A stretch of DNA of 64,000 nt, from positions 62,001-126,000 of the forward strand of contig NZ_LMJA01000030.1 of assembly GCF_001428895.1 (NCBI RefSeq), given 5' to 3'. The position numbers were made by a program, and so were the translations under genes. The stretch is from Mycobacterium sp. Root265. GTDB taxonomy: Bacteria; Actinomycetota; Actinomycetes; Mycobacteriales; Mycobacteriaceae. Within the stretch, counting starts at the first letter, position 1. The number at the start of each line of letters is the position of its first letter. Shown in pieces: positions 1 to 64,000 of the stretch. Below the pieces are notes generated by a model, which made no database searches, was not told the DNA's origin, and was given only the letters and a program-made list of their open reading frames with translations.

Positions 1-59
1 AGCCTGTCTGGTCGGCATGTCGGCGCCGCGCGGCACCGACGGGGGAGAGGATTCACCAG

Positions 60-1325
60 GTGAGCATTTCGGCACCACAACCTTCGGTTCCTGCCCGGGC
101 GCACCGCCTGACCAAGATGGCCGGCCGCGATCCGCACGAACCGCACCGGGTGTCCAGCCCCCTGGAACTGCTCTTCGACCTCACCTTCGTGGTGGCGTTC
201 GGCGTGGCCGCATCGGAGTTCGCGCACGCGATGGCGGCGGGGCATGTGGTGGTGGGACTGGCCGGGTTCGGGTTTGCGATGTTCGCGGTCTGCTGGGCCT
301 GGATCAACTTCACCTGGTTCGCCTCGGCGTACGACACCGATGACTGGGTGTACCGGCTGATGACCATGCTGCAGATGGTCGGCGTGCTGATCCTGGCGCT
401 CGGCATTCCGGACATGTACGCCTCGCTGGAACACGGCGGGCACGTCGACAACACCGTGATGGTGGCCGGGTATGTCGTGATGCGGGTCGCCATGGTGGGG
501 CAGTGGCTGCGCGCCGCTCGGCAGGACCCGCCGCGGCGCCGCGCCTGCCTCACCTACGTCGCAGCCATCCTTGTCGCCCAACTTGGTTGGATCGCAGCGA
601 TTTTCGCACACACGTCGGTTTTGGTGACGCTGTTGATCGTGGTCGTGCTGATCGGCGTGGAGATGCTCGGACCGGTGATCGCGGAGCGCCGGGCCGGCGG
701 TACCCCCTGGCATGCCCACCACATCTCCGAGCGCTACGGCCTGATGGCGATCATCGCGCTGGGCGAGGGGGTGGTCGGCACCGTGGCGACCCTGTCGGCG
801 GTGGTCCACGACCATGGCTGGACGACGGACGCGATCCTGGTGGCGCTGGCCGGTACCGGACTGACCTTCGGCATGTGGTGGCTGTTCTTCATGGTGCCCT
901 CGGCCGAGCTGCTGCACGCCCACCGCGAGACGTCGTTCTGGTTCGGCTATCTGGCGATCGTGTTGTTCGGTGCGATCGTCGGCACCGGTGCCGGCCTGCA
1001 CGTGGCGGCCTACTACCTGGAAGAGCATTCCGAACTCGGGTCGGTGGGCACGGTGCTGTCGGTGGCGATACCGGTGGCGGGCTATATCGGACTGATCTAC
1101 CTGCTGCACTCGCTGTTGCTGCGCAGCGTCAATGCGGTGCACCTGCTGCTCGCGGCGCTGACGGCGGCCGTTCTGGTGGGTGCGGTGCTGCTGGCGCTCT
1201 CGGGTGTCTCGATGGCGATCTGCCTGGTCGTCGTCACGGCGGCGCCCGCGGTGGCGGTGATCGGTGACGAGTGGGTCGGTCACCGGCGGACGGCGGCCGC
1301 GGTCGCCGCCCGGATCGGGGCTTAG
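60..1325 (+). CDS. Low temperature requirement protein A (LtrA) family membrane protein
   Basis: This is a 421-residue polytopic inner-membrane protein of the LtrA family, whose biochemical role is not established. It shows the family signature ELLFDLTFV at residues 36-44, just before the first membrane helix, and a second conserved block ERYGLMAII near residue 226. About ten or more hydrophobic segments follow. The start is GTG at 60, preceded by a purine-rich GGGGGAGAGGA stretch. Its stop overlaps by 4 bases the stop of the convergent MFS gene. Family assignment is firm; function is unknown. Confidence 0.85.
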   Translation: MSISAPQPSVPARAHRLTKMAGRDPHEPHRVSSPLELLFDLTFVVAFGVAASEFAHAMAAGHVVVGLAGFGFAMFAVCWAWINFTWFASAYDTDDWVYRLMTMLQMVGVLILALGIPDMYASLEHGGHVDNTVMVAGYVVMRVAMVGQWLRAARQDPPRRRACLTYVAAILVAQLGWIAAIFAHTSVLVTLLIVVVLIGVEMLGPVIAERRAGGTPWHAHHISERYGLMAIIALGEGVVGTVATLSAVVHDHGWTTDAILVALAGTGLTFGMWWLFFMVPSAELLHAHRETSFWFGYLAIVLFGAIVGTGAGLHVAAYYLEEHSELGSVGTVLSVAIPVAGYIGLIYLLHSLLLRSVNAVHLLLAALTAAVLVGAVLLALSGVSMAICLVVVTAAPAVAVIGDEWVGHRRTAAAVAARIGA

Positions 1326-2587
1326 CGTCCGGCAGGCTCGAAGGTCTCCAGCAGCGAACGTTGCTGCTCGGCCTTCATCAGGCGCCGGGCCTTGCGCCGG
1401 GTGATCAGGATGCCGATGACGGCCAGCACCCACACCACGTACTGCAGCGTCCACGCCAGCCGGAACGAGTCCGTCGAGTAGCCGCCGGCGGCGTCGAGGA
1501 TCCAGCCCATCGCCTGCATCAGCAGCAGTGAGGCCAGGAAGCCGCCCATGTTGACGAAGCCCTGCGCGGTGCCAAGGGTCGCGCTCGGATTGAACGTGCG
1601 GGCGAAATCGAAGCCGACCATCGAGCCCGGACCGCCGACGGAGATGATCACGACGAGCAGCACCAGCAGCCACAGCGGTGCCCGGCCGGGGAGGGCCAGC
1701 ACGATTGTCCAGATGAGCGCATTGCTGCCGATGATGGCCAGCACCATCATCGACCGCTTGTGCGGGTAGCGGCCGGTGAGGATGCCGAGCACGACCCCGG
1801 CCGAGATCGCCGTCACCACCGAGATGGTCAGCAACATGCCGGCCACGCCCCGGGTCTGGCCCTGCGCGGTGGTGATGTAGGGGACACCCCACATCAACGC
1901 GAAGGCGGTGACCGAGAACTGGGTGCCCATGTGGGTGAAGAAGCCGAGCCGGGTGCCCGGGCGCATCCAGACCGTGCGCAGGCTCGCCATGGTGTCGTGG
2001 ACGGACATGGTCTCGGTGGCGACCACCCGGCCGTTCGGGGTGTTCTGCAGGACTGCGGCCGCCAGCACCATGGTGAGCACGCCGAACGCGGTCACCGTGA
2101 GATAGGCCGAGGTCCAGCCGTTGACACCCAGCAATGCCAGGAACGGCACGGCGGAGAGCACCTGGCCGAGCTGGCCGCTGATGCCGGTGAGCTGGGTCAG
2201 CAGCGGAACCCGCCGGGCCGGGAACCAGTGCGGCACCAGTCGCAGGACGGAGATGAAGGTGACCGCATCCCCGAGCCCGACGACGGCGCGCGCGGCCAGC
2301 GCCAGCGGTAGTGAATCGGTGAGCGCGATCGCGAGCTGCCCGGTCACCATCAACGCCGCGCCCGAGACGATGAGGATCTTGGAGCCGTAGCGGTCCAGCA
2401 GCACACCGGCAGGCACCTGGGCGCCCGCGTAGACGATGATCTGCAGCACCACGAATGTCGACAGCATGCTCGGGCCCGCGTGGAAGCGGTCGCCGGCCTC
2501 CAGCCCGGAGACTCCGAGCGTGGTGCGGTTGAGCACCGCCACGATGTAGGCGAGTAGTCCGGTCGCCCAGATGATCCAGGGACGCAC
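1322..2587 (-). CDS. MFS transporter
   Basis: This is a 421-residue major facilitator superfamily protein with about twelve predicted membrane helices. The loop after helix 2 carries the MFS motif A-like sequence GVLLDRYGSK (near residue 61), and the C-terminus is a basic cytoplasmic tail. The GTG start at 2587 is preceded by GAGG at good spacing. It is divergent from a MerR-type regulator, with a 216-base gap holding a perfect dyad, so the regulator may control it. The substrate cannot be read from sequence; drug or organic-anion export are both possible. Confidence 0.85.
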   Translation of the reverse strand: MRPWIIWATGLLAYIVAVLNRTTLGVSGLEAGDRFHAGPSMLSTFVVLQIIVYAGAQVPAGVLLDRYGSKILIVSGAALMVTGQLAIALTDSLPLALAARAVVGLGDAVTFISVLRLVPHWFPARRVPLLTQLTGISGQLGQVLSAVPFLALLGVNGWTSAYLTVTAFGVLTMVLAAAVLQNTPNGRVVATETMSVHDTMASLRTVWMRPGTRLGFFTHMGTQFSVTAFALMWGVPYITTAQGQTRGVAGMLLTISVVTAISAGVVLGILTGRYPHKRSMMVLAIIGSNALIWTIVLALPGRAPLWLLVLLVVIISVGGPGSMVGFDFARTFNPSATLGTAQGFVNMGGFLASLLLMQAMGWILDAAGGYSTDSFRLAWTLQYVVWVLAVIGILITRRKARRLMKAEQQRSLLETFEPAGR

Positions 2588-2667
2588 GCGGACCTCGATT
2601 CCTCGGGCTGAGTAGGGACAGTGCGTTCATCGTCCCAAATTGGTGGGATGAATCGCCAATCATTTTT

Positions 2668-2685
2668 CGGTGAGTTCGCTCACCG
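2668..2685. promoter_or_regulatory. Perfect dyad in the MFS/merR divergent region
   Basis: CGGTGAG-TTCG-CTCACCG forms a perfect 7-bp inverted repeat with a four-base centre. It lies between the divergent MFS and MerR genes and has no T-run on either downstream side, so it reads better as an operator than a terminator. The MerR protein encoded at 2804 is the obvious candidate ligand (inference). Confidence 0.4.
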
Positions 2686-2756
2686 ACGTTGCCACAATTT
2701 ACATCTGTGCAGTTTCGTGGGTATTTGGTGCTTCGCTCGTTTTGCACGAACCGGGC

Positions 2757-2762
2757 TAGACT
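2757..2762 (+). promoter_or_regulatory. Candidate -10 element for the MerR gene
   Basis: TAGACT fits the mycobacterial TANNNT -10 pattern and lies 41 bases before the chosen ATG. No -35 hexamer is at the usual distance, so this is a weak call. Confidence 0.3.
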
Positions 2763-2803
2763 GGAGAGATGCGCGCGCTGACCTCTCGACCCGGTGTGGG
2801 GAG

Positions 2804-3571
2804 ATGCGCGTGGCGCTGAACGAATACCACCTCGACGATCTGGCCCGGATCTCCGGTGTCACCGCCAGGAACATCCGCGCCTACCGCGAGCGGGGCCTGC
2901 TGGATCCGCCGCGCCGGCAGGGCCGCTCTGCCATCTACGACGACTATCACCTGGCCCAGTTGCAGACCATCGACGAATTGTTGGGCCGCGGGTTCACCTC
3001 CGCACACGTCGCGGAGTTCTTCGAGACCATGCGGGCCGGCGGAAGCGTCGCCGAGCTGCTGGGACTGCAACGGGCGATCCTGCGCCCGCGTGCCGAGCCG
3101 GGTGACGAAACGACGCCCGACGGGCTGCGCGTCAAGATCGATCCGGCGAGCGCGGAGGGCGCCCGGCTGCTGGAGTTGGGACTTGCGCACCGCTCTGGGA
3201 CCGCACTGGTGTTCACCAATCCCGTCATCGGCCGGGTGGTGGCGCGCTCTGCGGACCCGCTGGTGTACGCCCGCATCGTGCTGGCGTTGCTGGATGCGAG
3301 CCGGGACGGCGTGGAGGCACTGGCCGATGACGTGATCTCGGTGCTCGAGCGCGAGGTGGTCGCGCGCTATGGATCCGCGCTCCCGAACAAGGACAACATC
3401 GACGACATGAGCCGGTGGATCACCGACTGTGCCGGGTTCAGCCATGCCGTCATCGCCGACCATCTGCAGCGGGCACTGCTCAAGCGCTCGGTGACGGCGG
3501 TGTCCGATTTCAACACCGGACTGGTCGCTCGCGGAGACTGGACACCGTCCGCCGAGGGTGGAGCACGCTGA
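2804..3571 (+). CDS. MerR family transcriptional regulator
   Basis: This is a 255-residue DNA-binding regulator. Residues about 7-75 form the MerR winged helix (YHLDDLARISGVTARNIRAY, then the wing with PPRRQGRSAIYDDYHL). The C-terminal 180 residues form an uncharacterised effector region, longer than in metal-sensing MerR proteins and without the Cys pattern of metal or redox sensors. The ATG at 2804 follows GGGGAG and gives a normal MerR N-terminus; the frame stays open further upstream but the added residues look non-coding. It is divergent from the MFS gene, suggesting it senses that transporter's substrate (inference). Confidence 0.85.
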   Translation: MRVALNEYHLDDLARISGVTARNIRAYRERGLLDPPRRQGRSAIYDDYHLAQLQTIDELLGRGFTSAHVAEFFETMRAGGSVAELLGLQRAILRPRAEPGDETTPDGLRVKIDPASAEGARLLELGLAHRSGTALVFTNPVIGRVVARSADPLVYARIVLALLDASRDGVEALADDVISVLEREVVARYGSALPNKDNIDDMSRWITDCAGFSHAVIADHLQRALLKRSVTAVSDFNTGLVARGDWTPSAEGGAR

Positions 3572-3966
3572 CGCCGCTGAGCGTTCACCGCGCCGGTGCC
3601 ACACATGCCAGACCGTGGCTGGCAACTACACGTCGCAACCGGCTTGCGTCCGGCGAGCCGGTCTACGCATCCATCGACGACGATTGCATCCACGGCAGCA
3701 CGTGGCCGGCGGTGCCGGACCTGCCCGGCTGGGAGCGGGTGCTCGGCCGCCGGCGCGGGGGCGTGCACGCCCACTCCGAAACGGTCGAAAGGGCTCTGCA
3801 GGACGGGATCGGGACCTGCTCACGGCAGCGCAACCGGGCTCGCCGGAACGGCGACGTGTCAGGCCGCTCGTACCCAGCAGGTCGAGATCGCCAGCCGCGA
3901 AGCCGGCGGCATGGGCGTGCCTATCGGCCACACCCCCAACCCCCGGCGCGGGGAGTGGGCCAAAAC

Positions 3967-3980
3967 TTACCGATCAGTAA
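3967..3980. promoter_or_regulatory. TetR-type operator-like palindrome upstream of fas
   Basis: TTACCGATCAGTAA is a 14-base palindrome with one mismatched pair, close to the TTACnGATCnGTAA form typical of TetR-family operators. It lies about 545 bases upstream of the fas start, in the AT-rich part of the intergenic region. Which regulator binds it is unknown. Confidence 0.4.
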
Positions 3981-4156
3981 TAATTGCCAGCAAACGAATT
4001 TTGTCGCCGCCGGCCATCGGGTGGACAGTTTTGAGGGATGTGTCCATTCGTGGGCGTCGTTCCCGGCGCCGCGGGGAGTGGCGGAGAACACCAAATTCTT
4101 AGATAACGATTTCATAACGGCATCGCGCTGATCTGGGAAGTTATAGCTACTCGACC

Positions 4157-4260
4157 GTAACCACCTGCAAGCAGGACGTTTGTCCCGCAGAAGTTTCACC
4201 CGTGCAGAGGCCGTTGTTACCCAACGTATGGTTACCCGTCCGTAGAACTCGCCAGTAACC
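4157..4260. promoter_or_regulatory. Cluster of GTTACC/GGTAAC half-sites upstream of fas
   Basis: GTAACC at 4157-4162, GTTACCC at 4216-4222 and 4231-4237, and GTAACC at 4255-4260 form a cluster in direct and inverted arrangement. The two GTTACCC copies are 15 bases apart, and GGTTAC (4230-4235) faces GTAACC (4255-4260). The cluster sits where the fas control region is expected. FasR is a plausible ligand, but I cannot confirm its consensus here. Confidence 0.4.
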
Positions 4261-4346
4261 ATTTAAGGGCGGAAAATGGCCCTAGCTCTTATGACACTCT
4301 TAGTGGGGTAGGGCTGCCTTCTGGGTGCGTCCGGGACCGGGTTCAG

Positions 4347-4529
4347 ATGATCCCGACTCTCCCGGACGAGTACCAGCCCGACGGAGATTCAAAGCTGAAT
4401 CACCAGGACCAACAGGACGACGGGGCCGTCGGGGATCCCGTACGCATCCTCGCCGCGACGACGCGGCACACCGGTACGACCAGCGATATTGCGCGAAAAA
4501 GACTGCACCGAGGGAGATACACAACGTGA
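4347..4529 (+). CDS. Possible 60-residue leader ORF overlapping the fas start
   Basis: An ATG at 4347 opens 60 codons whose TGA (4527-4529) overlaps the fas GTG start in a GTGA arrangement, the geometry usual for translational coupling. Third codon positions are mostly G or C over the first three quarters of the frame. No Shine-Dalgarno sequence precedes the ATG and no domain is recognised. It could be a translated leader controlling fas, or chance. Confidence 0.25.
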   Translation: MIPTLPDEYQPDGDSKLNHQDQQDDGAVGDPVRILAATTRHTGTTSDIARKRLHRGRYTT

Positions 4530-7500
4530 CGATCAACGAACACGACAGGGTGACAGCCGGGAGCAGGAACAGCCTGAACGAGGGGTCCTTGTCGGGCGCG
4601 CACGCGCTCGTCGATCTGCTGAACGCCGGTGAGCCGTATGCAGTCGCGTTCGGTGGTCAGGGCGGCGCCTGGTTGGAGAGCCTGGAGGAGCTGGTCAGCT
4701 CCGCCGGTATCGAGTCCGAGCTCAGCGAGCTGGTCGGCGAGGCGGCGTTGCTGCTGGAGCCGGTGGCACGCGAACTCGTCGTGGTGCGTCCGATCGGCTT
4801 CGAGCCGCTGCAGTGGGTGCGCGCGCTGGCCGCCGAGGAGCCGTTGCCCGACACCAAGCAGCTCACCACCGCCGCCATCTCCGGCCCCGGCATCCTGCTC
4901 ACCCAGATGGCCGCCATCCGCGCGCTCACGCGTCAGGGCCTGGACCTGATGGGAACCCCGCCGGTCGCGATGGCCGGACACTCCCAGGGCATCCTGGGCG
5001 TCGAGTCCCTGAAGGCCAAGGGCACCCGCGACGCCGAGCTGCTCGCGCTGCTCCAGCTGATCGGCGCCGCCGGATCGCTGATCTCCCGCCGTCGCGGCAT
5101 GGTCGGCCGCGGTGACAAGACCCCGATGGTGTCGGTCACCAACGTCGACCCCGACCGGATCGCCGAACTGCTCGAAGAGTTCTCCACCGATGTCCGCACC
5201 GTGTTGCCCCCGGTGCTGTCCATCCGCAACGGCCGTCGCTCGGTGGTCATCACCGGAACCCCCGAACAGCTCGGCCGCTTCGAGCTGTACTGCTCGAAGA
5301 TCACCGAGAAGGAAGAAGCCGAGCGCAAGAACAAGCTGCGCGGCGGCGCGGTGTTCTCGCCGGTGTTCAACCCCGTCCAGGTCGAGGTCGGCTTCCACAC
5401 CCCGCGCCTGGCCGACGGTGTCGCGCTCGTGGACCGTTGGGCCGCGCAGTGCGGTATCGACACCGAACTGGCCCACCGCATGACCGAGTCCATCTTCGTC
5501 AGCCCCATCGACTGGGTCGCCGACATCGAGGCCCTGCACACCGCGGGCGCCCGCTGGATCATCGACCTCGGCCCCGCCGACACCGTCACCCGACTGACCG
5601 CCCCGGTGATCCGCGGGCTGGGCATCGGCATCGTGCCGGCCGCCACCCGTTCCGGTCAGCGCAGCCTGTTCACCGTCGGAGCCGTGCCCGAGGTGCCCGC
5701 GCCGTGGACGAGCTACGCGCCGTCGACGGTCACCCTGCCCGACGGCTCGGTGAAGCTGTCGACCAAGTTCACCCGCCTCACCGGTCGTTCGCCCATCCTG
5801 CTCGCCGGTATGACCCCGACCACCGTCGACGCCAAGATCGTCGCCGCGGCCGCGAACGCCGGACACTGGTCCGAGCTCGCCGGTGGCGGCCAGGTCACCG
5901 AGAAGATCTTCGACGACCGCGTCGCCGAGCTCACCGAGCTACTCGAGCCGGGTCGCGCGATCCAGTTCAACTCGCTGTTCCTGGACCCGTACCTGTGGAA
6001 GCTGCAGCTGGGCGGAAAGCGACTGGTGCAGAAGGCCCGTCAGTCCGGCGCCCCCATCGACGGTGTCGTCGTCACCGCCGGTATCCCGGAACTCGACGAG
6101 GCCGTGGCGCTCATCGAGGAACTCAACGAGATCGGCATCACCCACGTGGTGTTCAAGCCGGGCACCGTGGACCAGATCAAGTCCGTGATCAAGATCGCGG
6201 CCGAGGTTCCGGGCAAGGACGTCATCGCCCATATCGAGGGCGGCCGCGCCGGTGGCCACCACTCGTGGGAGGACCTCGACGATCTGCTCCTGGCCACCTA
6301 CGCGGACCTGCGCAAGCTGTCCAACATCACCATCTGCGTCGGCGGCGGTATCGGCACGCCCGAGCGTGCGGCCGACTACCTGGCCGGTCGCTGGGCAGAG
6401 GACTACGGCTTCCCGCTGATGCCGGTCGACGGCATCCTGGTCGGCACCGCCGCGATGGCCACCCTTGAGGCCACCACCTCGCCCGCGGTCAAGCAGCTGC
6501 TCGTGGACACCACGGGCACCGACGTGTGGGTCGGAGCCGGAAAAGCCCAGGGCGGCATGGCGTCTGGGCGCAGCCAGCTCGGCGCCGACATCCACGAGAT
6601 CGACAACACCGCCTCGCGCTGCGGCCGTCTGCTCGACGAGGTCGCCGGTGACGCCGACGCGGTCGCCGAACGCCGTGACGAGATCATCGCCGCCATGGCC
6701 GACACCGCCAAGCCCTACTTCGGCGATGTCTCCGACATGACCTACCTGCAGTGGCTGGACCGCTACGTCGAACTGGCCATCGGTGAGGGTGATTCCACCG
6801 CCGACACCAAGGCCACCGATTCGCCGTGGCTGGACATCACCTGGCGGGACCGTTTCGAGGAGATGCTCAAGCGCGCCGAGGCCCGCCTGCACCCCAGCGA
6901 CTCGGGCCCGATCGACACCCTGTTCGCCGGCGACGCCGAAAGCGAAGCGCTGCTGGAGCATCCGGCCGCTGCCGTCGACACCCTGCTGAACCGGTACCCG
7001 GACGCCGAGGACATCAAGCTGCACCCGGCCGACGTGCCGTTCTTCACCACCCTGTGCAAGACCCCCGGCAAGCCGGTCAACTTCGTGCCCGTCATCGACA
7101 AGGACGTGCGCCGCTGGTGGCGCAGCGATTCGCTGTGGCAGGCCCACGATGCCCGCTACACCGCGGACCAGGTCTGCATCATCCCCGGCACCGCTGCCGT
7201 CGCCGGTATCACCCGCGTCGACGAGCCCGTCGGTGACCTGCTGGACCGTTTCGAGCAGGCCGCCATCGACGAGGTCGTGGCGAGCGGCGCCGTTGCCGTC
7301 CCGGTGGTGTCGCGCCGCCAGGCCAACGCCGCGGTCACCGGACCCATTGCCGTGGTGCTGGATTCACCCGACGTGCTGTGGGCCGGCCGGACCGCGATCA
7401 ACCCGGTGCACCGCATCGGCGCCCCCAGCGAGTGGCAGGTCAACGAGAACCGTTCCGCGGTACACCCGTCCACCGGTTCGCGTCTTGAGCTCACCGAGGC

Positions 7501-10500
7501 GGGCGTGACGCTGAGCGTGCCGCTGTCCGATATCTGGATCGAGATCAAGCTGACGCTGCCGGCCGCCACGGTCAACGGCGGCATGCCCGTCGTCACCACC
7601 GAGGACGCCGCCGCCGCGATGCGCGCGGTGCTGGCCATCGCCGCCGGCGTCGACGGAGTGGACGCACTGCCCACCGTCGTCGAGGGCACCGCGACCGTCA
7701 CCGTCGACTGGGACCCCGAGGAGGTCGCCGATCACACCGGCGTCACCGCCACCTTCGGCGCCCCGCTGGCCCCGGGCCTGACCCTGGTGCCCGACGCCCT
7801 GGTCGGCCGCTGCTGGCCCGCGGTGTTCGCCACCATCGGATCCGCCGCCACCGATGCCGGTTTCCCCGTCATCGAAGGTCTGCTCAGCCTGGTGCACCTG
7901 GACCACGCCGCGCACCTGCTCGCCCCGATGCCCACGACGGAATCCGAATTGACCGTCACCGCAACGGCTTCGGAAGCAGTCGACACCGAGGTTGGACGCG
8001 TCGTACCGGTCAGCGTGCTGATCACCGACGCCGAGGGCACCGAACTGGCGCGCCTGGAAGAGCGTTTCGCCATCCGCGGCCGCACCGGTGCCGTCGAGCT
8101 GGAGGACCCGGTCCGTGCCGGTGGCGCGATGACCGACAACGCCACCGACACCCCGCGTCGACGCCGTCGTGACGTCACCCTGACCGCGCCCACCGATATG
8201 AGCGCGTTCGCCGTGGTGTCCGGTGACCACAACCCCATCCACACCGACCGTGCCGCAGCACTTCTGGCCGGGCTCAAGGGTCCGATCGTGCACGGCATGT
8301 GGCTCTCGGCCGCCGCGCAGCACGTGGTGACCGCCACCGACGGCCGCGCCACCCCGCCGGCCCGCCTGGTGGGCTGGACCTCGCGTTTCCTGGGCATGGT
8401 GCTGCCCGGTGACGAGATCGAGTTCCGCGTCGACCGGGTCGGCATCGACCGCGGCGCGGAGATCATCGAGGTCACCGCGAAGGTCGCCGGCGATCTGGTG
8501 ATGGCCGCAACCGCACAGCTGGCCGCGCCGAAGACGGTGTACGCCTTCCCCGGCCAGGGCATCCAGCACAAGGGCATGGGCATGGAGGTCCGGGCCCGTT
8601 CCAAGGCCGCCCGCAAGGTGTGGGACATCGCCGACAAGTTCACCCGCGACACGCTGGGCTTCTCGGTGCTGCACGTGGTCAAGGACAACCCGACCAGCCT
8701 GATCGCCTCCGGTGTGCACTACCACCACCCCGAGGGCGTGCTGTACCTGACGCAGTTCACCCAGGTCGCCATGGCGACGGTGGCCGCCGCGCAGGTCGCC
8801 GAGATGCGCGAGCAGGGTGCCTTCGTCGAAGGCGCCATCGCCTGCGGGCACTCCGTCGGTGAATACACCGCGCTGGCCTGTGTTTCCGGCGTCTACGAGC
8901 TGCCCGCGCTGCTCGAGGTGGTCTTCCACCGCGGCTCCAAGATGCACGACATCGTCCCGCGTGACGAGAAGGGCCGCTCCAACTACCGGTTGGCCGCGAT
9001 CCGTCCGTCCCAGATCGACCTGCCCGACGACGATGTCACGGCCTTCGTCGAGGAAATCAGCGTTCGCACCGGTGAATTCCTGCAGATCGTGAACTTCAAC
9101 CTGCGTGGCTCGCAGTACGCCATCGCCGGCACCGTGCGCGGTCTGGAGGCCCTGGAGGAGGAGATCGAGCGGCGCCGCGAGATCAGCGGTGGCAAGCGCT
9201 CGTTCATCCTGGTGCCCGGTATCGACGTGCCGTTCCACTCCGAGGTGCTGCGCGTCGGTGTCGCCGACTTCCGCCGCTCCCTGGAGCGCGTCATGCCGAC
9301 CGACGCCGACCCGGACCTGCTCGTGGGCAAGTACATCCCGAACCTGGTGCCGCGGCCGTTCACCCTGGACCGCGACTTCATCCAGGAGATCCGCGACCTG
9401 GTGCCCGCCGAGCCGCTCGACGAGATCCTCGCCGACTACGACACCTGGCGTAACGAGCGTCCGCGTGAGCTGATGCGCAAGATCGTGATCGAGCTGCTGG
9501 CATGGCAGTTCGCCAGCCCGGTGCGCTGGATCGAGACCCAGGACCTGCTGTTCATCGAAGAGGCCGCCGGTGGCCTCGGGGTGGAGCGGTTCGTCGAGAT
9601 CGGCGTCAAGACCGCGCCGACCGTGGCGGGGCTGGCGACCAACACGCTGAAGCTGCCCGAGTACTCGCACAACACCACCGAGGTGCTCAACGCCGAACGC
9701 GACGCCGCGGTGCTGTTCGCCACCGACACCGACCCGGAGCCCGAAGAGGACGTTTCGGCACCAGAGCCGTCCGCAGCGGCGGCACCGGCAGCCGCGGCTC
9801 CCGCGGCCGCTCCCGCACCCGCGGCGGCACCGTCGGGTGGCCCGCGGCCCGATGACATCGGATTCGATGCTGCCGACGCCACTTTGGTGCTGATCGCCCT
9901 GGCGGCCAAGATGCGCCCCGACCAGATCGAGGCGCTGGATTCCATCGAATCCATCACCGACGGTGCGTCCTCGCGACGCAACCAGATGCTGGTGGACCTG
10001 GGTTCCGAGCTCAACCTCGGCGCCATCGACGGTGCGGCCGAAGCCGATCTGGCCGGTCTCAAGTCACAGGTGACCAAGCTGGCCCGTACCTACAAGCCGT
10101 TCGGCCCGGTGCTGTCCGACTCGATCAACGATCAGTTGCGGACCGTCTTCGGACCGTCGGGCAAGCGGCCGGCCTACATCACCGAACGCGTCTCCAAGAC
10201 ATGGGAACTGGGCCCCGGCTGGGCCAAGCACGTGACCGCCGAGGTGGCGCTGGGTACCCGTGAGGGTTCCAGTGTCCGCGGCGGCAACATGGGCGGCCTG
10301 CACGAGGGTGCGCTGGCCGACGCCGCTTCCGTCGACAAGGTGATCGACGCGGCGGTGCAGGCGGTCGGCGCCCGCAAGGGTGTCGCGGTGAGCCTGCCGT
10401 CCTCCGGTGCAGCCGGTGGCGGCGTGGTGGACTCGGCGGCCCTCGGCGAGTTCGCCGAGCAGGTCACCGGACCCAACGGTGTGCTGGCCAACGCCGCGCG

Positions 10501-13500
10501 CACCATCCTGGGTCAGCTCGGGCTGGACAACCCGGTCAGCGCCGAGGAAACCGTCAGCGATGCCGATCTGATCGATCTGGTCACCACCGAGCTCGGCTCG
10601 GACTGGCCGCGTCTGGTGTCCCCGGTGTTCGACGCCCGCAAGGCCGTGGTGTTCGACGACCGGTGGGCAAGTGCCCGTGAGGATCTGGCCCGGTTCTGGC
10701 TGCTCGAAGAGAGCGAGATCGACGCCGACTGGGAGCGCCTGTCGCAGAGCTTCGAAGGTGCGGGCAACATCGTCGGCACCCAGGCCAGCTGGTGGCAGGG
10801 CCGGGCGCTGGCGTCCGGTCGCAACGTGCACGCCGCGCTGTACGGCCGCGCCGCCGCCGGTGCGGAGAACCCGGACAAGGGTGGCTACGCCAACGAAGTC
10901 GCCGTGGTGACGGGTGCCTCGAAGGGCTCCATCGCCGCATCGGTGGCCGCTCAGCTGCTGGAGGGTGGCGCGACCGTCATCGCCACCACCTCGCGGCTCG
11001 ATGACGACCGGCTGGCGTTCTACCGCACGCTCTACCGCGATCACGCCCGGTTCAACGCCACCCTGTGGGTGGTTCCGGCCAACATGGCGTCCTACTCGGA
11101 TATCGACGCACTCGTCGAGTGGGTCGGCAACGAGCAGACCGAGAACCTGGGCCCTAAGGCCATTCACCTCAAGGACGCGCAGAACCCGACGCTGCTGTTC
11201 CCCTTCGCCGCACCGCGTGTGGGTGGGGATCTCTCCGATGCGGGTGCGCGCTCCGAGATGGAGATGAAGGTCCTGCTGTGGGCCGTGCAGCGGCTCATCG
11301 CCGGCCTGTCGCACCTGGGCGCCGAGCGTGACATCGCCTCGCGTCTGCACGTGGTGCTGCCGGGCTCGCCCAACCGGGGCATGTTCGGTGGCGACGGCGC
11401 CTACGGCGAGGCCAAGGCCGCGCTCGATGCCGTGGTCACCCGCTGGAAGGCCGAATCCTCGTGGAGCCAGCGTGTTTCGCTGGCACACGCGCTGATCGGC
11501 TGGACCAAGGGCACCGGTCTGATGGGCCACAACGACGCCATCGTCGGCGCCGTCGAAGAGGCCGGTCTGACCACCTACACCACCGCCGAGATGGCCTCGA
11601 AGCTGTTGGCGCTGTGCAATATCGAATCCAAGGTCGCCGCCGCCCGTGCGCCGATCGAGGTCGATATGACCGGTGGTCTCGGTGAGATCGAGATCGACAT
11701 GGCCGAGCTGGCCGCCAAGGCCCGCGAGGAGATGTCCGCCGCGGCAACCGATGACGACGACGATGACGAGGCCGGAAAGATCCGCGCCCTGCCCTCGCCG
11801 CCGCGCGGGTACGCCGCCGCACCGCCGCCGGCCTGGGACGACCTCGACGTCGACCCCGCCGATCTGGTCGTGATCGTCGGTGGCGCCGAGCTCGGACCGT
11901 ACGGTTCTTCGCGGACCCGCTTCGAGATGGAGGTGTCCGGCGAGCTGTCGGCCGCCGGCGTCCTGGAGCTGGCGTGGACCACCGGGCTGGTCAAGTGGGA
12001 GGACGATCCCAAGCCGGGCTGGTACGACACCGAGACCGGTGATCTGGTCGATGAGGCCGAACTGGTCGAGCGCTACCACGATGCCGTGGTGGCCAAGGTC
12101 GGCATCCGCGAGTGGGTCGGCGACGGCTTCCTCGATGCCGATCACTCGGCGCCGCTGCTGGTGTCGGTGTTCCTGGAGAAGGACTTCACCTTCGTGGTGT
12201 CGTCGGAGACCGATGCCCGCGAGTTCGTGAAGTACGACCCGGAGCACACCCTGATCGCACCGGTCCCCGACAGTGCGGACTGGCAGGTCACCCGCAAGGC
12301 CGGCACCGAGATCCGGGTGCCGCGCAAGGTGAAGCTGTCGCGCACCGTCGGTGCCCAGATCCCGACCGGCTTCGACCCGCAGGTCTACGGCGTCACGCCG
12401 GACATGGCCAGCTCGATCGACCGGGTGGCGCTGTGGAACCTGGTGACGACGGTGGATGCATTCCTGTCGGCGGGCTTCAGCCCGGCCGAGCTGATGCGGT
12501 GGGTGCACCCGAGCCTGGTGGCCAGCACGCAGGGCACCGGCATGGGCGGTATGACGTCGATGCAGACCATGTACCACGGCAACCTGCTGGGCCGGAGCAA
12601 GCCGAACGACATCCTGCAGGAGGTACTGCCGAACGTCTTCGCAGGCCACGTCGTGCAGTCCTACATCGGCAGCTACGGCTCGATGATCCACCCGGTCGCG
12701 GCGTGCGCCACGGCGGCGGTGTCGGTCGAGGAGGGTGTCGACAAGATCCAGCTGGGCAAGGCCGAGTTCGTGATCGCCGGCGGCTACGACGACCTGACGC
12801 TGGAGGCCATCACCGGCTTCGGCGACATGTCGGCCACCGCCGACACCGAGGCCATGCGGGCCAAGGGCATCAGCGATTCGAAGTTCTCCCGCGCCAACGA
12901 TCGTCGCCGGCTCGGGTTCGTCGAATCCCAGGGCGGCGGAACGATTCTGCTGACCCGCGGTGACCTCGCGGTGCAGATGGGTCTGCCGGTGCTGGCCGTG
13001 GTGGCCTACGCCTCGTCCTTCGGCGACGGCGTGCACACCTCGATCCCGGCTCCGGGTCTCGGTGCCCTGAGCGCGGGTCGCGGTGGCAGCCAGTCCCGCC
13101 TGGCCCGTTCGCTGGCCAAGCTGGGTGTCGGTGCCGATGACATCGCGGTGATCTCGAAGCACGACACCTCGACGCTGGCCAATGACCCCAACGAGACCGA
13201 GCTGCACGAGCGGCTCGCGGCCTCGCTGGGACGCTCGAAGGGTGCCCCGCTGTTCGTGGTCAGCCAGAAGAGCCTCACCGGTCACGCCAAGGGTGGTGCC
13301 GCGGCCTTCCAGATGATGGGTCTGTGCCAGATCCTGCGCGACGGCGTCATCCCGCCCAACCGCAGCCTGGACTGCGTCGACGATGAGCTGAACCATGCCA
13401 AGCACTTCGTCTGGGTGCGGGAGCCCCTGCAGCTGGGGGAGAAGTTCCCGCTCAAGGCCGGTCTGGTGACCAGCCTCGGGTTCGGCCACGTGTCCGGTCT

Positions 13501-13756
13501 GGTGGCCCTGGTGCATCCGCAGGCGCTGCTGGCCGCATTGCCGGCCGATCAGCGTGCCGACTACCAGGCCCGGGCCAACACCCGTGTGCTGGACGGTCAG
13601 CGGCGGCTCGCCTCGGCGATCGCCGGTGGTCCCGCGCTGTACGAAAAGCCCGCCGATCGCCGGTTCGGCAGCGACACCCCGGAGAAGCGTCAGGAAGCGG
13701 CCATGCTGCTCAATCCCGACGCCCGCCTGGGTGCTGACGACCACTACTCGAAGTGA
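4526..13756 (+). CDS. fas: Type I multifunctional fatty acid synthase (FAS-I)
   Basis: This 3076-residue single-chain FAS-I makes C16-C26 acyl-CoAs from acetyl- and malonyl-CoA and supplies mycolate and membrane lipid synthesis. Domains in order: acyltransferase with GHSQG (Ser153); FMN enoyl reductase (GGRAGGHHSW near 571, GGGIGT near 605); MaoC-type dehydratase (GDHNPIHTD near 1232); malonyl/palmitoyl transferase with GHSVG (Ser1443); an Ala/Pro linker (about 1743-1773); ACP with likely phosphopantetheine Ser1815; ketoreductase (TGASKGS near 2128, Tyr2293 and Lys2297); ketosynthase (Cys2727, His2879, His2920). GTG at 4526 follows GAGGGAGA and gives the usual mycobacterial N-terminus. Length is close to the M. 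tuberculosis protein (3069). No phosphopantetheinyl transferase domain is fused; acpS follows. Confidence 0.98.
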   Translation: MTINEHDRVTAGSRNSLNEGSLSGAHALVDLLNAGEPYAVAFGGQGGAWLESLEELVSSAGIESELSELVGEAALLLEPVARELVVVRPIGFEPLQWVRALAAEEPLPDTKQLTTAAISGPGILLTQMAAIRALTRQGLDLMGTPPVAMAGHSQGILGVESLKAKGTRDAELLALLQLIGAAGSLISRRRGMVGRGDKTPMVSVTNVDPDRIAELLEEFSTDVRTVLPPVLSIRNGRRSVVITGTPEQLGRFELYCSKITEKEEAERKNKLRGGAVFSPVFNPVQVEVGFHTPRLADGVALVDRWAAQCGIDTELAHRMTESIFVSPIDWVADIEALHTAGARWIIDLGPADTVTRLTAPVIRGLGIGIVPAATRSGQRSLFTVGAVPEVPAPWTSYAPSTVTLPDGSVKLSTKFTRLTGRSPILLAGMTPTTVDAKIVAAAANAGHWSELAGGGQVTEKIFDDRVAELTELLEPGRAIQFNSLFLDPYLWKLQLGGKRLVQKARQSGAPIDGVVVTAGIPELDEAVALIEELNEIGITHVVFKPGTVDQIKSVIKIAAEVPGKDVIAHIEGGRAGGHHSWEDLDDLLLATYADLRKLSNITICVGGGIGTPERAADYLAGRWAEDYGFPLMPVDGILVGTAAMATLEATTSPAVKQLLVDTTGTDVWVGAGKAQGGMASGRSQLGADIHEIDNTASRCGRLLDEVAGDADAVAERRDEIIAAMADTAKPYFGDVSDMTYLQWLDRYVELAIGEGDSTADTKATDSPWLDITWRDRFEEMLKRAEARLHPSDSGPIDTLFAGDAESEALLEHPAAAVDTLLNRYPDAEDIKLHPADVPFFTTLCKTPGKPVNFVPVIDKDVRRWWRSDSLWQAHDARYTADQVCIIPGTAAVAGITRVDEPVGDLLDRFEQAAIDEVVASGAVAVPVVSRRQANAAVTGPIAVVLDSPDVLWAGRTAINPVHRIGAPSEWQVNENRSAVHPSTGSRLELTEAGVTLSVPLSDIWIEIKLTLPAATVNGGMPVVTTEDAAAAMRAVLAIAAGVDGVDALPTVVEGTATVTVDWDPEEVADHTGVTATFGAPLAPGLTLVPDALVGRCWPAVFATIGSAATDAGFPVIEGLLSLVHLDHAAHLLAPMPTTESELTVTATASEAVDTEVGRVVPVSVLITDAEGTELARLEERFAIRGRTGAVELEDPVRAGGAMTDNATDTPRRRRRDVTLTAPTDMSAFAVVSGDHNPIHTDRAAALLAGLKGPIVHGMWLSAAAQHVVTATDGRATPPARLVGWTSRFLGMVLPGDEIEFRVDRVGIDRGAEIIEVTAKVAGDLVMAATAQLAAPKTVYAFPGQGIQHKGMGMEVRARSKAARKVWDIADKFTRDTLGFSVLHVVKDNPTSLIASGVHYHHPEGVLYLTQFTQVAMATVAAAQVAEMREQGAFVEGAIACGHSVGEYTALACVSGVYELPALLEVVFHRGSKMHDIVPRDEKGRSNYRLAAIRPSQIDLPDDDVTAFVEEISVRTGEFLQIVNFNLRGSQYAIAGTVRGLEALEEEIERRREISGGKRSFILVPGIDVPFHSEVLRVGVADFRRSLERVMPTDADPDLLVGKYIPNLVPRPFTLDRDFIQEIRDLVPAEPLDEILADYDTWRNERPRELMRKIVIELLAWQFASPVRWIETQDLLFIEEAAGGLGVERFVEIGVKTAPTVAGLATNTLKLPEYSHNTTEVLNAERDAAVLFATDTDPEPEEDVSAPEPSAAAAPAAAAPAAAPAPAAAPSGGPRPDDIGFDAADATLVLIALAAKMRPDQIEALDSIESITDGASSRRNQMLVDLGSELNLGAIDGAAEADLAGLKSQVTKLARTYKPFGPVLSDSINDQLRTVFGPSGKRPAYITERVSKTWELGPGWAKHVTAEVALGTREGSSVRGGNMGGLHEGALADAASVDKVIDAAVQAVGARKGVAVSLPSSGAAGGGVVDSAALGEFAEQVTGPNGVLANAARTILGQLGLDNPVSAEETVSDADLIDLVTTELGSDWPRLVSPVFDARKAVVFDDRWASAREDLARFWLLEESEIDADWERLSQSFEGAGNIVGTQASWWQGRALASGRNVHAALYGRAAAGAENPDKGGYANEVAVVTGASKGSIAASVAAQLLEGGATVIATTSRLDDDRLAFYRTLYRDHARFNATLWVVPANMASYSDIDALVEWVGNEQTENLGPKAIHLKDAQNPTLLFPFAAPRVGGDLSDAGARSEMEMKVLLWAVQRLIAGLSHLGAERDIASRLHVVLPGSPNRGMFGGDGAYGEAKAALDAVVTRWKAESSWSQRVSLAHALIGWTKGTGLMGHNDAIVGAVEEAGLTTYTTAEMASKLLALCNIESKVAAARAPIEVDMTGGLGEIEIDMAELAAKAREEMSAAATDDDDDDEAGKIRALPSPPRGYAAAPPPAWDDLDVDPADLVVIVGGAELGPYGSSRTRFEMEVSGELSAAGVLELAWTTGLVKWEDDPKPGWYDTETGDLVDEAELVERYHDAVVAKVGIREWVGDGFLDADHSAPLLVSVFLEKDFTFVVSSETDAREFVKYDPEHTLIAPVPDSADWQVTRKAGTEIRVPRKVKLSRTVGAQIPTGFDPQVYGVTPDMASSIDRVALWNLVTTVDAFLSAGFSPAELMRWVHPSLVASTQGTGMGGMTSMQTMYHGNLLGRSKPNDILQEVLPNVFAGHVVQSYIGSYGSMIHPVAACATAAVSVEEGVDKIQLGKAEFVIAGGYDDLTLEAITGFGDMSATADTEAMRAKGISDSKFSRANDRRRLGFVESQGGGTILLTRGDLAVQMGLPVLAVVAYASSFGDGVHTSIPAPGLGALSAGRGGSQSRLARSLAKLGVGADDIAVISKHDTSTLANDPNETELHERLAASLGRSKGAPLFVVSQKSLTGHAKGGAAAFQMMGLCQILRDGVIPPNRSLDCVDDELNHAKHFVWVREPLQLGEKFPLKAGLVTSLGFGHVSGLVALVHPQALLAALPADQRADYQARANTRVLDGQRRLASAIAGGPALYEKPADRRFGSDTPEKRQEAAMLLNPDARLGADDHYSK

Positions 13757-13785
13757 CGGAAAGCGAGTCGGATAGCGTCTCCGGA

Positions 13786-14175
13786 ATGGGCATTGTTGGG
13801 GTAGGGATCGACCTGGTGTCGATTCCGGATTTCGCCGAGCAGGTTGACCAGCCTGGCACCGTTTTCGCCGAGACCTTCACGCCGGGGGAGAGGCGCGACG
13901 CCGCGGACAAGAGTTCGTCGGCGGCGCGTCACCTCGCGGCGCGGTGGGCGGCCAAGGAAGCGGTGATCAAGGCCTGGTCGGGGTCGCGCTTCTCGAAGCG
14001 GCCGATGCTGCCGGAGGGGATCCACCGCGACATCGAGGTGGTCACCGATATGTGGGGTCGTCCGAAGGTGCGGTTGTCCGGCGCCATCGCCGAGCATCTC
14101 AAGGATGTGACGATCCACCTGTCGCTGACCCACGAGGCCGATACCGCTGCCGCGGTCGCCGTTCTCGAAGCTTGA
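13786..14175 (+). CDS. acpS: Holo-ACP synthase (4'-phosphopantetheinyl transferase)
   Basis: This enzyme transfers phosphopantetheine from CoA to the ACP serine of FAS-I, matching its position directly after fas. The 129-residue product starts MGIVGVGIDLVSIPDF, with Asp9 as the Mg ligand, and has the second motif WAAKEAVIKAW with its catalytic Glu near residue 59. An in-frame GTG at 13753 overlaps the fas stop (GTGA) and would add 11 residues. I chose the ATG because it matches the known mycobacterial N-terminus, although neither start has a strong ribosome site. Co-transcription with fas is very likely. Confidence 0.95.
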   Translation: MGIVGVGIDLVSIPDFAEQVDQPGTVFAETFTPGERRDAADKSSSAARHLAARWAAKEAVIKAWSGSRFSKRPMLPEGIHRDIEVVTDMWGRPKVRLSGAIAEHLKDVTIHLSLTHEADTAAAVAVLEA

Positions 14176-14180
14176 TCCCG

Positions 14181-14216
14181 CGAGCGTGCGTGTCCGAGGC
14201 CGGACACGCACGCTCG
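14181..14216 (+). terminator. Perfect hairpin downstream of fas-acpS
   Basis: A perfect 16-bp stem (14181-14196 with 14201-14216) and AGGC loop begins 5 bases after the acpS stop. There is no T-run, as is common for mycobacterial terminators. The half-arm GCACGCTCGTG (14208-14218) recurs as a direct repeat at 14230-14240. Confidence 0.7.
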
Positions 14217-14329
14217 TGCAGGAGTTTGCGCACGCTCGTGAGCGAGCGGCCATGCCGGGAGCTCGGACCTGCTGCATGGTCATACGTTCCTACGTGGCTT
14301 CAGTCTGGCCACGGGTGGACCGTGTGGAG

Positions 14330-14408
14330 CTGAAGCGGTGTACGTGATCCGGCAGAGAGACGTACACGGTTTCAGTTTCGAACGGTGGGGTGCGAACTGA
14401 CTGAAACC
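14330..14408. repeat. Overlapping inverted repeats upstream of the peptidase gene
   Basis: Two inverted repeats share a strand. The first pairs 14330-14344 with 14361-14375 (13 of 15 positions). The second is GGTTTCAGT (14368-14376) facing ACTGAAACC (14400-14408), with an inner TTCG/CGAA pair. Because 14368-14375 takes part in both, the folds are mutually exclusive. This may be an RNA switch, an operator set or a small palindromic element; function is unknown. Confidence 0.4.
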
Positions 14409-14453
14409 TGGTTGGCGCCCGGCCAGGTGTGCGCCGCGGGCTAGCCTTGAGCC

Positions 14454-15794
14454 ATGACCGATGTTGCCGCGCGTGTCCAGGAACTGCTGCCCTCGGTGCG
14501 TGCCGATCTCGAAGAGCTGGTGCGCATCGAATCCGTGTGGGCCGACCCAGCGCGCCGGCCCGAGGTGCAGCGCAGCGCGGAGCTGACGGCGAAGTTGTTG
14601 TCGCAGGCCGGTTTCGGTGATGTCCGTACGGTGTCCGAAGGCGGTGCGCCCGCGGTCATCGCCCGCCACCCGGCCCCCGAGGGCGCCCCTACGGTGCTGC
14701 TGTACGCCCATCACGATGTGCAGCCCGAGGGCAACAGTGCGCAGTGGCACTCACCCCCGTTCGAGCCGACCGAACGTGACGGCCGGTTGTACGGCCGCGG
14801 CACCGCCGACGACAAGGCCGGTATCGCAACGCATCTGGCGGCGTTCCGGGCGTTCGGCGGCAACCCGCCGGTGGGTGTGACCGTCTTCGTCGAAGGCGAG
14901 GAAGAATCCGGTTCACCGTCGTTGCCCGCGCTGCTGGACGCCCATCGCGACCTGCTGGCGGCGGACGTCATCATCATTGCCGACTCGGACAACTGGGGTG
15001 TCGACATCCCCGCGCTGACAGTCTCATTGCGCGGTCTGGCCGATTGCGTGGTCGAGGTGGCCACCCTGGACCACGGGCTGCACTCCGGGCTGTGGGGCGG
15101 TGTGGTGCCCGACGCGCTGAGCGCGCTGATCCGGCTACTGGCCAGCCTGCACGATGACGAAGGCAACGTCGCCGTCGCCGGCCTGTACCAGGCGAGCGCC
15201 GCCGACGTCGAGTTCAGCGAGGAGCGGGTGCGGGCCGACTCCGGTCTGCTCGACGGTGTCCAGCAGATCGGCTCCGGGCCGGTGGTGCAACGGATGTGGG
15301 CGCGCCCGGCCATCACCGTCATCGGTATCGACACCACGCCCATCGACAAGGCGTCCAACACCCTGGTGCCCAGTGCCCGGGCCAAGGTGAGCATGCGGGT
15401 GGCCCCCGGCGGCGACGCCCGGGCGCACCTCGCGGCACTGACACGGCACCTGGAGGCGCACGCGCCGTGGGGCGCGAAGGTCAACGTCACACCCGGCGAT
15501 GTGGGGCAGCCGTACGCCATCGACGCGACCGGCCCGGTGTATGACGCTGCCCGGCAGGCCTTTCAGATCGCTTGGGGCCGCGAGCCGATCGACATGGGGA
15601 TGGGCGGGTCGATTCCGTTCATCGCCGAGTTCGCCGCCGCGTTCCCGGACGCCAAGATCCTCGTCACCGGGGTGGAGGATCCGGGCACCCAGGCGCACAG
15701 CATCAACGAGAGCCTGCACCTCGGGGTGCTGGAGCGGGCGGCGACCTCGGAGGCGCTGTTCCTGGAGGCGCTGGGGAAGGCCTCAGACCGATAG
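14454..15794 (+). CDS. M20 family zinc dipeptidase
   Basis: This is a 446-residue cytosolic metallopeptidase of the M20 (ArgE/DapE/CPG2) family, orthologous by position to M. tuberculosis Rv2522c. Metal and catalytic landmarks are present: [10 protein letters not shown] (His86, Asp88), RGTADDKAG (bridging Asp119), EGEEESGS (147-154, general-base and metal Glu), DSDNWG, and a C-terminal ligand region around GTQAHS. The dimerisation lid domain lies in the middle. The substrate is probably a dipeptide, but amidohydrolase activity on N-acyl amino acids is possible. Its 3' end overlaps the convergent bcp gene by 12 bases. Confidence 0.9.
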
Positions 15795-16256
15795 GTCGCG
15801 GCGCAGCTTGGCGACGTGGCCGGTGGCCTTCACGTTGTACTGCGCGACCTCCACGACACCCTTCTCGTCGACCAGGAAGGTCGACCGGATGACACCCTGC
15901 ACCGTCTTGCCGTACATGGACTTCTCACCGAAGGCGCCCCAGGCGGTCAGCACCTTCTTGTCCGGGTCGGACAGCAGCGGGAACGTCAGGCCCTCGGCGT
16001 CGCGGAATTTTGCCAGCTTCTCGGGCTTGTCGGGGGAGATGCCGATGACGTCGAGTCCGGCGTCGTTGAGCTCGGCGAGACTGTCCCGGAAATCGCAGGC
16101 CTGCTTGGTGCAACCCGGGGTCGACGCCGCCGGGTAGAAGTACACGATCACCTTGCGGCCTGTGAAGTCGGACAGCTTGACGGTGTTGCCGTCTGCATCG
16201 GGGAGGCTGAAGGCGGGTGCCTTGTCGCCGACTGCCAGCCGCGGGGTCTGTGCCAT
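15783..16256 (-). CDS. bcp: Thiol peroxidase, Bcp/PrxQ-type peroxiredoxin
   Basis: This 157-residue thioredoxin-fold peroxidase reduces hydrogen peroxide and organic hydroperoxides in the cytosol. The peroxidatic cysteine lies in [12 protein letters not shown] (Cys49), with Cys54 five residues on as the resolving cysteine, the PrxQ pattern. Length is normal for the family. It is convergent with the M20 peptidase gene and divergent from the DUF3618 gene, the same order as M. tuberculosis Rv2520c-Rv2522c. Confidence 0.95.
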
Positions 16257-16348
16257 GCGTCGTATACGCCTTTCTCGTCGACCGGGGCAGCGTGGTCGGC
16301 TCCGGCTGCTCTAGGGTAATTCGGTACGCCGACAACATGGAGGACACA

Positions 16349-16576
16349 GTGGCTGATCGGGATCCCGAGGCGATCAAGAAGGACATCGACCAGGCTCGTG
16401 ATCAGCTGGCCGCGACGGTGGACACCCTCGCCGTACGCGCGAATCCTCAGCGCCTCGCCGACGATGCCAAGGCAAAGGTCGTGGCGTTTGTGACGAAGCC
16501 GCCGGTGCTGGTGTCGCTGGCGGGCGTAGGCACCGTCGTCGTGGTGTTGGTGATCCGCCGGATCAGGCGCCGCTGA
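16349..16576 (+). CDS. DUF3618 small membrane protein
   Basis: This 75-residue protein has an N-terminal charged helix (DRDPEAIKKDIDQARDQLAA), the DUF3618 signature, then one membrane helix near residues 50-70 and a basic tail. GTG at 16349 follows GGAGGA at ideal spacing and gives the same length I recall for the M. tuberculosis counterpart Rv2520c; an ATG at 16337 sits in that ribosome site and is less likely. The function of the family is unknown. A TAGGGT -10-like element lies at 16312-16317. Confidence 0.85.
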   Translation: MADRDPEAIKKDIDQARDQLAATVDTLAVRANPQRLADDAKAKVVAFVTKPPVLVSLAGVGTVVVVLVIRRIRRR

Positions 16577-16742
16577 CGCTGTTGTAGCGGCGGCGACGCG
16601 GTCGCAGCCAGTTCGGCAGCGACACAGTGGGCGGGTTCGCGGTCCGGCCGAGGCGACTGCAGCTGATGACCGTGGCGACGCCCTCCGGCGGCGCGCCCTC
16701 CGGCATGGCGGCCGAGGAGCTCGGTGCGCTCTCGACTGACAT
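16563..16742 (-). CDS. Small protein of unknown function (59 aa)
   Basis: An ATG at 16742 on the reverse strand opens 59 codons ending in TGA at 16563, overlapping the end of the convergent DUF3618 gene by 14 bases. GAGG lies 9 bases before the ATG. The N-terminal half is Ser/Pro/Ala-rich; the C-terminus is basic and aromatic (LPNWLRPRRRRYNSVSGA). Codons mostly end in G or C. No domain is recognised. It fills what would otherwise be an empty stretch and looks more gene-like than the competing frames. Confidence 0.5.
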   Translation of the reverse strand: MSVESAPSSSAAMPEGAPPEGVATVISCSRLGRTANPPTVSLPNWLRPRRRRYNSVSGA

Positions 16743-17172
16743 CAGCTAATACCTCGTTTCGCACTTCGGTGGTGCGCTGCATCCGGCTCACGATGCTGTG
16801 CAGCTAACTTGACCCTAGCACGCCGACGGGCCCTCGGCTGCACTTCTCATCACGCATCTACCTGCATATTTGCGTTCCGCAGCTACTTTTTCGTCCCGCG
16901 TCATCCGCAAGAAAACCACCGTGAGGGTCTGTTCCAGCACATCTGCCAGGCTTTTCGTGGTGTTTGCAGGACTAATTGACGTCAGCGTTGGTGGCAACCG
17001 TAGCACCGGCGCCGAGACGCTGGCGGCGATTACAGGTGAAGATCGCGTTACCGGAACGAGCACCAAGAGATCTGCCGAGTGGCGAATTCTTGCGATCTTG
17101 ATACAGGTAGCGAATAGAGTCTTGACTCAGCGTCCCTGTCGGGGGAGACGCCGGGATTGACGGGACGCCCTC
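16743..17172. other. Intergenic region upstream of the glycoside hydrolase gene
   Basis: About 430 bases of lower GC. Short frames on both strands have neither ribosome sites nor domains. A TAGAGT hexamer (near 17115) with TTGCGA about 19 bases upstream may be the hydrolase promoter. ACTAATTGACG at 16971-16981 recurs at 19536-19546. Nothing else was recognised. Confidence 0.5.
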
Positions 17173-18984
17173 ATGAATCGCCATGAACTCGGATTTCGGC
17201 ACGTCGCCAACAGAATTGTCATCGGTGGCGTGATTTCCGCCGTGGTGTGCGGCGGCGCGGGCACTCTTTATGTTCCTGCACCGCGGCCGGCGGTGTATCA
17301 CGTGCAGCCGACGGCAGCCATTGTCGAATCGTCGTCGACCCTCGGTTTCGCGGATTCCGATCTGTATCAGCTGTCGACGAGCGAGATCGACCAGCAACTC
17401 GACATGATGCAGGCGCTCGGTGTCCAGAACGTGCGTATCAGCATCGCGTGGGCCTCCGTCGAGGCGCAGCAGGGGCAGTACAACTGGACTGCCACCGACT
17501 ACGTCATCAATTCCGCGCACCAACGGGGTATGGGCATACTCGGTGTGCTCAACGAGACCCCGGCCTGGGCCGGCACCCCGGTGCTGGCCGGAATGCCCAA
17601 TCCACAGGTCTTCGGTCAGTTCGCACAATTGGTCGCGCAACGCTACGCGGACGAAATCTTCGCCTATTCGATCTGGAACGAACCGAATGCGGTGAATTCC
17701 CTGGATCCGGTGGATCCGGCGGCGTACACGACGCTGCTTCAGGCGGCTTATCCGCTCATCAAGCAGGTCGGCGTCGACAACGGCGCAGAAATCACCGTGA
17801 TCGGTGGTGTGGTCGGGGCGGGTCTCACCGAGGGAAACGTCTCGATGAACCCGGTGGATTTCATTCAGGGCATGTACGACGCCGACGCGAAAGGTTTCTT
17901 CGACGCGCTGGCATTTCACCCGTATGACTACACGTTGGATTTCTCCGACGGTGCGAATCAGGCCGGCTCGCCGCTGAAGCAGCTACAGCAGATCCTTGCC
18001 ATCATGGCCGAGAACGGCGACCAGGATCTCAAGGTATGGGCCACCGAGTACGGCGAGCCGACCACTCCGCAGTACTCCGAGCAACAACAATTCGATTTCA
18101 TCCAGGACTTCCTGGCCACCTGGCCGACGATCGCCGGTACCGGTCCGATGTTCCTCTACACGCTGGTGGACACCGATTCGGGCAGCTCCAACAAGCAGGA
18201 CAACCTCGGCGTCTACTACTCGGATCTGACGGCGAAGCAGGCCGTCCAGGCGATCATCGACTACATCAACGCCATCCCCGGGCCCAACGAACCGACGTCA
18301 CCGACCAACCCGCTCATCGCCGCGATCAAGGCCGCCGTGCAGTGGGTGGGCGCAGCGACCAGGACGGTCCTCCGCACCGCTGCCAACGCAGTCGTCAACG
18401 TCGCCGATGTCATCGGGAACGTGGTCAAGAGCTTGGCGCGGGCGACGGCTTCGGTCATCTCCGGTGGTGTGCGGCTGGCGGGTGCGGTGGTCACCGGCAT
18501 CGTGCAGGCGGTGGCTAACGCGGTGCGCGGCGTCGCGGGCGTGGTCAAGGGTGCGGTGCGTGGTGTGGCCGGGGCACCGAGCAATGCCCGGGTGACGGCG
18601 GCTGACCCGCCGACCGCCGCTCACAGCCCCACGGCGCTGCGCGCCGCGTCGGGTCGGGTAACGCCGGCCCTCGCGGCAGATGCAGATGACGTGACCGCAG
18701 CGGAGCCGGATGCCGGTGTGGCGACGTCGCGCTCGGAGAGCAGCGGGCCCGCAGTCGTCTCGGCGAGAACCGCGCGGCAGGCCGATGAGCCCGAGCGAGA
18801 CCTCGAAGAGCCTGCCGCTGAGGATCTTTCCGGCCCTGCGGACCTGGAGACTGCTCCCGAGGACGACGAGCCGGCGCATGAGAACGCGCCGGGGGAATCA
18901 GACAAACCCGACGCCGAGTCCGCCGGAACGGGGCGGGAAAGCTCATCGTCGGACGACGGCGAATCTGCACCGGCCGCGGCGTAA
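17173..18984 (+). CDS. Exported glycoside hydrolase with amphipathic-helix and acidic tail
   Basis: This 603-residue protein has an N-terminal export signal (hydrophobic about 15-37), then a TIM-barrel glycosidase of the clan A (GH5/GH39-like) type to about residue 375. Catalytic residues are visible: acid/base Glu170 in WNEPN and nucleophile Glu292 in WATEYGEP. After the barrel comes a run of about 100 residues of repeated Ala/Val-rich amphipathic helices (WVGAATRTVLRTAANAVV, then VAGVVKGAVRGVAG), followed by a 110-residue disordered acidic tail. The substrate is unknown; a cell-envelope or environmental glycan is likely. It is convergent with the next gene, with only a 2-base gap. Confidence 0.85.
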   Translation: MNRHELGFRHVANRIVIGGVISAVVCGGAGTLYVPAPRPAVYHVQPTAAIVESSSTLGFADSDLYQLSTSEIDQQLDMMQALGVQNVRISIAWASVEAQQGQYNWTATDYVINSAHQRGMGILGVLNETPAWAGTPVLAGMPNPQVFGQFAQLVAQRYADEIFAYSIWNEPNAVNSLDPVDPAAYTTLLQAAYPLIKQVGVDNGAEITVIGGVVGAGLTEGNVSMNPVDFIQGMYDADAKGFFDALAFHPYDYTLDFSDGANQAGSPLKQLQQILAIMAENGDQDLKVWATEYGEPTTPQYSEQQQFDFIQDFLATWPTIAGTGPMFLYTLVDTDSGSSNKQDNLGVYYSDLTAKQAVQAIIDYINAIPGPNEPTSPTNPLIAAIKAAVQWVGAATRTVLRTAANAVVNVADVIGNVVKSLARATASVISGGVRLAGAVVTGIVQAVANAVRGVAGVVKGAVRGVAGAPSNARVTAADPPTAAHSPTALRAASGRVTPALAADADDVTAAEPDAGVATSRSESSGPAVVSARTARQADEPERDLEEPAAEDLSGPADLETAPEDDEPAHENAPGESDKPDAESAGTGRESSSSDDGESAPAAA

Positions 18985-18986
18985 CC

Positions 18987-19445
18987 TCAGGCCGGGCCGA
19001 TGACCGGCTGGTACCAGTACTCACTCGTGCCGGTCAGCACCGCGCCGACGAGTTCGTCGGTGACCAGGACGCCGGGGGCCGGGGGATCGGCCGGCGCGGA
19101 CACCACCGGCTGTGGCGCCAGCGCCCGAGGGTCCCGTTCGACGACGGTATCGATACCCGGAATGGGTTCGGGGTTGTGCGCGCATTCCGTGCGAAAGCGA
19201 TCTTTGCCCAACAAGAGTTCGCTGACGGCCGACGCGGCACCGGCGAGTTCGGCCGTGCCGGCAATGCATGGAGTGAATATGTGCAGGGCGGACTCTGTCG
19301 GGCCGAAAGCCGTCGCGGGCGTGGCCGGCACCAGCGGGGACTGAGCCAGCGTCTGAATCTGAATGCCGCATCCGCTCAACATCCACGCCCCTACCAGCAG
19401 ACAAGGCAATGCAGATCGGAACGTGACAAGTCGGCCGTGTGCCAT
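18987..19445 (-). CDS. Putative lipoprotein
   Basis: The 152-residue product has a lipoprotein signal ending in LSGC (Cys about residue 26), followed by a Pro/Ala-rich exported domain with no recognised fold. Two further cysteines (in FTPCIAG and TECAHN) could form a disulfide. ATG at 19445 follows GGGAGG at good spacing; an in-frame GTG 15 bases upstream sits in that ribosome site. It is convergent with the glycoside hydrolase, so the two are not an operon but may share a surface role. Confidence 0.7.
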   Translation of the reverse strand: MAHGRLVTFRSALPCLLVGAWMLSGCGIQIQTLAQSPLVPATPATAFGPTESALHIFTPCIAGTAELAGAASAVSELLLGKDRFRTECAHNPEPIPGIDTVVERDPRALAPQPVVSAPADPPAPGVLVTDELVGAVLTGTSEYWYQPVIGPA

Positions 19446-19662
19446 CGCAGGTCCTCCCACCCTGGCACCCTCCCCGCGGAGCGCGTCCTGATTCCTTGTA
19501 TTCAGCGTGTTGTGCGGCTATGAGGAAAAGGCGGTACTAATTGACGCGATGGCTAATTCAATGCGATGGATCTGTATTTGCTGAGCGAATTGTGATCATG
19601 GCACAGCGTGTCGCGCAATGGCGGCTTTTCGGGTGGCTTATCTTTGACTGTTCAGCGCCGCA

Positions 19663-20046
19663 TCAGCGAGCGCGCCGGGTCGCTCTTCCGGTGGCGCGCG
19701 CGATCGCGGCGTCCTCGCCGGCCCTGGTGAGCCGGACGACGAAGATGTCCTCGCGGGCCAGCCGTTCGCCCACCGCCGCCACGGCCACCAGTTCATCGCC
19801 CTCACGGGCCGGCGCCAGATAGTCGATGTGAATGGAGCTGACCACTCCGCTATGGGTGTCGTTGTTGGCCGCCGCCGCCAGCGCGGCGCCCACCACACTG
19901 AACAGCAGCGCGCCGTGCGCGGTGCCGTGCGGGTTCAGATGGTCGGGCCCGACAATCAGCGTGGCGGTCGCCTCACCTCCGCCGAAGTTCTGCACGGCGA
20001 TGCCGAGGTGGCGGGCGTAGTGATCGGTCTTTTCCTCTGTGCTCAC
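19663..20046 (-). CDS. PaaI family hotdog-fold thioesterase
   Basis: This 127-residue hotdog thioesterase carries the PaaI-type helix NPHGTAHGALLFSVVGAALA, with the Asn/His region and active-site acidic position usual for acyl-CoA hydrolases. Its GTG start overlaps the TGA of the upstream acyl-CoA ligase gene (GTGA), so the two are translationally coupled. In this operon it would hydrolyse a CoA ester, perhaps as a relief valve for CoA trapped as unproductive acyl-CoA. Substrate is inferred only. Confidence 0.85.
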   Translation of the reverse strand: MSTEEKTDHYARHLGIAVQNFGGGEATATLIVGPDHLNPHGTAHGALLFSVVGAALAAAANNDTHSGVVSSIHIDYLAPAREGDELVAVAAVGERLAREDIFVVRLTRAGEDAAIARATGRATRRAR

Positions 20047-21464
20047 ATCAGCGCTTTCTTCTGGACTTTGCCCATCGCATTGCGGGGCAGGGCGGACACG
20101 AAACGGATCTCGCGCGGACGCTTGTGCCAGGACAAATCGTCGGCGACGTGGGTGATGAGTCGTTCGGCGAGATCCTCGCCGGCGGAGTCGGATCCGGTGA
20201 CGACGAACGCGACGATGCGCTGGCCCAGGTCGTCGTCGGGTGCGCCGATCACCGCCACTTCGGCCACCTCGGGGCGGGCGAGCAGCGACGTTTCGATCTC
20301 ACCGGCCCCGATCCGGTAGCCGCCGGATTTGATGAGGTCCACCGATTCCCGCCCGACGATGCGGTGGAAGCCGTGTTCGTCGATGGCTGCCAGATCGCCG
20401 GTGACGAACCAGCCGTCCTCGGTCCAGCAGGACGCGGTGATGTCCGGAAGGTTCAGGTAGCCGTCGAAGAGCATCGGGCCGCGCACCTGAAGCCGGCCGA
20501 TCGATTCGCCGTCGTGCGGCACGGGTCCGCCGTCGTCGGCGCGGATCCGGGTCTGCGCGCCGGCGACGGGCTGTCCCACCCAACCCGGCCGACGTTCGCC
20601 ATCGGCGCGTGTGCTCAGCGTGATCATGGTCTCGGTCATGCCGTAGCGCTCCACGGGGGCGTGGCCGGTCAGTTCGCGCAGCCGCTCGAACACCGGAACC
20701 GGCAGTGGCGCACTACCACTGACAAGTAGCCGCGCTGAGGACAGCGCCTTGGCCGCCTGCTCGTCCTGGGTGACCCTGGTCCACACGGTGGGTACGCCGA
20801 AGTACATGCTGGCCCCGGCCTGGGCGTAGCGCTCCGCCGTGGGTTTACCGGTGTGCACCAGCCGGGATCCGATGTGCAGTGAGCCGATGATGCCGAGGAT
20901 CAGGCCGTGGGTGTGGAATAGGGGCAGGCCGTGCGCCACGGTGTCCCCGGCCGTCCAGCCCCACGCCTCGGAGAGTGCGTCGAGGCCTGCGGCAATGGCG
21001 TGTTGGCTCAGCAGCACGCCCTTCGGGGCGCCGGTGGTGCCCGAGGTGTAGAGGATCATCGCGACCCGTCGTGGGTCGACCGGTTTCGGCGGCGCTGCAT
21101 CGGCGATGCCGAGGTCGGGTGCGGCGGTGGGTAGTTCGACGCCCTCGCGCCCGGGGCCGACCCACAGGGTGGCCCCGGAATCCGCGAGGATGTGACTCAC
21201 CTCGGCGTGCCCGACATCCGGTGGCACCGGCACCACCGGTATGCCTGCCAGCAGGCAGGCGGTGACGGCGATGACAGTGTTCAGCGTGGGCTCGGCGTTG
21301 ACGGCCACCACCGGTACACCGCCGCGGGAGTGGATGTCGGTGCCGAATGCCGAGGCGATGGTCCGTAACCGTGTGCGCGACACGGACTCACCATCGATGG
21401 TGATCGATCGGTCATCGTCGGCGGCGTCATCGTCGAGCAGTGCGTGCAGCAGGGGCCGGGTCAT
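20043..21464 (-). CDS. Malonyl-CoA synthetase-like acyl-CoA ligase (MatB/FadD36 type)
   Basis: This 473-residue ANL-superfamily ligase activates a carboxylic acid with ATP and CoA. The P-loop YTSGTTGAPKG is at 139-149, the adenylate motif RYGMTET near 274, the hinge region YRIGAGEIETS, and the C-terminal catalytic lysine in GKVQKKAL. The short length fits malonyl-CoA synthetases and M. tuberculosis FadD36 rather than long-chain FadD enzymes. ATG at 21464 overlaps the transporter stop (ATGA). Pairing with a MatC-type carrier supports malonate or a related dicarboxylate as substrate. Product malonyl-CoA could feed FAS-I. Confidence 0.8.
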   Translation of the reverse strand: MTRPLLHALLDDDAADDDRSITIDGESVSRTRLRTIASAFGTDIHSRGGVPVVAVNAEPTLNTVIAVTACLLAGIPVVPVPPDVGHAEVSHILADSGATLWVGPGREGVELPTAAPDLGIADAAPPKPVDPRRVAMILYTSGTTGAPKGVLLSQHAIAAGLDALSEAWGWTAGDTVAHGLPLFHTHGLILGIIGSLHIGSRLVHTGKPTAERYAQAGASMYFGVPTVWTRVTQDEQAAKALSSARLLVSGSAPLPVPVFERLRELTGHAPVERYGMTETMITLSTRADGERRPGWVGQPVAGAQTRIRADDGGPVPHDGESIGRLQVRGPMLFDGYLNLPDITASCWTEDGWFVTGDLAAIDEHGFHRIVGRESVDLIKSGGYRIGAGEIETSLLARPEVAEVAVIGAPDDDLGQRIVAFVVTGSDSAGEDLAERLITHVADDLSWHKRPREIRFVSALPRNAMGKVQKKALM

Positions 21465-22801
21465 GAAAACGCCATCCCGGGCAGGATCAGCACCAGCGTC
21501 AGCGCAATCGGACCGACCACCACCATCGAGAGTCCCCATCGCGTGAGCAGCTTCGTCATCCGTGGGCGGGCCTCTTCGTCGACCGTGGTGGCCACATAGG
21601 TGGCGCCGACGGTGGAGAACGGCGACACGTCCACGATGGATGCGCATACGCCGATGGCGCAGATCAGTGCCCAGCCCGGGATGCCGCCTTCGGCGATCAA
21701 CGGAAGTGCCAGGGGGACAAGGGCGGCCAGCATGCCCGTAGTGGAGGCGAAGGCCGAGATCAACCCGGCGGCCGCGCAGAGCAGGACGGCTGCCACCAGG
21801 GGCGAGCCCAGGTGAACCGCGCCTTCGCCGAGCATGTCGACCACGCCCATCTCGGTGAGCACACCGACGTAGGTGATGATGCCGCCGACGAGAAGCACCG
21901 AGCCCCAGTCGATCCGGCTCATCGCCTTCTTGCCCGAGGAGGCGTCGAGCAGTGCGGCGATCGCGCCGAGTCCGTAGCCCAACACGCCGATGTCCGGCGT
22001 CATGCCGAGCAGGGACATCACGACGACTGCGGCGATCAGCACCAGCATCATGGCGATGGTCAGGATCTGCATCCCGCTCGGGCGCTCGGGCGCGACGAGT
22101 TCCTCATCGTCGTTGTCGCCGATATCCAGTGTGGAGCCGCCGTATTGGGGCAGCGCGGCGCCGCGGGCGACCATTGCCTCGCTGAAGGCCGGCGCTTCGG
22201 CATTGAACCGTTTCTTGCGGCCGAACATCGCGTAGGCGACCGCCAGCAGGACCAGGTTCAGCGCGACGGCCACCCCGAAGAGCAGCAGCGGGCTCAGTGC
22301 GATGCCGGCCTCGTTGGCGGTGCCCCAGGTGATGATGCCGAACAGGCTGGTGGGTGCGAACGCGCCGGCGCTCAGGCCTGCGCCCATCGCGAGCGCCATC
22401 AGCATCGGGTCGATGCCGCGCTTGTGCGCGATGCTCATGCCCATGGGCGCCATGACCAGGCCGCCGAGCGGTGCGCCCATGGCCGAGATGACGGCGGTGA
22501 GCGCGAAGAAGACCGCGGGGAACAGTGGGTCCCGATTTCCGACCCGGGCCAGGGAGGCCTGGATGAGCCAGTCGATGGTGCCGTTGCTGTGCGCGATCCC
22601 GAAGAAGTACGTCACGCCCACCAGCAGCACCAGGATGCTGAGCGGGAACTCGCCGATGACCTCGGTGAGGCTCAGGTCGGCGAGCCAGAGGCCGACGATG
22701 CAGGCGACCGGGAACATCACGATGCCGATGTTGACGTTGCGGATTGCGGCGATCGCGAATACCGCTATGAAGATCCCGAGAGCGATCAGTTGCGCCGTCA
22801 T
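21461..22801 (-). CDS. MatC-type dicarboxylate (malonate) carrier
   Basis: This 446-residue membrane protein has about twelve hydrophobic helices and resembles the MatC/ion-transporter superfamily, with the conserved loop GAPLGGLVMAPMGMS and paired halves. A cytoplasmic charged loop (about residues 195-240) separates the halves. ATG at 22801 follows AGGAGG. It is the first gene of an operon with the ligase and thioesterase and is divergent from an IclR regulator. By analogy with rhizobial matBC, it would import malonate. Related dicarboxylates are alternatives. Confidence 0.75.
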   Translation of the reverse strand: MTAQLIALGIFIAVFAIAAIRNVNIGIVMFPVACIVGLWLADLSLTEVIGEFPLSILVLLVGVTYFFGIAHSNGTIDWLIQASLARVGNRDPLFPAVFFALTAVISAMGAPLGGLVMAPMGMSIAHKRGIDPMLMALAMGAGLSAGAFAPTSLFGIITWGTANEAGIALSPLLLFGVAVALNLVLLAVAYAMFGRKKRFNAEAPAFSEAMVARGAALPQYGGSTLDIGDNDDEELVAPERPSGMQILTIAMMLVLIAAVVVMSLLGMTPDIGVLGYGLGAIAALLDASSGKKAMSRIDWGSVLLVGGIITYVGVLTEMGVVDMLGEGAVHLGSPLVAAVLLCAAAGLISAFASTTGMLAALVPLALPLIAEGGIPGWALICAIGVCASIVDVSPFSTVGATYVATTVDEEARPRMTKLLTRWGLSMVVVGPIALTLVLILPGMAFS

Positions 22802-22825
22802 GTGTTGCACCTCCTAGTGCTGAGT

Positions 22826-22842
22826 GGTCCGTACAATGGACC
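22826..22842. promoter_or_regulatory. IclR-type operator candidate
   Basis: GGTCC-GTACAAT-GGACC is a perfect 5-bp inverted repeat with a 7-base centre, within the 103-base gap between the divergent matC-like and iclR genes. A second, weaker GGTT...GACC repeat follows at about 22845-22863. Position and size fit an IclR dimer site controlling both directions. Confidence 0.5.
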
Positions 22843-22904
22843 GTTGGTTCGTCTGATAGACCGATGTGCTGTAACCTAGCTCACAAGCGATGGAGGAGGC
22901 AACC

Positions 22905-23654
22905 TTGGCCACAGAGAGCGTGGTGTCGGCGTTCCGGGTGCTCGAAGCGGTGGCCGAGGAGCAGCCGGTGGGGCTGTCAGAATTGGCGCGGAAGGTCGGC
23001 CTGCCCAAGAGCACCGTGCAGCGCGTCCTGCTGACGCTGCAGGAGGTCGGCTGGCTGCGTCCCACCGAGACGACACCGACACGATGGCAGCTGACCTACC
23101 GCGTCGTCGCGGTGGTCGGGCGCGCCGGCGGCGGGGAGAGCCTGCGCGACATCGCGGTCCCGGTCATGAACGAGCTACAGCTGGCCACCACGGAGACCAT
23201 CCACCTCGCCGCACCGGACGGTGATTCGCTGGTGCTCGTCGAACGCCTCGACACCTCGCACCGGTTGCGCGCGTTCCTGCCGCTGGGTGAGCGCATCGCC
23301 CTGCATGCCTCGGCGACGGGACTGGCGTATCTGTCAGCGTGTGGGCCGGGCTACCTCGACGACTACCTCGCCGGACCGCTATCGGCTCAGACCCCGGACA
23401 CCATCACCGACCCGGACCGAATTCGCGCTGTGGTCAACGAGGTTCGCGAGCGCGGCTATTCGAAGAACATCGGTGGTCTGTCGCTCGGCATCAGCTCGCT
23501 CGGGGCGCCCATCGTGGGGCCCTCCGGCGCCGTGGCCGCGCTGTCGATATCGGGGCCGAGCAGTCGCATCACCGAGGACCGCTTCGAGGAACTCGGCACG
23601 CAGGTGCGTGACGCCGCGGCCAGGATCAGCCGCGGGTTGCGCGGCGAACGGTAG
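22905..23654 (+). CDS. IclR family transcriptional regulator
   Basis: This 249-residue regulator has an N-terminal winged helix (ESVVSAFRVLEAVAEE, then LSELARKVGLPKSTVQRVLL, about residues 3-65) and the C-terminal GAF-like IclR effector domain. TTG at 22905 is chosen because GGAGGAGG lies at ideal distance; an in-frame ATG at 22890 lies inside that sequence and lacks its own ribosome site. TAACCT at 22872-22877 is a plausible -10. It is divergent from the malonate-type operon and is the likely regulator of it, with malonate or malonyl-CoA as possible ligand (inference). Confidence 0.88.
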   Translation: MATESVVSAFRVLEAVAEEQPVGLSELARKVGLPKSTVQRVLLTLQEVGWLRPTETTPTRWQLTYRVVAVVGRAGGGESLRDIAVPVMNELQLATTETIHLAAPDGDSLVLVERLDTSHRLRAFLPLGERIALHASATGLAYLSACGPGYLDDYLAGPLSAQTPDTITDPDRIRAVVNEVRERGYSKNIGGLSLGISSLGAPIVGPSGAVAALSISGPSSRITEDRFEELGTQVRDAAARISRGLRGER

Positions 23655-23734
23655 GCCCTCAAACGACAAAGCCGTCAAACGACAAAGCCGTCAAACGACA
23701 ATGCCGTCAAACGACAATGCCGTCAAACGACAAA
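23655..23734. repeat. Five tandem 16-bp units directly after the iclR stop
   Basis: Five exact-length 16-base units of the form GCCGTCAAACGACAAW run head to tail from the first base after the iclR stop codon. Units 2 and 5 are identical, units 3 and 4 are identical (final T), and unit 1 has one substitution. The array ends next to the tRNA-Lys terminator. Each unit contains the small dyad GTCAAACGAC. Likely a slippage-prone array; function unknown. Confidence 0.9.
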
Positions 23735-23735
23735 A

Positions 23736-23757
23736 GCCCTGCCGAAGCAGGGCCTTT
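23736..23757 (-). terminator. Intrinsic terminator of tRNA-Lys
   Basis: On the reverse strand GCCCTGC-TTCG-GCAGGGC is followed by TTTTGTCG: a 7-bp stem, UUCG loop and short U-run, 4 bases after the tRNA 3' end. Flanking AAA/TTT can extend the stem. It may also end iclR transcripts from the other side. Confidence 0.8.
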
Positions 23758-23761
23758 GCGG

Positions 23762-23837
<76 letters not shown>

Positions 23838-23998
23838 GCGTTGGAGACAATAACAGCACCGACGCGCAGAGGTGAAATCCGCATGACAATGCCGGGTCCG
23901 GGCGGCTTGCGCGGGGCCAGTTGTCGGTCGTTCCCTTAGACTATTGCCAAGTAGCCGTGATCCCGCGGGTTCTTGTGAAACAAAGTGGAGCAAAACAG

Positions 23999-25219
23999 AT
24001 GGTGCAGGTCTCGCCGGTGGGCAGCGCGCGTCGCCGCAAGGCATGGCCAACCGTGATGGCGGTGGCACTGACCATGGTGTTCGCCGTCGCCGCATGCAGT
24101 GGCAATCAGGCCCCCGAACAGCCGAAGACCATCGCGGACAAGGGCACCCCCTACGGCGATCTGTTGGTGCCCAAGCTCACCGCATCGGTGACCAACGGTG
24201 CGGTCGGCGTCACCGTCGACGAACCCGTGAAGGTCAGCACCGAGGGCGGTGTCCTCGGGCCCGTCAGCCTGATCGACGAGGACGGTGCGCCGGTCGCCGG
24301 CCAGCTCAGCGCGGACGGCTTGACCTGGTCGACCACCGACCCGCTGGAATACAACGCGAGCTACACGCTCAACGCCCGCTCCTCGGGCCTCGGCGGCCAG
24401 GCTGCCACCCAGGCAACGTTCGAGACGCACTCGCCGGAAAACCTGACCATGCCCTACCTGTTGCCCAACGAGGGTGAGGTTGTCGGCGTCGGCCAGCCGA
24501 TCGCGGTCCGTTTCGACGAGAACATCATCAACCGTGCGGCCGCCGAGAAGGCCATCAAGGTCACCACCACCCCCAAGGTGGACGGCGCCTTCTACTGGCT
24601 CAACAATCGCGAGGTGCGTTGGCGCCCAGCCGAATACTGGAAGCCCGGCACCAAGGTCGACGTCGAGGTCAACACCTACGGCGTGGAGCTCGGCGACGGC
24701 CTGTTCGGGCAGGACAACGTCAGCACCAACTTCACCATCGGCGATCAGGTGATCGCGGTCGCCGATGACTCCACCAAGACGCTGACCATCCGCCGCAACG
24801 GCGAGGTCGTCAAGACCATGCCGATCTCGATGGGCAAGGACAGCTCACCGACCAACAACGGCGTCTACATCATCGGTGACCGGTTCGCCGAGCTGGTGAT
24901 GGATTCGTCCACCTACGGCGTTCCGGTGAACTCGCCCAACGGATATCGCACCGAAGTGGACTACGCCACGCAGATGTCCTACAGCGGCATCTACGTGCAC
25001 GGCGCGCCGTGGTCGGTGGGTAGCCAGGGGTACAGCAACGTCAGCCACGGGTGCCTGAACGTGAGCACCTCCAACGCGCTGTGGTTCTACGAGAACACCA
25101 AGCGCGGCGACATCGTCGAGGTGGTCGGCACCGTCGGATCTCAGCTTCCCGGCACCGACGGCCTCGGCGACTGGAACATCCCCTGGACCCAGTGGAAAGC
25201 CGGTAACGCCAGCACCTAG
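23999..25219 (+). CDS. ldtB: L,D-transpeptidase LdtMt2-type (lipoprotein)
   Basis: This enzyme forms 3-3 cross-links between diaminopimelate residues of peptidoglycan at the outer face of the membrane. The 406-residue product has a lipoprotein signal with lipobox VAAC (Cys about 34), two Ig-like domains (about 45-250), then the YkuD catalytic domain with His334 and the SHGCLN motif (His350, nucleophile Cys352), and the conserved C-terminal [10 protein letters not shown] segment. Length and residue spacing match M. tuberculosis Rv2518c. ATG at 23999 has GGAG nine bases upstream. Its stop overlaps the convergent SRPBCC gene. Confidence 0.96.
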
Positions 25220-25695
25220 GTCGCGCAATGCTCCAGTGCGGCAAGCGATTCCTGGATGTATTTCTCCGGGAAGGGCGGCATGCCGCCGACCTGATCGCGG
25301 AAGCTCTGCGGGGTGCCGGTCCAGTCGTAGGTGATCGTCACATCGGTGCCGTCACCGTTGGGCGCCAGGTCATAACGCCACCACCAGCCGCCCGGCTCAT
25401 GCTCGCCGGCCTCGTTGAGCTGCCCCGGCAGCCACCCGATGGTGCGGTCGCGCTCGAACTCGGTGACCAGGTTGTGCATCACGTAATGGCCGCCCGCGAA
25501 CTCCAGGAACATGTTGATCACGAAGATCTGACCGGTCCCGGTGATGGGTTCGGGGTCGACGGCGTCGCGCACCCAGTCGCCGGGCTCGGTGTCCTGATGG
25601 CGTGCCGGGTCGGCCAGCACCTCGAACACCGCGCTCGGGCTCGCCGCGATGGTGCGGGTGACGACGTAGCGCTCCTGGTCCGTTTGGGTGCTCAT
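25216..25695 (-). CDS. SRPBCC (START-like) domain protein
   Basis: This 159-residue protein has the helix-grip fold of the SRPBCC/polyketide cyclase-type superfamily, opening with [22 protein letters not shown] and ending in the long C-terminal helix. Such proteins bind hydrophobic ligands or act as cyclases; no catalytic residue can be assigned here. Its ATG at 25695 overlaps the stop of the DUF899 gene (ATGA), so they are co-translated and may act together. Confidence 0.85.
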
Positions 25696-26381
25696 GCGTT
25701 GGCTCCTTCGCCGTAGGCGCGGGCGACATCGGGGGAGTCGAGCCACTTCGAGTAGGTCGGCGACTGCGGCCAGCCGTCGGGGGAGTCCTGCCATACCTCC
25801 TGGCGGCCGAAGGGCAGCAGGTCGATGAGCGCGAAGCTGTGGCTGAGCTGTTCGGTGCCGCGGCCGTCGGTGTGCCAGGTGCGGTAGACGGTATCGCCGT
25901 CCCGCAGGAAGACGTTCACCGCGAAACCCGTGCCAGGGGCCGCGCCCACGTCCGCGCCGAAGGAACTCTCCGACGACGAGTACCAGTCCATCTTGTTGCC
26001 GACCTTGCGCTTGTAGGCCAGCGCCTCGTCGATGGGCCCATTGGTGACGATGACGAACCGGGCGTCGTAGTTGTCCAGGAACTCCAGCCGGGTGAACTGT
26101 GAGGTGAAACCGGTGCACCCGCCGCACTGCCACTCCGCGCCGTCGGACCACATGTGGTTGTAGGTGATCAGCTGGGAGCGGCCTTCGAACACGTCGGCCA
26201 GCCGCACCGGCCCGTCCGCGCCGATCAGGGTGTATTCGGGCAGTTCCACCATGGGCAGAGCGCGGCGCTGGGCAGCGATCGCGTCCAGTTCACGGGTGGC
26301 CGCCTTCTCGCGGCGGCGCAGGTCCTCAAGGGCGGTCTTCCAGGTGGCGGTGTCCACCACGGGAGGTTTCGCGGTCGTCAT
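25692..26381 (-). CDS. DUF899 thioredoxin-like protein
   Basis: This 229-residue protein belongs to DUF899, a thioredoxin-fold family. The core contains GRSQLITYNHMWSDG and a CGGC pair (EWQCGGCTGFTSQF, about residues 82-86) in the position of a redox-active site. The N-terminal 50 residues are a charged helical region. GGAGA lies 8 bases before the ATG. It is the first gene of a two-gene operon with the SRPBCC protein. Biochemical role unknown; thiol-linked oxidoreduction is plausible. Confidence 0.85.
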   Translation of the reverse strand: MTTAKPPVVDTATWKTALEDLRRREKAATRELDAIAAQRRALPMVELPEYTLIGADGPVRLADVFEGRSQLITYNHMWSDGAEWQCGGCTGFTSQFTRLEFLDNYDARFVIVTNGPIDEALAYKRKVGNKMDWYSSSESSFGADVGAAPGTGFAVNVFLRDGDTVYRTWHTDGRGTEQLSHSFALIDLLPFGRQEVWQDSPDGWPQSPTYSKWLDSPDVARAYGEGANA

Positions 26382-26517
26382 GGAGAGTCTCCTTTCACAG
26401 CGGTTCGTGTCTGTGTAGACCCACTGTGCGGTCTGAATTCATCGCGCGCGGTACTGTCCGACCAACAAAGGGTGTCCTAAGCCCGGATCGACCGAGGGAA
26501 AGCGAGCTCTACAGACC

Positions 26518-27273
26518 ATGAGTGGTGAAGGTTCCGACATCGCCGGATTGCGTGTGCTCATCGTCGGTGCGTCCTCGGGTATCGGGCATGCGGTCGCAGT
26601 CCGGGCCGCCGAGCGCGGCGCCAAGGTGGCGGTGGCCGCACGCCGGACGGACCTACTGAAGGCGCTGGCTGAGCAGATCGGCGGCACGGCGTTCGAACTC
26701 GACGTCGAGGACCCGGCGGCCATCGGACGGGTGGTGGACGCCGCCGCGGAGACCCTCGGCGGATTCGACGCGGTCGTCTTCACCAGCACGGTGGCCCCGA
26801 TGGCACATATCGAGGACACCGATATTGCCACCTGGATTCACGCCTTCAACGTCAACACCCTGGGCGCCAACAGCGTGCTGCGTGCGGTGCGGCCGCACCT
26901 GTCCGACACCGGCGTCGTGCTGATCACGTCCAGCCACGATGTAGGCCGGCCGCGCGCCGGGGTGGCGGCCTACAACGCCAGCAAGGCGGCGCTCAACGAG
27001 ATCCTGCACTCCTGGCGCAGCGAGCACCCCGACCTGGCGATCGTGCGGGTCGGCATCGGCCCGACCGAGGACACCGAGATCCTGCGTGGCGCCGACCGCG
27101 AACTGCTGTCCCTGTTGTTCAAGTCGTGGACGAAGCACGGCCAGCTGCCCGAGCAGATGTCGGCGCTCAATGATGTTGCCAACACCCTGGTTTCACTGGT
27201 CGGCACCGCCTACCTGAACCCAACCGTGGTGCCCGAGGTCGTGCAGTTGGCACCGCGGGTCCGGCGGGGCTAG
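26518..27273 (+). CDS. SDR family oxidoreductase
   Basis: This 251-residue classical short-chain dehydrogenase has the NAD(P) loop VGASSGIG (17-24), an R/R pair after strand 2 (ARR, 41-43) favouring NADPH, and the catalytic residues Ser139, Tyr152 and Lys156 (YNASK). The usual NNAG is replaced by FTST around residue 88-91. The substrate is unknown. It converges on the MerR gene, with a 4-base stop overlap. Confidence 0.85.
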   Translation: MSGEGSDIAGLRVLIVGASSGIGHAVAVRAAERGAKVAVAARRTDLLKALAEQIGGTAFELDVEDPAAIGRVVDAAAETLGGFDAVVFTSTVAPMAHIEDTDIATWIHAFNVNTLGANSVLRAVRPHLSDTGVVLITSSHDVGRPRAGVAAYNASKAALNEILHSWRSEHPDLAIVRVGIGPTEDTEILRGADRELLSLLFKSWTKHGQLPEQMSALNDVANTLVSLVGTAYLNPTVVPEVVQLAPRVRRG

Positions 27274-27692
27274 CGGTCGGTCGGGTCCCACAGACCGTCG
27301 GCCTGCCCGCGATTCAGGTGGTCGGCGTAGATATCGACCTTGCGGACGATGACCTCGCGGCACTCCACGAGCGCCTGAATCTGGGTATCCACCCGTCGGC
27401 GGTGGCCGTCGAGCAGCTCGAGTCGCTCGGCCTCGTTGCCCGGCCCCTGCCGCACCAGCGCGGCGAACCGCCTGAGATCCGCGAGCGGCATGCCCGACTC
27501 ACGCAGCTTCACGCAGATCTGCAGCCACTCCACGTCGACGGTGGCGTACTGGCGTCGCCCGCCGGTGGTGCGCCGGACCGGACCGACGAGCAATCCCTCG
27601 CGCTCGTAGAAGCGCAAGGCATGCACGCTGAGGCCCGTCCGCTCGGCGACTTCACCGATGCTCAGGGGCTGGGCGCCCGCGTCGACGGTCAT
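27270..27692 (-). CDS. MerR family transcriptional regulator
   Basis: This 140-residue MerR regulator has the winged helix at residues 10-75 (SIGEVAERTGLSVHALRFYE, wing RTTGGRRQYATVD), then a long dimerisation helix. It lacks conserved Cys pairs for metal or [2Fe-2S] binding (only isolated Cys near 60 and 111), so an organic or aldehyde signal is more likely. It is divergent from the SDR gene at 27749, and a dyad with MerR-type promoter geometry lies between them; this SDR is the probable target. Confidence 0.88.
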   Translation of the reverse strand: MTVDAGAQPLSIGEVAERTGLSVHALRFYEREGLLVGPVRRTTGGRRQYATVDVEWLQICVKLRESGMPLADLRRFAALVRQGPGNEAERLELLDGHRRRVDTQIQALVECREVIVRKVDIYADHLNRGQADGLWDPTDR

Positions 27693-27710
27693 GATGTCGA
27701 TTCTTCCAGC

Positions 27711-27741
27711 TTGATCTAGACCTCGCTCTAGGTTCTAGCGT
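27711..27741 (+). promoter_or_regulatory. MerR-type promoter with 19-bp spacer and central dyad
   Basis: TTGATC (27711-27716) and TAGCGT (27736-27741) are separated by 19 bases, the overlong spacing typical of MerR-activated promoters. The imperfect dyad CTAGA-CCTCGC-TCTAG (27716-27731) lies in the spacer. The SDR start codon is 7 bases beyond the -10, implying a leaderless transcript. Confidence 0.5.
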
Positions 27742-27748
27742 CGCGGCC

Positions 27749-28711
27749 ATGACTGATCGGTGCACACCTGTTTCCCTGTTCTCCGCGGCCAGCACCGCGG
27801 CCGACGTGCTGTCCGGTATCGACTTGACCGGCCGCACCGCGGTGGTGACCGGCGGCTACTCCGGATTGGGACTCGAGACCACCCGCGGACTGGCTGAGGC
27901 CGGAGCCCGAGTCATCGTCCCGGCTCGCCGGCCCGCTGTCGCACGTTCCGCGCTCGCCGGCCTCAACGGCTGCGACGTCATCGAGATGGACCTGCTGGAC
28001 ATCCCGAGCGTCCGCGCGGCGGCCGCACAGATCAAGGAGTCCGTCGGCAGGCTCGATCTGCTGATGGCCATTGCCGGCGTGATGGCCACCCCGATGCGGC
28101 ACGTCGGACCGGGGTGGGAAAGCCAGTTGGCCGCCAACCACTTCGGGCATTTCGCCCTCACTTGCGAGCTGTACCCACTGTTGGCCGCGGCCGGCGGTGC
28201 CCGTGTGGTGGTCACCTCTGCCGGACACACGTTGACCGACTTCCGTTGGCATGACCCGCATTTCCGCACCGGCTACGACAAGTGGCTGGCCTATGGGCAG
28301 GCCAAGACCGCGAACGTCCTGTTCGCCGTGCATCTCGATGCGCTCGGCCGCGATGACGGAGTGCGTGCGTTCGCCCTTCATCCGGGCAAGATCATCACCG
28401 GTCTGCAACGCGAGATGTCGCGCGCCGAACAGATCGAGCGGGGCTGGGTGGACGAGCACGGCACGGTGATCGGACCGGGCTTCAAGACCGCCGCCCAGGG
28501 CGCGGCCACCGGGTTGTGGGCGGCGACGTCGGCGGCACTGACGGATCGCGGTGGCAGCTACCTGGAGGACTGCGCCATCGCCGCGGTCGCGGCGCCGGAC
28601 ACACCGATGGACGACGGGGGCGTGCGCGCCTATGCCATTGATCCCGACAGGGCCGAGCGGTTGTGGGGGCTTTCGCTCGCAGCGACGGGTGCCATGCCCA
28701 TCGGACACTGA
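27749..28711 (+). CDS. SDR family oxidoreductase
   Basis: This 320-residue SDR resembles the retinol dehydrogenase/oxidoreductase group: TGGYSGLG at 34-41, MAIAGVM in the NNAG position, catalytic YGQAK (Tyr182, Lys186), and a longer C-terminal substrate region. It is probably transcribed leaderless from the MerR-type promoter immediately upstream. Substrate unknown; an aldehyde or xenobiotic carbonyl is a reasonable guess given MerR control. Confidence 0.85.
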   Translation: MTDRCTPVSLFSAASTAADVLSGIDLTGRTAVVTGGYSGLGLETTRGLAEAGARVIVPARRPAVARSALAGLNGCDVIEMDLLDIPSVRAAAAQIKESVGRLDLLMAIAGVMATPMRHVGPGWESQLAANHFGHFALTCELYPLLAAAGGARVVVTSAGHTLTDFRWHDPHFRTGYDKWLAYGQAKTANVLFAVHLDALGRDDGVRAFALHPGKIITGLQREMSRAEQIERGWVDEHGTVIGPGFKTAAQGAATGLWAATSAALTDRGGSYLEDCAIAAVAAPDTPMDDGGVRAYAIDPDRAERLWGLSLAATGAMPIGH

Positions 28712-28732
28712 TACTGGCTCTGAAACGCAAAC

Positions 28733-28760
28733 GGTGGGAGGGCCAAGAGGCCCTCCCACC
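28733..28760. terminator. Bidirectional hairpin between SDR and tRNA-His
   Basis: A perfect 12-bp stem (28733-28744 with 28749-28760) with AAGA loop. On the reverse strand it is followed by GTTTGCGTTT, so it terminates tRNA-His; from the other side it can end the SDR transcript. Confidence 0.8.
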
Positions 28761-28766
28761 TGCGCG

Positions 28767-28840
28767 GGTGGCTGACGGGACTCGAACCCGCGACAGCCAG
28801 GATCACAACCTGGTGCTCTACCAACTGAACTACAGCCACC
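28767..28840 (-). tRNA. tRNA-His (anticodon GTG)
   Basis: The cloverleaf is complete, with anticodon arm CCAGG-TTGTGAT-CCTGG (anticodon GTG), D-arm GTTCAGTTGGTAGAGC and T-arm GGGTTCGAGTCCC. The extra 5' G (-1) typical of tRNA-His pairs with the discriminator C. The CCA end is not encoded. It lies next to orn. Confidence 0.96.
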
Positions 28841-28885
28841 ATTGCCGCCTCAGCGGCGTTGACGATCTTAACCGCATCGGGGCCG

Positions 28886-29515
28886 TTAAGCCGAATCGGT
28901 TTCCTTCGGCGTGCTGCCCGCCGGGCCAAGCTCGGCCGCGACGGCGGCGATTTCGCTGGTCGACGGCCCGGGAGCGGCCACGAAGGCGGTCTGCCGGTAG
29001 TACTTGAGCTCCTGGATCGACTCATGGATGTCGGCCAGCGCGCGGTGCGCGAGACCCTTCTCAGGCTGGCCGAAGTAGATGCGCGGGTACCAGCGGCGGC
29101 ACAGTTCCTTGATGGAGCTGACGTCGATCATCCGGTAGTGCAGGAAGGTGTCCAGCGTCGGCATGTCGCGGGCGATGAAACCGCGGTCGGTGGCGATCGA
29201 ATTGCCGCACAGCGGAGCGGTATTCGCCGACTTGACGTGGCTGCGGATGTAGTCGAGCACCATGGTCTCCGCGGTGGCCATATCGATGTCGGATGCCAGC
29301 ACCTCCTTGTCCAGCCCGGACTTGGAGTGCATCTTGGCCACCACCTCGACCATGCCGGACAGGTCCTCCGGGTCGGCGTGGATCACCACGTCGATACCGT
29401 CACCGAGGACGTTCAGGTCGGCGTCGGTCACCAACGCCGCAATCTCGATGAGCTTGTCGGACTTCAGGTCGAGCCCGGTCATCTCACAGTCGATCCACAC
29501 CAGTTCTTCACGCAC
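28886..29515 (-). CDS. orn: Oligoribonuclease
   Basis: Orn degrades 2-5-nt RNAs, including pGpG from c-di-GMP turnover, to mononucleotides in the cytosol. The 209-residue product carries the DEDDh exonuclease motifs: [10 protein letters not shown] (Asp9, Glu11), the central NSIATDRGF (Asp), and [10 protein letters not shown] (His and Asp near 157-162). GTG at 29515 gives the standard N-terminus; upstream in-frame codons would add unrelated residues. It is divergent from the HerA-like ATPase gene, matching Rv2511/Rv2510c. Confidence 0.96.
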
Positions 29516-29582
29516 GGAGATCCACAGTATTCCCACCGCCGACAAGTTGCTGCCTGCACCTGCCCTGTAGGTGCGTGTTCAG

Positions 29583-29588
29583 TAGTGT
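29583..29588 (+). promoter_or_regulatory. -10 element for the HerA-like ATPase gene
   Basis: TAGTGT fits TANNNT and ends 8 bases before the ATG at 29597, so transcription would start at or very near the start codon. No ribosome site precedes the ATG, consistent with leaderless translation. Confidence 0.45.
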
Positions 29589-29596
29589 CTGGACCC

Positions 29597-31183
29597 ATGA
29601 CCGCAGAATCGACCGCGACCCCGGCTCAGCAGATCGCCGCAGGTTATGCCGTTGAAGGCCAGGCGTTGGAGCTGGGCACCGTCGTCGTCGACGGAGTGGT
29701 CGACCCGAGTGCCCAGGTGCGGATTCCGCTGGCGATGGTCAACCGGCACGGCCTGGTCGCCGGCGCCACCGGCACCGGCAAGACCAAATCCCTGCAGGTG
29801 ATGGCCGAGCAGCTCTCGGCGGCCGGGGTGCCGGTGCTGATGGCCGACGTGAAGGGCGACCTGTCCGGGCTCTCGCGGCCGGGGGAGAGCAGTGAGCGCA
29901 CCTTGGAGCGCGCCGCCGACACCGGCGACACCTGGGCAGGCACGGCCTACCCGGTGGAGTTCCTGTCGCTGGGCACCGAGGGCATCGGGGTGCCGGTGCG
30001 CGCCACCATCACCAGCTTCGGCCCGATCCTGCTGTCAAAGGTGCTGGGGCTCAACGCCACCCAGGAGTCGACGCTCGGGTTGATCTTCCACTGGGCCGAC
30101 CAGAAAGGGCTGGCGCTGCTGGATCTGAAAGATCTGCGCGCGGTCATCCAGTTCCTCACCAGTGACGAGGGCAAGCCCGAACTCAAAGCGCTGGGCGCGG
30201 TTTCGACGACGACGGCCGGGGTCATCCTGCGCGCCCTGGTCAACCTGGAGGCAGAGGGCGCCGACACCTTCTTCGGTGAGCCCGAACTGGAGCCCAAGGA
30301 CCTGATCCGCCTCGACGCGCAGGGTCGCGGCGTCATCTCGCTGCTGGAGCTGGGCGCCCGGGCCGCCCGCCCGGTGATGTTCTCGACGTTCCTGATGTGG
30401 GTGCTTGCCGACCTGTTCACCACGCTGCCCGAGGTCGGCGACGTCGACAAACCCAAGCTGGTGTTCTTCTTCGATGAGGCGCATCTGCTGTTCAACGACG
30501 CGTCCAAGGCGTTCCTGGAGCAGGTCGAGCAGACCGTGAAGCTGATCCGGTCCAAGGGCGTCGGGGTGTTCTTCTGCACCCAGCTGCCCACCGACGTGCC
30601 CAACGATGTGCTCAGCCAGCTCGGCGCCCGGGTGCAGCACGCGTTGCGGGCGTTCACCCCCGACGACCAGAAGGCGCTGTCCAAGACGGTGCGCACCTAC
30701 CCCAAGACGAAGGTCTACGACCTGGAGAGCGCGCTGACCTCGCTGGGCATCGGGGAGGCCATCATCACCGTGCTCTCCGAGAAGGGCGCACCGACGCCGG
30801 TGGCATGGACCCGGATGCGGGCGCCGCGGTCGCTGATGGACACCATCGGCCCGGACGCCATCAAGGCCGCCGCGGCCGCCAGCCCGCTGCAGGCCACCTA
30901 CGGGCAGACGGTCGACCGCGACTCGGCCTATGAACGGCTCACCGCCCGCCTCGCCCCGCCGGAAACCGCGCCCGTCGACCAGCTGCCGCCGCCGCTGCCC
31001 ACCTCGGTCGGTTCGGCCGAGGCCGACGGCGCGGTGAAATCGCGGGGCACCGCCGAGCCCAGTTTCCTGGACAAGATGGCCAGCAGCCCGGCCTTCAAGA
31101 GCGCGATGCGTTCAGCGGGCACGGTGATCGGCCGCGAGATCACCCGCAGCATCTTCGGCACCGGCCGTCGCCGCCGCCGCTGA
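29597..31183 (+). CDS. DUF853/HerA-like P-loop ATPase
   Basis: This 528-residue ATPase of the FtsK-HerA superfamily has Walker A GATGTGKT (56-63), Walker B LVFFFDEAHLL (near 289) and the arginine/sensor region near FFCTQLPTDVP. The C-terminal 100 residues are Pro/Ala-rich and end in a poly-Arg tail. Bacterial DUF853 proteins are putative DNA-pumping or helicase-like motors of unsettled role. By position it corresponds to M. tuberculosis Rv2510c. It converges on cmrA across a large stem-loop. Confidence 0.88.
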   Translation: MTAESTATPAQQIAAGYAVEGQALELGTVVVDGVVDPSAQVRIPLAMVNRHGLVAGATGTGKTKSLQVMAEQLSAAGVPVLMADVKGDLSGLSRPGESSERTLERAADTGDTWAGTAYPVEFLSLGTEGIGVPVRATITSFGPILLSKVLGLNATQESTLGLIFHWADQKGLALLDLKDLRAVIQFLTSDEGKPELKALGAVSTTTAGVILRALVNLEAEGADTFFGEPELEPKDLIRLDAQGRGVISLLELGARAARPVMFSTFLMWVLADLFTTLPEVGDVDKPKLVFFFDEAHLLFNDASKAFLEQVEQTVKLIRSKGVGVFFCTQLPTDVPNDVLSQLGARVQHALRAFTPDDQKALSKTVRTYPKTKVYDLESALTSLGIGEAIITVLSEKGAPTPVAWTRMRAPRSLMDTIGPDAIKAAAAASPLQATYGQTVDRDSAYERLTARLAPPETAPVDQLPPPLPTSVGSAEADGAVKSRGTAEPSFLDKMASSPAFKSAMRSAGTVIGREITRSIFGTGRRRRR

Positions 31184-31188
31184 CATGA

Positions 31189-31255
31189 ACCGCCGAAACT
31201 GTATTCCAGAAGGGCGTTACTCGAACTTCGCCGTCCGGAACACAGTTTCGGCGGT
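31189..31255. repeat. Large stem-loop between convergent genes
   Basis: Perfect 14-bp arms at 31189-31202 and 31242-31255 enclose 39 bases with a further TTCC/GGAA pair and an inner GGCG/CGCC pair (reverse-strand reading). It sits between the HerA-like gene and cmrA and may terminate both. Its loop core on the reverse strand, GAAGTTCGAGT, resembles that of the element at 63648-63718. Confidence 0.75.
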
Positions 31256-31265
31256 CAGTAGCTCG

Positions 31266-32072
31266 CTACTGGCCGCCGAGCTTCTTGTAGACCGCACCGA
31301 CGATCGGGGTGACGATCGCCCGCGGCGCGTACCCGCTGGCCACCGACATCGCCTTGGACGTCAGGCCCGGCACGATGCGCATCTTGTTGGCTTCCAACGC
31401 GTCCAGGGACACCTTGGCGGTGTACTCGGTGTCGATCCAGAGGAAGTCCGGGATCAACCGCTCCACCAGCGACTGCTCGGAGACATCCGGCAGCTCGGTG
31501 CGCACCGGCCCCGGCGCGAGCAGCGTGACATGCACGCCGTCTTTCTTGACCTCACCGCGCAGCGATTCGCTGAAGGTGTTCGCGAAGGCCTTGGTCGCGG
31601 CGTAGGTGGCGTTGTTGGGGATCGGTGAGTTGCCCGCCGCCGAACCCGAGATCAGGATGCCGCCGGCCTTGCGGGCCAGCATGCCCGGCAGCACCGCCAG
31701 GCAGAGGTCATGCACGGCAATGGCATTGAGCTGAACCTGGGCCTTCTCGCCGGCCGGGTCGAGCTTGGCCACCGGACCGAAGGTCGCCGTCCCGGCATTG
31801 GCGCACAGGATGGAGATGTTGCGGCCGGCGAGCTCGTCGCACAGCACATCGCGGGCCGCCGGGTCGGCGAGGTCCACCGGCCGCACCTCCACGGTGACAC
31901 CGTGGCGTTCGGTGATGCGCTGGGCGAGCTCGGTGAGCACCTCGCCGCGGCGTGCGGTGATGATCAGGTGGTGGCCGCGGGCGGCCAGATCGAAGGCCAG
32001 GGCCTCACCGATGCCCTGGGAGGCTCCGGTGACGACTGCGCGGGCGTCGGGATGGGGCGCGGGTACAGGCAT
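31266..32072 (-). CDS. cmrA: Mycolate reductase, SDR family
   Basis: This 268-residue SDR matches M. tuberculosis Rv2509 and corynebacterial CmrA, which reduce the 3-oxo group of the freshly condensed mycolate after Pks13. The cofactor loop is TGASQGIG (15-22), the RR pair at 41-42 suggests NADPH, NAG is at 92-94, and the catalytic set is Ser142/144, Tyr157 and Lys161 (YAATK). Length and context (between the Rv2510c-like and Rv2508c-like genes) agree. Together with fas it links this window to mycolic acid synthesis. Confidence 0.88.
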   Translation of the reverse strand: MPVPAPHPDARAVVTGASQGIGEALAFDLAARGHHLIITARRGEVLTELAQRITERHGVTVEVRPVDLADPAARDVLCDELAGRNISILCANAGTATFGPVAKLDPAGEKAQVQLNAIAVHDLCLAVLPGMLARKAGGILISGSAAGNSPIPNNATYAATKAFANTFSESLRGEVKKDGVHVTLLAPGPVRTELPDVSEQSLVERLIPDFLWIDTEYTAKVSLDALEANKMRIVPGLTSKAMSVASGYAPRAIVTPIVGAVYKKLGGQ

Positions 32073-32092
32073 GCCGAAATCGTAGGGACCAT

Positions 32093-32098
32093 TAGGGT
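32093..32098 (+). promoter_or_regulatory. -10 element of the UMF1-like transporter, leaderless
   Basis: TAGGGT fits TANNNT and ends 7 bases before the ATG at 32106. No Shine-Dalgarno sequence is present, so a leaderless transcript is likely. Confidence 0.45.
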
Positions 32099-32105
32099 GA
32101 CGCCC

Positions 32106-33410
32106 ATGAGCAGCCCCGGGTCGGCGCCCGATCAGGCCCGGCGGTCACAGGTTCTGTCGTGGGTTCTCTACGACTGCGGGGCCACCGCGGTCAACGCCAT
32201 CGTGGTCACGTTCGTCTTCTCCGTCTATCTGACCGACGCGGTCGGTGCCGGGTTGCCCGGAGAGATCACCCCGTCGACCTGGCTGGGCTGGGCGCTGACC
32301 GCCGCCGGCATCATCGTTGCGCTGCTGGCGCCGGTGACCGGCATCTGGGTGAACGCCCCGCACCGTCGTCGCCGGGCCCTGACCCTGCTGACCGGCGCGG
32401 TGGTGCTGATGGTCGCGAGCATGAGCTTCATCCGCACCGATCACAGTTACCTGTGGGCCGGGCTGGCGCTGCTGGCGTTCACCGCGGCCTGCAACGACCT
32501 GGCGACGGTGCCCTACAACGCGATGCTCAGCCAGCTGTCGACCCCCGCGACGGCCGGCCGTATTTCCGGGGCCGGTCTGGCCGTCGGGTACGGCGGCAGT
32601 GTGGGTCTGCTGTTGATCGTCTACGCCGGGTTCATGGTCGGTGACGGTGGCCTGCTCGGATTGCCGACCGACGACGGCCAGAATGTGAGCGCCGCGATGC
32701 TGCTGACCGCGGCCTGGTTCGTCGTCTTCGCGTTGCCGCTGCTGCTCAAGACGCCCAAGCTGCCCGTCGACGCCGAGCACCGCACGGTCGGCTTCTTCGC
32801 GTCCTACGGAAAGCTGTGGGGCGAGGTGCGCAGCGAATGGCGCCGTGACCGCAACGTCGTCTACTACCTGATCGCCAGTGCGATCTTCCGCGACGGGCTC
32901 ACCGGGGTGTTCACCTTCGGGGCGGTGCTCGGTGTCAGCGTGTACGGCATCTCTCCGGCCAGCGTGCTGCTGTTCGGGGTCTGCGCGTGTCTGGTCGCGG
33001 CGGCGGGGGCGGTGGCCGGCGGACTGCTCGATGACCGGTTCGGCGCCAAGCCCGTCATCGTCTGCGCGCTCACGTTGATGATCGCGGTCGGCCTGACACT
33101 GATGACGCTGTCCGGGCAGCTGGCGTTCTGGATCTGCGGGCTGTTGCTGTGCCTGTTCATCGGCCCGACGCTGTCGGCGGCACGCACCCAGATGCTGCGG
33201 ATGTCCACCGCGGGCAAGGAAGGTGTCGCGTTCGGTCTCTACACGACGACCGGACGCGCGGCCGCACCGTTGGCACCCTGGATGTTCGCCTTGTTCATCG
33301 CCATCTTCGGCACCGACCGCGCGGGTATGGGCGGGCTGTGCGCGGTGCTGGCGCTCGGTCTGGTGCTGATGCTGGGGGTACGCGTTCCGCGCACCGCGCA
33401 GGTGGTCTAA
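32106..33410 (+). CDS. UMF1-type MFS transporter
   Basis: This 434-residue membrane protein has about twelve helices and opens with SWVLYDCGATAVNAIVVTF, the (DWANS-like) signature of the UMF1 (Atg22-related) branch of the major facilitator superfamily. The loop GGLLDDRFGAKPV is the second-half MFS motif A. M. tuberculosis has a similar protein at this position (Rv2508c). The substrate is unknown; amino-acid export is known for eukaryotic Atg22 relatives. Its stop overlaps the convergent MmpS-like gene. Confidence 0.85.
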   Translation: MSSPGSAPDQARRSQVLSWVLYDCGATAVNAIVVTFVFSVYLTDAVGAGLPGEITPSTWLGWALTAAGIIVALLAPVTGIWVNAPHRRRRALTLLTGAVVLMVASMSFIRTDHSYLWAGLALLAFTAACNDLATVPYNAMLSQLSTPATAGRISGAGLAVGYGGSVGLLLIVYAGFMVGDGGLLGLPTDDGQNVSAAMLLTAAWFVVFALPLLLKTPKLPVDAEHRTVGFFASYGKLWGEVRSEWRRDRNVVYYLIASAIFRDGLTGVFTFGAVLGVSVYGISPASVLLFGVCACLVAAAGAVAGGLLDDRFGAKPVIVCALTLMIAVGLTLMTLSGQLAFWICGLLLCLFIGPTLSAARTQMLRMSTAGKEGVAFGLYTTTGRAAAPLAPWMFALFIAIFGTDRAGMGGLCAVLALGLVLMLGVRVPRTAQVV

Positions 33411-34168
33411 CCGATCGGGCTGCAGATCGTCAGACCCGAGCCGGTGCGCTGCTGAACCTGGGTCCCATCGATGCTGATCGAGCAGTTCACCTCGCGACCG
33501 ACGTTGATGATGGTGACACTTGCCGACTGCTTGGCCGGCTGGGCCAGATTCACCGTCTTGCTCCAGGGCAGCACCACATTGAACTCGGTCTGCAGCACAC
33601 CCCCGTCGTCGACGTAGGTGACGTTGATGGCCCGTCCCTCACCGCCGACGGTGTAGGTCACCGTCTCGGTGGCGCCGGGGGTGGCCGACCCGCCGGGCAC
33701 CGACGGTGCGGCGGTGGTCGTCGGCGCGGGGCGGCTGGTGGTGGTCGGACGGCGCGTCGTGGTCGGTGGAGTGCTGCTCAGCGTCGGTTCGGCCCCGCTG
33801 GGCTCGGACAGCGTGGGTACCGGGGCGACGACGGTCTGCTGCTGGGAGCTGTTGACGATCACCAGCGCGATGACCAGGCCGATGACGGTGATGACGGCGA
33901 TGGCGGCCACGATCCACAGCCAACGCGGTGTGCCAGGAGGCTCCGGTGGCGGGGGCCCCGGGGGTGGCGGCGAGCCGCCGTAGGGCCCGCTGCCGTACTG
34001 CCCTGCGGACTGGTCATAGCCGTAGGCGGGGTACACGGGCAACTGCTCGGTGGGGCGCACGCCGTACGGGGGCTGACCCGAATAGGCAGGATCGGAGTAG
34101 CCCGAATACCCGGAATGTCCACCGTCGAGCCGCTGCGTCGGCTCGTCTCTGCGTGGAGAATCGGTCAT
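33407..34168 (-). CDS. Proline-rich membrane protein with MmpS-like C-terminal domain
   Basis: This 253-residue protein has a cytoplasmic Tyr/Gly/Pro-rich N-terminus (to about 80), one membrane helix (WLWIVAAIAVITVIGLVIALVI, shown here in part: WLWIVAAIAVITVIGL), a Thr/Pro-rich linker with TTTRRPTTTSRPAPTTT, and a C-terminal beta-rich domain (TVTYTVGGEG to the end) like that of MmpS proteins. Two Cys in that domain may form a disulfide. ATG at 34168 follows GAGG. By position it matches M. tuberculosis Rv2507. Role is unknown, probably in the envelope. Confidence 0.8.
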   Translation of the reverse strand: MTDSPRRDEPTQRLDGGHSGYSGYSDPAYSGQPPYGVRPTEQLPVYPAYGYDQSAGQYGSGPYGGSPPPPGPPPPEPPGTPRWLWIVAAIAVITVIGLVIALVIVNSSQQQTVVAPVPTLSEPSGAEPTLSSTPPTTTRRPTTTSRPAPTTTAAPSVPGGSATPGATETVTYTVGGEGRAINVTYVDDGGVLQTEFNVVLPWSKTVNLAQPAKQSASVTIINVGREVNCSISIDGTQVQQRTGSGLTICSPIG

Positions 34169-34249
34169 TGCCACCTCATGTGGTCACACGGTACCCGCGC
34201 GGCCTGGGAATGGTGGTGACCCCGATCGGTCGCTGTGCCCGAGCACAAC

Positions 34250-34840
34250 TCAGCGTGCGGCCGTCAGGGCGGCGACGGTCATGGCCCGCAGGATGCTCCG
34301 CGAGGCATGGTCTGTGCTGGGCATTTTGACGCTGTGCGGGGTGGAGTTCAGCAGGCCGAACACGGCGTGCGATTTGAGTCGGGCCTCGGTCTCGTCCAGT
34401 TGGTCATCGACCTGTCGCAGGACGTCCACCCAGATCTCGACGTACTGTCGCTGCGCCTTGCGGACCTGGCGTTTGGCCACCGGCGGGAGGTGTCCGAGAT
34501 CGCGGTCCTGGATGCGGATCAGGTCCGATTCGCCGAGCACGAAGTCGAGGTGGAAGTCGATCAACCCGTCGAGCGCGGCGCCCGCGTCGCCGGCGTCCGC
34601 AACGACCTCGCGTGCCCCGGCGAGCAGTCGGGTGCTGATACCGACCAGCAATTCGACCAGCAGTGCTTCCTTGTTCGAGAAGTGTCGATAGATTGCGGGC
34701 CCGCTGACTCCTGCCGCGGCGCCGATGTCCTCCAGACGGACGGACAGGTAACCGTGTTCGGCGACCAGCCGTTCGGCCGCAGCGATGAGTTGGGTCCTGC
34801 GATCGGATTTGGCCCTGCTGCGCGGAGTCTCAGTGGTCAT
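34250..34840 (-). CDS. bkaR: TetR repressor of branched-chain keto-acid catabolism
   Basis: This 196-residue TetR regulator has its helix-turn-helix at about 38-56 (LEDIGAAAGVSGPAIYRHF) and an all-helical ligand domain. It is divergent from the accD1-bkdC operon exactly as BkaR (Rv2506) is in M. tuberculosis, where it represses that operon. ATG at 34840 has GGAG six bases upstream; in-frame ATGs at 34861 and 34867 would lengthen the N-terminus and are possible if the mRNA is leaderless. Two dyads in the divergent region are its likely operators. The ligand is probably an acyl-CoA of the pathway (inference). Confidence 0.9.
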   Translation of the reverse strand: MTTETPRSRAKSDRRTQLIAAAERLVAEHGYLSVRLEDIGAAAGVSGPAIYRHFSNKEALLVELLVGISTRLLAGAREVVADAGDAGAALDGLIDFHLDFVLGESDLIRIQDRDLGHLPPVAKRQVRKAQRQYVEIWVDVLRQVDDQLDETEARLKSHAVFGLLNSTPHSVKMPSTDHASRSILRAMTVAALTAAR

Positions 34841-34869
34841 ACCCGGCTCCGTTTCCGCCATGGACATTT

Positions 34870-36472
<1,603 letters not shown>

Positions 36473-36473
36473 C

Positions 36474-38453
36474 ATGACTTTCCATACCGTTTTGGTCGCC
36501 AACCGCGGTGAGATCGCGGTACGGGTCATCCGTACCCTGCGCGATATGGGTATCCGTTCGGTCGCGGTGTACAGCGACGCCGACGCCGGTGCCCGCCATG
36601 TCGGTGAGGCCGATATCGCGGTGCGCATCGGGCCGGCGCCGGCAAGGCAGAGCTATCTGGACATCAATGCGATCGTGTCCGCCGCGCAGCGCACCGGAGC
36701 GCAGGCCGTGCACCCCGGATACGGATTCCTGGCCGAGAACGCCGAATTCGCGGCCGCCCTGCACGCTGCGGGCATCGTCTTCATCGGACCGCCGGTGCCC
36801 GCGATCAAGACCATGGGCGACAAGATCGCGGCCAAGGCCGCGGTCTCGGAGTTCGATGTGCCGGTGGTCCCGGGGATTTCGCGGCCCGGCCTGACCGACG
36901 ACGATCTGATCGCCGGCGCGCCCGGGGTCGGCTTCCCGGTACTGGTGAAACCGTCGGCCGGTGGCGGCGGCAAGGGGATGCGGGTGGTGCATGAGGCCGC
37001 CGAACTGCCTGCTGCGCTGACGAGTGCGCGCCGCGAGGCGGCCTCGGCGTTCGGCGACGACACGCTTTTCCTGGAGCGTTTCGTGTTGCGCCCCCGCCAC
37101 ATCGAGGTGCAGGTGCTTGCCGACGGGCACGGCAACGTCATCCATCTCGGCGAGCGGGAATGCAGCCTGCAACGCCGGCATCAGAAGGTCATCGAGGAAG
37201 CACCCTCGCCGCTGCTGGACGCGGCGACCCGGGCGCGCATCGGTGAGGCCGCCTGCAACACCGCCCGCAGCGTCAACTACACCGGGGCCGGGACCGTCGA
37301 GTTCATCGTGTCCGCGGACGCGCCCGATGAGTTCTTCTTCATGGAGATGAACACCCGACTGCAGGTCGAACACCCGGTCACCGAACTGGTCACCGGCGTG
37401 GACCTCGTGGAGCAGCAGGTGCGTATCGCCGCGGGCGCCGAACTCGGGATCGCGCAGGGTGAGGTCGCGCTGACCGGGCACGCGATCGAAGCCCGGGTGT
37501 ACTCCGAGGATCCCGGCAACGGTTTCCTGCCCACCGGGGGCACGGTGCTCGACGTCGTCGAAAGCCCACGCGCGCGCACCGATTCGGGGATCTACGCCGG
37601 CACCGTGGTGGGCAGTGACTACGACCCGATGCTGGCCAAGGTGATCACCCACGGCCAGGACCGGGACACCGCACTGCGCGGTCTGGACCGCGCGCTGACC
37701 GAGACCGCCGTGCTGGGGGTGACCACCAACATCGACTTCCTGCGCTTCCTGCTGGCCGATGAGGATGTCGCCGCCGGTCGGTTGGACACCGGCTTGCTGG
37801 ATCGGCGCACCCCGGATTACGTGGCGCCCCAACCCACCGATCACGAGTTGATCGCCGCCGCCGCCTACCGCTGGCTGCAGACCTGGGTGGCCGCGGACGA
37901 CAATCCGTGGTCGGTGCCCTCGGGGTGGCGCACCGGTGCGCCCGCCCCGACGGTGATCCGGCTCGGCGCGGGGGAGCGGGTGGACCATGTGCGTATCACC
38001 GGGGCCCCGGATGCCGCGACCGCCGAGGTCGAGCACGGCGCCACCTATCGGATCAGCGCGGTGCGCCGGGGCCGGCAGCTGCACCTCACCATCGACGACA
38101 TCGGCGCCGAGTATGTCGTCGCCGCCGACGCCGGATACGTCTGGCTGGCCGGCCCGCACCGCACCATTGCGGTCCACGAGGTGCGAGAGGCGCCGGTACG
38201 TCCCGACGACGAACACGCCGGTGACGCCGAACTGCTCAGCCCGATGCCGGGTTCTGTTGTCGCTGTGGGAGTCACTGACGGCGCCGATGTCACCTCGGGC
38301 ACCGTCGTGGTCACCGTGGAGGCGATGAAGATGGAACACGCACTGTCCGCACCCGTCGACGGTGTGGTCGAACTTCTCGTCGCCGTGGGCGACCAGGTCA
38401 AGGTGGGCCAGCCGCTGGCCCGAATCACCGCAGCAAAGGAGGCTCAGGAATGA
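36474..38453 (+). CDS. accA1: 3-methylcrotonyl-CoA carboxylase alpha subunit (biotin carboxylase + BCCP)
   Basis: The 659-residue subunit carboxylates its own biotin with ATP and bicarbonate. It has the biotin carboxylase N-domain ([17 protein letters not shown]), ATP-grasp with the glycine loop AGGGGKGMR (near 160), the catalytic [13 protein letters not shown] segment (near 295), a linker domain, and a C-terminal biotinyl domain with EAMKMEH, biotin on Lys619. It partners AccD1. Its stop overlaps the fadE19 start (ATGA). Confidence 0.94.
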
Positions 38454-39613
38454 GCGACTATCTGTCCACGGGCGCACTGCCGGACGACTACGCACAGCTG
38501 GCCAAGACGGTGCGCGATTTCGCGCAGAGCGTTGTCGCACCCGTCGCGGCCAAACACGATGAAGAACACAGCTTCCCGTATGAAGTGGTGTCCGGGATGG
38601 CCGAGATGGGGCTGTTCGGCCTGCCGTTCCCCGAGGAGTACGGCGGCATGGGCGGCGACTACTTCGCGTTGTGCCTGGCCCTGGAGGAACTGGGCAAGGT
38701 CGACCAGAGCGTGGCCATCACCCTGGAGGCCGGGGTCTCGCTGGGCGCGATGCCGGTGTACCGGTTCGGCAATGACGCACAGAAGCAGGAGTGGCTGCCG
38801 CTGCTGGCAAGCGGTAAGGCGCTCGGTGCCTTCGGGCTCACCGAGGCCGGCGGCGGCAGTGACGCCGGGGCCACCAAGACCACGGCCAAAGAGGACGGCG
38901 GTGACTGGATCATCAACGGCTCCAAGCAGTTCATCACCAACTCCGGCACCGACATCACCAAGCTGGTCACCGTCACCGCTGTCACCGGGGAGACCGGCAC
39001 CGGCAAGAAGGAGATCTCGGCCATCCTGGTCCCGGTGCCCACCAAGGGATTCACCGCCGAACCCGCCTACAACAAGGTCGGCTGGAACGCCTCGGACACC
39101 CACCCGCTGAGCTTCGACGATGTCCGGGTGCCTCAGGAGAACCTGCTGGGTGAGCGCGGCCGCGGGTACGCCAACTTCCTGCGCATCCTCGACGAGGGCC
39201 GCATCGCGATCGCCGCGCTGTCGGTCGGTGCGGCGCAGGGATGCGTCGACGAAAGCGTGAAGTACGCCAAGGAACGTGAAGCCTTCGGCGCCGCGATCGG
39301 CAGTTATCAGGCCATCGCCTTCAAGATCGCCCGGATGGAGGCCCGGGCCCACGTGGCCCGCACCGCCTACTACGACGCCGCCGCGCTGATGCTGGCGGGC
39401 AAGCCGTTCAAGAAGGCCGCGTCGGTCGCCAAGCTGGTGGCCAGCGAAGCCGCCATGGACAACTCGCGTGACGCCACCCAGATCTTCGGTGGATACGGCT
39501 TCATGAACGAGTATTCGGTGGCCCGGCACTACCGGGATTCCAAGATCCTCGAAATCGGTGAAGGGACAACCGAAGTGCAGCTCATGCTCATCGGACGGGA
39601 GTTGGGACTGTGA
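38450..39613 (+). CDS. fadE19: Acyl-CoA dehydrogenase (probably isovaleryl/branched-chain)
   Basis: This 387-residue FAD enzyme oxidises a short branched acyl-CoA and passes electrons to ETF. Landmarks: [13 protein letters not shown] (flavin-binding), FITNSGT, and the C-terminal [13 protein letters not shown], where the Glu of EGT is the catalytic base. Sitting between methylcrotonyl-CoA carboxylase and downstream leucine-pathway genes, isovaleryl-CoA is the most likely substrate; 2-methylbutyryl- or isobutyryl-CoA are alternatives. It overlaps both neighbours by 4 bases, indicating coupled translation. Confidence 0.9.
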
Positions 39614-40101
39614 GCGATACGCCCAAGCGCATCGTCGAGCAACGCGGCCTGTGGTTCGAGGAGTTCGAAACCGGTGTGCTGTACCGGCACAAGCCGGGCC
39701 GCACCATCACCGAGGCCGACAACGTGCTGTTCACCACGCTGACCATGAACACCCAGGCACTGCACCTGGATGCGGCGTTCGCCGATGCGCTGCCGCCGTT
39801 CAACCAGCGGCTCGTCAACTCGATGTTCACGTTGTCGACGCTGGTCGGATTGTCGGTCACCCAGCTGACCCAGGGCACCATCGTCGGCAACCTCGGCTTC
39901 TCCGACATCGCCTTCCCCAAACCGCTGTTCCACGGCGACACCCTCTACGCGGAGTCCGAGGTGACCGACAAGCGGGAGTCCAAGAGCCGGCCCGGCGAAG
40001 GTATCGTCACCTTCGCGCACACCGGCCGTAATCAGCACGGCGACATCGTGGCGACCGCGTCGCGAAAGACCATGGTGCGCAAGAAACCTCAGGAGGCCTA
40101 G
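39610..40101 (+). CDS. MaoC-like (R)-hydratase
   Basis: This 163-residue single-hotdog protein belongs to the MaoC dehydratase family and corresponds to M. tuberculosis Rv2499c. It starts with GTG in a GTGA overlap with fadE19. The conserved regions include ITEADNVLFTTLTMNTQALHLD, where the Asp/His pair of the hydratase site lies (TMNTQALH in place of the common GDxNPLH), and FHGDTLYAESEV. Given the neighbouring citE-type lyase, it may hydrate itaconyl- or mesaconyl-type CoA esters, or 3-methylglutaconyl-CoA in the leucine route (inference). Confidence 0.88.
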   Translation: MSDTPKRIVEQRGLWFEEFETGVLYRHKPGRTITEADNVLFTTLTMNTQALHLDAAFADALPPFNQRLVNSMFTLSTLVGLSVTQLTQGTIVGNLGFSDIAFPKPLFHGDTLYAESEVTDKRESKSRPGEGIVTFAHTGRNQHGDIVATASRKTMVRKKPQEA

Positions 40102-40913
40102 TGCCGCTCGACAATATCGGCCCGGCGTGGATCTTCTGCCCCGCCGACCGTCCGGAACGGTTCGAGAAGGCCGCGGCCGCAGCCGATGTCGTCATCCTCG
40201 ATCTGGAGGACGGCGCCGGTGACAAGCCTGCCGCACGTCGCGCCATCGTCGACACCCCGCTGGATCCGGCCCGCACCGTCATCCGGATCAACCCGCACGG
40301 CACCGAAGACCAGCGACTCGACCTGGAGGCGCTGCAGCGCACCGGCTATACGACCGTCATGCTGCCCAAGTGCGAGGCTGCCGAGCAGGTGAGCGCCCTG
40401 GCGCCGCTGGACGTGGTGCTCATCGTGGAAACCCCGCTGGGTGCGCTCAAGGTCGCCGAGACCGCCGCCGTCGACAACACCATCGGGGTGATGTGGGGTG
40501 CCGAGGATCTGTTCGGCTCGCTGGGTGGGACGCTCAACCGCTTTCCCGACGGTTCCTACCGCGGGGTGGCCCTGCATGTCCGCTCGCAGTCGCTGCTGGC
40601 CGCCAAGGCCTACGGCAAGCTGGCGCTGGATTCGGTCTACATCGACATCAAGGATCTCGATGGGCTGCGCCGGGAGACCGACGACGCCGTCGCCGTCGGC
40701 TTCGACATCAAGGTCGCGCTGCACCCCACGCAGGTCACGGTCATCCGGGAGGGGTACGCACCCTCGGACGAACAGGTCGACTGGGCGCGACACGTATTGG
40801 CGGCTGCGACAAACCAGCGGGGCGCATTCGCTTTCGAGGGCATAATGGTGGATGCCCCGGTACTGCGGCGGGCGGAGCGGATCGTCCAGCTTGCGCCTCA
40901 CCCCGGTAGTTAG
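40101..40913 (+). CDS. citE: CitE-like beta-hydroxyacyl-CoA lyase
   Basis: This 270-residue TIM-barrel lyase of the HpcH/HpaI-CitE family starts with GTG overlapping the previous stop by one base. Metal and substrate residues are visible: FCPADRPERFEKA near the N-terminus, ILDLEDGAGDKP (acidic Mg ligand), RINPHGT, IVETPLGAL (Glu ligand) and WGAEDLFGSLG (Asp ligand). The M. tuberculosis ortholog Rv2498c has been reported to cleave (S)-citramalyl-CoA and (S)-HMG-CoA, linking itaconate removal and leucine catabolism. That role suits this operon. Confidence 0.9.
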   Translation: MPLDNIGPAWIFCPADRPERFEKAAAAADVVILDLEDGAGDKPAARRAIVDTPLDPARTVIRINPHGTEDQRLDLEALQRTGYTTVMLPKCEAAEQVSALAPLDVVLIVETPLGALKVAETAAVDNTIGVMWGAEDLFGSLGGTLNRFPDGSYRGVALHVRSQSLLAAKAYGKLALDSVYIDIKDLDGLRRETDDAVAVGFDIKVALHPTQVTVIREGYAPSDEQVDWARHVLAAATNQRGAFAFEGIMVDAPVLRRAERIVQLAPHPGS

Positions 40914-41007
40914 CCGGCACCCCTGACCAGGGGGTCGCACTGACCGCAGCCGTGCCGAGCACCTCACGGAATGGCGGCCGAACATGCCGCCACCTGAAGG
41001 AGGCGGT

Positions 41008-42114
41008 ATGGCTGTGTTGGGTGATGCGACGGTTGACGACGCCAGGATCGATGACGGGCTGGTGCAGTTGCTCCGCCCTGACGGGACGCCGAGTGACGAC
41101 CACCGCGCCGGGGGATACCGCCGGAACCTGCCGCCCGAGACGCTGGCCTGGCTCTACGAGCAGATGGTCGTCACCCGAGAACTCGACACCGAGTTCGTCA
41201 ACCTGCAGCGCCAGGGCGAACTCGCCCTCTACGCGTCCTGCCGCGGTCAGGAGGCCGCCCAGGTCGGCGCGGTGGCCTGCCTGCGCAAGACGGACTGGCT
41301 GTTCCCGCAGTACCGCGAGCTCGGCGCGTTCCTGACCCGCGGTATCGCGCCCGCCAACATGGGTGCGGTGTGGCGGGGGACCTGGCACGGCGGGCTGTCG
41401 TTCACCGAGAAGTGCTGCGCGCCGATCTGCATCCAGATCGGCGCCCACGGCCTGCACGCGGTCGGCGCGGCGATGGCCGCCCAGCGCCTCGGCGAGGACT
41501 CGGTGACGGTGGCCTTCATGGGCGACGGCGCCACCTCCGAGGGCGATGCCCACGAGGCGCTGAACCTGGCTGCGGTGTTCCGGGCGCCGTGCGTGTTCTT
41601 CGTGCAGAACAACCAGTGGGCGATCTCGGTGCCCGTCACCCGGCAGCACGCCGCCCAGTCGTTGGCGCACCGTGCGGCCGGCTACGGCATGCCGGCCGTC
41701 CGCGTCGACGGCAACGACGTGCTGGCCTGTTTCGCGGTGATGACTCAGGCCGCCCAGCGCGCCCGCGACGGGGGTGGGCCGACCTTCATCGAGGCGCTGA
41801 CCTACCGGATGGGGCCGCACACCACCTCCGATGACCCCACCCGCTACCGATCGGCTCGGGAAGTCGAGCAGTGGGCGGCCCGGGACCCGATCCAACGGTA
41901 CGAGACATACCTCAGATCGGTTGGGGTGCTGACGGATCGGCTCACCGAACGAGTCGAGGCCCGGGCCGTGCGGCTGCGCGGCGAGTTGCGCGACGCCATC
42001 GTCGGTGCACCGGACATGGACATCGCGGAGGTTTTCGACACCGTCTACCACGAGATCACCCCGGAGTTGGCCAGACAGCGCGACCAGTTGCTCGTCGAGT
42101 TGGGGAAGGACTAG
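41008..42114 (+). CDS. bkdA: Branched-chain keto-acid dehydrogenase E1 alpha
   Basis: E1 alpha decarboxylates branched-chain 2-keto acids with thiamine diphosphate. The 368-residue chain has the ThDP/Mg motif GDGATSEGDAHEALN ending in NNQWA, the RGQEAAQVG segment near the N-terminus, and the phosphorylation-loop-like YRMGPHTTSDDPTRYR. ATG at 41008 follows GGAGG at ideal spacing; an ATG 24 bases upstream is in frame but lies before that site. A 94-base gap separates it from citE, so a secondary promoter is possible. Often annotated pdhA in mycobacteria. Confidence 0.92.
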   Translation: MAVLGDATVDDARIDDGLVQLLRPDGTPSDDHRAGGYRRNLPPETLAWLYEQMVVTRELDTEFVNLQRQGELALYASCRGQEAAQVGAVACLRKTDWLFPQYRELGAFLTRGIAPANMGAVWRGTWHGGLSFTEKCCAPICIQIGAHGLHAVGAAMAAQRLGEDSVTVAFMGDGATSEGDAHEALNLAAVFRAPCVFFVQNNQWAISVPVTRQHAAQSLAHRAAGYGMPAVRVDGNDVLACFAVMTQAAQRARDGGGPTFIEALTYRMGPHTTSDDPTRYRSAREVEQWAARDPIQRYETYLRSVGVLTDRLTERVEARAVRLRGELRDAIVGAPDMDIAEVFDTVYHEITPELARQRDQLLVELGKD

Positions 42115-42118
42115 GCCC

Positions 42119-43162
42119 ATGACCCAGATCATCGAGCGGTCCTCGACGCACGGCGATGACCTGCCCGAACCCCGTCCGTCACTGTTGACGATGACGATGG
42201 CCCAGGCCATCACCCAGGCGCTGAATGATGCGATGGCAGCCGATGACCGGGTGCTGGTGTTCGGTGAGGATGTCGCGACGCTGGGCGGGGTGTTCCGGGT
42301 GACCGACGGACTGGCCGAAACCTTCGGCGATCAACGGTGTTTCGATACACCGCTGGCCGAATCGGCCATCATCGGGATTGCCATCGGGATGGCGGTGCGT
42401 GGGTTCGTCCCGGTGCCCGAGATCCAGTTCGACGGGTTCTCTGCGCCGGCCTTCGACCAGATGGTCAGTCACCTGGCCAAGTACCGGATGCGCACCCACG
42501 GCGATATCGACATGCCGGTCACGGTCCGCATCCCGTCTTTCGGTGGTATCGGTGCGGTGGAACACCATTCGGAATCCACCGAGAGCTACTGGCTGCACAC
42601 CGCGGGGCTGAAAGTGGTCGCGCCCTCGACCCCGTCGGACGCGTATTGGCTGCTGCGCCAGTCGATCACCTGCCGGGATCCCGTCATCTACCTGGAGCCC
42701 AAACGTCGGTACTGGACCCGGGGGACCGTCGACACCGAGGCGCCGGCGCTGCCGTTCGGGCGGGCATCGTTGGCGCGCAGAGGATCCGATGTCACCGTGC
42801 TGACCTACGGCGGGCTGGTGGACACTGCGCTGAGCGCGGCAGAGTTGGCCGCCGAACAGCATGGGTGGGATCTGGAGGTGATCGATCTGCGCACGCTCAA
42901 TCCACTCGATTTTGACACCGTCGCAGAGTCGGTGCGCCGCACCGGCCACTGTGTGGTGATGCACGAGGGTGCTCGCACCCTCGGGTTCGGTGCCGAGCTG
43001 GCGGCGCGGATCTCCGAGGAACTCTTCTACGATCTGGAGGCGCCGGTCTTGCGTGCCACCGGATTCGACACGCCCTACCCCCCGGCCCGGCTGGAGAAGA
43101 TCTGGCTGCCCGGGGTGGACCGCCTGCTCGACTGTGTGGAGAGGTCTCTGGCACATGAGTGA
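42119..43162 (+). CDS. bkdB: Branched-chain keto-acid dehydrogenase E1 beta
   Basis: The 347-residue E1 beta completes the ThDP site with E1 alpha. Family landmarks: [35 protein letters not shown] (Glu contacting ThDP), the HHSESTES loop replacing the usual HHSQS, and [14 protein letters not shown] at 42119 is 4 bases after the bkdA stop and has GGGGAAGGA upstream. It overlaps bkdC by 8 bases, consistent with stoichiometric translation. Confidence 0.93.
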
Positions 43163-44270
43163 TACCGACAAGCCAGAACTCCTCGACTTCCGCGTCCCCG
43201 ATCTCGGGGAGGGCCTGGAAGAAGCCACCATCACCGGCTGGTCGGTGGCCGTCGGTGACGAGGTGGCCCTGAACCAGACGTTGTGCACGCTGGAGACCAA
43301 CAAGGCCGAGGTCGAGATCCCCAGTCCCTACGCCGGTCGCATCGCCGAACTCGGTGGGCAGGAAGGCGACACGCTGCCCGTGGGTGCGGTCCTGGTGCGC
43401 ATTGCCGGTACAGCGCAGAAGTCGGTGCTGGTGGGTTACGGGACCGACGACCGCATGGACACCTCGCGGCGGGCCCGGGCCAAGCCGCCGGTCCGCAAAC
43501 TGGCCCGCGAACTCCAGGTGGACCTCACCGCGGTGGCGCCGACGGGCCCGGATCGCATCGTCACCCGCGATGATGTGCTCGCCGCGTCGGCCACCCCGGA
43601 CATGCGGGCGCTGTCGGGGGTGCAGGCCGAGATGGCCAAGCGGATGACGTTGTCGCGTAACCAGATTCCCGATGCGCATGCCGGGGTTCAGGTCGATTGT
43701 GCGGCGTTGCTGAGGCTGCGTGATCGCCTGCAGATCACGCCGTTCGTGCTGACCCTGCGGCTGCTGACGCTGGTGCTGCAGCGTCACCCGTTGCTGAACT
43801 CGACATGGGTGGACACCGCGGACGGCCCACGCATCCACCCACATGCCGCGGTGCATCTGGGCGTCGGGGTGGCCACTCCGCGCGGGCTGCTGGTGCCGGT
43901 GGTCGCCGATGCCCAGCAGCGCAACACGCGTGAACTCGATACCGAGGTCAACCGGTTGGTCCAGGGTGCACGCGACGGCGGGCTGCGGCCGCCCGAGCTG
44001 ATGGGGTCGACGTTCACCGTGTCCAACTTCGGGGCGCTCGGACTCGATGACGGGGTGCCGGTGATCAACTACCCGGAGGCCGCCATTCTGGGCATGGGCT
44101 CGCTGAAACCGCGGGCAGTGGTGATCGACGGTGAGGTGCTCGCCCGCCCGACGATGTCCTTGACGTGCGCCTTCGATCACCGCATCGTCGATGGCGCCCA
44201 GGTCGCGGCATTCCTGACCGATCTGCGTGAGCTGATCGAAACCCCTGAGTTGGCGCTCGCGGACCTGTAG
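43155..44270 (+). CDS. bkdC: Branched-chain keto-acid dehydrogenase E2 (dihydrolipoyl acyltransferase)
   Basis: E2 carries the acyl group on lipoate and transfers it to CoA. The 371-residue chain has a lipoyl domain with lipoylated Lys50 (ETNKAEVE), an E1/E3-binding domain at about 113-148 ([17 protein letters not shown]), and the catalytic core ending in [12 protein letters not shown], where His and Asp of HxxxDG are the active-site residues. No E3 gene is present in the window; a shared lipoamide dehydrogenase elsewhere is expected. It is the last gene of the operon. Confidence 0.93.
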
Positions 44271-44273
44271 CGC

Positions 44274-45026
44274 TCAGTGCTTCTTGGCTGCGGCCAGCCG
44301 CCGCTGGAACTCCGGTGATTCGATGGATCGTGCCTGCGGTGTGATCTCCACGTCCACCGCGATCGCGTGCTGCGCGCTGTCGAGAAAACCCGGGTTGGCG
44401 GTGGCACGCATCGACGCTTTGGTCGCGATCACCACATCGCGCGGCGCGGCGGCCGGGCCGGCGGCGAGTTGCTGCGCCGCGGCGACCGGATCGTCGGCAA
44501 CCTCGAGAGCCAGGCCATACCGCACCGCCTCGTCGGCGTCGAAGCGTTTGCCGAACAACAGCGCCGCGCGCGCCACCTGGGGGCCGACGCCGCGCTGCAG
44601 CATCCAGGTGGCACCGCCACCGGGATGGATGCCGAGCTTCTGGAATCGGGGATCGAAAAGTGCTGCGGGACCGGCAATTCGGACGTCGGCCGCCAGTGCG
44701 AGGTTCAGTCCCGCGCCGACCGCGGCGCCGTTGACGGCCGCGATGGTGGGCAGGGTGCAGTCGGCGACCGCCAGGAACCCGTCGTAGATGATGCGCAGTC
44801 CGTCCTCGGCGGCTTCACCGAGCGCGGTCAGGTCGGCGCCCGCGCAGAACGCCTTGCCCGCGCCGGTCAGCACGACGGCGTGCACATCGGTGTTTGCTTC
44901 GGCGGCATCGATCGCGGCGCGCAGGGCTGCCGAGATCTCGGCGGTCACCGCGTTACGGCGGTCGGGATCGTTGACGGTGACGGTGGCGACGTGATCGGCG
45001 ACGTCGATGAGAACGAGGTCTGACAT
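44274..45026 (-). CDS. Enoyl-CoA hydratase/isomerase family protein
   Basis: This 250-residue crotonase-fold enzyme carries the oxyanion-hole motifs [12 protein letters not shown] (near 59-70) and [22 protein letters not shown] (given in part: [16 protein letters not shown]), with one acidic residue near 135 (LFDPRF) but no clear second catalytic Glu of the classic hydratase, so isomerase or hydrolase activity is possible. It resembles mycobacterial EchA14. It converges on bkdC with a 3-base gap and is not part of that operon, though a role in acyl-CoA breakdown fits. Confidence 0.87.
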
Positions 45027-45085
45027 GGCATCAGGCTACGGACCGGGCGCGGTGCGGGACACCGGAGGTCTGGCATGCCGTCGCA

Positions 45086-45116
45086 ACACCTGATCAGGTG
45101 CGCTGTCCAGGTGTTT
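45086..45116. promoter_or_regulatory. Palindrome and overlapping inverted repeat upstream of the secreted repeat protein
   Basis: CACCTGATCAGGTG at 45088-45101 is a perfect 14-base palindrome. Its left half also pairs with a second copy: AACACCTG (45086-45093) faces CAGGTGTT (45109-45116). The site is 154-169 bases before the start of the repeat protein and about 60 bases before the divergent enoyl-CoA hydratase gene. An unknown dimeric regulator is the likely ligand. Confidence 0.5.
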
Positions 45117-45254
45117 TACCCGGTTCTGTCACAGCCCCGGATCTCCTTTGCATCGGAACGGTAACCGTCGCATCTGTCGCGCGTTGAAGTTGCATCCATG
45201 TCATTTACCTTTCTCCCTGACTGCGACGTCAATATGAAAGCGCTTGGGGATGAC

Positions 45255-48200
45255 ATGGTGAGTAAGTCGAATCGGCTGGCCGTCAGCATGATTGCTGCGG
45301 CGGCATTGTGCACGCCGCCTCTTTTGCTGAGCGCGGTGGCGCAAGCGCAACCGGCGTTGCAGTCGAGCGCGGGTGGCGTGCCCTGCGTCGGCATGGTCCA
45401 GCAGCTGGCCGCGTCGCCGCCTGATGTGGGTCAATCGTTGCAAGGCATTGCGGCACCGTTCACCGGTGCCGGCGCCGCGCCTGTCGTCATCCCGCCCGCG
45501 ACCGCGGCTGGTGCGATCCCCGCCGCGGGCGCCGCCGGTGGTGGCGCAGCCGGAGGTGCTGGTGGAGCGGGTGCCGGTGGTGGCGCCACCGGCGGTGCCG
45601 GTGGTGCGGGTGCGGCCGGTGGCGGTGCGGGTGCGGCCGGTGGCGGTGCCGGTGGTGCGGGTGCGGCCGGCGGAGGTGCCGGAGGTGCGGGTGCCGCGGG
45701 TGGTGCCGGGGGCGGCGGTGCTGCGGCCGGTGGCGCTGGTGGTGCAGGGGGCGGCGCGGCCGGAGGAGCCGGCGGCGCCGGTGCACCTCTCGCAGGTGGA
45801 GCGCCCATCGCAGGTGGAGCGCCCATCGCAGGTGGAGCGCCCGTCGCAGGTGGAGCGCCGGTCGGCGCGCCGCTCGCGGACGCCGCGGGCGCGGTCGGCG
45901 GCGCTCCGGCCGGAATCGTGGACACCGCAGGCGCGCCGATTCCCGGTGCACTCGGTGATGGCGCCCCGCTCGCGGATGCCGCGGCTCGTGTCGGCCAGGG
46001 TGGCGTTCCGGGCGCGGGTGGCGGCGAAGGTGTCGGTGGCAGCGGCGGTGGTGCCCCGGGCGGCGACGTGATTCATCCCGCGGCCGCGAATGTCGGTCCC
46101 GCAGGTCCCCCTGCAGGCCCGCTTGTGGATGCCGCTGCGGTGGTGCCGCCGGCAGGTGGCGCGCCAGTCCCCGCGGCAGCAGTGATCGACGGCGCCGCAG
46201 CTGCTCCCGCAGCGGCCGCACCGGTGGTCGGTGGCGGTGAAGGTGCGGCTCCTGCCGCCGCGATCGGTGGCGGTGACGCCGGTGGCGGCGCTGGCGGCGC
46301 GGGTGGCGGTGGAGCTGCCGGTGGTGCCGGTGGTGGCGGTGCTGCAGGCGGAGGTGGAGCCGGCGCTGGTGGCGGCGGTGGAGCTGGAGCCGGTGGCGGT
46401 GGTGCGGCAGGTGCAGGTGGAGCCGGCGCTGGTGGCGGCGGTGGAGCGGGTGTGGGCGGTGGCGGTGCTGCAGGCGGAGGCGCTGCAGGTGGTGGCGCCA
46501 CCGGTGGTGGGGCGGTTCCCGTCGGCGCTGTGGTCGAAGGTGGAACCGGTGGCGGCGTCGTGGGCGGAGCCCCCGTGGAGCTTGCCGTGGCTGCCCCTCC
46601 TGTTGAGGTGGCGTTGCCGCCGGTTGAGGTGGCTGCGCCGCCCGTGGAGGTGGCTCTGCCGCCGGTCGAGGTGGCCGCGCCCCCGGTGGAAGTGGCTGCC
46701 CCTCCGATCGAGGTGCACGCGCCGCCGGTCCAGGTGGCCGGTCCGCCTGCCGAGATTTCGGTGCCGGATATCGACATCGAGGTTCCCGATATCAGCATTC
46801 CGGGCATCAGTGTGCCCGGCGGTGCGGGCGTCCCCGGCGGAGTCGTCGGCGGCGCACCCGGCGCCGTTGTGGGCGGTGCTCCCGCCGCTGTGGTCGCTGA
46901 CGCTGGAGCCGCGGCGGCTGCGCCCGGCGCGGCTGTCGTCCAGGCTGCGGCACCCGCCGTGGCCGGTGGCGGTGCGGCCGGCGGAGGCGGTGCCGCGGGT
47001 GGCGCCGGTGCGGCAGGCGGAGGTGCCGCCGGTGGCGGTGCTGGTGCAGGTGGTGCCGGTGCGGGCGGTGCAGGTGGAGACGCGGGTGCTGTCGGTGGCG
47101 GTGCTCCGGCGGCCGGTGGCGCGGGTGGCGGTGCTCCCGCCGGTGGCGGTGCCGCCGGTGGCGCTCCCGCAGGCGCCGGTGGTGGTGCACCGGTAGGTGG
47201 TGGCGCCCCGGTCGGTGGTGGTGCACCCGTGGGCGGCGGCGCGCCGGTCGGTGGTGGTGCCCCGGTCGGAGGTGGCGCACCCGTGGGCGGAGGTGCCCCG
47301 GTTGGCGGCGGCGCTCCGATCGCAGGCGGCGCACCGGCGGGTGCGCCTTTGGTGGACGCGGCCGGTGTGCCTGCGGGCACTCCGCTGGTGGACACGTCGG
47401 TGGTCGGCCCGTTGATGGCGAACACCGGACTCAACTCAGGACTCCTCGACAACGCCGCAGGCGCGGCGCCCGGCGGCCTCGCAGCTGCTGAAGGTGTCAT
47501 CGCGCAGGGCTCCGGCGGTGGCGGACTTCCGCTCGCCGATGCCGCGGGTGCCGGTGGTGGACTTCCGCTCGCCGATGCCGCAGGTGTCGGTGGTGGACTT
47601 CCGCTCGCGGACGCAGCCGGTGTCGGTGGCCCGGCCGCCGGTGCGATCGAGGACGCGGCCGCGGTGGCGATCCCCGCGGGTGATGCGGGCGCCGGAGCCG
47701 GCGGGGCCGGAGCCGGTGGTGGCGCTGGAGGTGCCGGTGGCGGTGGTGGCGCCGGTGGCGGTGGTGGCGCCGGTGGTGCTGGTGCCGGCGGTGGTGGCGG
47801 AGCGGCCGGTGGTGGCGCCGGTGGCGGTGCTGGTGCCGGTGGCGCAGGTGGTGCCGGCGGCGGTGGCGCGGCAGGCGGCGGTGCCGGTGGTGCAGGAGGC
47901 GCTGGAGCCGGTGGCGGTGGTGGCGCGGGTGGTGCCGGAGCGGGCGGCGCGGGAGCCGGCGGCGGTGGCGCGGCCGGTGGCGGTGCGGCCGGCGGTGGCG
48001 CGACAGGCGCAGCCGGTGCGGGTGGTGCCGGAGCCGGCGGCGTGAACGCCGCGGTCGTCGGACCGCTGATGGCCAGCACCGGAGGACTCGGAGCCGTGCA
48101 GGCCGTGACCGCACCTGCGGTGGCAGCCGTTCAGGCGGCGGCGCCCGCAGCGGCCGTGGGTGGCGGCAGTGCGGGAGTGAGCAGTGGTGGCGGTACCGCC

Positions 48201-48572
48201 TTCGCCGGGATTCCCGGTGTGATGGCACCCGCAGCCGGTGCGGCATCGGGTATTCCAGGGATGGTCATGGCACCGCTGGCTGGTGTGACCGGCATCCTCG
48301 CCGAAATGCTTCCGCAGCCCTCGCTCGGCATGCCGAGCGGCACAGGCCTGACGGGCATGCTCCCGACGCCTCAGCTCAACATGCCTTCGGTGAGCGGACT
48401 CCCGGTGCCGGTGCCGACACAGGTGTCCATGCCGACCGACCTGGTCTGTGAAGGTGTGGGCGGATGGTCGTTGTCGACGCCGGGGACCGGCAGTGTGATG
48501 CCGGACGCCACGGCAGCAGCAACGGTCCGACAGGACGACTGGGATCAATCACCCAAGCGTGCAGCGCAATAG
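45255..48572 (+). CDS. Exported Gly/Ala-rich repeat protein with terminal cysteines
   Basis: The 1105-residue product has a clear signal peptide (cleavage after AQA, residue 31). The mature chain is almost entirely low-complexity: Gly/Ala blocks (GGAGGAGAAGGGAG type), an APIAGG/APVAGG array (near 178-205), seven APVGGG units (about nt 47192-47310), PPVEVAL/PPVEVAA heptads (about nt 46590-46730) leading into VPDIDIEVPDISIPGIS, and GGGLPLADAAG units (about nt 47515-47640). Only two Cys occur in the mature chain, Cys44 and Cys1065, each in the short complex end regions. There is no PE or PPE domain, so this is not a PE_PGRS protein. ATG at 45255 follows GGGGA; an earlier ATG at 45198 would mask the signal. 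Function unknown; likely a surface or matrix protein. Confidence 0.85.
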   Translation: MVSKSNRLAVSMIAAAALCTPPLLLSAVAQAQPALQSSAGGVPCVGMVQQLAASPPDVGQSLQGIAAPFTGAGAAPVVIPPATAAGAIPAAGAAGGGAAGGAGGAGAGGGATGGAGGAGAAGGGAGAAGGGAGGAGAAGGGAGGAGAAGGAGGGGAAAGGAGGAGGGAAGGAGGAGAPLAGGAPIAGGAPIAGGAPVAGGAPVGAPLADAAGAVGGAPAGIVDTAGAPIPGALGDGAPLADAAARVGQGGVPGAGGGEGVGGSGGGAPGGDVIHPAAANVGPAGPPAGPLVDAAAVVPPAGGAPVPAAAVIDGAAAAPAAAAPVVGGGEGAAPAAAIGGGDAGGGAGGAGGGGAAGGAGGGGAAGGGGAGAGGGGGAGAGGGGAAGAGGAGAGGGGGAGVGGGGAAGGGAAGGGATGGGAVPVGAVVEGGTGGGVVGGAPVELAVAAPPVEVALPPVEVAAPPVEVALPPVEVAAPPVEVAAPPIEVHAPPVQVAGPPAEISVPDIDIEVPDISIPGISVPGGAGVPGGVVGGAPGAVVGGAPAAVVADAGAAAAAPGAAVVQAAAPAVAGGGAAGGGGAAGGAGAAGGGAAGGGAGAGGAGAGGAGGDAGAVGGGAPAAGGAGGGAPAGGGAAGGAPAGAGGGAPVGGGAPVGGGAPVGGGAPVGGGAPVGGGAPVGGGAPVGGGAPIAGGAPAGAPLVDAAGVPAGTPLVDTSVVGPLMANTGLNSGLLDNAAGAAPGGLAAAEGVIAQGSGGGGLPLADAAGAGGGLPLADAAGVGGGLPLADAAGVGGPAAGAIEDAAAVAIPAGDAGAGAGGAGAGGGAGGAGGGGGAGGGGGAGGAGAGGGGGAAGGGAGGGAGAGGAGGAGGGGAAGGGAGGAGGAGAGGGGGAGGAGAGGAGAGGGGAAGGGAAGGGATGAAGAGGAGAGGVNAAVVGPLMASTGGLGAVQAVTAPAVAAVQAAAPAAAVGGGSAGVSSGGGTAFAGIPGVMAPAAGAASGIPGMVMAPLAGVTGILAEMLPQPSLGMPSGTGLTGMLPTPQLNMPSVSGLPVPVPTQVSMPTDLVCEGVGGWSLSTPGTGSVMPDATAAATVRQDDWDQSPKRAAQ

Positions 48573-49160
48573 GTAGCGGTAGTACAGCGCACGCCGGATC
48601 ACGGCACCCGGCAGCACGTCGCCGGCCACGCGTCGAATCTCATCGAGAGACTCACGCGGGTCGGCGACGGGCACGCCGATATCAGGGACCTCGGAATGCC
48701 GCCACGACCCGGCGCGCACCGCGGGCAGGCACACCGCTGACCAGATCCAATCGCGGACAGTCTTGTTCGCGCTGAGCCCGACCACGGCGATGGTGCCACC
48801 CGGGTTCAGCAGGTCGCACGCCCGGGCCAGACCTGCCCGGGTATCCATATGGTGCAGGCTCGCCACGAAGGTGATCAGGTCGAATCGCCGCGGTCCGGGA
48901 TCGAAGGTGTCGAAGACAGATTCGCGTACCTCAACCTCGGGCAGCGTGCCGACTCGCTCGACAGCCCGCCGGACGGCCGACGCGTCAGGATCGATCGCGG
49001 TGACGGTGCGCGACAGCGGTGCCAGCCGCTGCGCCAGAAGCCCGTCGCCGCAACCGACGTCGAGCACGTCACCCGGTCGTCGCGCGGCGATGTCGAGCAA
49101 CCACGGGTGGTAGGCGGTGTTGTGGTTCCAGTACTCGTCGTTGAAGGACCCCATGTCCAT
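48549..49160 (-). CDS. Class I SAM-dependent methyltransferase
   Basis: This 203-residue methyltransferase has motif I VLDVGCGDG (32-40), motif II acidic ending at TAIDPD, and motif post-II FDLITFVASLHHMD. The C-terminal third (from about 135) is basic and may hold the acceptor-binding elements. The acceptor is unknown. Its 3' end overlaps the convergent repeat-protein gene by 24 bases. A second ATG at 49154 is an alternative start. Confidence 0.87.
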   Translation of the reverse strand: MDMGSFNDEYWNHNTAYHPWLLDIAARRPGDVLDVGCGDGLLAQRLAPLSRTVTAIDPDASAVRRAVERVGTLPEVEVRESVFDTFDPGPRRFDLITFVASLHHMDTRAGLARACDLLNPGGTIAVVGLSANKTVRDWIWSAVCLPAVRAGSWRHSEVPDIGVPVADPRESLDEIRRVAGDVLPGAVIRRALYYRYLLRCTLG

Positions 49161-49212
49161 CCACTGTGCCAGCGGCGCCGAAAAGGTGCGTGGGGCGGTG
49201 CGCAGGCGACCT

Positions 49213-49218
49213 TAGGAT
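49213..49218 (+). promoter_or_regulatory. -10 element of the EspC-like operon, leaderless
   Basis: TAGGAT fits TANNNT and ends 7 bases before the ATG at 49226. A GAGGG stretch lies between, so both leaderless and Shine-Dalgarno-assisted initiation are possible. Confidence 0.4.
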
Positions 49219-49225
49219 GAGGGTT

Positions 49226-49531
49226 ATGTCATCCACACTGCGGGTCGACCCCTCGCGGCTGGTCGCGGCGGCGTCGGCCGAAGGTGAGGTGGGCGCGTTC
49301 GTCGCGGCGATGGCGGCCGGACAGTCCCTGACCGGGGCTGCCGCCGGAGTGTCCCAGTTGCGCAGCGGTGCCGCTCTCGCCTTCGCGGCATCGGCGATCG
49401 ACAAGGCCGGCGCCGCCATCGGTGCGGAATTGTCCGCGCATGCGGACAAACTCAACACCGCCGCGGACACCTACCGTCGTACCGACGACGCTCTGGGTAG
49501 CCGGTTGGGTCAGGTCGCGGGAACGATCTGA
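49226..49531 (+). CDS. EspC-like/ESX-1-type secretion-associated protein
   Basis: This 101-residue all-helical protein resembles the EspC/DUF2580 class of type VII secretion substrates: two Ala-rich amphipathic helices with a turn near residue 45, and a C-terminal YRRTD (Tyr83, Asp87) that fits the YxxxD/E export signal. It is the first gene of a three-gene operon with a WXG-bearing hydrolase and a lipoprotein. It is probably a secretion partner of the hydrolase. No ESX core gene is in the window. Confidence 0.75.
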   Translation: MSSTLRVDPSRLVAAASAEGEVGAFVAAMAAGQSLTGAAAGVSQLRSGAALAFAASAIDKAGAAIGAELSAHADKLNTAADTYRRTDDALGSRLGQVAGTI

Positions 49532-49544
49532 CGGGAATGCCCTT

Positions 49545-51263
49545 ATGCCGGTGACGATTCCACAGGTTCAGGGTTCGCAACCGGATCAGCTGGAGCGTTC
49601 GGGCGCCGAGCTCGGCAGGCATGCAGCCCGGCTGGCAGGCAGGATCGACCAGCAGCGCGCCACCCTGCACATGCTGCGGTCGGGCTGGCGGGGCGTTGCC
49701 TCCGATGCCGCTCACGACACGGTCGCGCCCACCGTGCAGCGGATGCAGCAGATGCACGACGCGCTCGTGCGCGCCGGAACCCTCCTGTCCGACGGCGGCA
49801 GCAGCCTGGAACACACCCGGACGCAACTCATCGCCGTGGTCGGCCGGCTGACCGCCCAGGGCTGGCTCATCGCGCCCGACGGCTCGGTGTCGGTGCGTCC
49901 CGGTTCGATGCTCGATCACCACCGCAGCCTCAGCCCGGTACACGACACGCGGCTGCGACAACTGGCGGCCACCCACGCGATGACACTCAAAACGATGCTC
50001 GCGCAGTTCGACACCACCGACCGCGACCTCAGCCGGCAGCTGGGCGCGGCCGTCGCCGGTCTGGACCTGCCGGCACCAGGTTTCGGGTCCTGCGCTCGGG
50101 GTGCGCAAATGCCGGCGGGAGATGATCCGTGCGAGGTCAAGCGGTGGTGGGATGCACTGACGGCATCGGAGCGTGCGCAACTGCAGCACGACCGCCCGAA
50201 TGCGCTGGGCAACCTCAACGGGATATCGGTCGCCGTCCGCAGTGCGGCCAACATCGCGGTGATGCAGCGCGATATCGCCCGCGTCGAGAACGCCACCTCC
50301 GCGGTACCTGCTGCGGCGATGACGAGATATCACAACGCGCTGAAGGTGCGGGAAGCGCTGAATGCCAACCGGGACATGACCCGTGGCACCGACACGTTTC
50401 TCTACGTTTACGAGCCGGAAGCGTTTCACGGGCAGGGACGCGTCGCGATCTCGATAGGTGACCCGGACGGAGCCGCGAACACCGCCGTGGTGGTGCCCGG
50501 CACCAGCAACAGTGTGACCAGCGGCTGGCTGGCCGGCCCGGACGCCGCGAACGTCTTCAACGAGACCAAGTCCGCGGACCGCCACAAGCCGGTCGCCGTC
50601 CTCGCTTGGATGGGCTACGACGCGCCGGACAGCTTGGCCGACCCGCACGTCGCGCAGGTCGCAAACGCCCGGGAGGGCGGCGCGTTGCTGGCGTCTGATG
50701 TCAACGCACTGGAGGTCACCAACACGGGCGACGCGCACGTCACCGCCGTCGGGCACTCCTACGGTTCCACCACCGTCGCCGATGCCGCCGCGGGTTACCG
50801 GATGCGCGCCGACGATATCGTGCTCATCGGTTCGCCCGGAACCGATCTGGCCACCAGCGCCGCCGATTTTCATCTTCCCGACGGTGGGCGGGTTTTCGTC
50901 GGCGCGGCCGCCACCGACCCCGTGACGCTGCTGGGCGGGGATAGCAATCAGGTCCACATACCAGGTTCCGGGCTGACCGTCGGGCTCGGCACCGATCCCG
51001 CCGATGACGACTTCGGGTCCACCCGGTTCAAGGCCGAGGTCGCCGGGACAGGTTGGCCGTGGACCGATCACAGCGGGTACCTGGAGCCGGGCGGCGAATC
51101 TCTCTACAGCATCGCCGTCATCGCCTCGGGCCGGGGCGACGAACTTGAGAGCATGGGGATGACGGCGCCACCCCGGACCCAGATCGCGATCCCCGGGATG
51201 CCCGTCGTCGAGATCGACGCCGAGGTGTTCCGGCCTGCCACCGGCGGGCACCACCATGGGTAG
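49545..51263 (+). CDS. WXG100-like/DUF1023 alpha/beta hydrolase
   Basis: The 572-residue protein begins with a helical hairpin containing a WRG turn (48-50, RSGWRGVASDAA), as in WXG100 proteins, and a second long helical region to about 200. The C-terminal half is a DUF1023 alpha/beta hydrolase with nucleophile elbow GHSYGS (Ser405) and a His in WTDHSGYL as the likely catalytic base. Two Cys (CARG and CEVK, about 183 and 196) may pair. The spacing to the EspC-like gene is 13 bases. This looks like a type VII-exported hydrolase (lipase or esterase); its substrate is unknown. Confidence 0.82.
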   Translation: MPVTIPQVQGSQPDQLERSGAELGRHAARLAGRIDQQRATLHMLRSGWRGVASDAAHDTVAPTVQRMQQMHDALVRAGTLLSDGGSSLEHTRTQLIAVVGRLTAQGWLIAPDGSVSVRPGSMLDHHRSLSPVHDTRLRQLAATHAMTLKTMLAQFDTTDRDLSRQLGAAVAGLDLPAPGFGSCARGAQMPAGDDPCEVKRWWDALTASERAQLQHDRPNALGNLNGISVAVRSAANIAVMQRDIARVENATSAVPAAAMTRYHNALKVREALNANRDMTRGTDTFLYVYEPEAFHGQGRVAISIGDPDGAANTAVVVPGTSNSVTSGWLAGPDAANVFNETKSADRHKPVAVLAWMGYDAPDSLADPHVAQVANAREGGALLASDVNALEVTNTGDAHVTAVGHSYGSTTVADAAAGYRMRADDIVLIGSPGTDLATSAADFHLPDGGRVFVGAAATDPVTLLGGDSNQVHIPGSGLTVGLGTDPADDDFGSTRFKAEVAGTGWPWTDHSGYLEPGGESLYSIAVIASGRGDELESMGMTAPPRTQIAIPGMPVVEIDAEVFRPATGGHHHG

Positions 51264-51287
51264 CTCACCGACGTTCGAGGGGAAGTC

Positions 51288-51788
51288 TTGGGTGCCAAGA
51301 GATTCGGTGCGGGATTGCTCGCCGTTCTCGTCACAGGATGTGGGACCGTGGCATCGCTGACCGAACTGGTGCCCGACCCGTTGACCCCCGAGCAGTCCAA
51401 GGCGCAGGTCGTCGATGCTGCCCGCGATGTCGTGCGTGCTCTGCAGCTCGAAGTGACCAGGGTGGTGTTCTGGCGCGCTTCGTGCAATGACCAGCACGAA
51501 GCCCCGTTCCGCAGCGTGATCAGCATCTGGTATCCGACCGCGCCGACATTGGAGACCTCCGATGCCGAGGTGGCGGAGATGATCCGGCGGTTACAGGCCG
51601 ACGGCTGGACCGGCGACACCGAGTTCGCGAGCCACGGTGCCGCCGTCGCCAAACACAACGTCGTGGCGGTGCTCACCCCACAGGCGGTGGGGCACAAGAA
51701 CAGAGGTATCGACCTGTACGGCGAATGCCGCGATGTCACCACTACCAAGGCGACCGTAGGCAGCACCGAGCGCATCAGCCTCGACTAG
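51288..51788 (+). CDS. Putative lipoprotein
   Basis: This 166-residue protein starts with TTG after GAGGGGAAG and has a short lipoprotein signal ending in lipobox VTGC (Cys18). The mature domain has alpha/beta character with two Cys (SCNDQ and GECRD) that may form a disulfide. It is 24 bases downstream of the hydrolase gene, forming the third gene of the operon. In comparable operons such lipoproteins may act as immunity or chaperone proteins for the exported enzyme, but here that is inference only. Confidence 0.8.
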   Translation: MGAKRFGAGLLAVLVTGCGTVASLTELVPDPLTPEQSKAQVVDAARDVVRALQLEVTRVVFWRASCNDQHEAPFRSVISIWYPTAPTLETSDAEVAEMIRRLQADGWTGDTEFASHGAAVAKHNVVAVLTPQAVGHKNRGIDLYGECRDVTTTKATVGSTERISLD

Positions 51789-53389
51789 GCGCGGGCCAAC
51801 CGGTCCGGCGGTACCGCCGCCAGCAACGCGCGGGTGTACTCGTGCTCCGGCGAGGCGAAAAGCTCGGCGGCGGGCCGGTATTCGATACACTCACCGGCGC
51901 GCAGCACCAACACATCGTGGCTCACCCGCTCGATGACCGCCAGATCATGCCCGATGAACAGGTAGGTCAGCCCGAGATCGCGCTGCAGTTCGAGCAGCAG
52001 ATCGAGCACCTTGGCCTGCACCGACACATCCAGTGAGGCAGTGGCCTCATCGAGGATCAACAGTTCGGGCTGCACGGCCAATGCGCGGGCGATGTTCACC
52101 CGCTGGCGCTGCCCGCCGGATAGCTCGTGCGGGTAGCGGGATGCGAACGACGCGGACAGCCCGACGGACTCCAGCAGCTCACCCACCCGGGCCTCCCGAT
52201 TGGTGCGGTCGGTCACCAGGGCGTGCACGACGAGCGGTTCGGCGATTGACACCCCGACCGGCATCCTCGGGTTCAGCGAGGCGAACGGATCCTGCATCAC
52301 CAGACTGATGCGCCGTCGCACGGTCTTCTGCTGTGCGCCGGGCACATTCAGTACATCGGTGCCGTCGAGGACCGCACTGCCCGCTCGGGGTGCCACCAGG
52401 CCGGTGAGCGCCGAGGCCACGGTGGACTTGCCCGAACCGGATTCACCCACCAGGCCCAGGGTGGCGCCCCGGCGGATCCGGAATGACAGCTCCTTGACCG
52501 CGTGCACCACCGATTTACCCGTCGGGGTGCGCACCGGGAAGCGGATGTCGAGGCCCTCGACATCCAGCAGCACCGGCGCGTCAGGCGTCGGGGCAGGCGG
52601 TCCGCTCCCGCCCAACACCGGACGGGCAGCGAGTAATTCGCGGGTGTAGGGCTCGCGCGGGTGATCGAAGATGTCGTCGACACTCGCCCGCTCGACCACC
52701 GATCCGTTGCGCAGCACGGTGACCGTGTCGGCCACCTCGCCGATGACCCCGAGATCGTGACTGATCCACAGCACCGCGGTCCCGAAATCCCGCTGCAGAT
52801 CCCGGATCAGCTCGATGATCTGGGACTGGGTGGTGACGTCCAGGGCGGTGGTGGGTTCGTCGGCGATCAGCAGTTCCGGATCGCAGGCCAGTGCGATGGC
52901 GACCATCACGCGTTGGCGCTGTCCGCCGGAGAGCTGATGCGGATAGCTGCGCAGCCGGTTCTGTGGTTCGGGCAGACCGACCGCCTCGAGCAGTTCCAGT
53001 GCCCGCGCGCGGGCCTGCCGCCGCGTCTGATGTTTGTGTGTCTCCAATGATTCGGTGATCTGGCGTTCGACCGTCAGCAGCGGGTTCAGCGAGGTGCCGG
53101 GATCCTGGAAGACGAAACCGATCCGGCCGCCGTGCACCCGGCGCAGGGTGCGTGCCGATGCGCCGACGAGTTCCAGGTCCCCGGCGAGGACGCTGGATCC
53201 GCTGACCTGGGCCCCGGGTGCATCGAGCAGCCCGGTCCCGGCCAGCACGGTCATCGACTTACCCGAACCGGACTCACCGACGATGCCGACGGTCTGTTCC
53301 TGTTCCACGGTCACCGACACCCCGCGCACGATCTCCCGGCGCCCGATGCGCACGCCGAGATCGCGGACCGACAACACCTCGGACGTCAT
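51785..53389 (-). CDS. Peptide ABC transporter ATPase (two fused nucleotide-binding domains)
   Basis: This 534-residue protein is an OppD-OppF fusion. Domain 1 has Walker [11 protein letters not shown] (near 38), signature [12 protein letters not shown] and Walker B LLIADEPT; domain 2 (from about 270) has [26 protein letters not shown] and [12 protein letters not shown]. Both sites look complete. It is the last gene of an A-B-C-D operon of the DppABCD (Rv3666c-Rv3663c) type, with 4-base overlaps throughout, and drives peptide uptake. Confidence 0.93.
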
Positions 53390-54267
53390 CGTCGCCTCCG
53401 CGCCTCGATCATGGTGCGCTGCTTGGGGTCCAGCACATCGCGCAGGCCGTCACCCAGCAGGTTGCAGGCGAGCACGATGACGAAGATGGCCAGCCCGGGA
53501 AACACCGCCATCCACCATGCCAGCGTCACGAAACCCTGGGAATCGAAGATCATCCGCCCCAGCGACGGCTGCGGTGGCTGCAGTCCCAGGCCGAGGAAGG
53601 ACAGCGCCGCCTCGGACAGGATCGCGAAGGCCAGCGACAGCGACGTCTGCACGATCAGCGGGCCGGTGATGTTGGGCAGGATGTGCCGCGTCAGGATGTA
53701 GCCCGACCCGGTGCCCATCGTGCGCGACACCGCCACATAGGGCTCGACGCGGACCGAGAGCGTGCTGGCGCGGGCCACCCGCGCGAAAATCGGGACGTAG
53801 ACGGTGCCGATCGCCAGAATCGTTGTGGTGAGCCCCGGCCCGAGGACGGCGACGATGGCCAAGGCCAGCAGCAGCACCGGGAACGCGAACATCACATCGA
53901 CCATCCGCATCACCACGGTGTCCAGCCAGCCGCCCCGATACCCGGCCAGCACCCCCAACGTGACACCGACGACGGCGGCGAACGCCACGCTGATCACCGC
54001 CACCATCATCGATGCCTGCACGGCGACCAGCACCCGCGACAGCACATCGCGGCCCAGTTCGTCGGTGCCCATCCAGTGCGCGCCGCTGGGTGGGTGTAGG
54101 GCCTGCGGAACATTCACATCGTTGACGCCGTACGGGGTGATCCAGGAGGCGGTCAGCGCGATCACGATGACCGCGATGAGCACCACTGCACTCAGCACGG
54201 TCACCGGATTGCCGGCCAGCAACCGCCAGGCCCTGGTCCGCTCGTCGTCGAGTTCGTGTTCGGTCAT
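53386..54267 (-). CDS. Peptide ABC transporter permease (DppC-like)
   Basis: This 293-residue permease has an N-terminal cytoplasmic segment and helix followed by the periplasmic loop HPPSGAHWMGTDELGRDVLSR (shown in part: HWMGTDELGRDVLSR), the DppC/OppC signature, then five helices with the EAA loop RVEPYVAVSRTMGTGS contacting the ATPase. It overlaps the permease gene upstream and the ATPase gene downstream by 4 bases each. Confidence 0.93.
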   Translation of the reverse strand: MTEHELDDERTRAWRLLAGNPVTVLSAVVLIAVIVIALTASWITPYGVNDVNVPQALHPPSGAHWMGTDELGRDVLSRVLVAVQASMMVAVISVAFAAVVGVTLGVLAGYRGGWLDTVVMRMVDVMFAFPVLLLALAIVAVLGPGLTTTILAIGTVYVPIFARVARASTLSVRVEPYVAVSRTMGTGSGYILTRHILPNITGPLIVQTSLSLAFAILSEAALSFLGLGLQPPQPSLGRMIFDSQGFVTLAWWMAVFPGLAIFVIVLACNLLGDGLRDVLDPKQRTMIEARRRR

Positions 54268-55214
54268 GACAGCCGAATCCTCGGATCGACCACCGCGTAC
54301 AGCAGATCCACCAGCAGGTTGACCACCAGGAACAGCACCGCCATCAGCAGGACCGCGCCCTGGATCACCGGGTAGTCACGCGCGGCCACCGAATTGAACA
54401 CCAACCGGCCCAGACCGGGCCAGGCGAACACCACCTCGACCACGATGACACCACTGAGGATGGTGGCCAACTGGATACCGGTGATGGTGAGAATCGGGAC
54501 CAGCGCGTTGCGCACGGTATGACGCATCGTCACCACCCGGGGCGGAAGACCCTTGGAGCGTGCGGTGCGCACGTAACCCATGGCGGTCACCTCCAGCACC
54601 GCCGATCGGACGTAGCGGGTCATGATGGCCGCGGCCACCAAGCCGACGGTCAGCCCCGGCAGGATGACGTGGCGCAGCCAGCCGCCCGGGTCCTCGAACA
54701 GCGGGCGGTAACCCGAGGTCGGCAGCCATCCCAGCACGGTGGAGAACAGCGAGATGAGCAGGATGCCGAGCCAGAAATCGGGCACCGACACGCCGAATTG
54801 GCTTGTGATGCGCACGATCGCGTCGCTGGCGCGGCCTTCCCGCAGTGCGGAGTAGATCCCGGCGGGCAGTGCGATCGCCAGCGCCAGGACGATGCCGACG
54901 AGTGCGAGGGACACCGTCGCCGGCAGCCGGTCCAGCAGGATCTCGGTGACGGGGTCGCCGTTGCGGAAGCTCACGCCCAGGTTTCCGGTGGCCGCGTGGC
55001 CGAGGTAGCCGAAGAACTGGCTGATCAGCGGCTGGTCGAGTCCGCTGGCCTGGCGTAGCGCCGCGTACGCCTCTGGCGTGTAGCGGGTCCCGAGGGCGAT
55101 CCGCACGGGATCACCGGGGACCAGGTGCACCAGCGCGAACACCACGATCAGCACACCCACCAACACCACCAGCGAGTACGCCAGCCGCCGGGCCAGGAAC
55201 CTCAATACCGTCAC
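54264..55214 (-). CDS. Peptide ABC transporter permease (DppB-like)
   Basis: This 316-residue permease opens with the DppB-type FLARRLAYSLVVLVGVLIVV helix and the conserved loop LVHLVPGDPVRIALG, followed by the EAA coupling loop AMGYVRTARSKGLPP (near 215) and the WPGLGRLVFNSVAARDYP segment near the C-terminus. It pairs with the DppC-like permease. Its start overlaps the stop of the binding-protein gene. Confidence 0.93.
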   Translation of the reverse strand: MTVLRFLARRLAYSLVVLVGVLIVVFALVHLVPGDPVRIALGTRYTPEAYAALRQASGLDQPLISQFFGYLGHAATGNLGVSFRNGDPVTEILLDRLPATVSLALVGIVLALAIALPAGIYSALREGRASDAIVRITSQFGVSVPDFWLGILLISLFSTVLGWLPTSGYRPLFEDPGGWLRHVILPGLTVGLVAAAIMTRYVRSAVLEVTAMGYVRTARSKGLPPRVVTMRHTVRNALVPILTITGIQLATILSGVIVVEVVFAWPGLGRLVFNSVAARDYPVIQGAVLLMAVLFLVVNLLVDLLYAVVDPRIRLS

Positions 55215-56740
55215 TGGTCGGCACCGCCGCCCAGGACGGCGCCGCGGAACCGGATCGCCTTGTCGCGGCGCGCCTCATACCCGGACAGGCCCGGCGCCCA
55301 GGCCTGCAGCACCGCCGGGTTGTAGAGGTACAGGTAGCTCACCTCGTCGGCGATGAGGGTGGCCGCCTGCGCGTAATCTTCTTTGCGCGCTTGTTGATCG
55401 GTTTCGGTGCGGCCCGCGTCGAGCAGTTTGTCCACCCGCGGGTCGGAGAATTTCTGGGCATTGCTGGTGCCGTCGGTGTGGTGCTGGGCGTAGTAGAAAT
55501 CGTCGGGGTCGATATTGCCCAGCCAGCCCATCATCAGCATGTCGAACCGTCCGCTGTTCTGTTCGTCGAGCCAGGTGGCGAAGTCGACGGTGCGGATGTT
55601 CGCGGTAATGCCCAGGGGTTCAAGGTTGTCGGCGATCACCTGAGCGGCAGTGACGGTTTGCGGATACTCGGTGGTGACCAGCACGTCCATCGTCGATGGT
55701 GTCACGCCGGCCTCGGCCAACAGCGATTTGGCCTTGTCGAGGTCCTGGCTGTAACGGTCGTACGGCACGAACCACGGGTTGCCTTCGGGGATCGCCAGCT
55801 GATTCGCCTGCGCGGTGCCGTAACTGGTGGCCTGCACGATCGAGGGCCGGTCGATGGCATACGCCACGGCCTGCCGGACGCGCACATCGTTCCAGGGTGG
55901 CCGGGCCAGGTTCAGTGCCAGATACCAGTAGTCGTTACTGGGTGTTTCGGCCAGATGCAGCGAGTCGTCGTTGCGCAGCTGGGTGACCCGTTGCGCCGGC
56001 ACGGCATCGGTCCAGTCGACTTCACCGGCCTGCAGTGCCGACAGCGCGGTCGACGGTTCACTGATGAACCGGTAGGTGACCCCGGGAATCTTCGGGGTGC
56101 CGCCCCAGTACCGTTCGTTGGCGCGCAGGGTGATCGAGTCGCCGCTTTTCTGGCTGACGAAGGAGAACGGTCCGGTGCCGATCGGGTGGGTGGCGATCTG
56201 ACCGTCCTCGACATTGGCGCGCTGCACGATCGCCATTCCCTTGAACCCGCCGAGGTTGGTCAGCAGGTTCGGCGTCGGGCGCGCCAGCGTGATGCGCACG
56301 GTGCGGTCGTCGGTGGCGCTGACATCGGTGATGGCGCTGAACTTGTCGACGTTGGTGAGTTCCTCGTCGATGATGCGGCGGTAGGAGTAGACGACGTCGT
56401 CGGCGGTGAACGGACTGCCGTCATGAAAGGTCACGCCGGGCCGCAGCCGGAATGTCCAGACCAGCTGGTCCGGTGAGGTCTCCCAGGACTCCGCCAGCGC
56501 CGGGCGCATGATCAGATCGGCGTCGGGTTCGACGAGCGTGTCGTAGACGTTCTCCAGCACTTCGAAGGAGAAGTAGGCGCTGGTCTTGTGCGGGTCCAAC
56601 TGGTCGGGTTCCCCCGAGATGGCGGCGATCAGATTGCCTGAGTCCTGGCCGAGATCGACCCGCTGGCCGGTGGAACACGCGCCGCAGGTGAGGACGACCA
56701 CGGCGGCGAGCACGGCCGCAAGCAGTCGCATATCCGTCAC
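55211..56740 (-). CDS. Peptide ABC transporter substrate-binding lipoprotein (DppA-like)
   Basis: This 509-residue SBP family 5 protein has an N-terminal signal ending around LTCGACST, a slightly degenerate lipobox, followed by GEPDQLDPHKT and the family signatures LAESWETSPDQLVWTFRLRP and VRQAVAYAIDRP. It captures peptides outside the membrane for the downstream permeases and ATPase. GTG at 56740 is used; ATG at 56731 would trim three residues and suit the signal peptide equally well. It is first in its operon. Confidence 0.92.
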   Translation of the reverse strand: MTDMRLLAAVLAAVVVLTCGACSTGQRVDLGQDSGNLIAAISGEPDQLDPHKTSAYFSFEVLENVYDTLVEPDADLIMRPALAESWETSPDQLVWTFRLRPGVTFHDGSPFTADDVVYSYRRIIDEELTNVDKFSAITDVSATDDRTVRITLARPTPNLLTNLGGFKGMAIVQRANVEDGQIATHPIGTGPFSFVSQKSGDSITLRANERYWGGTPKIPGVTYRFISEPSTALSALQAGEVDWTDAVPAQRVTQLRNDDSLHLAETPSNDYWYLALNLARPPWNDVRVRQAVAYAIDRPSIVQATSYGTAQANQLAIPEGNPWFVPYDRYSQDLDKAKSLLAEAGVTPSTMDVLVTTEYPQTVTAAQVIADNLEPLGITANIRTVDFATWLDEQNSGRFDMLMMGWLGNIDPDDFYYAQHHTDGTSNAQKFSDPRVDKLLDAGRTETDQQARKEDYAQAATLIADEVSYLYLYNPAVLQAWAPGLSGYEARRDKAIRFRGAVLGGGADQ

Positions 56741-56793
56741 TTTCCGCCTACGTCGGCCCCGGGTTGGGCGGCGACGTACAGGTGACTGGGCGT

Positions 56794-57903
56794 CTACCCG
56801 TCTCGTGGTTTTTCTACACTTCTCGGCGATCTCGGCAGGTCAGCGGCGGTCGACCGGGAGTCCTCCCGCTCGCCGGCCGGACGTGCTTCGGTCTCGGGGG
56901 GAGCGACCTTGGGACTCGTGCGGGAGGTGCGTGGGGTGACGCTGCCCACGAGTTCGTGCACGGAGTGCCGCAGGGTGGATGCGACGTCGTGCAGCGGGAC
57001 GGGCTGCGCGCGTTGCGCGGCGGGACGCGACGGTTTTCTGGGCGCCGTGGTCGTCGGCGTCGCGCCCATCGGCGTGGCCGCGGTCGGTGCTGCCGGTTCC
57101 GCCGGGGGGCCGGCCGCGGCATGGCGGACGTTGTCGACCGCGGTGACGACGGCCTCGGTGATGACCTCGCCCGCAGCGTCCACCACCGCGCCCGCGGTCC
57201 TGATGCCGGCCGCCAGGGCACGCACCGGGTTTCCGGATCTGGCGAGTTCCTGCGCCATCGCGTCCGGGACCTCGAACACCCCGGCCAGCACATAGTTGAA
57301 CGCAGGAAAGATCACCGCCGCAACCACATTGATGGCGCCGACCACCGCTACCTGAAACACCCCGCGCGGCATCACCGTCGGCTCGGGGTCGGGCACGAAG
57401 GGCAAATTCAGTGCGATATAGGTGTCCTGGCGTGCCTTGTTCAGCGCAGCGGCGACTTCGGGGACGCCGCGCTGAACGGCGGGCAGCACGTTGAGTAAGC
57501 CAACGACACCGACCTGGAAAGCGTTGAGCGCGCGCTGCGCCGGAATGGCGGCGTCCGCATCGATGGCGCGCTGTGCGGCGGCCTCGGTGGGCCCGGTGAC
57601 CGAGGCGGCCGCGGCGCCGATCGCCTTCAGCACGTCACCCGCGGACAGCGCAGCCAAGAAGGTTCCGGGCACCTGCAGGGTGGTGGTCACCGCCGTCGCG
57701 CCGGTCTGCGCGAGCAGCGGACAGATGATCGAGCAGTAGACCGTCTGATTGTGCAGAAAACTGCCGATCAGCCCGCCGGGCGGTACCGACGTCGACGCGG
57801 TGAGCGCGACGTCGTGGACGACCTCCGGGGCCGCCGGCAGCGGCGTGACCGCCACGGCCGATGCGACGACGGCTGCCACCCCCAGTCCGATGAATCGCTG
57901 CAT
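56794..57903 (-). CDS. Exported Ala-rich protein of unknown function
   Basis: This 369-residue protein has a signal peptide (MQRFIGLGVAAVVASAVAV, cleavage near AAPE), a conserved-looking segment FLHNQTVYCSIICPLLAQTG with two Cys, several amphipathic Ala/Val helices to about residue 270, and a disordered Pro/Thr/Arg-rich tail of 100 residues. I do not recognise a named domain; similar exported proteins with an NQ-YCS-ICP motif appear to be common in mycobacteria. ATG at 57903 follows GGGGG. It starts 50 bases beyond the dppA-like gene and faces the same way, but separate transcription is likely. Confidence 0.75.
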   Translation of the reverse strand: MQRFIGLGVAAVVASAVAVTPLPAAPEVVHDVALTASTSVPPGGLIGSFLHNQTVYCSIICPLLAQTGATAVTTTLQVPGTFLAALSAGDVLKAIGAAAASVTGPTEAAAQRAIDADAAIPAQRALNAFQVGVVGLLNVLPAVQRGVPEVAAALNKARQDTYIALNLPFVPDPEPTVMPRGVFQVAVVGAINVVAAVIFPAFNYVLAGVFEVPDAMAQELARSGNPVRALAAGIRTAGAVVDAAGEVITEAVVTAVDNVRHAAAGPPAEPAAPTAATPMGATPTTTAPRKPSRPAAQRAQPVPLHDVASTLRHSVHELVGSVTPRTSRTSPKVAPPETEARPAGEREDSRSTAADLPRSPRSVEKPRDG

Positions 57904-57978
57904 GTCGGCCCCCTGTGTCGCACGCTGATACACGACACACGATGCGCACGTGCGGACGGTTCAATGCCGCCGGCTTGA

Positions 57979-58254
57979 CGCTCCCACCGGGCCCCGCAGG
58001 TGCTGGTGCATGTGGCCGGTGGCTCCAGCGCGTCGGCCAAGGCAGCGCTGCGCACCTACAGCAAGGGCCTGGCCAACGAGGTCGCACCGCGCGGCAGCCG
58101 CGTCAACACGGTGTCGCCGGGGTTCATTCAGACCGGCGCCGCCGAGGCACTGATCGACCGGATCGCCGCGGCCGGCTTCCTGGAGTCCGATGCGGCGGGT
58201 TCGGTGGTGGGCGCCGATATCGTCGTCGACGGCGGCACGGTGCCGACCGTCTGA
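57979..58254 (+). pseudogene. Remnant of an SDR oxidoreductase with internal deletions
   Basis: The frame keeps recognisable SDR pieces: VLVHVAGGSS (NNAG region), SAKAALRTYSKGLANEVAPRG, RVNTVSPGFIQT and VVGADIVVDGGTVPTV. Everything N-terminal, including the cofactor loop, is missing. The catalytic Tyr segment is deleted between VAGGSS and SAKAAL, and about 30 codons are absent between DRIAAAG and FLESDAAG. The remaining parts stay in frame. It is best read as a decayed gene with a 5' truncation and two internal deletions, not a functional short protein. Confidence 0.8.
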
Positions 58255-58258
58255 CGAA

Positions 58259-58552
58259 CTAGACGTCGCTGGTGCTGTACCGCGTCTTGACCGGCGGTGC
58301 GCTCAGCAGGGCGGGCACCTCGGTGAGTTTGCCCTCGCCGGCCCGGAAGGCGCGGTAGGCCTCATCGTGTTCGACGGACTCCCAGAGTTCGTAGATCAGC
58401 CAGTGGCCTTCGTCGTTCTCGTCGACCAGCACGTCGGTGCCGAGATTGCCGGGAAAGGCCCGGGTGTCGGTGAGGGCGCGCCGGAAGACATCGCGCGCGT
58501 CGGCGACGGATTCGTGCTTGATCTTCAGTTCGAGGATGACGGTGACCGGCAT
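58259..58552 (-). CDS. Antibiotic biosynthesis monooxygenase (ABM) fold protein
   Basis: This 97-residue protein has the dimeric ferredoxin-like ABM fold: PVTVILELKIKHE as the first strand, TRAFPGNLGTDVLVDE in the middle, and YELWESVEHDEAYRAF before the last helix. Members act as monooxygenases, in quinone or heme degradation, or as small stress proteins. No catalytic residue is obvious here. An ATG at 58564 is an alternative start adding four residues. It lies close to, and in the same orientation as, the phytochrome gene upstream. Confidence 0.82.
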   Translation of the reverse strand: MPVTVILELKIKHESVADARDVFRRALTDTRAFPGNLGTDVLVDENDEGHWLIYELWESVEHDEAYRAFRAGEGKLTEVPALLSAPPVKTRYSTSDV

Positions 58553-58576
58553 GGACGACAACATACCGTCGCGATG

Positions 58577-60835
58577 TCAGCGGCGCTGCAGCGTGATCAC
58601 GGTGACGTCATCGTCGGTCTCACTCGATGCCAGCGCCTTCGAGATGCCCGATGCGGAGAGGTCGCCGGCCCGGCCGAGCGCGCCGGCCAGTCTGGCCATC
58701 CCGTCGTCCACGGTCGAGTGCCGGCGTTCCACCAGGCCGTCGGAGTACATCACCAGTCCCTGACCGTGATCGAGGGTGAAGGTGCTGGGCGCGTACTGCA
58801 CACCCCGCACACCGATCGGCGGAGACAGCCGCACCGGAGCCTGCTCGACCACGGGGCCAACCAGGTAGGGCATCAGGTGCCCGGCCGATGCCGCCTCGAC
58901 CTGTCCGGACGCCGGGTCGACCCGCGCGAGGATCACCGTCGCGAACGTGCGGGGCATCAGGTGCAGGCTGAAGTCGTTGAGCTGGCCCAATGCCTCGGCG
59001 GGTGTGGCCCCGGCAAACAGCAATGAGCGCAACACGTTACGCAGTTGGGCCATCGCCCCGGCGGCGGGCAGGCCGTGACCGGCGACATCACCGAGCAGCA
59101 CGATGAGCCGCCCGTTCGGGAGCTGGAAGGCGTCGTACCAATCGCCGCCCACCCGGCCACCGGCGGCGGGCCGGTAGTCGGCCGAAAGCTCCCAGCCCGG
59201 GATGGACGGGATCGATGCGGGCAGCAGGCTGCGCTGCAGCATCTCCGCGACGCGGAAGGCCCCCCGGGTGCGCCGGTACAACTCCTCGACGAGGTGACCG
59301 CGCAGCGCCTCGGCGGTCTCGACCTGGATCGGCGCCCACGGTTCGCAGCACTTGTCCACAACCTCACGCCAGCGTTCGAACGATTTGCGCGGGCTGAGCC
59401 GAACCCCGTCGCCTTCCCGCACCGCGATGGCCTTGTTGTGCGGATCGCCGCCCCAATCCACCGCGCGCAGGGCCTCCTGCCGGAACCAGACCACGTATTG
59501 CTCATCGGGCAGATTCAGCGCGAGCGCGCCGGCGGCCTCGTGCAGATCCAGGCCGGGCAGAGCGTCGGACAGCCGCTCGGTGGATGCCATTTCCTCACCC
59601 GCGCCGCGCGCCCAGGTCGCGACCTGGGCCACCACGTCGGCCGGCGGAACCACTCCCAGTTCGTGGTACTCGCCTCCGAGGCTGACCACCACGCCGGCCG
59701 CGGGCAGCAGGTCCAGCAGGCTGGGGGAGCGCAACAGCGCCGACGCGACGGATTCGCTCTCGTTCAGCGTTGCCGCTGTCACGTGGGCCAGCATCGACTG
59801 GGAGGCCAGCCGCTCGCGCAGCTGGTCGTCATCGAACCGGTCGATCAGACGCAATGACAGTGTGGAGCCCAGGAATTCGGCGGCGGCCCGGGCCCCGTAG
59901 GGCGGCAGGTGTGGTCCGGCGTAATGGTGGCAGGCGATCAATCCCCAGAGCCTGCCGTGGCGCAGCAGTGAAATGGACATCGACGCGCGCACACCCATGT
60001 TCTGCAGGTATTCGATGTGGATCGGTGAGACGCTGCGCAGTGTGGCGTGCGTGAGATCCAGCGGTGCCCCACTGGCCGGATCCATGGTGGGTACCAGCGG
60101 AGCCGGGGTGTAGTCGACGTCGGAGATGAGACGCAGCCAGCTCTTCTCATACATCGCCCGCGCCTGCGCCGGGATATCGCTCGCCGGATAGTGCAGGCCG
60201 AGAAAGGAATTGAGGTCGTCATGCTTGCATTCGGCGACGACTTCGCCGTTGTAGTCGCGGTCGTAGCGGTACACCATCACCCGGTCGAAGCCGGTGAGAT
60301 CACGGACCGCGCGGGCGGTGGTGTCATACAGCTCGGTCATCGAGGACGCCCGGTTCAGCTCCTCGACCGAATTACGAACCGCCTGATAGGTATTGGGGAA
60401 GGAGAACGGCCGTTCCCCGAACGCGATCTCGAGTTCGACCAGCAGCACGCCTCCCGGCTCGCGATGCAGTAGCGCATCGAAGGGCCGGGATATCCCGTCG
60501 ACCGTGAGATTCAACTCCAGCGGATTGCGTTGCCGCAGATCACCGAATGCCGACGCCGACTGCTGGACCCGTTCGGCCTGGGCTGGGCCCATCAAAGCCG
60601 ACAGGTGCCTGCCCAGGACCTCATCGACGGACACACCGAGCAGATCGGCGACGTTCGCGCTGACCTGACGGATCTCGAAGTCGGGCTCGCGGACCACCGC
60701 GAGCACCCCGCGCGGCTGGATGCTGCCCGGGATGTGGATCGGCTCGCGTGCGCAGTTGTCGAGATCGATGGGTGTGCCGACAGGCAGCAGATCGTCGGCG
60801 GCGTCGTCGGTGTTATCGCGCGAAATTAGGTCCAC
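58577..60835 (-). CDS. Bacteriophytochrome with SpoIIE-type PP2C phosphatase output
   Basis: This 752-residue photoreceptor has the PAS-GAF-PHY core of bacteriophytochromes fused to a PP2C phosphatase. Photosensory landmarks are intact: biliverdin Cys28 in NCAREPIHIPGSIQPRG (PRG instead of PHG), PASDIP at 217-222 with Asp220, His273 in SVSPIHIEYLQNMG, and the PHY-tongue PRKSF at 482-486. The output (about 525-752) keeps the metal-binding residues in GGDWYDAF (Asp565), GDVAGHG (Asp583), YSDGL and TDDDVT. There is no histidine kinase domain. The STAS gene upstream is divergent, suggesting red/far-red light controls dephosphorylation of an anti-sigma antagonist. No heme oxygenase gene lies in the window. 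Confidence 0.93.
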   Translation of the reverse strand: MDLISRDNTDDAADDLLPVGTPIDLDNCAREPIHIPGSIQPRGVLAVVREPDFEIRQVSANVADLLGVSVDEVLGRHLSALMGPAQAERVQQSASAFGDLRQRNPLELNLTVDGISRPFDALLHREPGGVLLVELEIAFGERPFSFPNTYQAVRNSVEELNRASSMTELYDTTARAVRDLTGFDRVMVYRYDRDYNGEVVAECKHDDLNSFLGLHYPASDIPAQARAMYEKSWLRLISDVDYTPAPLVPTMDPASGAPLDLTHATLRSVSPIHIEYLQNMGVRASMSISLLRHGRLWGLIACHHYAGPHLPPYGARAAAEFLGSTLSLRLIDRFDDDQLRERLASQSMLAHVTAATLNESESVASALLRSPSLLDLLPAAGVVVSLGGEYHELGVVPPADVVAQVATWARGAGEEMASTERLSDALPGLDLHEAAGALALNLPDEQYVVWFRQEALRAVDWGGDPHNKAIAVREGDGVRLSPRKSFERWREVVDKCCEPWAPIQVETAEALRGHLVEELYRRTRGAFRVAEMLQRSLLPASIPSIPGWELSADYRPAAGGRVGGDWYDAFQLPNGRLIVLLGDVAGHGLPAAGAMAQLRNVLRSLLFAGATPAEALGQLNDFSLHLMPRTFATVILARVDPASGQVEAASAGHLMPYLVGPVVEQAPVRLSPPIGVRGVQYAPSTFTLDHGQGLVMYSDGLVERRHSTVDDGMARLAGALGRAGDLSASGISKALASSETDDDVTVITLQRR

Positions 60836-60928
60836 CCCCAGGTTGCGGTGCTGACTTCCCAGCTCGAGAGTGCCAGGCCGCCCCGTGTCTGGTCACATCG
60901 ACTTCGGTGTTGCCGTAGGCTCAAGATC

Positions 60929-60944
60929 AGTAAGCGTTCTAACT
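60929..60944. promoter_or_regulatory. Imperfect dyad between phytochrome and STAS genes
   Basis: AGTAAGCGTTCTAACT is a 16-base imperfect palindrome of the form AGTnAGnnnnCTnACT in the 173-base divergent region. It could be an operator shared by both genes. No clear sigma-F-type promoter was found by eye. Confidence 0.3.
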
Positions 60945-61008
60945 TGCCCGGTTGAGCAACAGCCCGCGAGACATTGCGCGCCGAATCAACGCTTTGGCGA
61001 GGTATTCG

Positions 61009-61386
61009 ATGACACACCAATTCGTATCCGGTCCATCGTCGTTGGTGTGCACCGAGACGTGGCATGCCACGACCGTAGTGATCAGCTGTTCCGGCGTGGT
61101 CGACATGCTGACCGCGCCGCACATGGGCCAGCTCATCACGACGGTTCTGGGCAAGCGGCCGTCGGTGGTCATCATCGACCTCACCGAGACCTCCATGTTT
61201 GCCTCCTGCGGTATGTCGCTGCTGGTGGAGACCCACGAGAAACTCCCCGAGGACGCGAAACTGATCGTCGTCGCGGACGGACCCGTCACCCGGCGTCCCC
61301 TGGAACTGGTCGGACTGTCGGCGTTCCTCACGCTGCGCTCGACCCTGGATGAGGCGCTCGAGGACGTACCGCTCGCCGAGCACTGA
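61009..61386 (+). CDS. STAS domain anti-sigma factor antagonist
   Basis: This 125-residue protein has the SpoIIAA/RsbV STAS fold: a beta strand TVVISCSGVVD, then SVVIIDLTETSMFASCGMSLL. Ser66 in FASCG aligns with the serine phosphorylated by anti-sigma kinases in SpoIIAA (motif DSSG), though the flanking Asp and second Ser are Ala and Cys here. ATG at 61009 follows GAGG; an upstream TTG would extend it. Divergent from the phytochrome-PP2C gene, it is the likely phosphatase substrate. Its cognate anti-sigma kinase and sigma factor are not in the window. Confidence 0.85.
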   Translation: MTHQFVSGPSSLVCTETWHATTVVISCSGVVDMLTAPHMGQLITTVLGKRPSVVIIDLTETSMFASCGMSLLVETHEKLPEDAKLIVVADGPVTRRPLELVGLSAFLTLRSTLDEALEDVPLAEH

Positions 61387-61419
61387 GACACCCGCACGCG
61401 TGTCGTGCACCATGGCCCC

Positions 61420-62163
61420 ATGACTGTCGTATTCGTGCATGGGAACCCGGAGACGAGTGCCATCTGGGGGCCGTTGATCCAAGCCCTAAACCGGGACGAC
61501 ATCGTCACGCTGTCCCCGCCCGGGTTCGGCGCCCCGCTGCCCGCCGGGTTCGACCCCACTTACCTTGCCTACCGGGACTGGCTCGAAGACGAACTGCAAC
61601 AGATCGATGGTCCCGTCGACCTGGTCGGCCACGATTGGGGTGGCGGGCACGTCGTCAACGTCGTCATGCACCGCCCTGAACTGGTCCGGAGCTGGGTCAG
61701 CGACATCGTCGGTGTCTTCGACCCCGAATATGTCTGGCACGACCTGGCCCAGATCTGGCAGACGCCGGATGCCGGCGAGGAATACGTCGCGGCCATGATC
61801 TCCGGCATCTCCGAGGAGCGGATCGCGGCGGTGGCCGCGATGGGCGTCGGACCCGAGGTCGCACCGGCCCTGGTCGCGGCACAGAATGCCGACATGGGTG
61901 CCGCGATGCTGCGGCTGTACCGCTCGGCGGCCCAACCGGTGCTCGCCGAGGCGGGCGTTGCGCTGGGAAATGCCGCCGCACGTCCCGGCCTGGCGATCCT
62001 GGCCACCGAGGACCACTTCGTCGGTTCCGCCGAGATCAGGCGCCGGGCGGCCGACCGGGCCGGAGCCCGCACCGAGGTACTCGACGGACTGGGGCACTGG
62101 TGGATGATCGAGGACCCGGCTCGCGGCGCGGAGGTGCTCACGCGCTTCTGGGCCGCCCTCTGA
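61420..62163 (+). CDS. Alpha/beta hydrolase (epoxide hydrolase/haloalkane dehalogenase-like)
   Basis: This 247-residue hydrolase has oxyanion motif HGNP (7-10), nucleophile elbow GHDWGG with Asp72 in place of the usual Ser, and the C-terminal His in DGLGHWWM. An Asp nucleophile points to epoxide hydrolase, dehalogenase or dehalogenase-like chemistry. The cap domain is small. The gene lies 33 bases after the STAS gene in the same direction, so they could share a transcript, though no functional link is evident. Confidence 0.85.
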   Translation: MTVVFVHGNPETSAIWGPLIQALNRDDIVTLSPPGFGAPLPAGFDPTYLAYRDWLEDELQQIDGPVDLVGHDWGGGHVVNVVMHRPELVRSWVSDIVGVFDPEYVWHDLAQIWQTPDAGEEYVAAMISGISEERIAAVAAMGVGPEVAPALVAAQNADMGAAMLRLYRSAAQPVLAEAGVALGNAAARPGLAILATEDHFVGSAEIRRRAADRAGARTEVLDGLGHWWMIEDPARGAEVLTRFWAAL

Positions 62164-62210
62164 GGCTCGCCGAATAGGAACTCGAGGCCAGGTCGCCGTA
62201 CCCTTGCGCG

Positions 62211-63635
62211 GTGACCGCGATCGATCCGGACAAGCTGCGCGCCTGCCTGCAGGTGCTGGCCGACGTCGAATCGTTGCCGCCCGAGCACCCGGACGCGGTC
62301 GCCGTCCGACGCGCCACCGCGGGCATCTTCAAGTCGGTGCGCAAGGCCCGCAGGCACGCCAAGCGCGACGCGGTGGCCGAGGCCGACAAGGCTGTCATCG
62401 CCGCGACCGCCACCGGGGCGCCCGGACGTATCGACGACGAGACGGCCGGCCTGCCGCTGGTCTCCTCGGTGACCGGCGCGTCCGCGGGAACCCTGCTGCG
62501 GTCGCGGGCGTGCTACATCTGCAAGAAGCAGCACACCGTCGTCGACGCCTTCTACCACCAGCTTTGTCCGGAATGCGCGGCGTTCAGCCATGCCAAACGT
62601 GACGCCCGCACCGACCTGACCGGCCGCACCGCGCTGCTCACCGGCGGGCGCGCCAAGATCGGCATGTACATCGCGTTGCGCCTGCTGCGCGACGGTGCAC
62701 ACACCACGATCACCACCCGCTTCCCGAACGACGCGGTGCGCCGCTTCGCCGCCATGCCCGACAGCGCCGACTGGCTGCACCGGCTGCGGATCATCGGCAT
62801 CGACCTGCGCGATCCCGCTCAGGTGGTGGCGCTGGCCGACACGGTGGCCGCGCACGGACCGCTGGACATCCTGATCAACAACGCCGCGCAGACGGTGCGC
62901 CGGGCACCCGGCTCCTACTCGGCGCTCGTCGAGGCCGAACGCACGCCGCCGCCCGAGCTGGCTCAGGTCGACGTGGTCACCTTCGACCGGGTCAGCGACG
63001 CGCACCCGGCGGCACTGGCGGGCAGCCTGGCCGAGCATCAGACTCCGCACGCGATCACCGAGCTGGCGTTGACGGCCCGCAGTGCTTCGCCGGAGCGGAT
63101 CGCGGCAGGCACGGCCATCGACGCGGGCGGACTGCTGCCCGACACGGCCCCCATCAACAGCTGGACCCAGCGCGTGCACGAGGTCGACGCGATGGAGCTG
63201 CTGGAAGTGCAGCTCTGCAACCAGACCGCCCCGTTCATCCTGGTGAGCCGGCTGCGACCGGCGATGGCCGCATCGCCCGCACGCCGCAAGTACGTCGTGA
63301 ACGTCTCGGCGATGGAGGGGCAGTTCGGCCGCCGCTACAAGGGGCCCGGGCATCCGCACACCAACATGGCCAAGGCCGCGCTGAACATGCTCACCCGCAC
63401 CAGCTCCGCCGAGATGCTGGAACAGGACGGCATCCTGATGACCGCCGTGGACACCGGCTGGATCACCGATGAGCGGCCGCACCCCACCAAGCTGCGGCTG
63501 GCCGAGGAAGGCTTCCACGCGCCGCTGGATCTGGTCGACGGCGCCGCGCGCGTCTATGACCCGATCGTGCGCGGCGAGGCCGGCGAGGATCTGCACGGCT
63601 GCTTCCTGAAGGATTACGCGCCCAGCGAGTGGTAG
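62211..63635 (+). CDS. Zinc-ribbon/SDR fusion protein lacking the catalytic Tyr
   Basis: The 474-residue product has an N-terminal helical region, a zinc ribbon with CYIC and CPEC (Cys101, Cys104, Cys119, Cys122), then an SDR domain from about 137. The SDR keeps TGGRAKIG (144-151), NNAAQ (223-227), Ser366 and Lys388, but the YxxxK position holds Thr384 (HPHTNMAK). A 95-residue insertion (about 230-325) separates the NNAA strand from the catalytic strand. It may be a non-catalytic or altered SDR. It uses GTG at 62211. Confidence 0.82.
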   Translation: MTAIDPDKLRACLQVLADVESLPPEHPDAVAVRRATAGIFKSVRKARRHAKRDAVAEADKAVIAATATGAPGRIDDETAGLPLVSSVTGASAGTLLRSRACYICKKQHTVVDAFYHQLCPECAAFSHAKRDARTDLTGRTALLTGGRAKIGMYIALRLLRDGAHTTITTRFPNDAVRRFAAMPDSADWLHRLRIIGIDLRDPAQVVALADTVAAHGPLDILINNAAQTVRRAPGSYSALVEAERTPPPELAQVDVVTFDRVSDAHPAALAGSLAEHQTPHAITELALTARSASPERIAAGTAIDAGGLLPDTAPINSWTQRVHEVDAMELLEVQLCNQTAPFILVSRLRPAMAASPARRKYVVNVSAMEGQFGRRYKGPGHPHTNMAKAALNMLTRTSSAEMLEQDGILMTAVDTGWITDERPHPTKLRLAEEGFHAPLDLVDGAARVYDPIVRGEAGEDLHGCFLKDYAPSEW

Positions 63636-63647
63636 CTGGGCGCTGTC

Positions 63648-63718
63648 GCCCGTCCGCGAGATTGCGGTTATCGCGTGAAAGTACGAGTGGCTCGCGCAGA
63701 AACAGCAATCTCACGGGC
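63648..63718. repeat. Large stem-loop downstream of the zinc-ribbon SDR gene
   Basis: Arms GCCCGT...GAGATTGC (63648-63665, with a 4-base bulge) and GCAATCTCACGGGC (63705-63718) enclose 39 bases holding an inner CGCG/CGCG pair and loop GAAAGTACGAGT. It follows the stop codon by 13 bases and may terminate the gene. The loop core resembles that of the element at 31189-31255 although the arms are unrelated. Confidence 0.7.
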
Positions 63719-63753
63719 CAGGGGCTTGCCACAACTGAAGTCCACTCTGCCTA

Positions 63754-63785
63754 TTAACTTCACTTAGCTCCATAAGTGAAGTTAA
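63754..63785. promoter_or_regulatory. Perfect 13-bp inverted repeat and promoter before the Fic gene
   Basis: TTAACTTCACTTA (63754-63766) and TAAGTGAAGTTAA (63773-63785) are perfect arms around GCTCCA. A further ACTTCACTT half-site is inside the coding region at 63798. TAAAAT (63783-63788) overlaps the right arm, fits a -10, and ends 6 bases before the ATG. A bound repressor would block transcription, implying tight autoregulation of a toxin-like gene. Confidence 0.75.
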
Positions 63786-63794
63786 AATATATCG

Positions 63795-64000
63795 ATGACT
63801 TCACTTCGGCCGATCTTCCGCGAGGACGTTTGTTGGGAACCGCAGGGGGTGACGTATTCGCGCGCTGCGCGGCCGCGCTATGGCACCTATCACCCGTGCG
63901 TGCCCGCCGCCATTGCTGACCTAGCACTCGACTTGCCGCCGTCGGTGCTCGTCGCGGCTGAGTCGGCCAGCCGCGAGATCGCACGGTTTGACGCCGAACT
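63795..64000 (+). CDS. Fic family protein, N-terminal part (truncated by window end)
   Basis: The first 68 codons read MTSLRPIFREDVCWEPQG, then a Tyr/Pro-rich stretch and PSVLVAAESASREIARFDAE, matching the N-terminal domain of Fic/DOC AMP-transferases that packs against the active site. The catalytic HPFxxGNGR motif would lie beyond the window. The start is leaderless relative to TAAAAT upstream, and the flanking DNA is markedly AT-rich compared with the rest of the window, suggesting horizontal gain. Whether it has an adjacent antitoxin cannot be seen. Confidence 0.75.
   Translation, partial: MTSLRPIFREDVCWEPQGVTYSRAARPRYGTYHPCVPAAIADLALDLPPSVLVAAESASREIARFDAE

Follow-up and report, generated by a model that had tools for sequence, protein, structure and literature searches.

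A conserved bacteriophytochrome-phosphatase and its divergent RsfB-like STAS neighbour in Mycobacterium sp. Root265, a candidate light input to SigF

The phytochrome-phosphatase gene and its divergent STAS neighbour

The window, a stretch of 64,000 nucleotides (contig NZ_LMJA01000030.1, positions 62,001 to 126,000), comes from the 6.67 Mb genome of Mycobacterium sp. Root265, assembled in 30 contigs. The nearest named relative by phytochrome protein is Mycolicibacterium sp. P9-22 (93%; records very near the source were possibly left out). The phytochrome and STAS open reading frames lie where a sequence-only reading of this DNA had placed them, and the features of the locus are as follows.

58259..58564, minus strand: ABM-domain protein (Pfam), 12 bases downstream of the phytochrome gene, in 13 of 15 clade loci
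58577..60826, minus strand: bacteriophytochrome-PP2C phosphatase (PAS_2, GAF, PHY, SpoIIE), placed by Pfam, residues and start position, with a probable AUU start at 60826; a GTG-started frame extends to 60835
60752..60754, minus strand: Cys28 codon, predicted bilin attachment site by family precedent, invariant in 58/58
60835..60839, minus strand: GGGGG run resembling a ribosome site, overlapping the unconserved GTG and ending 8 bases before the AUU
60836..61008, no strand: divergent intergenic region, with a -10-like TAGGCT (60916-60921); the STAS leader within it is non-coding and conserved
61009..61386, plus strand: RsfB-like STAS protein, 125 aa (Pfam; alignment to solved RsfB 8ih8, E 1.5e-18)
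61204..61206, plus strand: Ser66 codon, predicted phospho-acceptor; the 15 distinct clade members in the alignment all have Ser here

Pfam placed PAS_2 at residues 28-137, GAF at 166-316, PHY at 353-523 (E 1.9e-40) and SpoIIE at 573-751 (E 4.1e-40) of the phytochrome and listed no histidine-kinase domain at E <= 0.01, in line with the earlier claim that the kinase usual for bacteriophytochromes is absent. The same reading held that the chromophore-pocket motifs and the metal-binding Asp residues of the phosphatase are kept, and both statements are borne out: Cys28, Asp220 of PASDIP, His273 and PRKSF (482-486) are in place in the source protein, and C28, Y189, D220, I221, P222, H273, H303, P482, R483, S485 and F486 are invariant in all 58 distinct relatives (K484 lay outside the residue check). 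Six PP2C residues (D565, D568, D583, D699, D742 and D743) are likewise invariant in 58/58, and 12 relatives differ at D741, the opening Asp of the terminal DDD. These relatives were taken from 70 loci (L020-L089), of which 69 yielded proteins, 58 of them distinct (56 mycobacterial, and L084 and L089 from other actinobacteria); the match at L083 is broken and was omitted from the residue alignment. Among the matches listed, a full-length phytochrome-phosphatase match was present in 58 of 248 genus genomes, outside which stand G170, G015, G076, G103 and G132 (broken or partial), G159 (distant, 35%) and the phytochromes whose match covers the sensor part only.

With the window sequence as reference, the linker between sensor and phosphatase (511-558) has an insertion in one of 57 aligned rows and a deletion in none; for PHY and PP2C the same reference gives insertions in 51 and 46 rows and deletions in 2 and 5, respectively. 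The best solved relatives listed for the PAS-GAF-PHY core are phytochromes, and NCBIfam NF041576 matches the protein with 333.6 bits, under its whole-protein cut-off of 1040. The PP2C part has a single solved-structure match at E <= 0.001, Rv1364c (3ke6, E 3.7e-21). As judged from these sequence features, the PAS-GAF-PHY core with its Cys, PASDIP Asp, pocket His and PRxSF tongue assigns the sensor to the bacteriophytochromes, and the PF07228 match over cut-off with the metal-binding Asp residues assigns the output to the SpoIIE/RsbU-type PP2C phosphatases. By analogy with Rv1364c and with the precedent of RsfR, the PP2C part would dephosphorylate a STAS phosphoserine.

Translation of the phytochrome probably starts at the AUU at 60826. 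In all 15 loci of the STAS-carrying clade an AT[T/C/A/G] codon aligns here in frame with Cys28, with a G-rich, ribosome-site-like run 5-8 bases upstream (ATT in nine loci, ATC in four, ATA in one and ATG in one, so that 14 of 15 are not ATG). The spacing upstream of this codon shifts by non-multiples of three, which indicates that the upstream sequence is non-coding, and length changes downstream of it preserve the frame. The script required frame with Cys28, and look-alikes out of frame occur in L021, L028 and L057. The GTG at 60835, three codons upstream and inside the G-rich run, is unconserved in the 15 clade loci, and in six of them (L021, L023, L024, L026, L053 and L056) the open frame before Cys28 holds no ATG, GTG or TTG. 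AUU starts are rare, infC being a known case, and an annotation restricted to the usual starts could drop Cys28.

The divergent frame is a STAS protein (PF01740, E 6.7e-12), which starts at ATG 61009, preceded by GCGAGGT; a TTG at 60952 was ruled out because the stretch between TTG and ATG has single-base indels among the relatives. From this ATG the sequence-only reading had numbered a phospho-acceptor-like Ser66, and the present alignments agree with it. The closest solved relatives are the anti-sigma factor antagonist 4qtp (E 2.7e-20) and RsfB 8ih8, and Ser66 aligns with an RsfB serine whose position, counted along the printed alignment, agrees with the acceptor Ser61 given in PMC10950880; in PMC7693655 RsbW2 is described as phosphorylating RsfB at Ser63. 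The window protein scores 44.5 bits with TIGR00377 and the RsfB-like protein of the same genome 51.8, both under the cut-off of 53.45. A lone STAS domain with the acceptor Ser in the RsfB position, kept by every distinct clade member aligned, points to an RsfB-type antagonist.

Between the two genes, the STAS leader is not supported as a structured RNA, as two-sided changes were found in none of 19 predicted pairs (14 of the 15 leaders were used; L021 was omitted as near-identical to L020), and Rfam had no hit with E of 1 or less across window positions 58000-62500. A pattern search for a SigF-type promoter (G[GT]TT-N14-18-GGGTA) found none in window positions 60000-62000.

Conservation of the pair and the SigF switch genes

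A STAS orthologue (at least 56% identity) is present in 9 of 248 genomes and adjoins the phytochrome in 9 of 9; none of the 248 genomes gave a STAS match of at least 56% anywhere but beside the sensor, the next-scoring match being 50% identical and elsewhere, and 51% being the top identity among the other matches listed. With the named loci included, 15 distinct loci carry the STAS gene, always divergent and with 174-229 bases between the matches. The other neighbours in these 15 loci are the ABM gene (13, downstream in the same direction), an SDR gene (13) and an alpha/beta hydrolase gene (8), the last two counted with flanks of only 1.5 kb for nine of the loci. On a quick tree, in which 20 of 54 inner branches are open, the STAS-phytochrome pairing is a single change. 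That the two genes are neighbours only through chance or overall synteny, without functioning as a pair, is a possibility that draws on this one origin and on the SDR and ABM genes, which are also kept in 13 of 15 loci; we regard it as very improbable, because the STAS gene alone persists in all 15 loci and is found at this identity only beside the sensor, and because in other lineages the same phytochrome adjoins an RsbW-like kinase and a STAS of another kind.

These other arrangements were surveyed by tblastn with one query per family, the families being verified by Pfam on representatives, and they divide the 56 distinct mycobacterial loci into four classes. Besides the STAS clade with its 15 loci, eight (M. 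gordonae and M. asiaticum groups) have the different STAS and the RsbW-like kinase tail-to-tail with the phytochrome, 16 have an adjoining heme oxygenase gene, and 17 have none of the searched families (STAS, RsbW, heme oxygenase) adjoining the phytochrome, although in two of these loci a searched family gives a 36% match 2-4 kb off. The Georgenia and Nocardioidaceae loci (L084, L089) also have none of these families beside the phytochrome. The phosphatase can therefore have other targets, as the 17 mycobacterial loci and these two indicate. At the acceptor column, the two aligned STAS rows from the M. gordonae and M. asiaticum groups carry Cys in place of Ser, so that this STAS is unlikely to act via the same serine.

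The sequence-only reading had presumed that the anti-sigma kinase is encoded elsewhere, and this fits what was found: a profile search gave no PF13581 match in the window, and the genome holds two RsbW2-like candidates. The first lies in one locus (L144) with an RsfB-like STAS protein, a CHASE3 histidine kinase (RsfS-like) and a REC-PP2C (RsfR-like), in the arrangement that PMC7693655 and PMC10950880 report for M. smegmatis rsfB-rsbW2-rsfS-rsfR; these gene names rest on domains and arrangement and not on comparison with the M. smegmatis proteins. An RsbW1-like protein adjoins a SigF-like factor (L008). The second RsbW2-like kinase (L003) is 59% identical to the first and occurs at >= 72% identity in 6 of 248 genomes, all six carrying the STAS gene, while the other three of the nine STAS genomes have L003 matches of just 52-58%; this co-occurrence may reflect shared descent only. 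Three SpoIIE matches were found in the source genome, namely the phytochrome, the RsfR-like protein and an open reading frame at C28:576160, judged by eye to be a PAS-PP2C. As far as sequence tells, the partner-switch gene set (antagonist, kinase/anti-sigma factor, phosphatase and sigma factor) is present genome-wide and not in one locus.

With such a set in the genome, it has to be considered that the light-regulated phosphatase targets the genome's main RsfB, or several RsfB-family STAS proteins, with the adjacent STAS co-regulated as a modulator instead of serving as the main substrate. The 17 mycobacterial loci that keep the sensor without adjoining STAS, RsbW or heme oxygenase are consistent with such an arrangement, as is the 48% identity (over 94 aa) of the window STAS to the genome's RsfB-like protein; the source genome has six STAS matches to the window STAS, itself included. 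The retention of the adjacent STAS in 15 of 15 clade loci, where some other neighbours were lost, and the acceptor serine in all 15 distinct members weigh against it, and we think it unlikely, though the strongest of the competing explanations. Taken together, the adjacency in 15 of 15 loci, the RsfB-like sequence, the acceptor serine, the SigF-switch genes elsewhere in the genome and the separate STAS and RsbW lineage support the earlier proposal that the pair forms a module; the sensor-phosphatase is real and conserved, and a dedicated RsfB-type partner for it is probable.

Chromophore supply

The expectation that heme oxygenase is encoded elsewhere in the genome did not hold for the canonical family, as a profile search found no PF01126 match in the source genome. 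Such an enzyme is the typical, though not a strictly necessary, biliverdin supplier of bacteriophytochromes. It is one of 25 genomes without PF01126 among the 58 with the full sensor. In the genus PF01126 has a match in 87 of 248 genomes, namely 33 of the 58 that carry the full sensor and 54 of the remaining 190 (Fisher p 1.3e-4, uncorrected for descent). Its state changes twice on the tree over 44 labelled rows of 57 (L089 omitted), and its presence or absence is thus a property of lineages.

The ABM gene, which is probably in the same operon as the phytochrome, was considered as the missing heme oxygenase and rejected as an enzyme of the IsdG/MhuD type, because the catalytic Asn, Trp and His are absent in the window protein and in 12 aligned relatives. 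The catalytic Asn7 and His75 of MhuD are given in PMC8801480. The ABM protein matches other ABM proteins and, weakly, LsrG. As for the third catalytic residue of MhuD, we take it to be Trp66. All 13 clade loci with the ABM gene are from genomes lacking PF01126, and the two clade loci lacking ABM (L026, L056) have PF01126; L026 and L056 are sisters on the tree, so this mutual exclusion represents roughly a single event, and PF01126 is also missing from 17 sensor genomes that do not belong to the STAS clade.

It could be supposed that light sensing was lost in the lineages without canonical heme oxygenase, and that the apo-protein or another ligand (a heme product, redox) controls the phosphatase. 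Such a loss would agree with the lack of PF01126 in the source genome and in 25 of 58 sensor genomes overall, an absence that tracks lineage, and with PHY and PP2C domains somewhat less invariant in the 20 rows without PF01126 than in the mean of equal-sized draws from the 24 rows with it (PHY 54 versus 65 of 180 columns; PP2C 71 versus 84 of 193). However, no loosening is seen in the chromophore-binding domains of the rows that lack heme oxygenase (PAS has 46 versus 37 of 110 columns invariant, GAF 128 versus 130 of 193), and the checked chromophore residues are invariant in 58 of 58. Moreover, other possible sources of bilin are at hand in the source genome: an MhuD-like protein (L133) with N, W and H present, four PF14518 matches in three places and two DUF2470 matches. 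We therefore hold a loss of light sensing to be quite improbable. According to PMC8801480, MhuD yields mycobilins, with biliverdin as a minor product. It is the canonical family only that is missing from the genome, and "no heme oxygenase at all" would be too strong a statement.

A predicted light input to SigF and its relation to known systems

The reading that we prefer, with a probability of about 0.6, is that light controls how far the adjacent STAS protein is phosphorylated, and through this SigF activity, where we infer the light response, the direction in which light acts (on or off), the substrate, the kinase and the sigma factor. A bilin-binding red/far-red sensor would drive the SpoIIE-type PP2C from its PHY domain by way of a helical linker whose length hardly varies; an RsbW2-type kinase would phosphorylate Ser66 of the divergent RsfB paralogue, the phytochrome phosphatase would remove this phosphate, and the dephosphorylated STAS protein would bind the anti-SigF factor RsbW1, by which SigF would be freed. 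Linker length is described as setting the output in phytochrome-cyclases (PMC9587094), and a coiled-coil linker as activating the PPM phosphatase RsbU (PMC12143880). We counted against this SigF model the single origin of the pairing, the neighbourless 17/56 loci with L084 and L089, the lack of a canonical heme oxygenase, the Cys in the M. gordonae and M. asiaticum STAS, the kinase outside the locus and the lack of a SigF-type promoter.

The proposed switch resembles by analogy the M. smegmatis RsfR-RsfB-RsbW2-RsbW1-SigF switch, in which RsfR, a REC-PP2C, is reported to dephosphorylate RsfB (PMC10950880): a SpoIIE-type PP2C would act on an RsfB-type STAS serine, and similar kinase and sigma factor genes are present here. 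It differs in that the input is a phytochrome fused to the phosphatase, where RsfR has a receiver domain that takes its signal from the RsfS kinase, and in that the STAS protein is an RsfB paralogue. The likeness to Rv1364c (PAS-PP2C-kinase-STAS), which PMC10950880 names as a suggested part of the SigF switch in M. tuberculosis, lies in the PP2C part, whereas the sensor here is a phytochrome and kinase and STAS are on separate proteins.

Phytochromes with SpoIIE/PPM output are an already known class; PMC9587094 presents bacteriophytochromes with PAS-GAF-PHY followed by a PPM-type phosphatase, and describes the class, in the available text, without substrate or gene context. In the accessible parts of the open-licence literature, we found no work that connects such a phytochrome with either mycobacterial SigF or a STAS antagonist. 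Light enters the general-stress sigma pathway with STAS involved also in the LOV-STAS proteins YtvA and Lmo0799 and in the red-light SigB response (PMC3019169), but YtvA and Lmo0799 have a flavin blue-light sensor with STAS as the output, and for red-light SigB activation in Bacillus and Listeria the available text of PMC3019169 gives no certain receptor and reports that no phytochrome-like protein was detected. The Saccharothrix photocobilin SasPcob is likewise a light receptor with predicted STAS and SpoIIE partners, but it binds B12 and bilin, is not a phytochrome, and its partners are predicted only (PMC10979010). PMC4844311 further describes LOV and BLUF proteins that have SpoIIE or STAS as their output.

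Further, we put forward as a speculation, and one that is more probably wrong than right by a wide measure, a dedicated red-light SigF input that has no canonical heme oxygenase but an intact bilin pocket, a non-canonical bilin maker (MhuD-like, HugZ-like or PF14518), possibly a mycobilin chromophore, which would be new for phytochromes, and an AUU start. Whatever the bilin source, intact phytochrome chromophore pockets in genomes without canonical heme oxygenase are a puzzle. If the preferred reading of light-set STAS phosphorylation is true, the locus would be a natural red-light phosphatase for optogenetics, and it would provide a direct light input to SigF in mycobacteria, a factor on which, according to PMC10950880, M. 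smegmatis depends for its carotenoid pigment and for withstanding heat, acid and oxidative stress.

Translation start of the phytochrome gene

The bacteriophytochrome-PP2C phosphatase gene and the divergent STAS gene occur together in a clade of 15 distinct loci (window 60824-60839; L021-L028, L053-L057, L086). An AUU, AUC or AUA codon was found at the putative phytochrome start in 14 of these, preceded by a G-rich run resembling a ribosome site, while conventional start codons were absent or unconserved at the 5' end of the gene in the 15 loci. Judged from sequence, the clade phytochrome gene seems to be translated from AUU, AUC or AUA.

Outside the clade, phytochrome locus L088 had no ATG, GTG or TTG ahead of the bilin-attachment residue Cys28, and L036 had CTG at the position where its relatives carry GTG; thus unusual start codons may recur across the phytochrome-PP2C family.

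Sequences between and beside the two genes

Window 60922-61008: 5' leader of the STAS gene, non-coding

This leader showed strong DNA-level conservation across the 15 loci despite being non-coding, and a covariation check and an Rfam search gave no support for RNA structure in it. The ABM gene, downstream of the phytochrome, was absent only from L026 and L056, the sole clade loci with a canonical heme oxygenase in the genome as compared with the 13 other clade loci. L026 and L056 are sisters on the tree, so this association amounts to about one event.

Related genes in Root265 and relatives

L143 4783-10709: second phytochrome and upstream gene

Root265 encodes a second phytochrome (PAS-GAF-PHY, 488 aa, no output domain), whose gene overlaps a CheB-CheR-PAS-GGDEF-EAL gene (1487 aa) on its upstream side. 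The SigF-like gene of Root265 has a PF14518 match (G000:C10:90338-90843; L147, L148) at a distance of about 2.3 kb. A PAS-PP2C-like gene (L166 4444-5766) and the second RsbW2-like kinase (G000:C28:583489-583968) are separated by about 7 kb, with no STAS gene seen between these two by eye.

In the two aligned STAS proteins adjoining M. gordonae/asiaticum phytochromes, the acceptor column of the alignment is Cys (L063 8279-8911, L076 8238-8729), which hints at a different mode of control.
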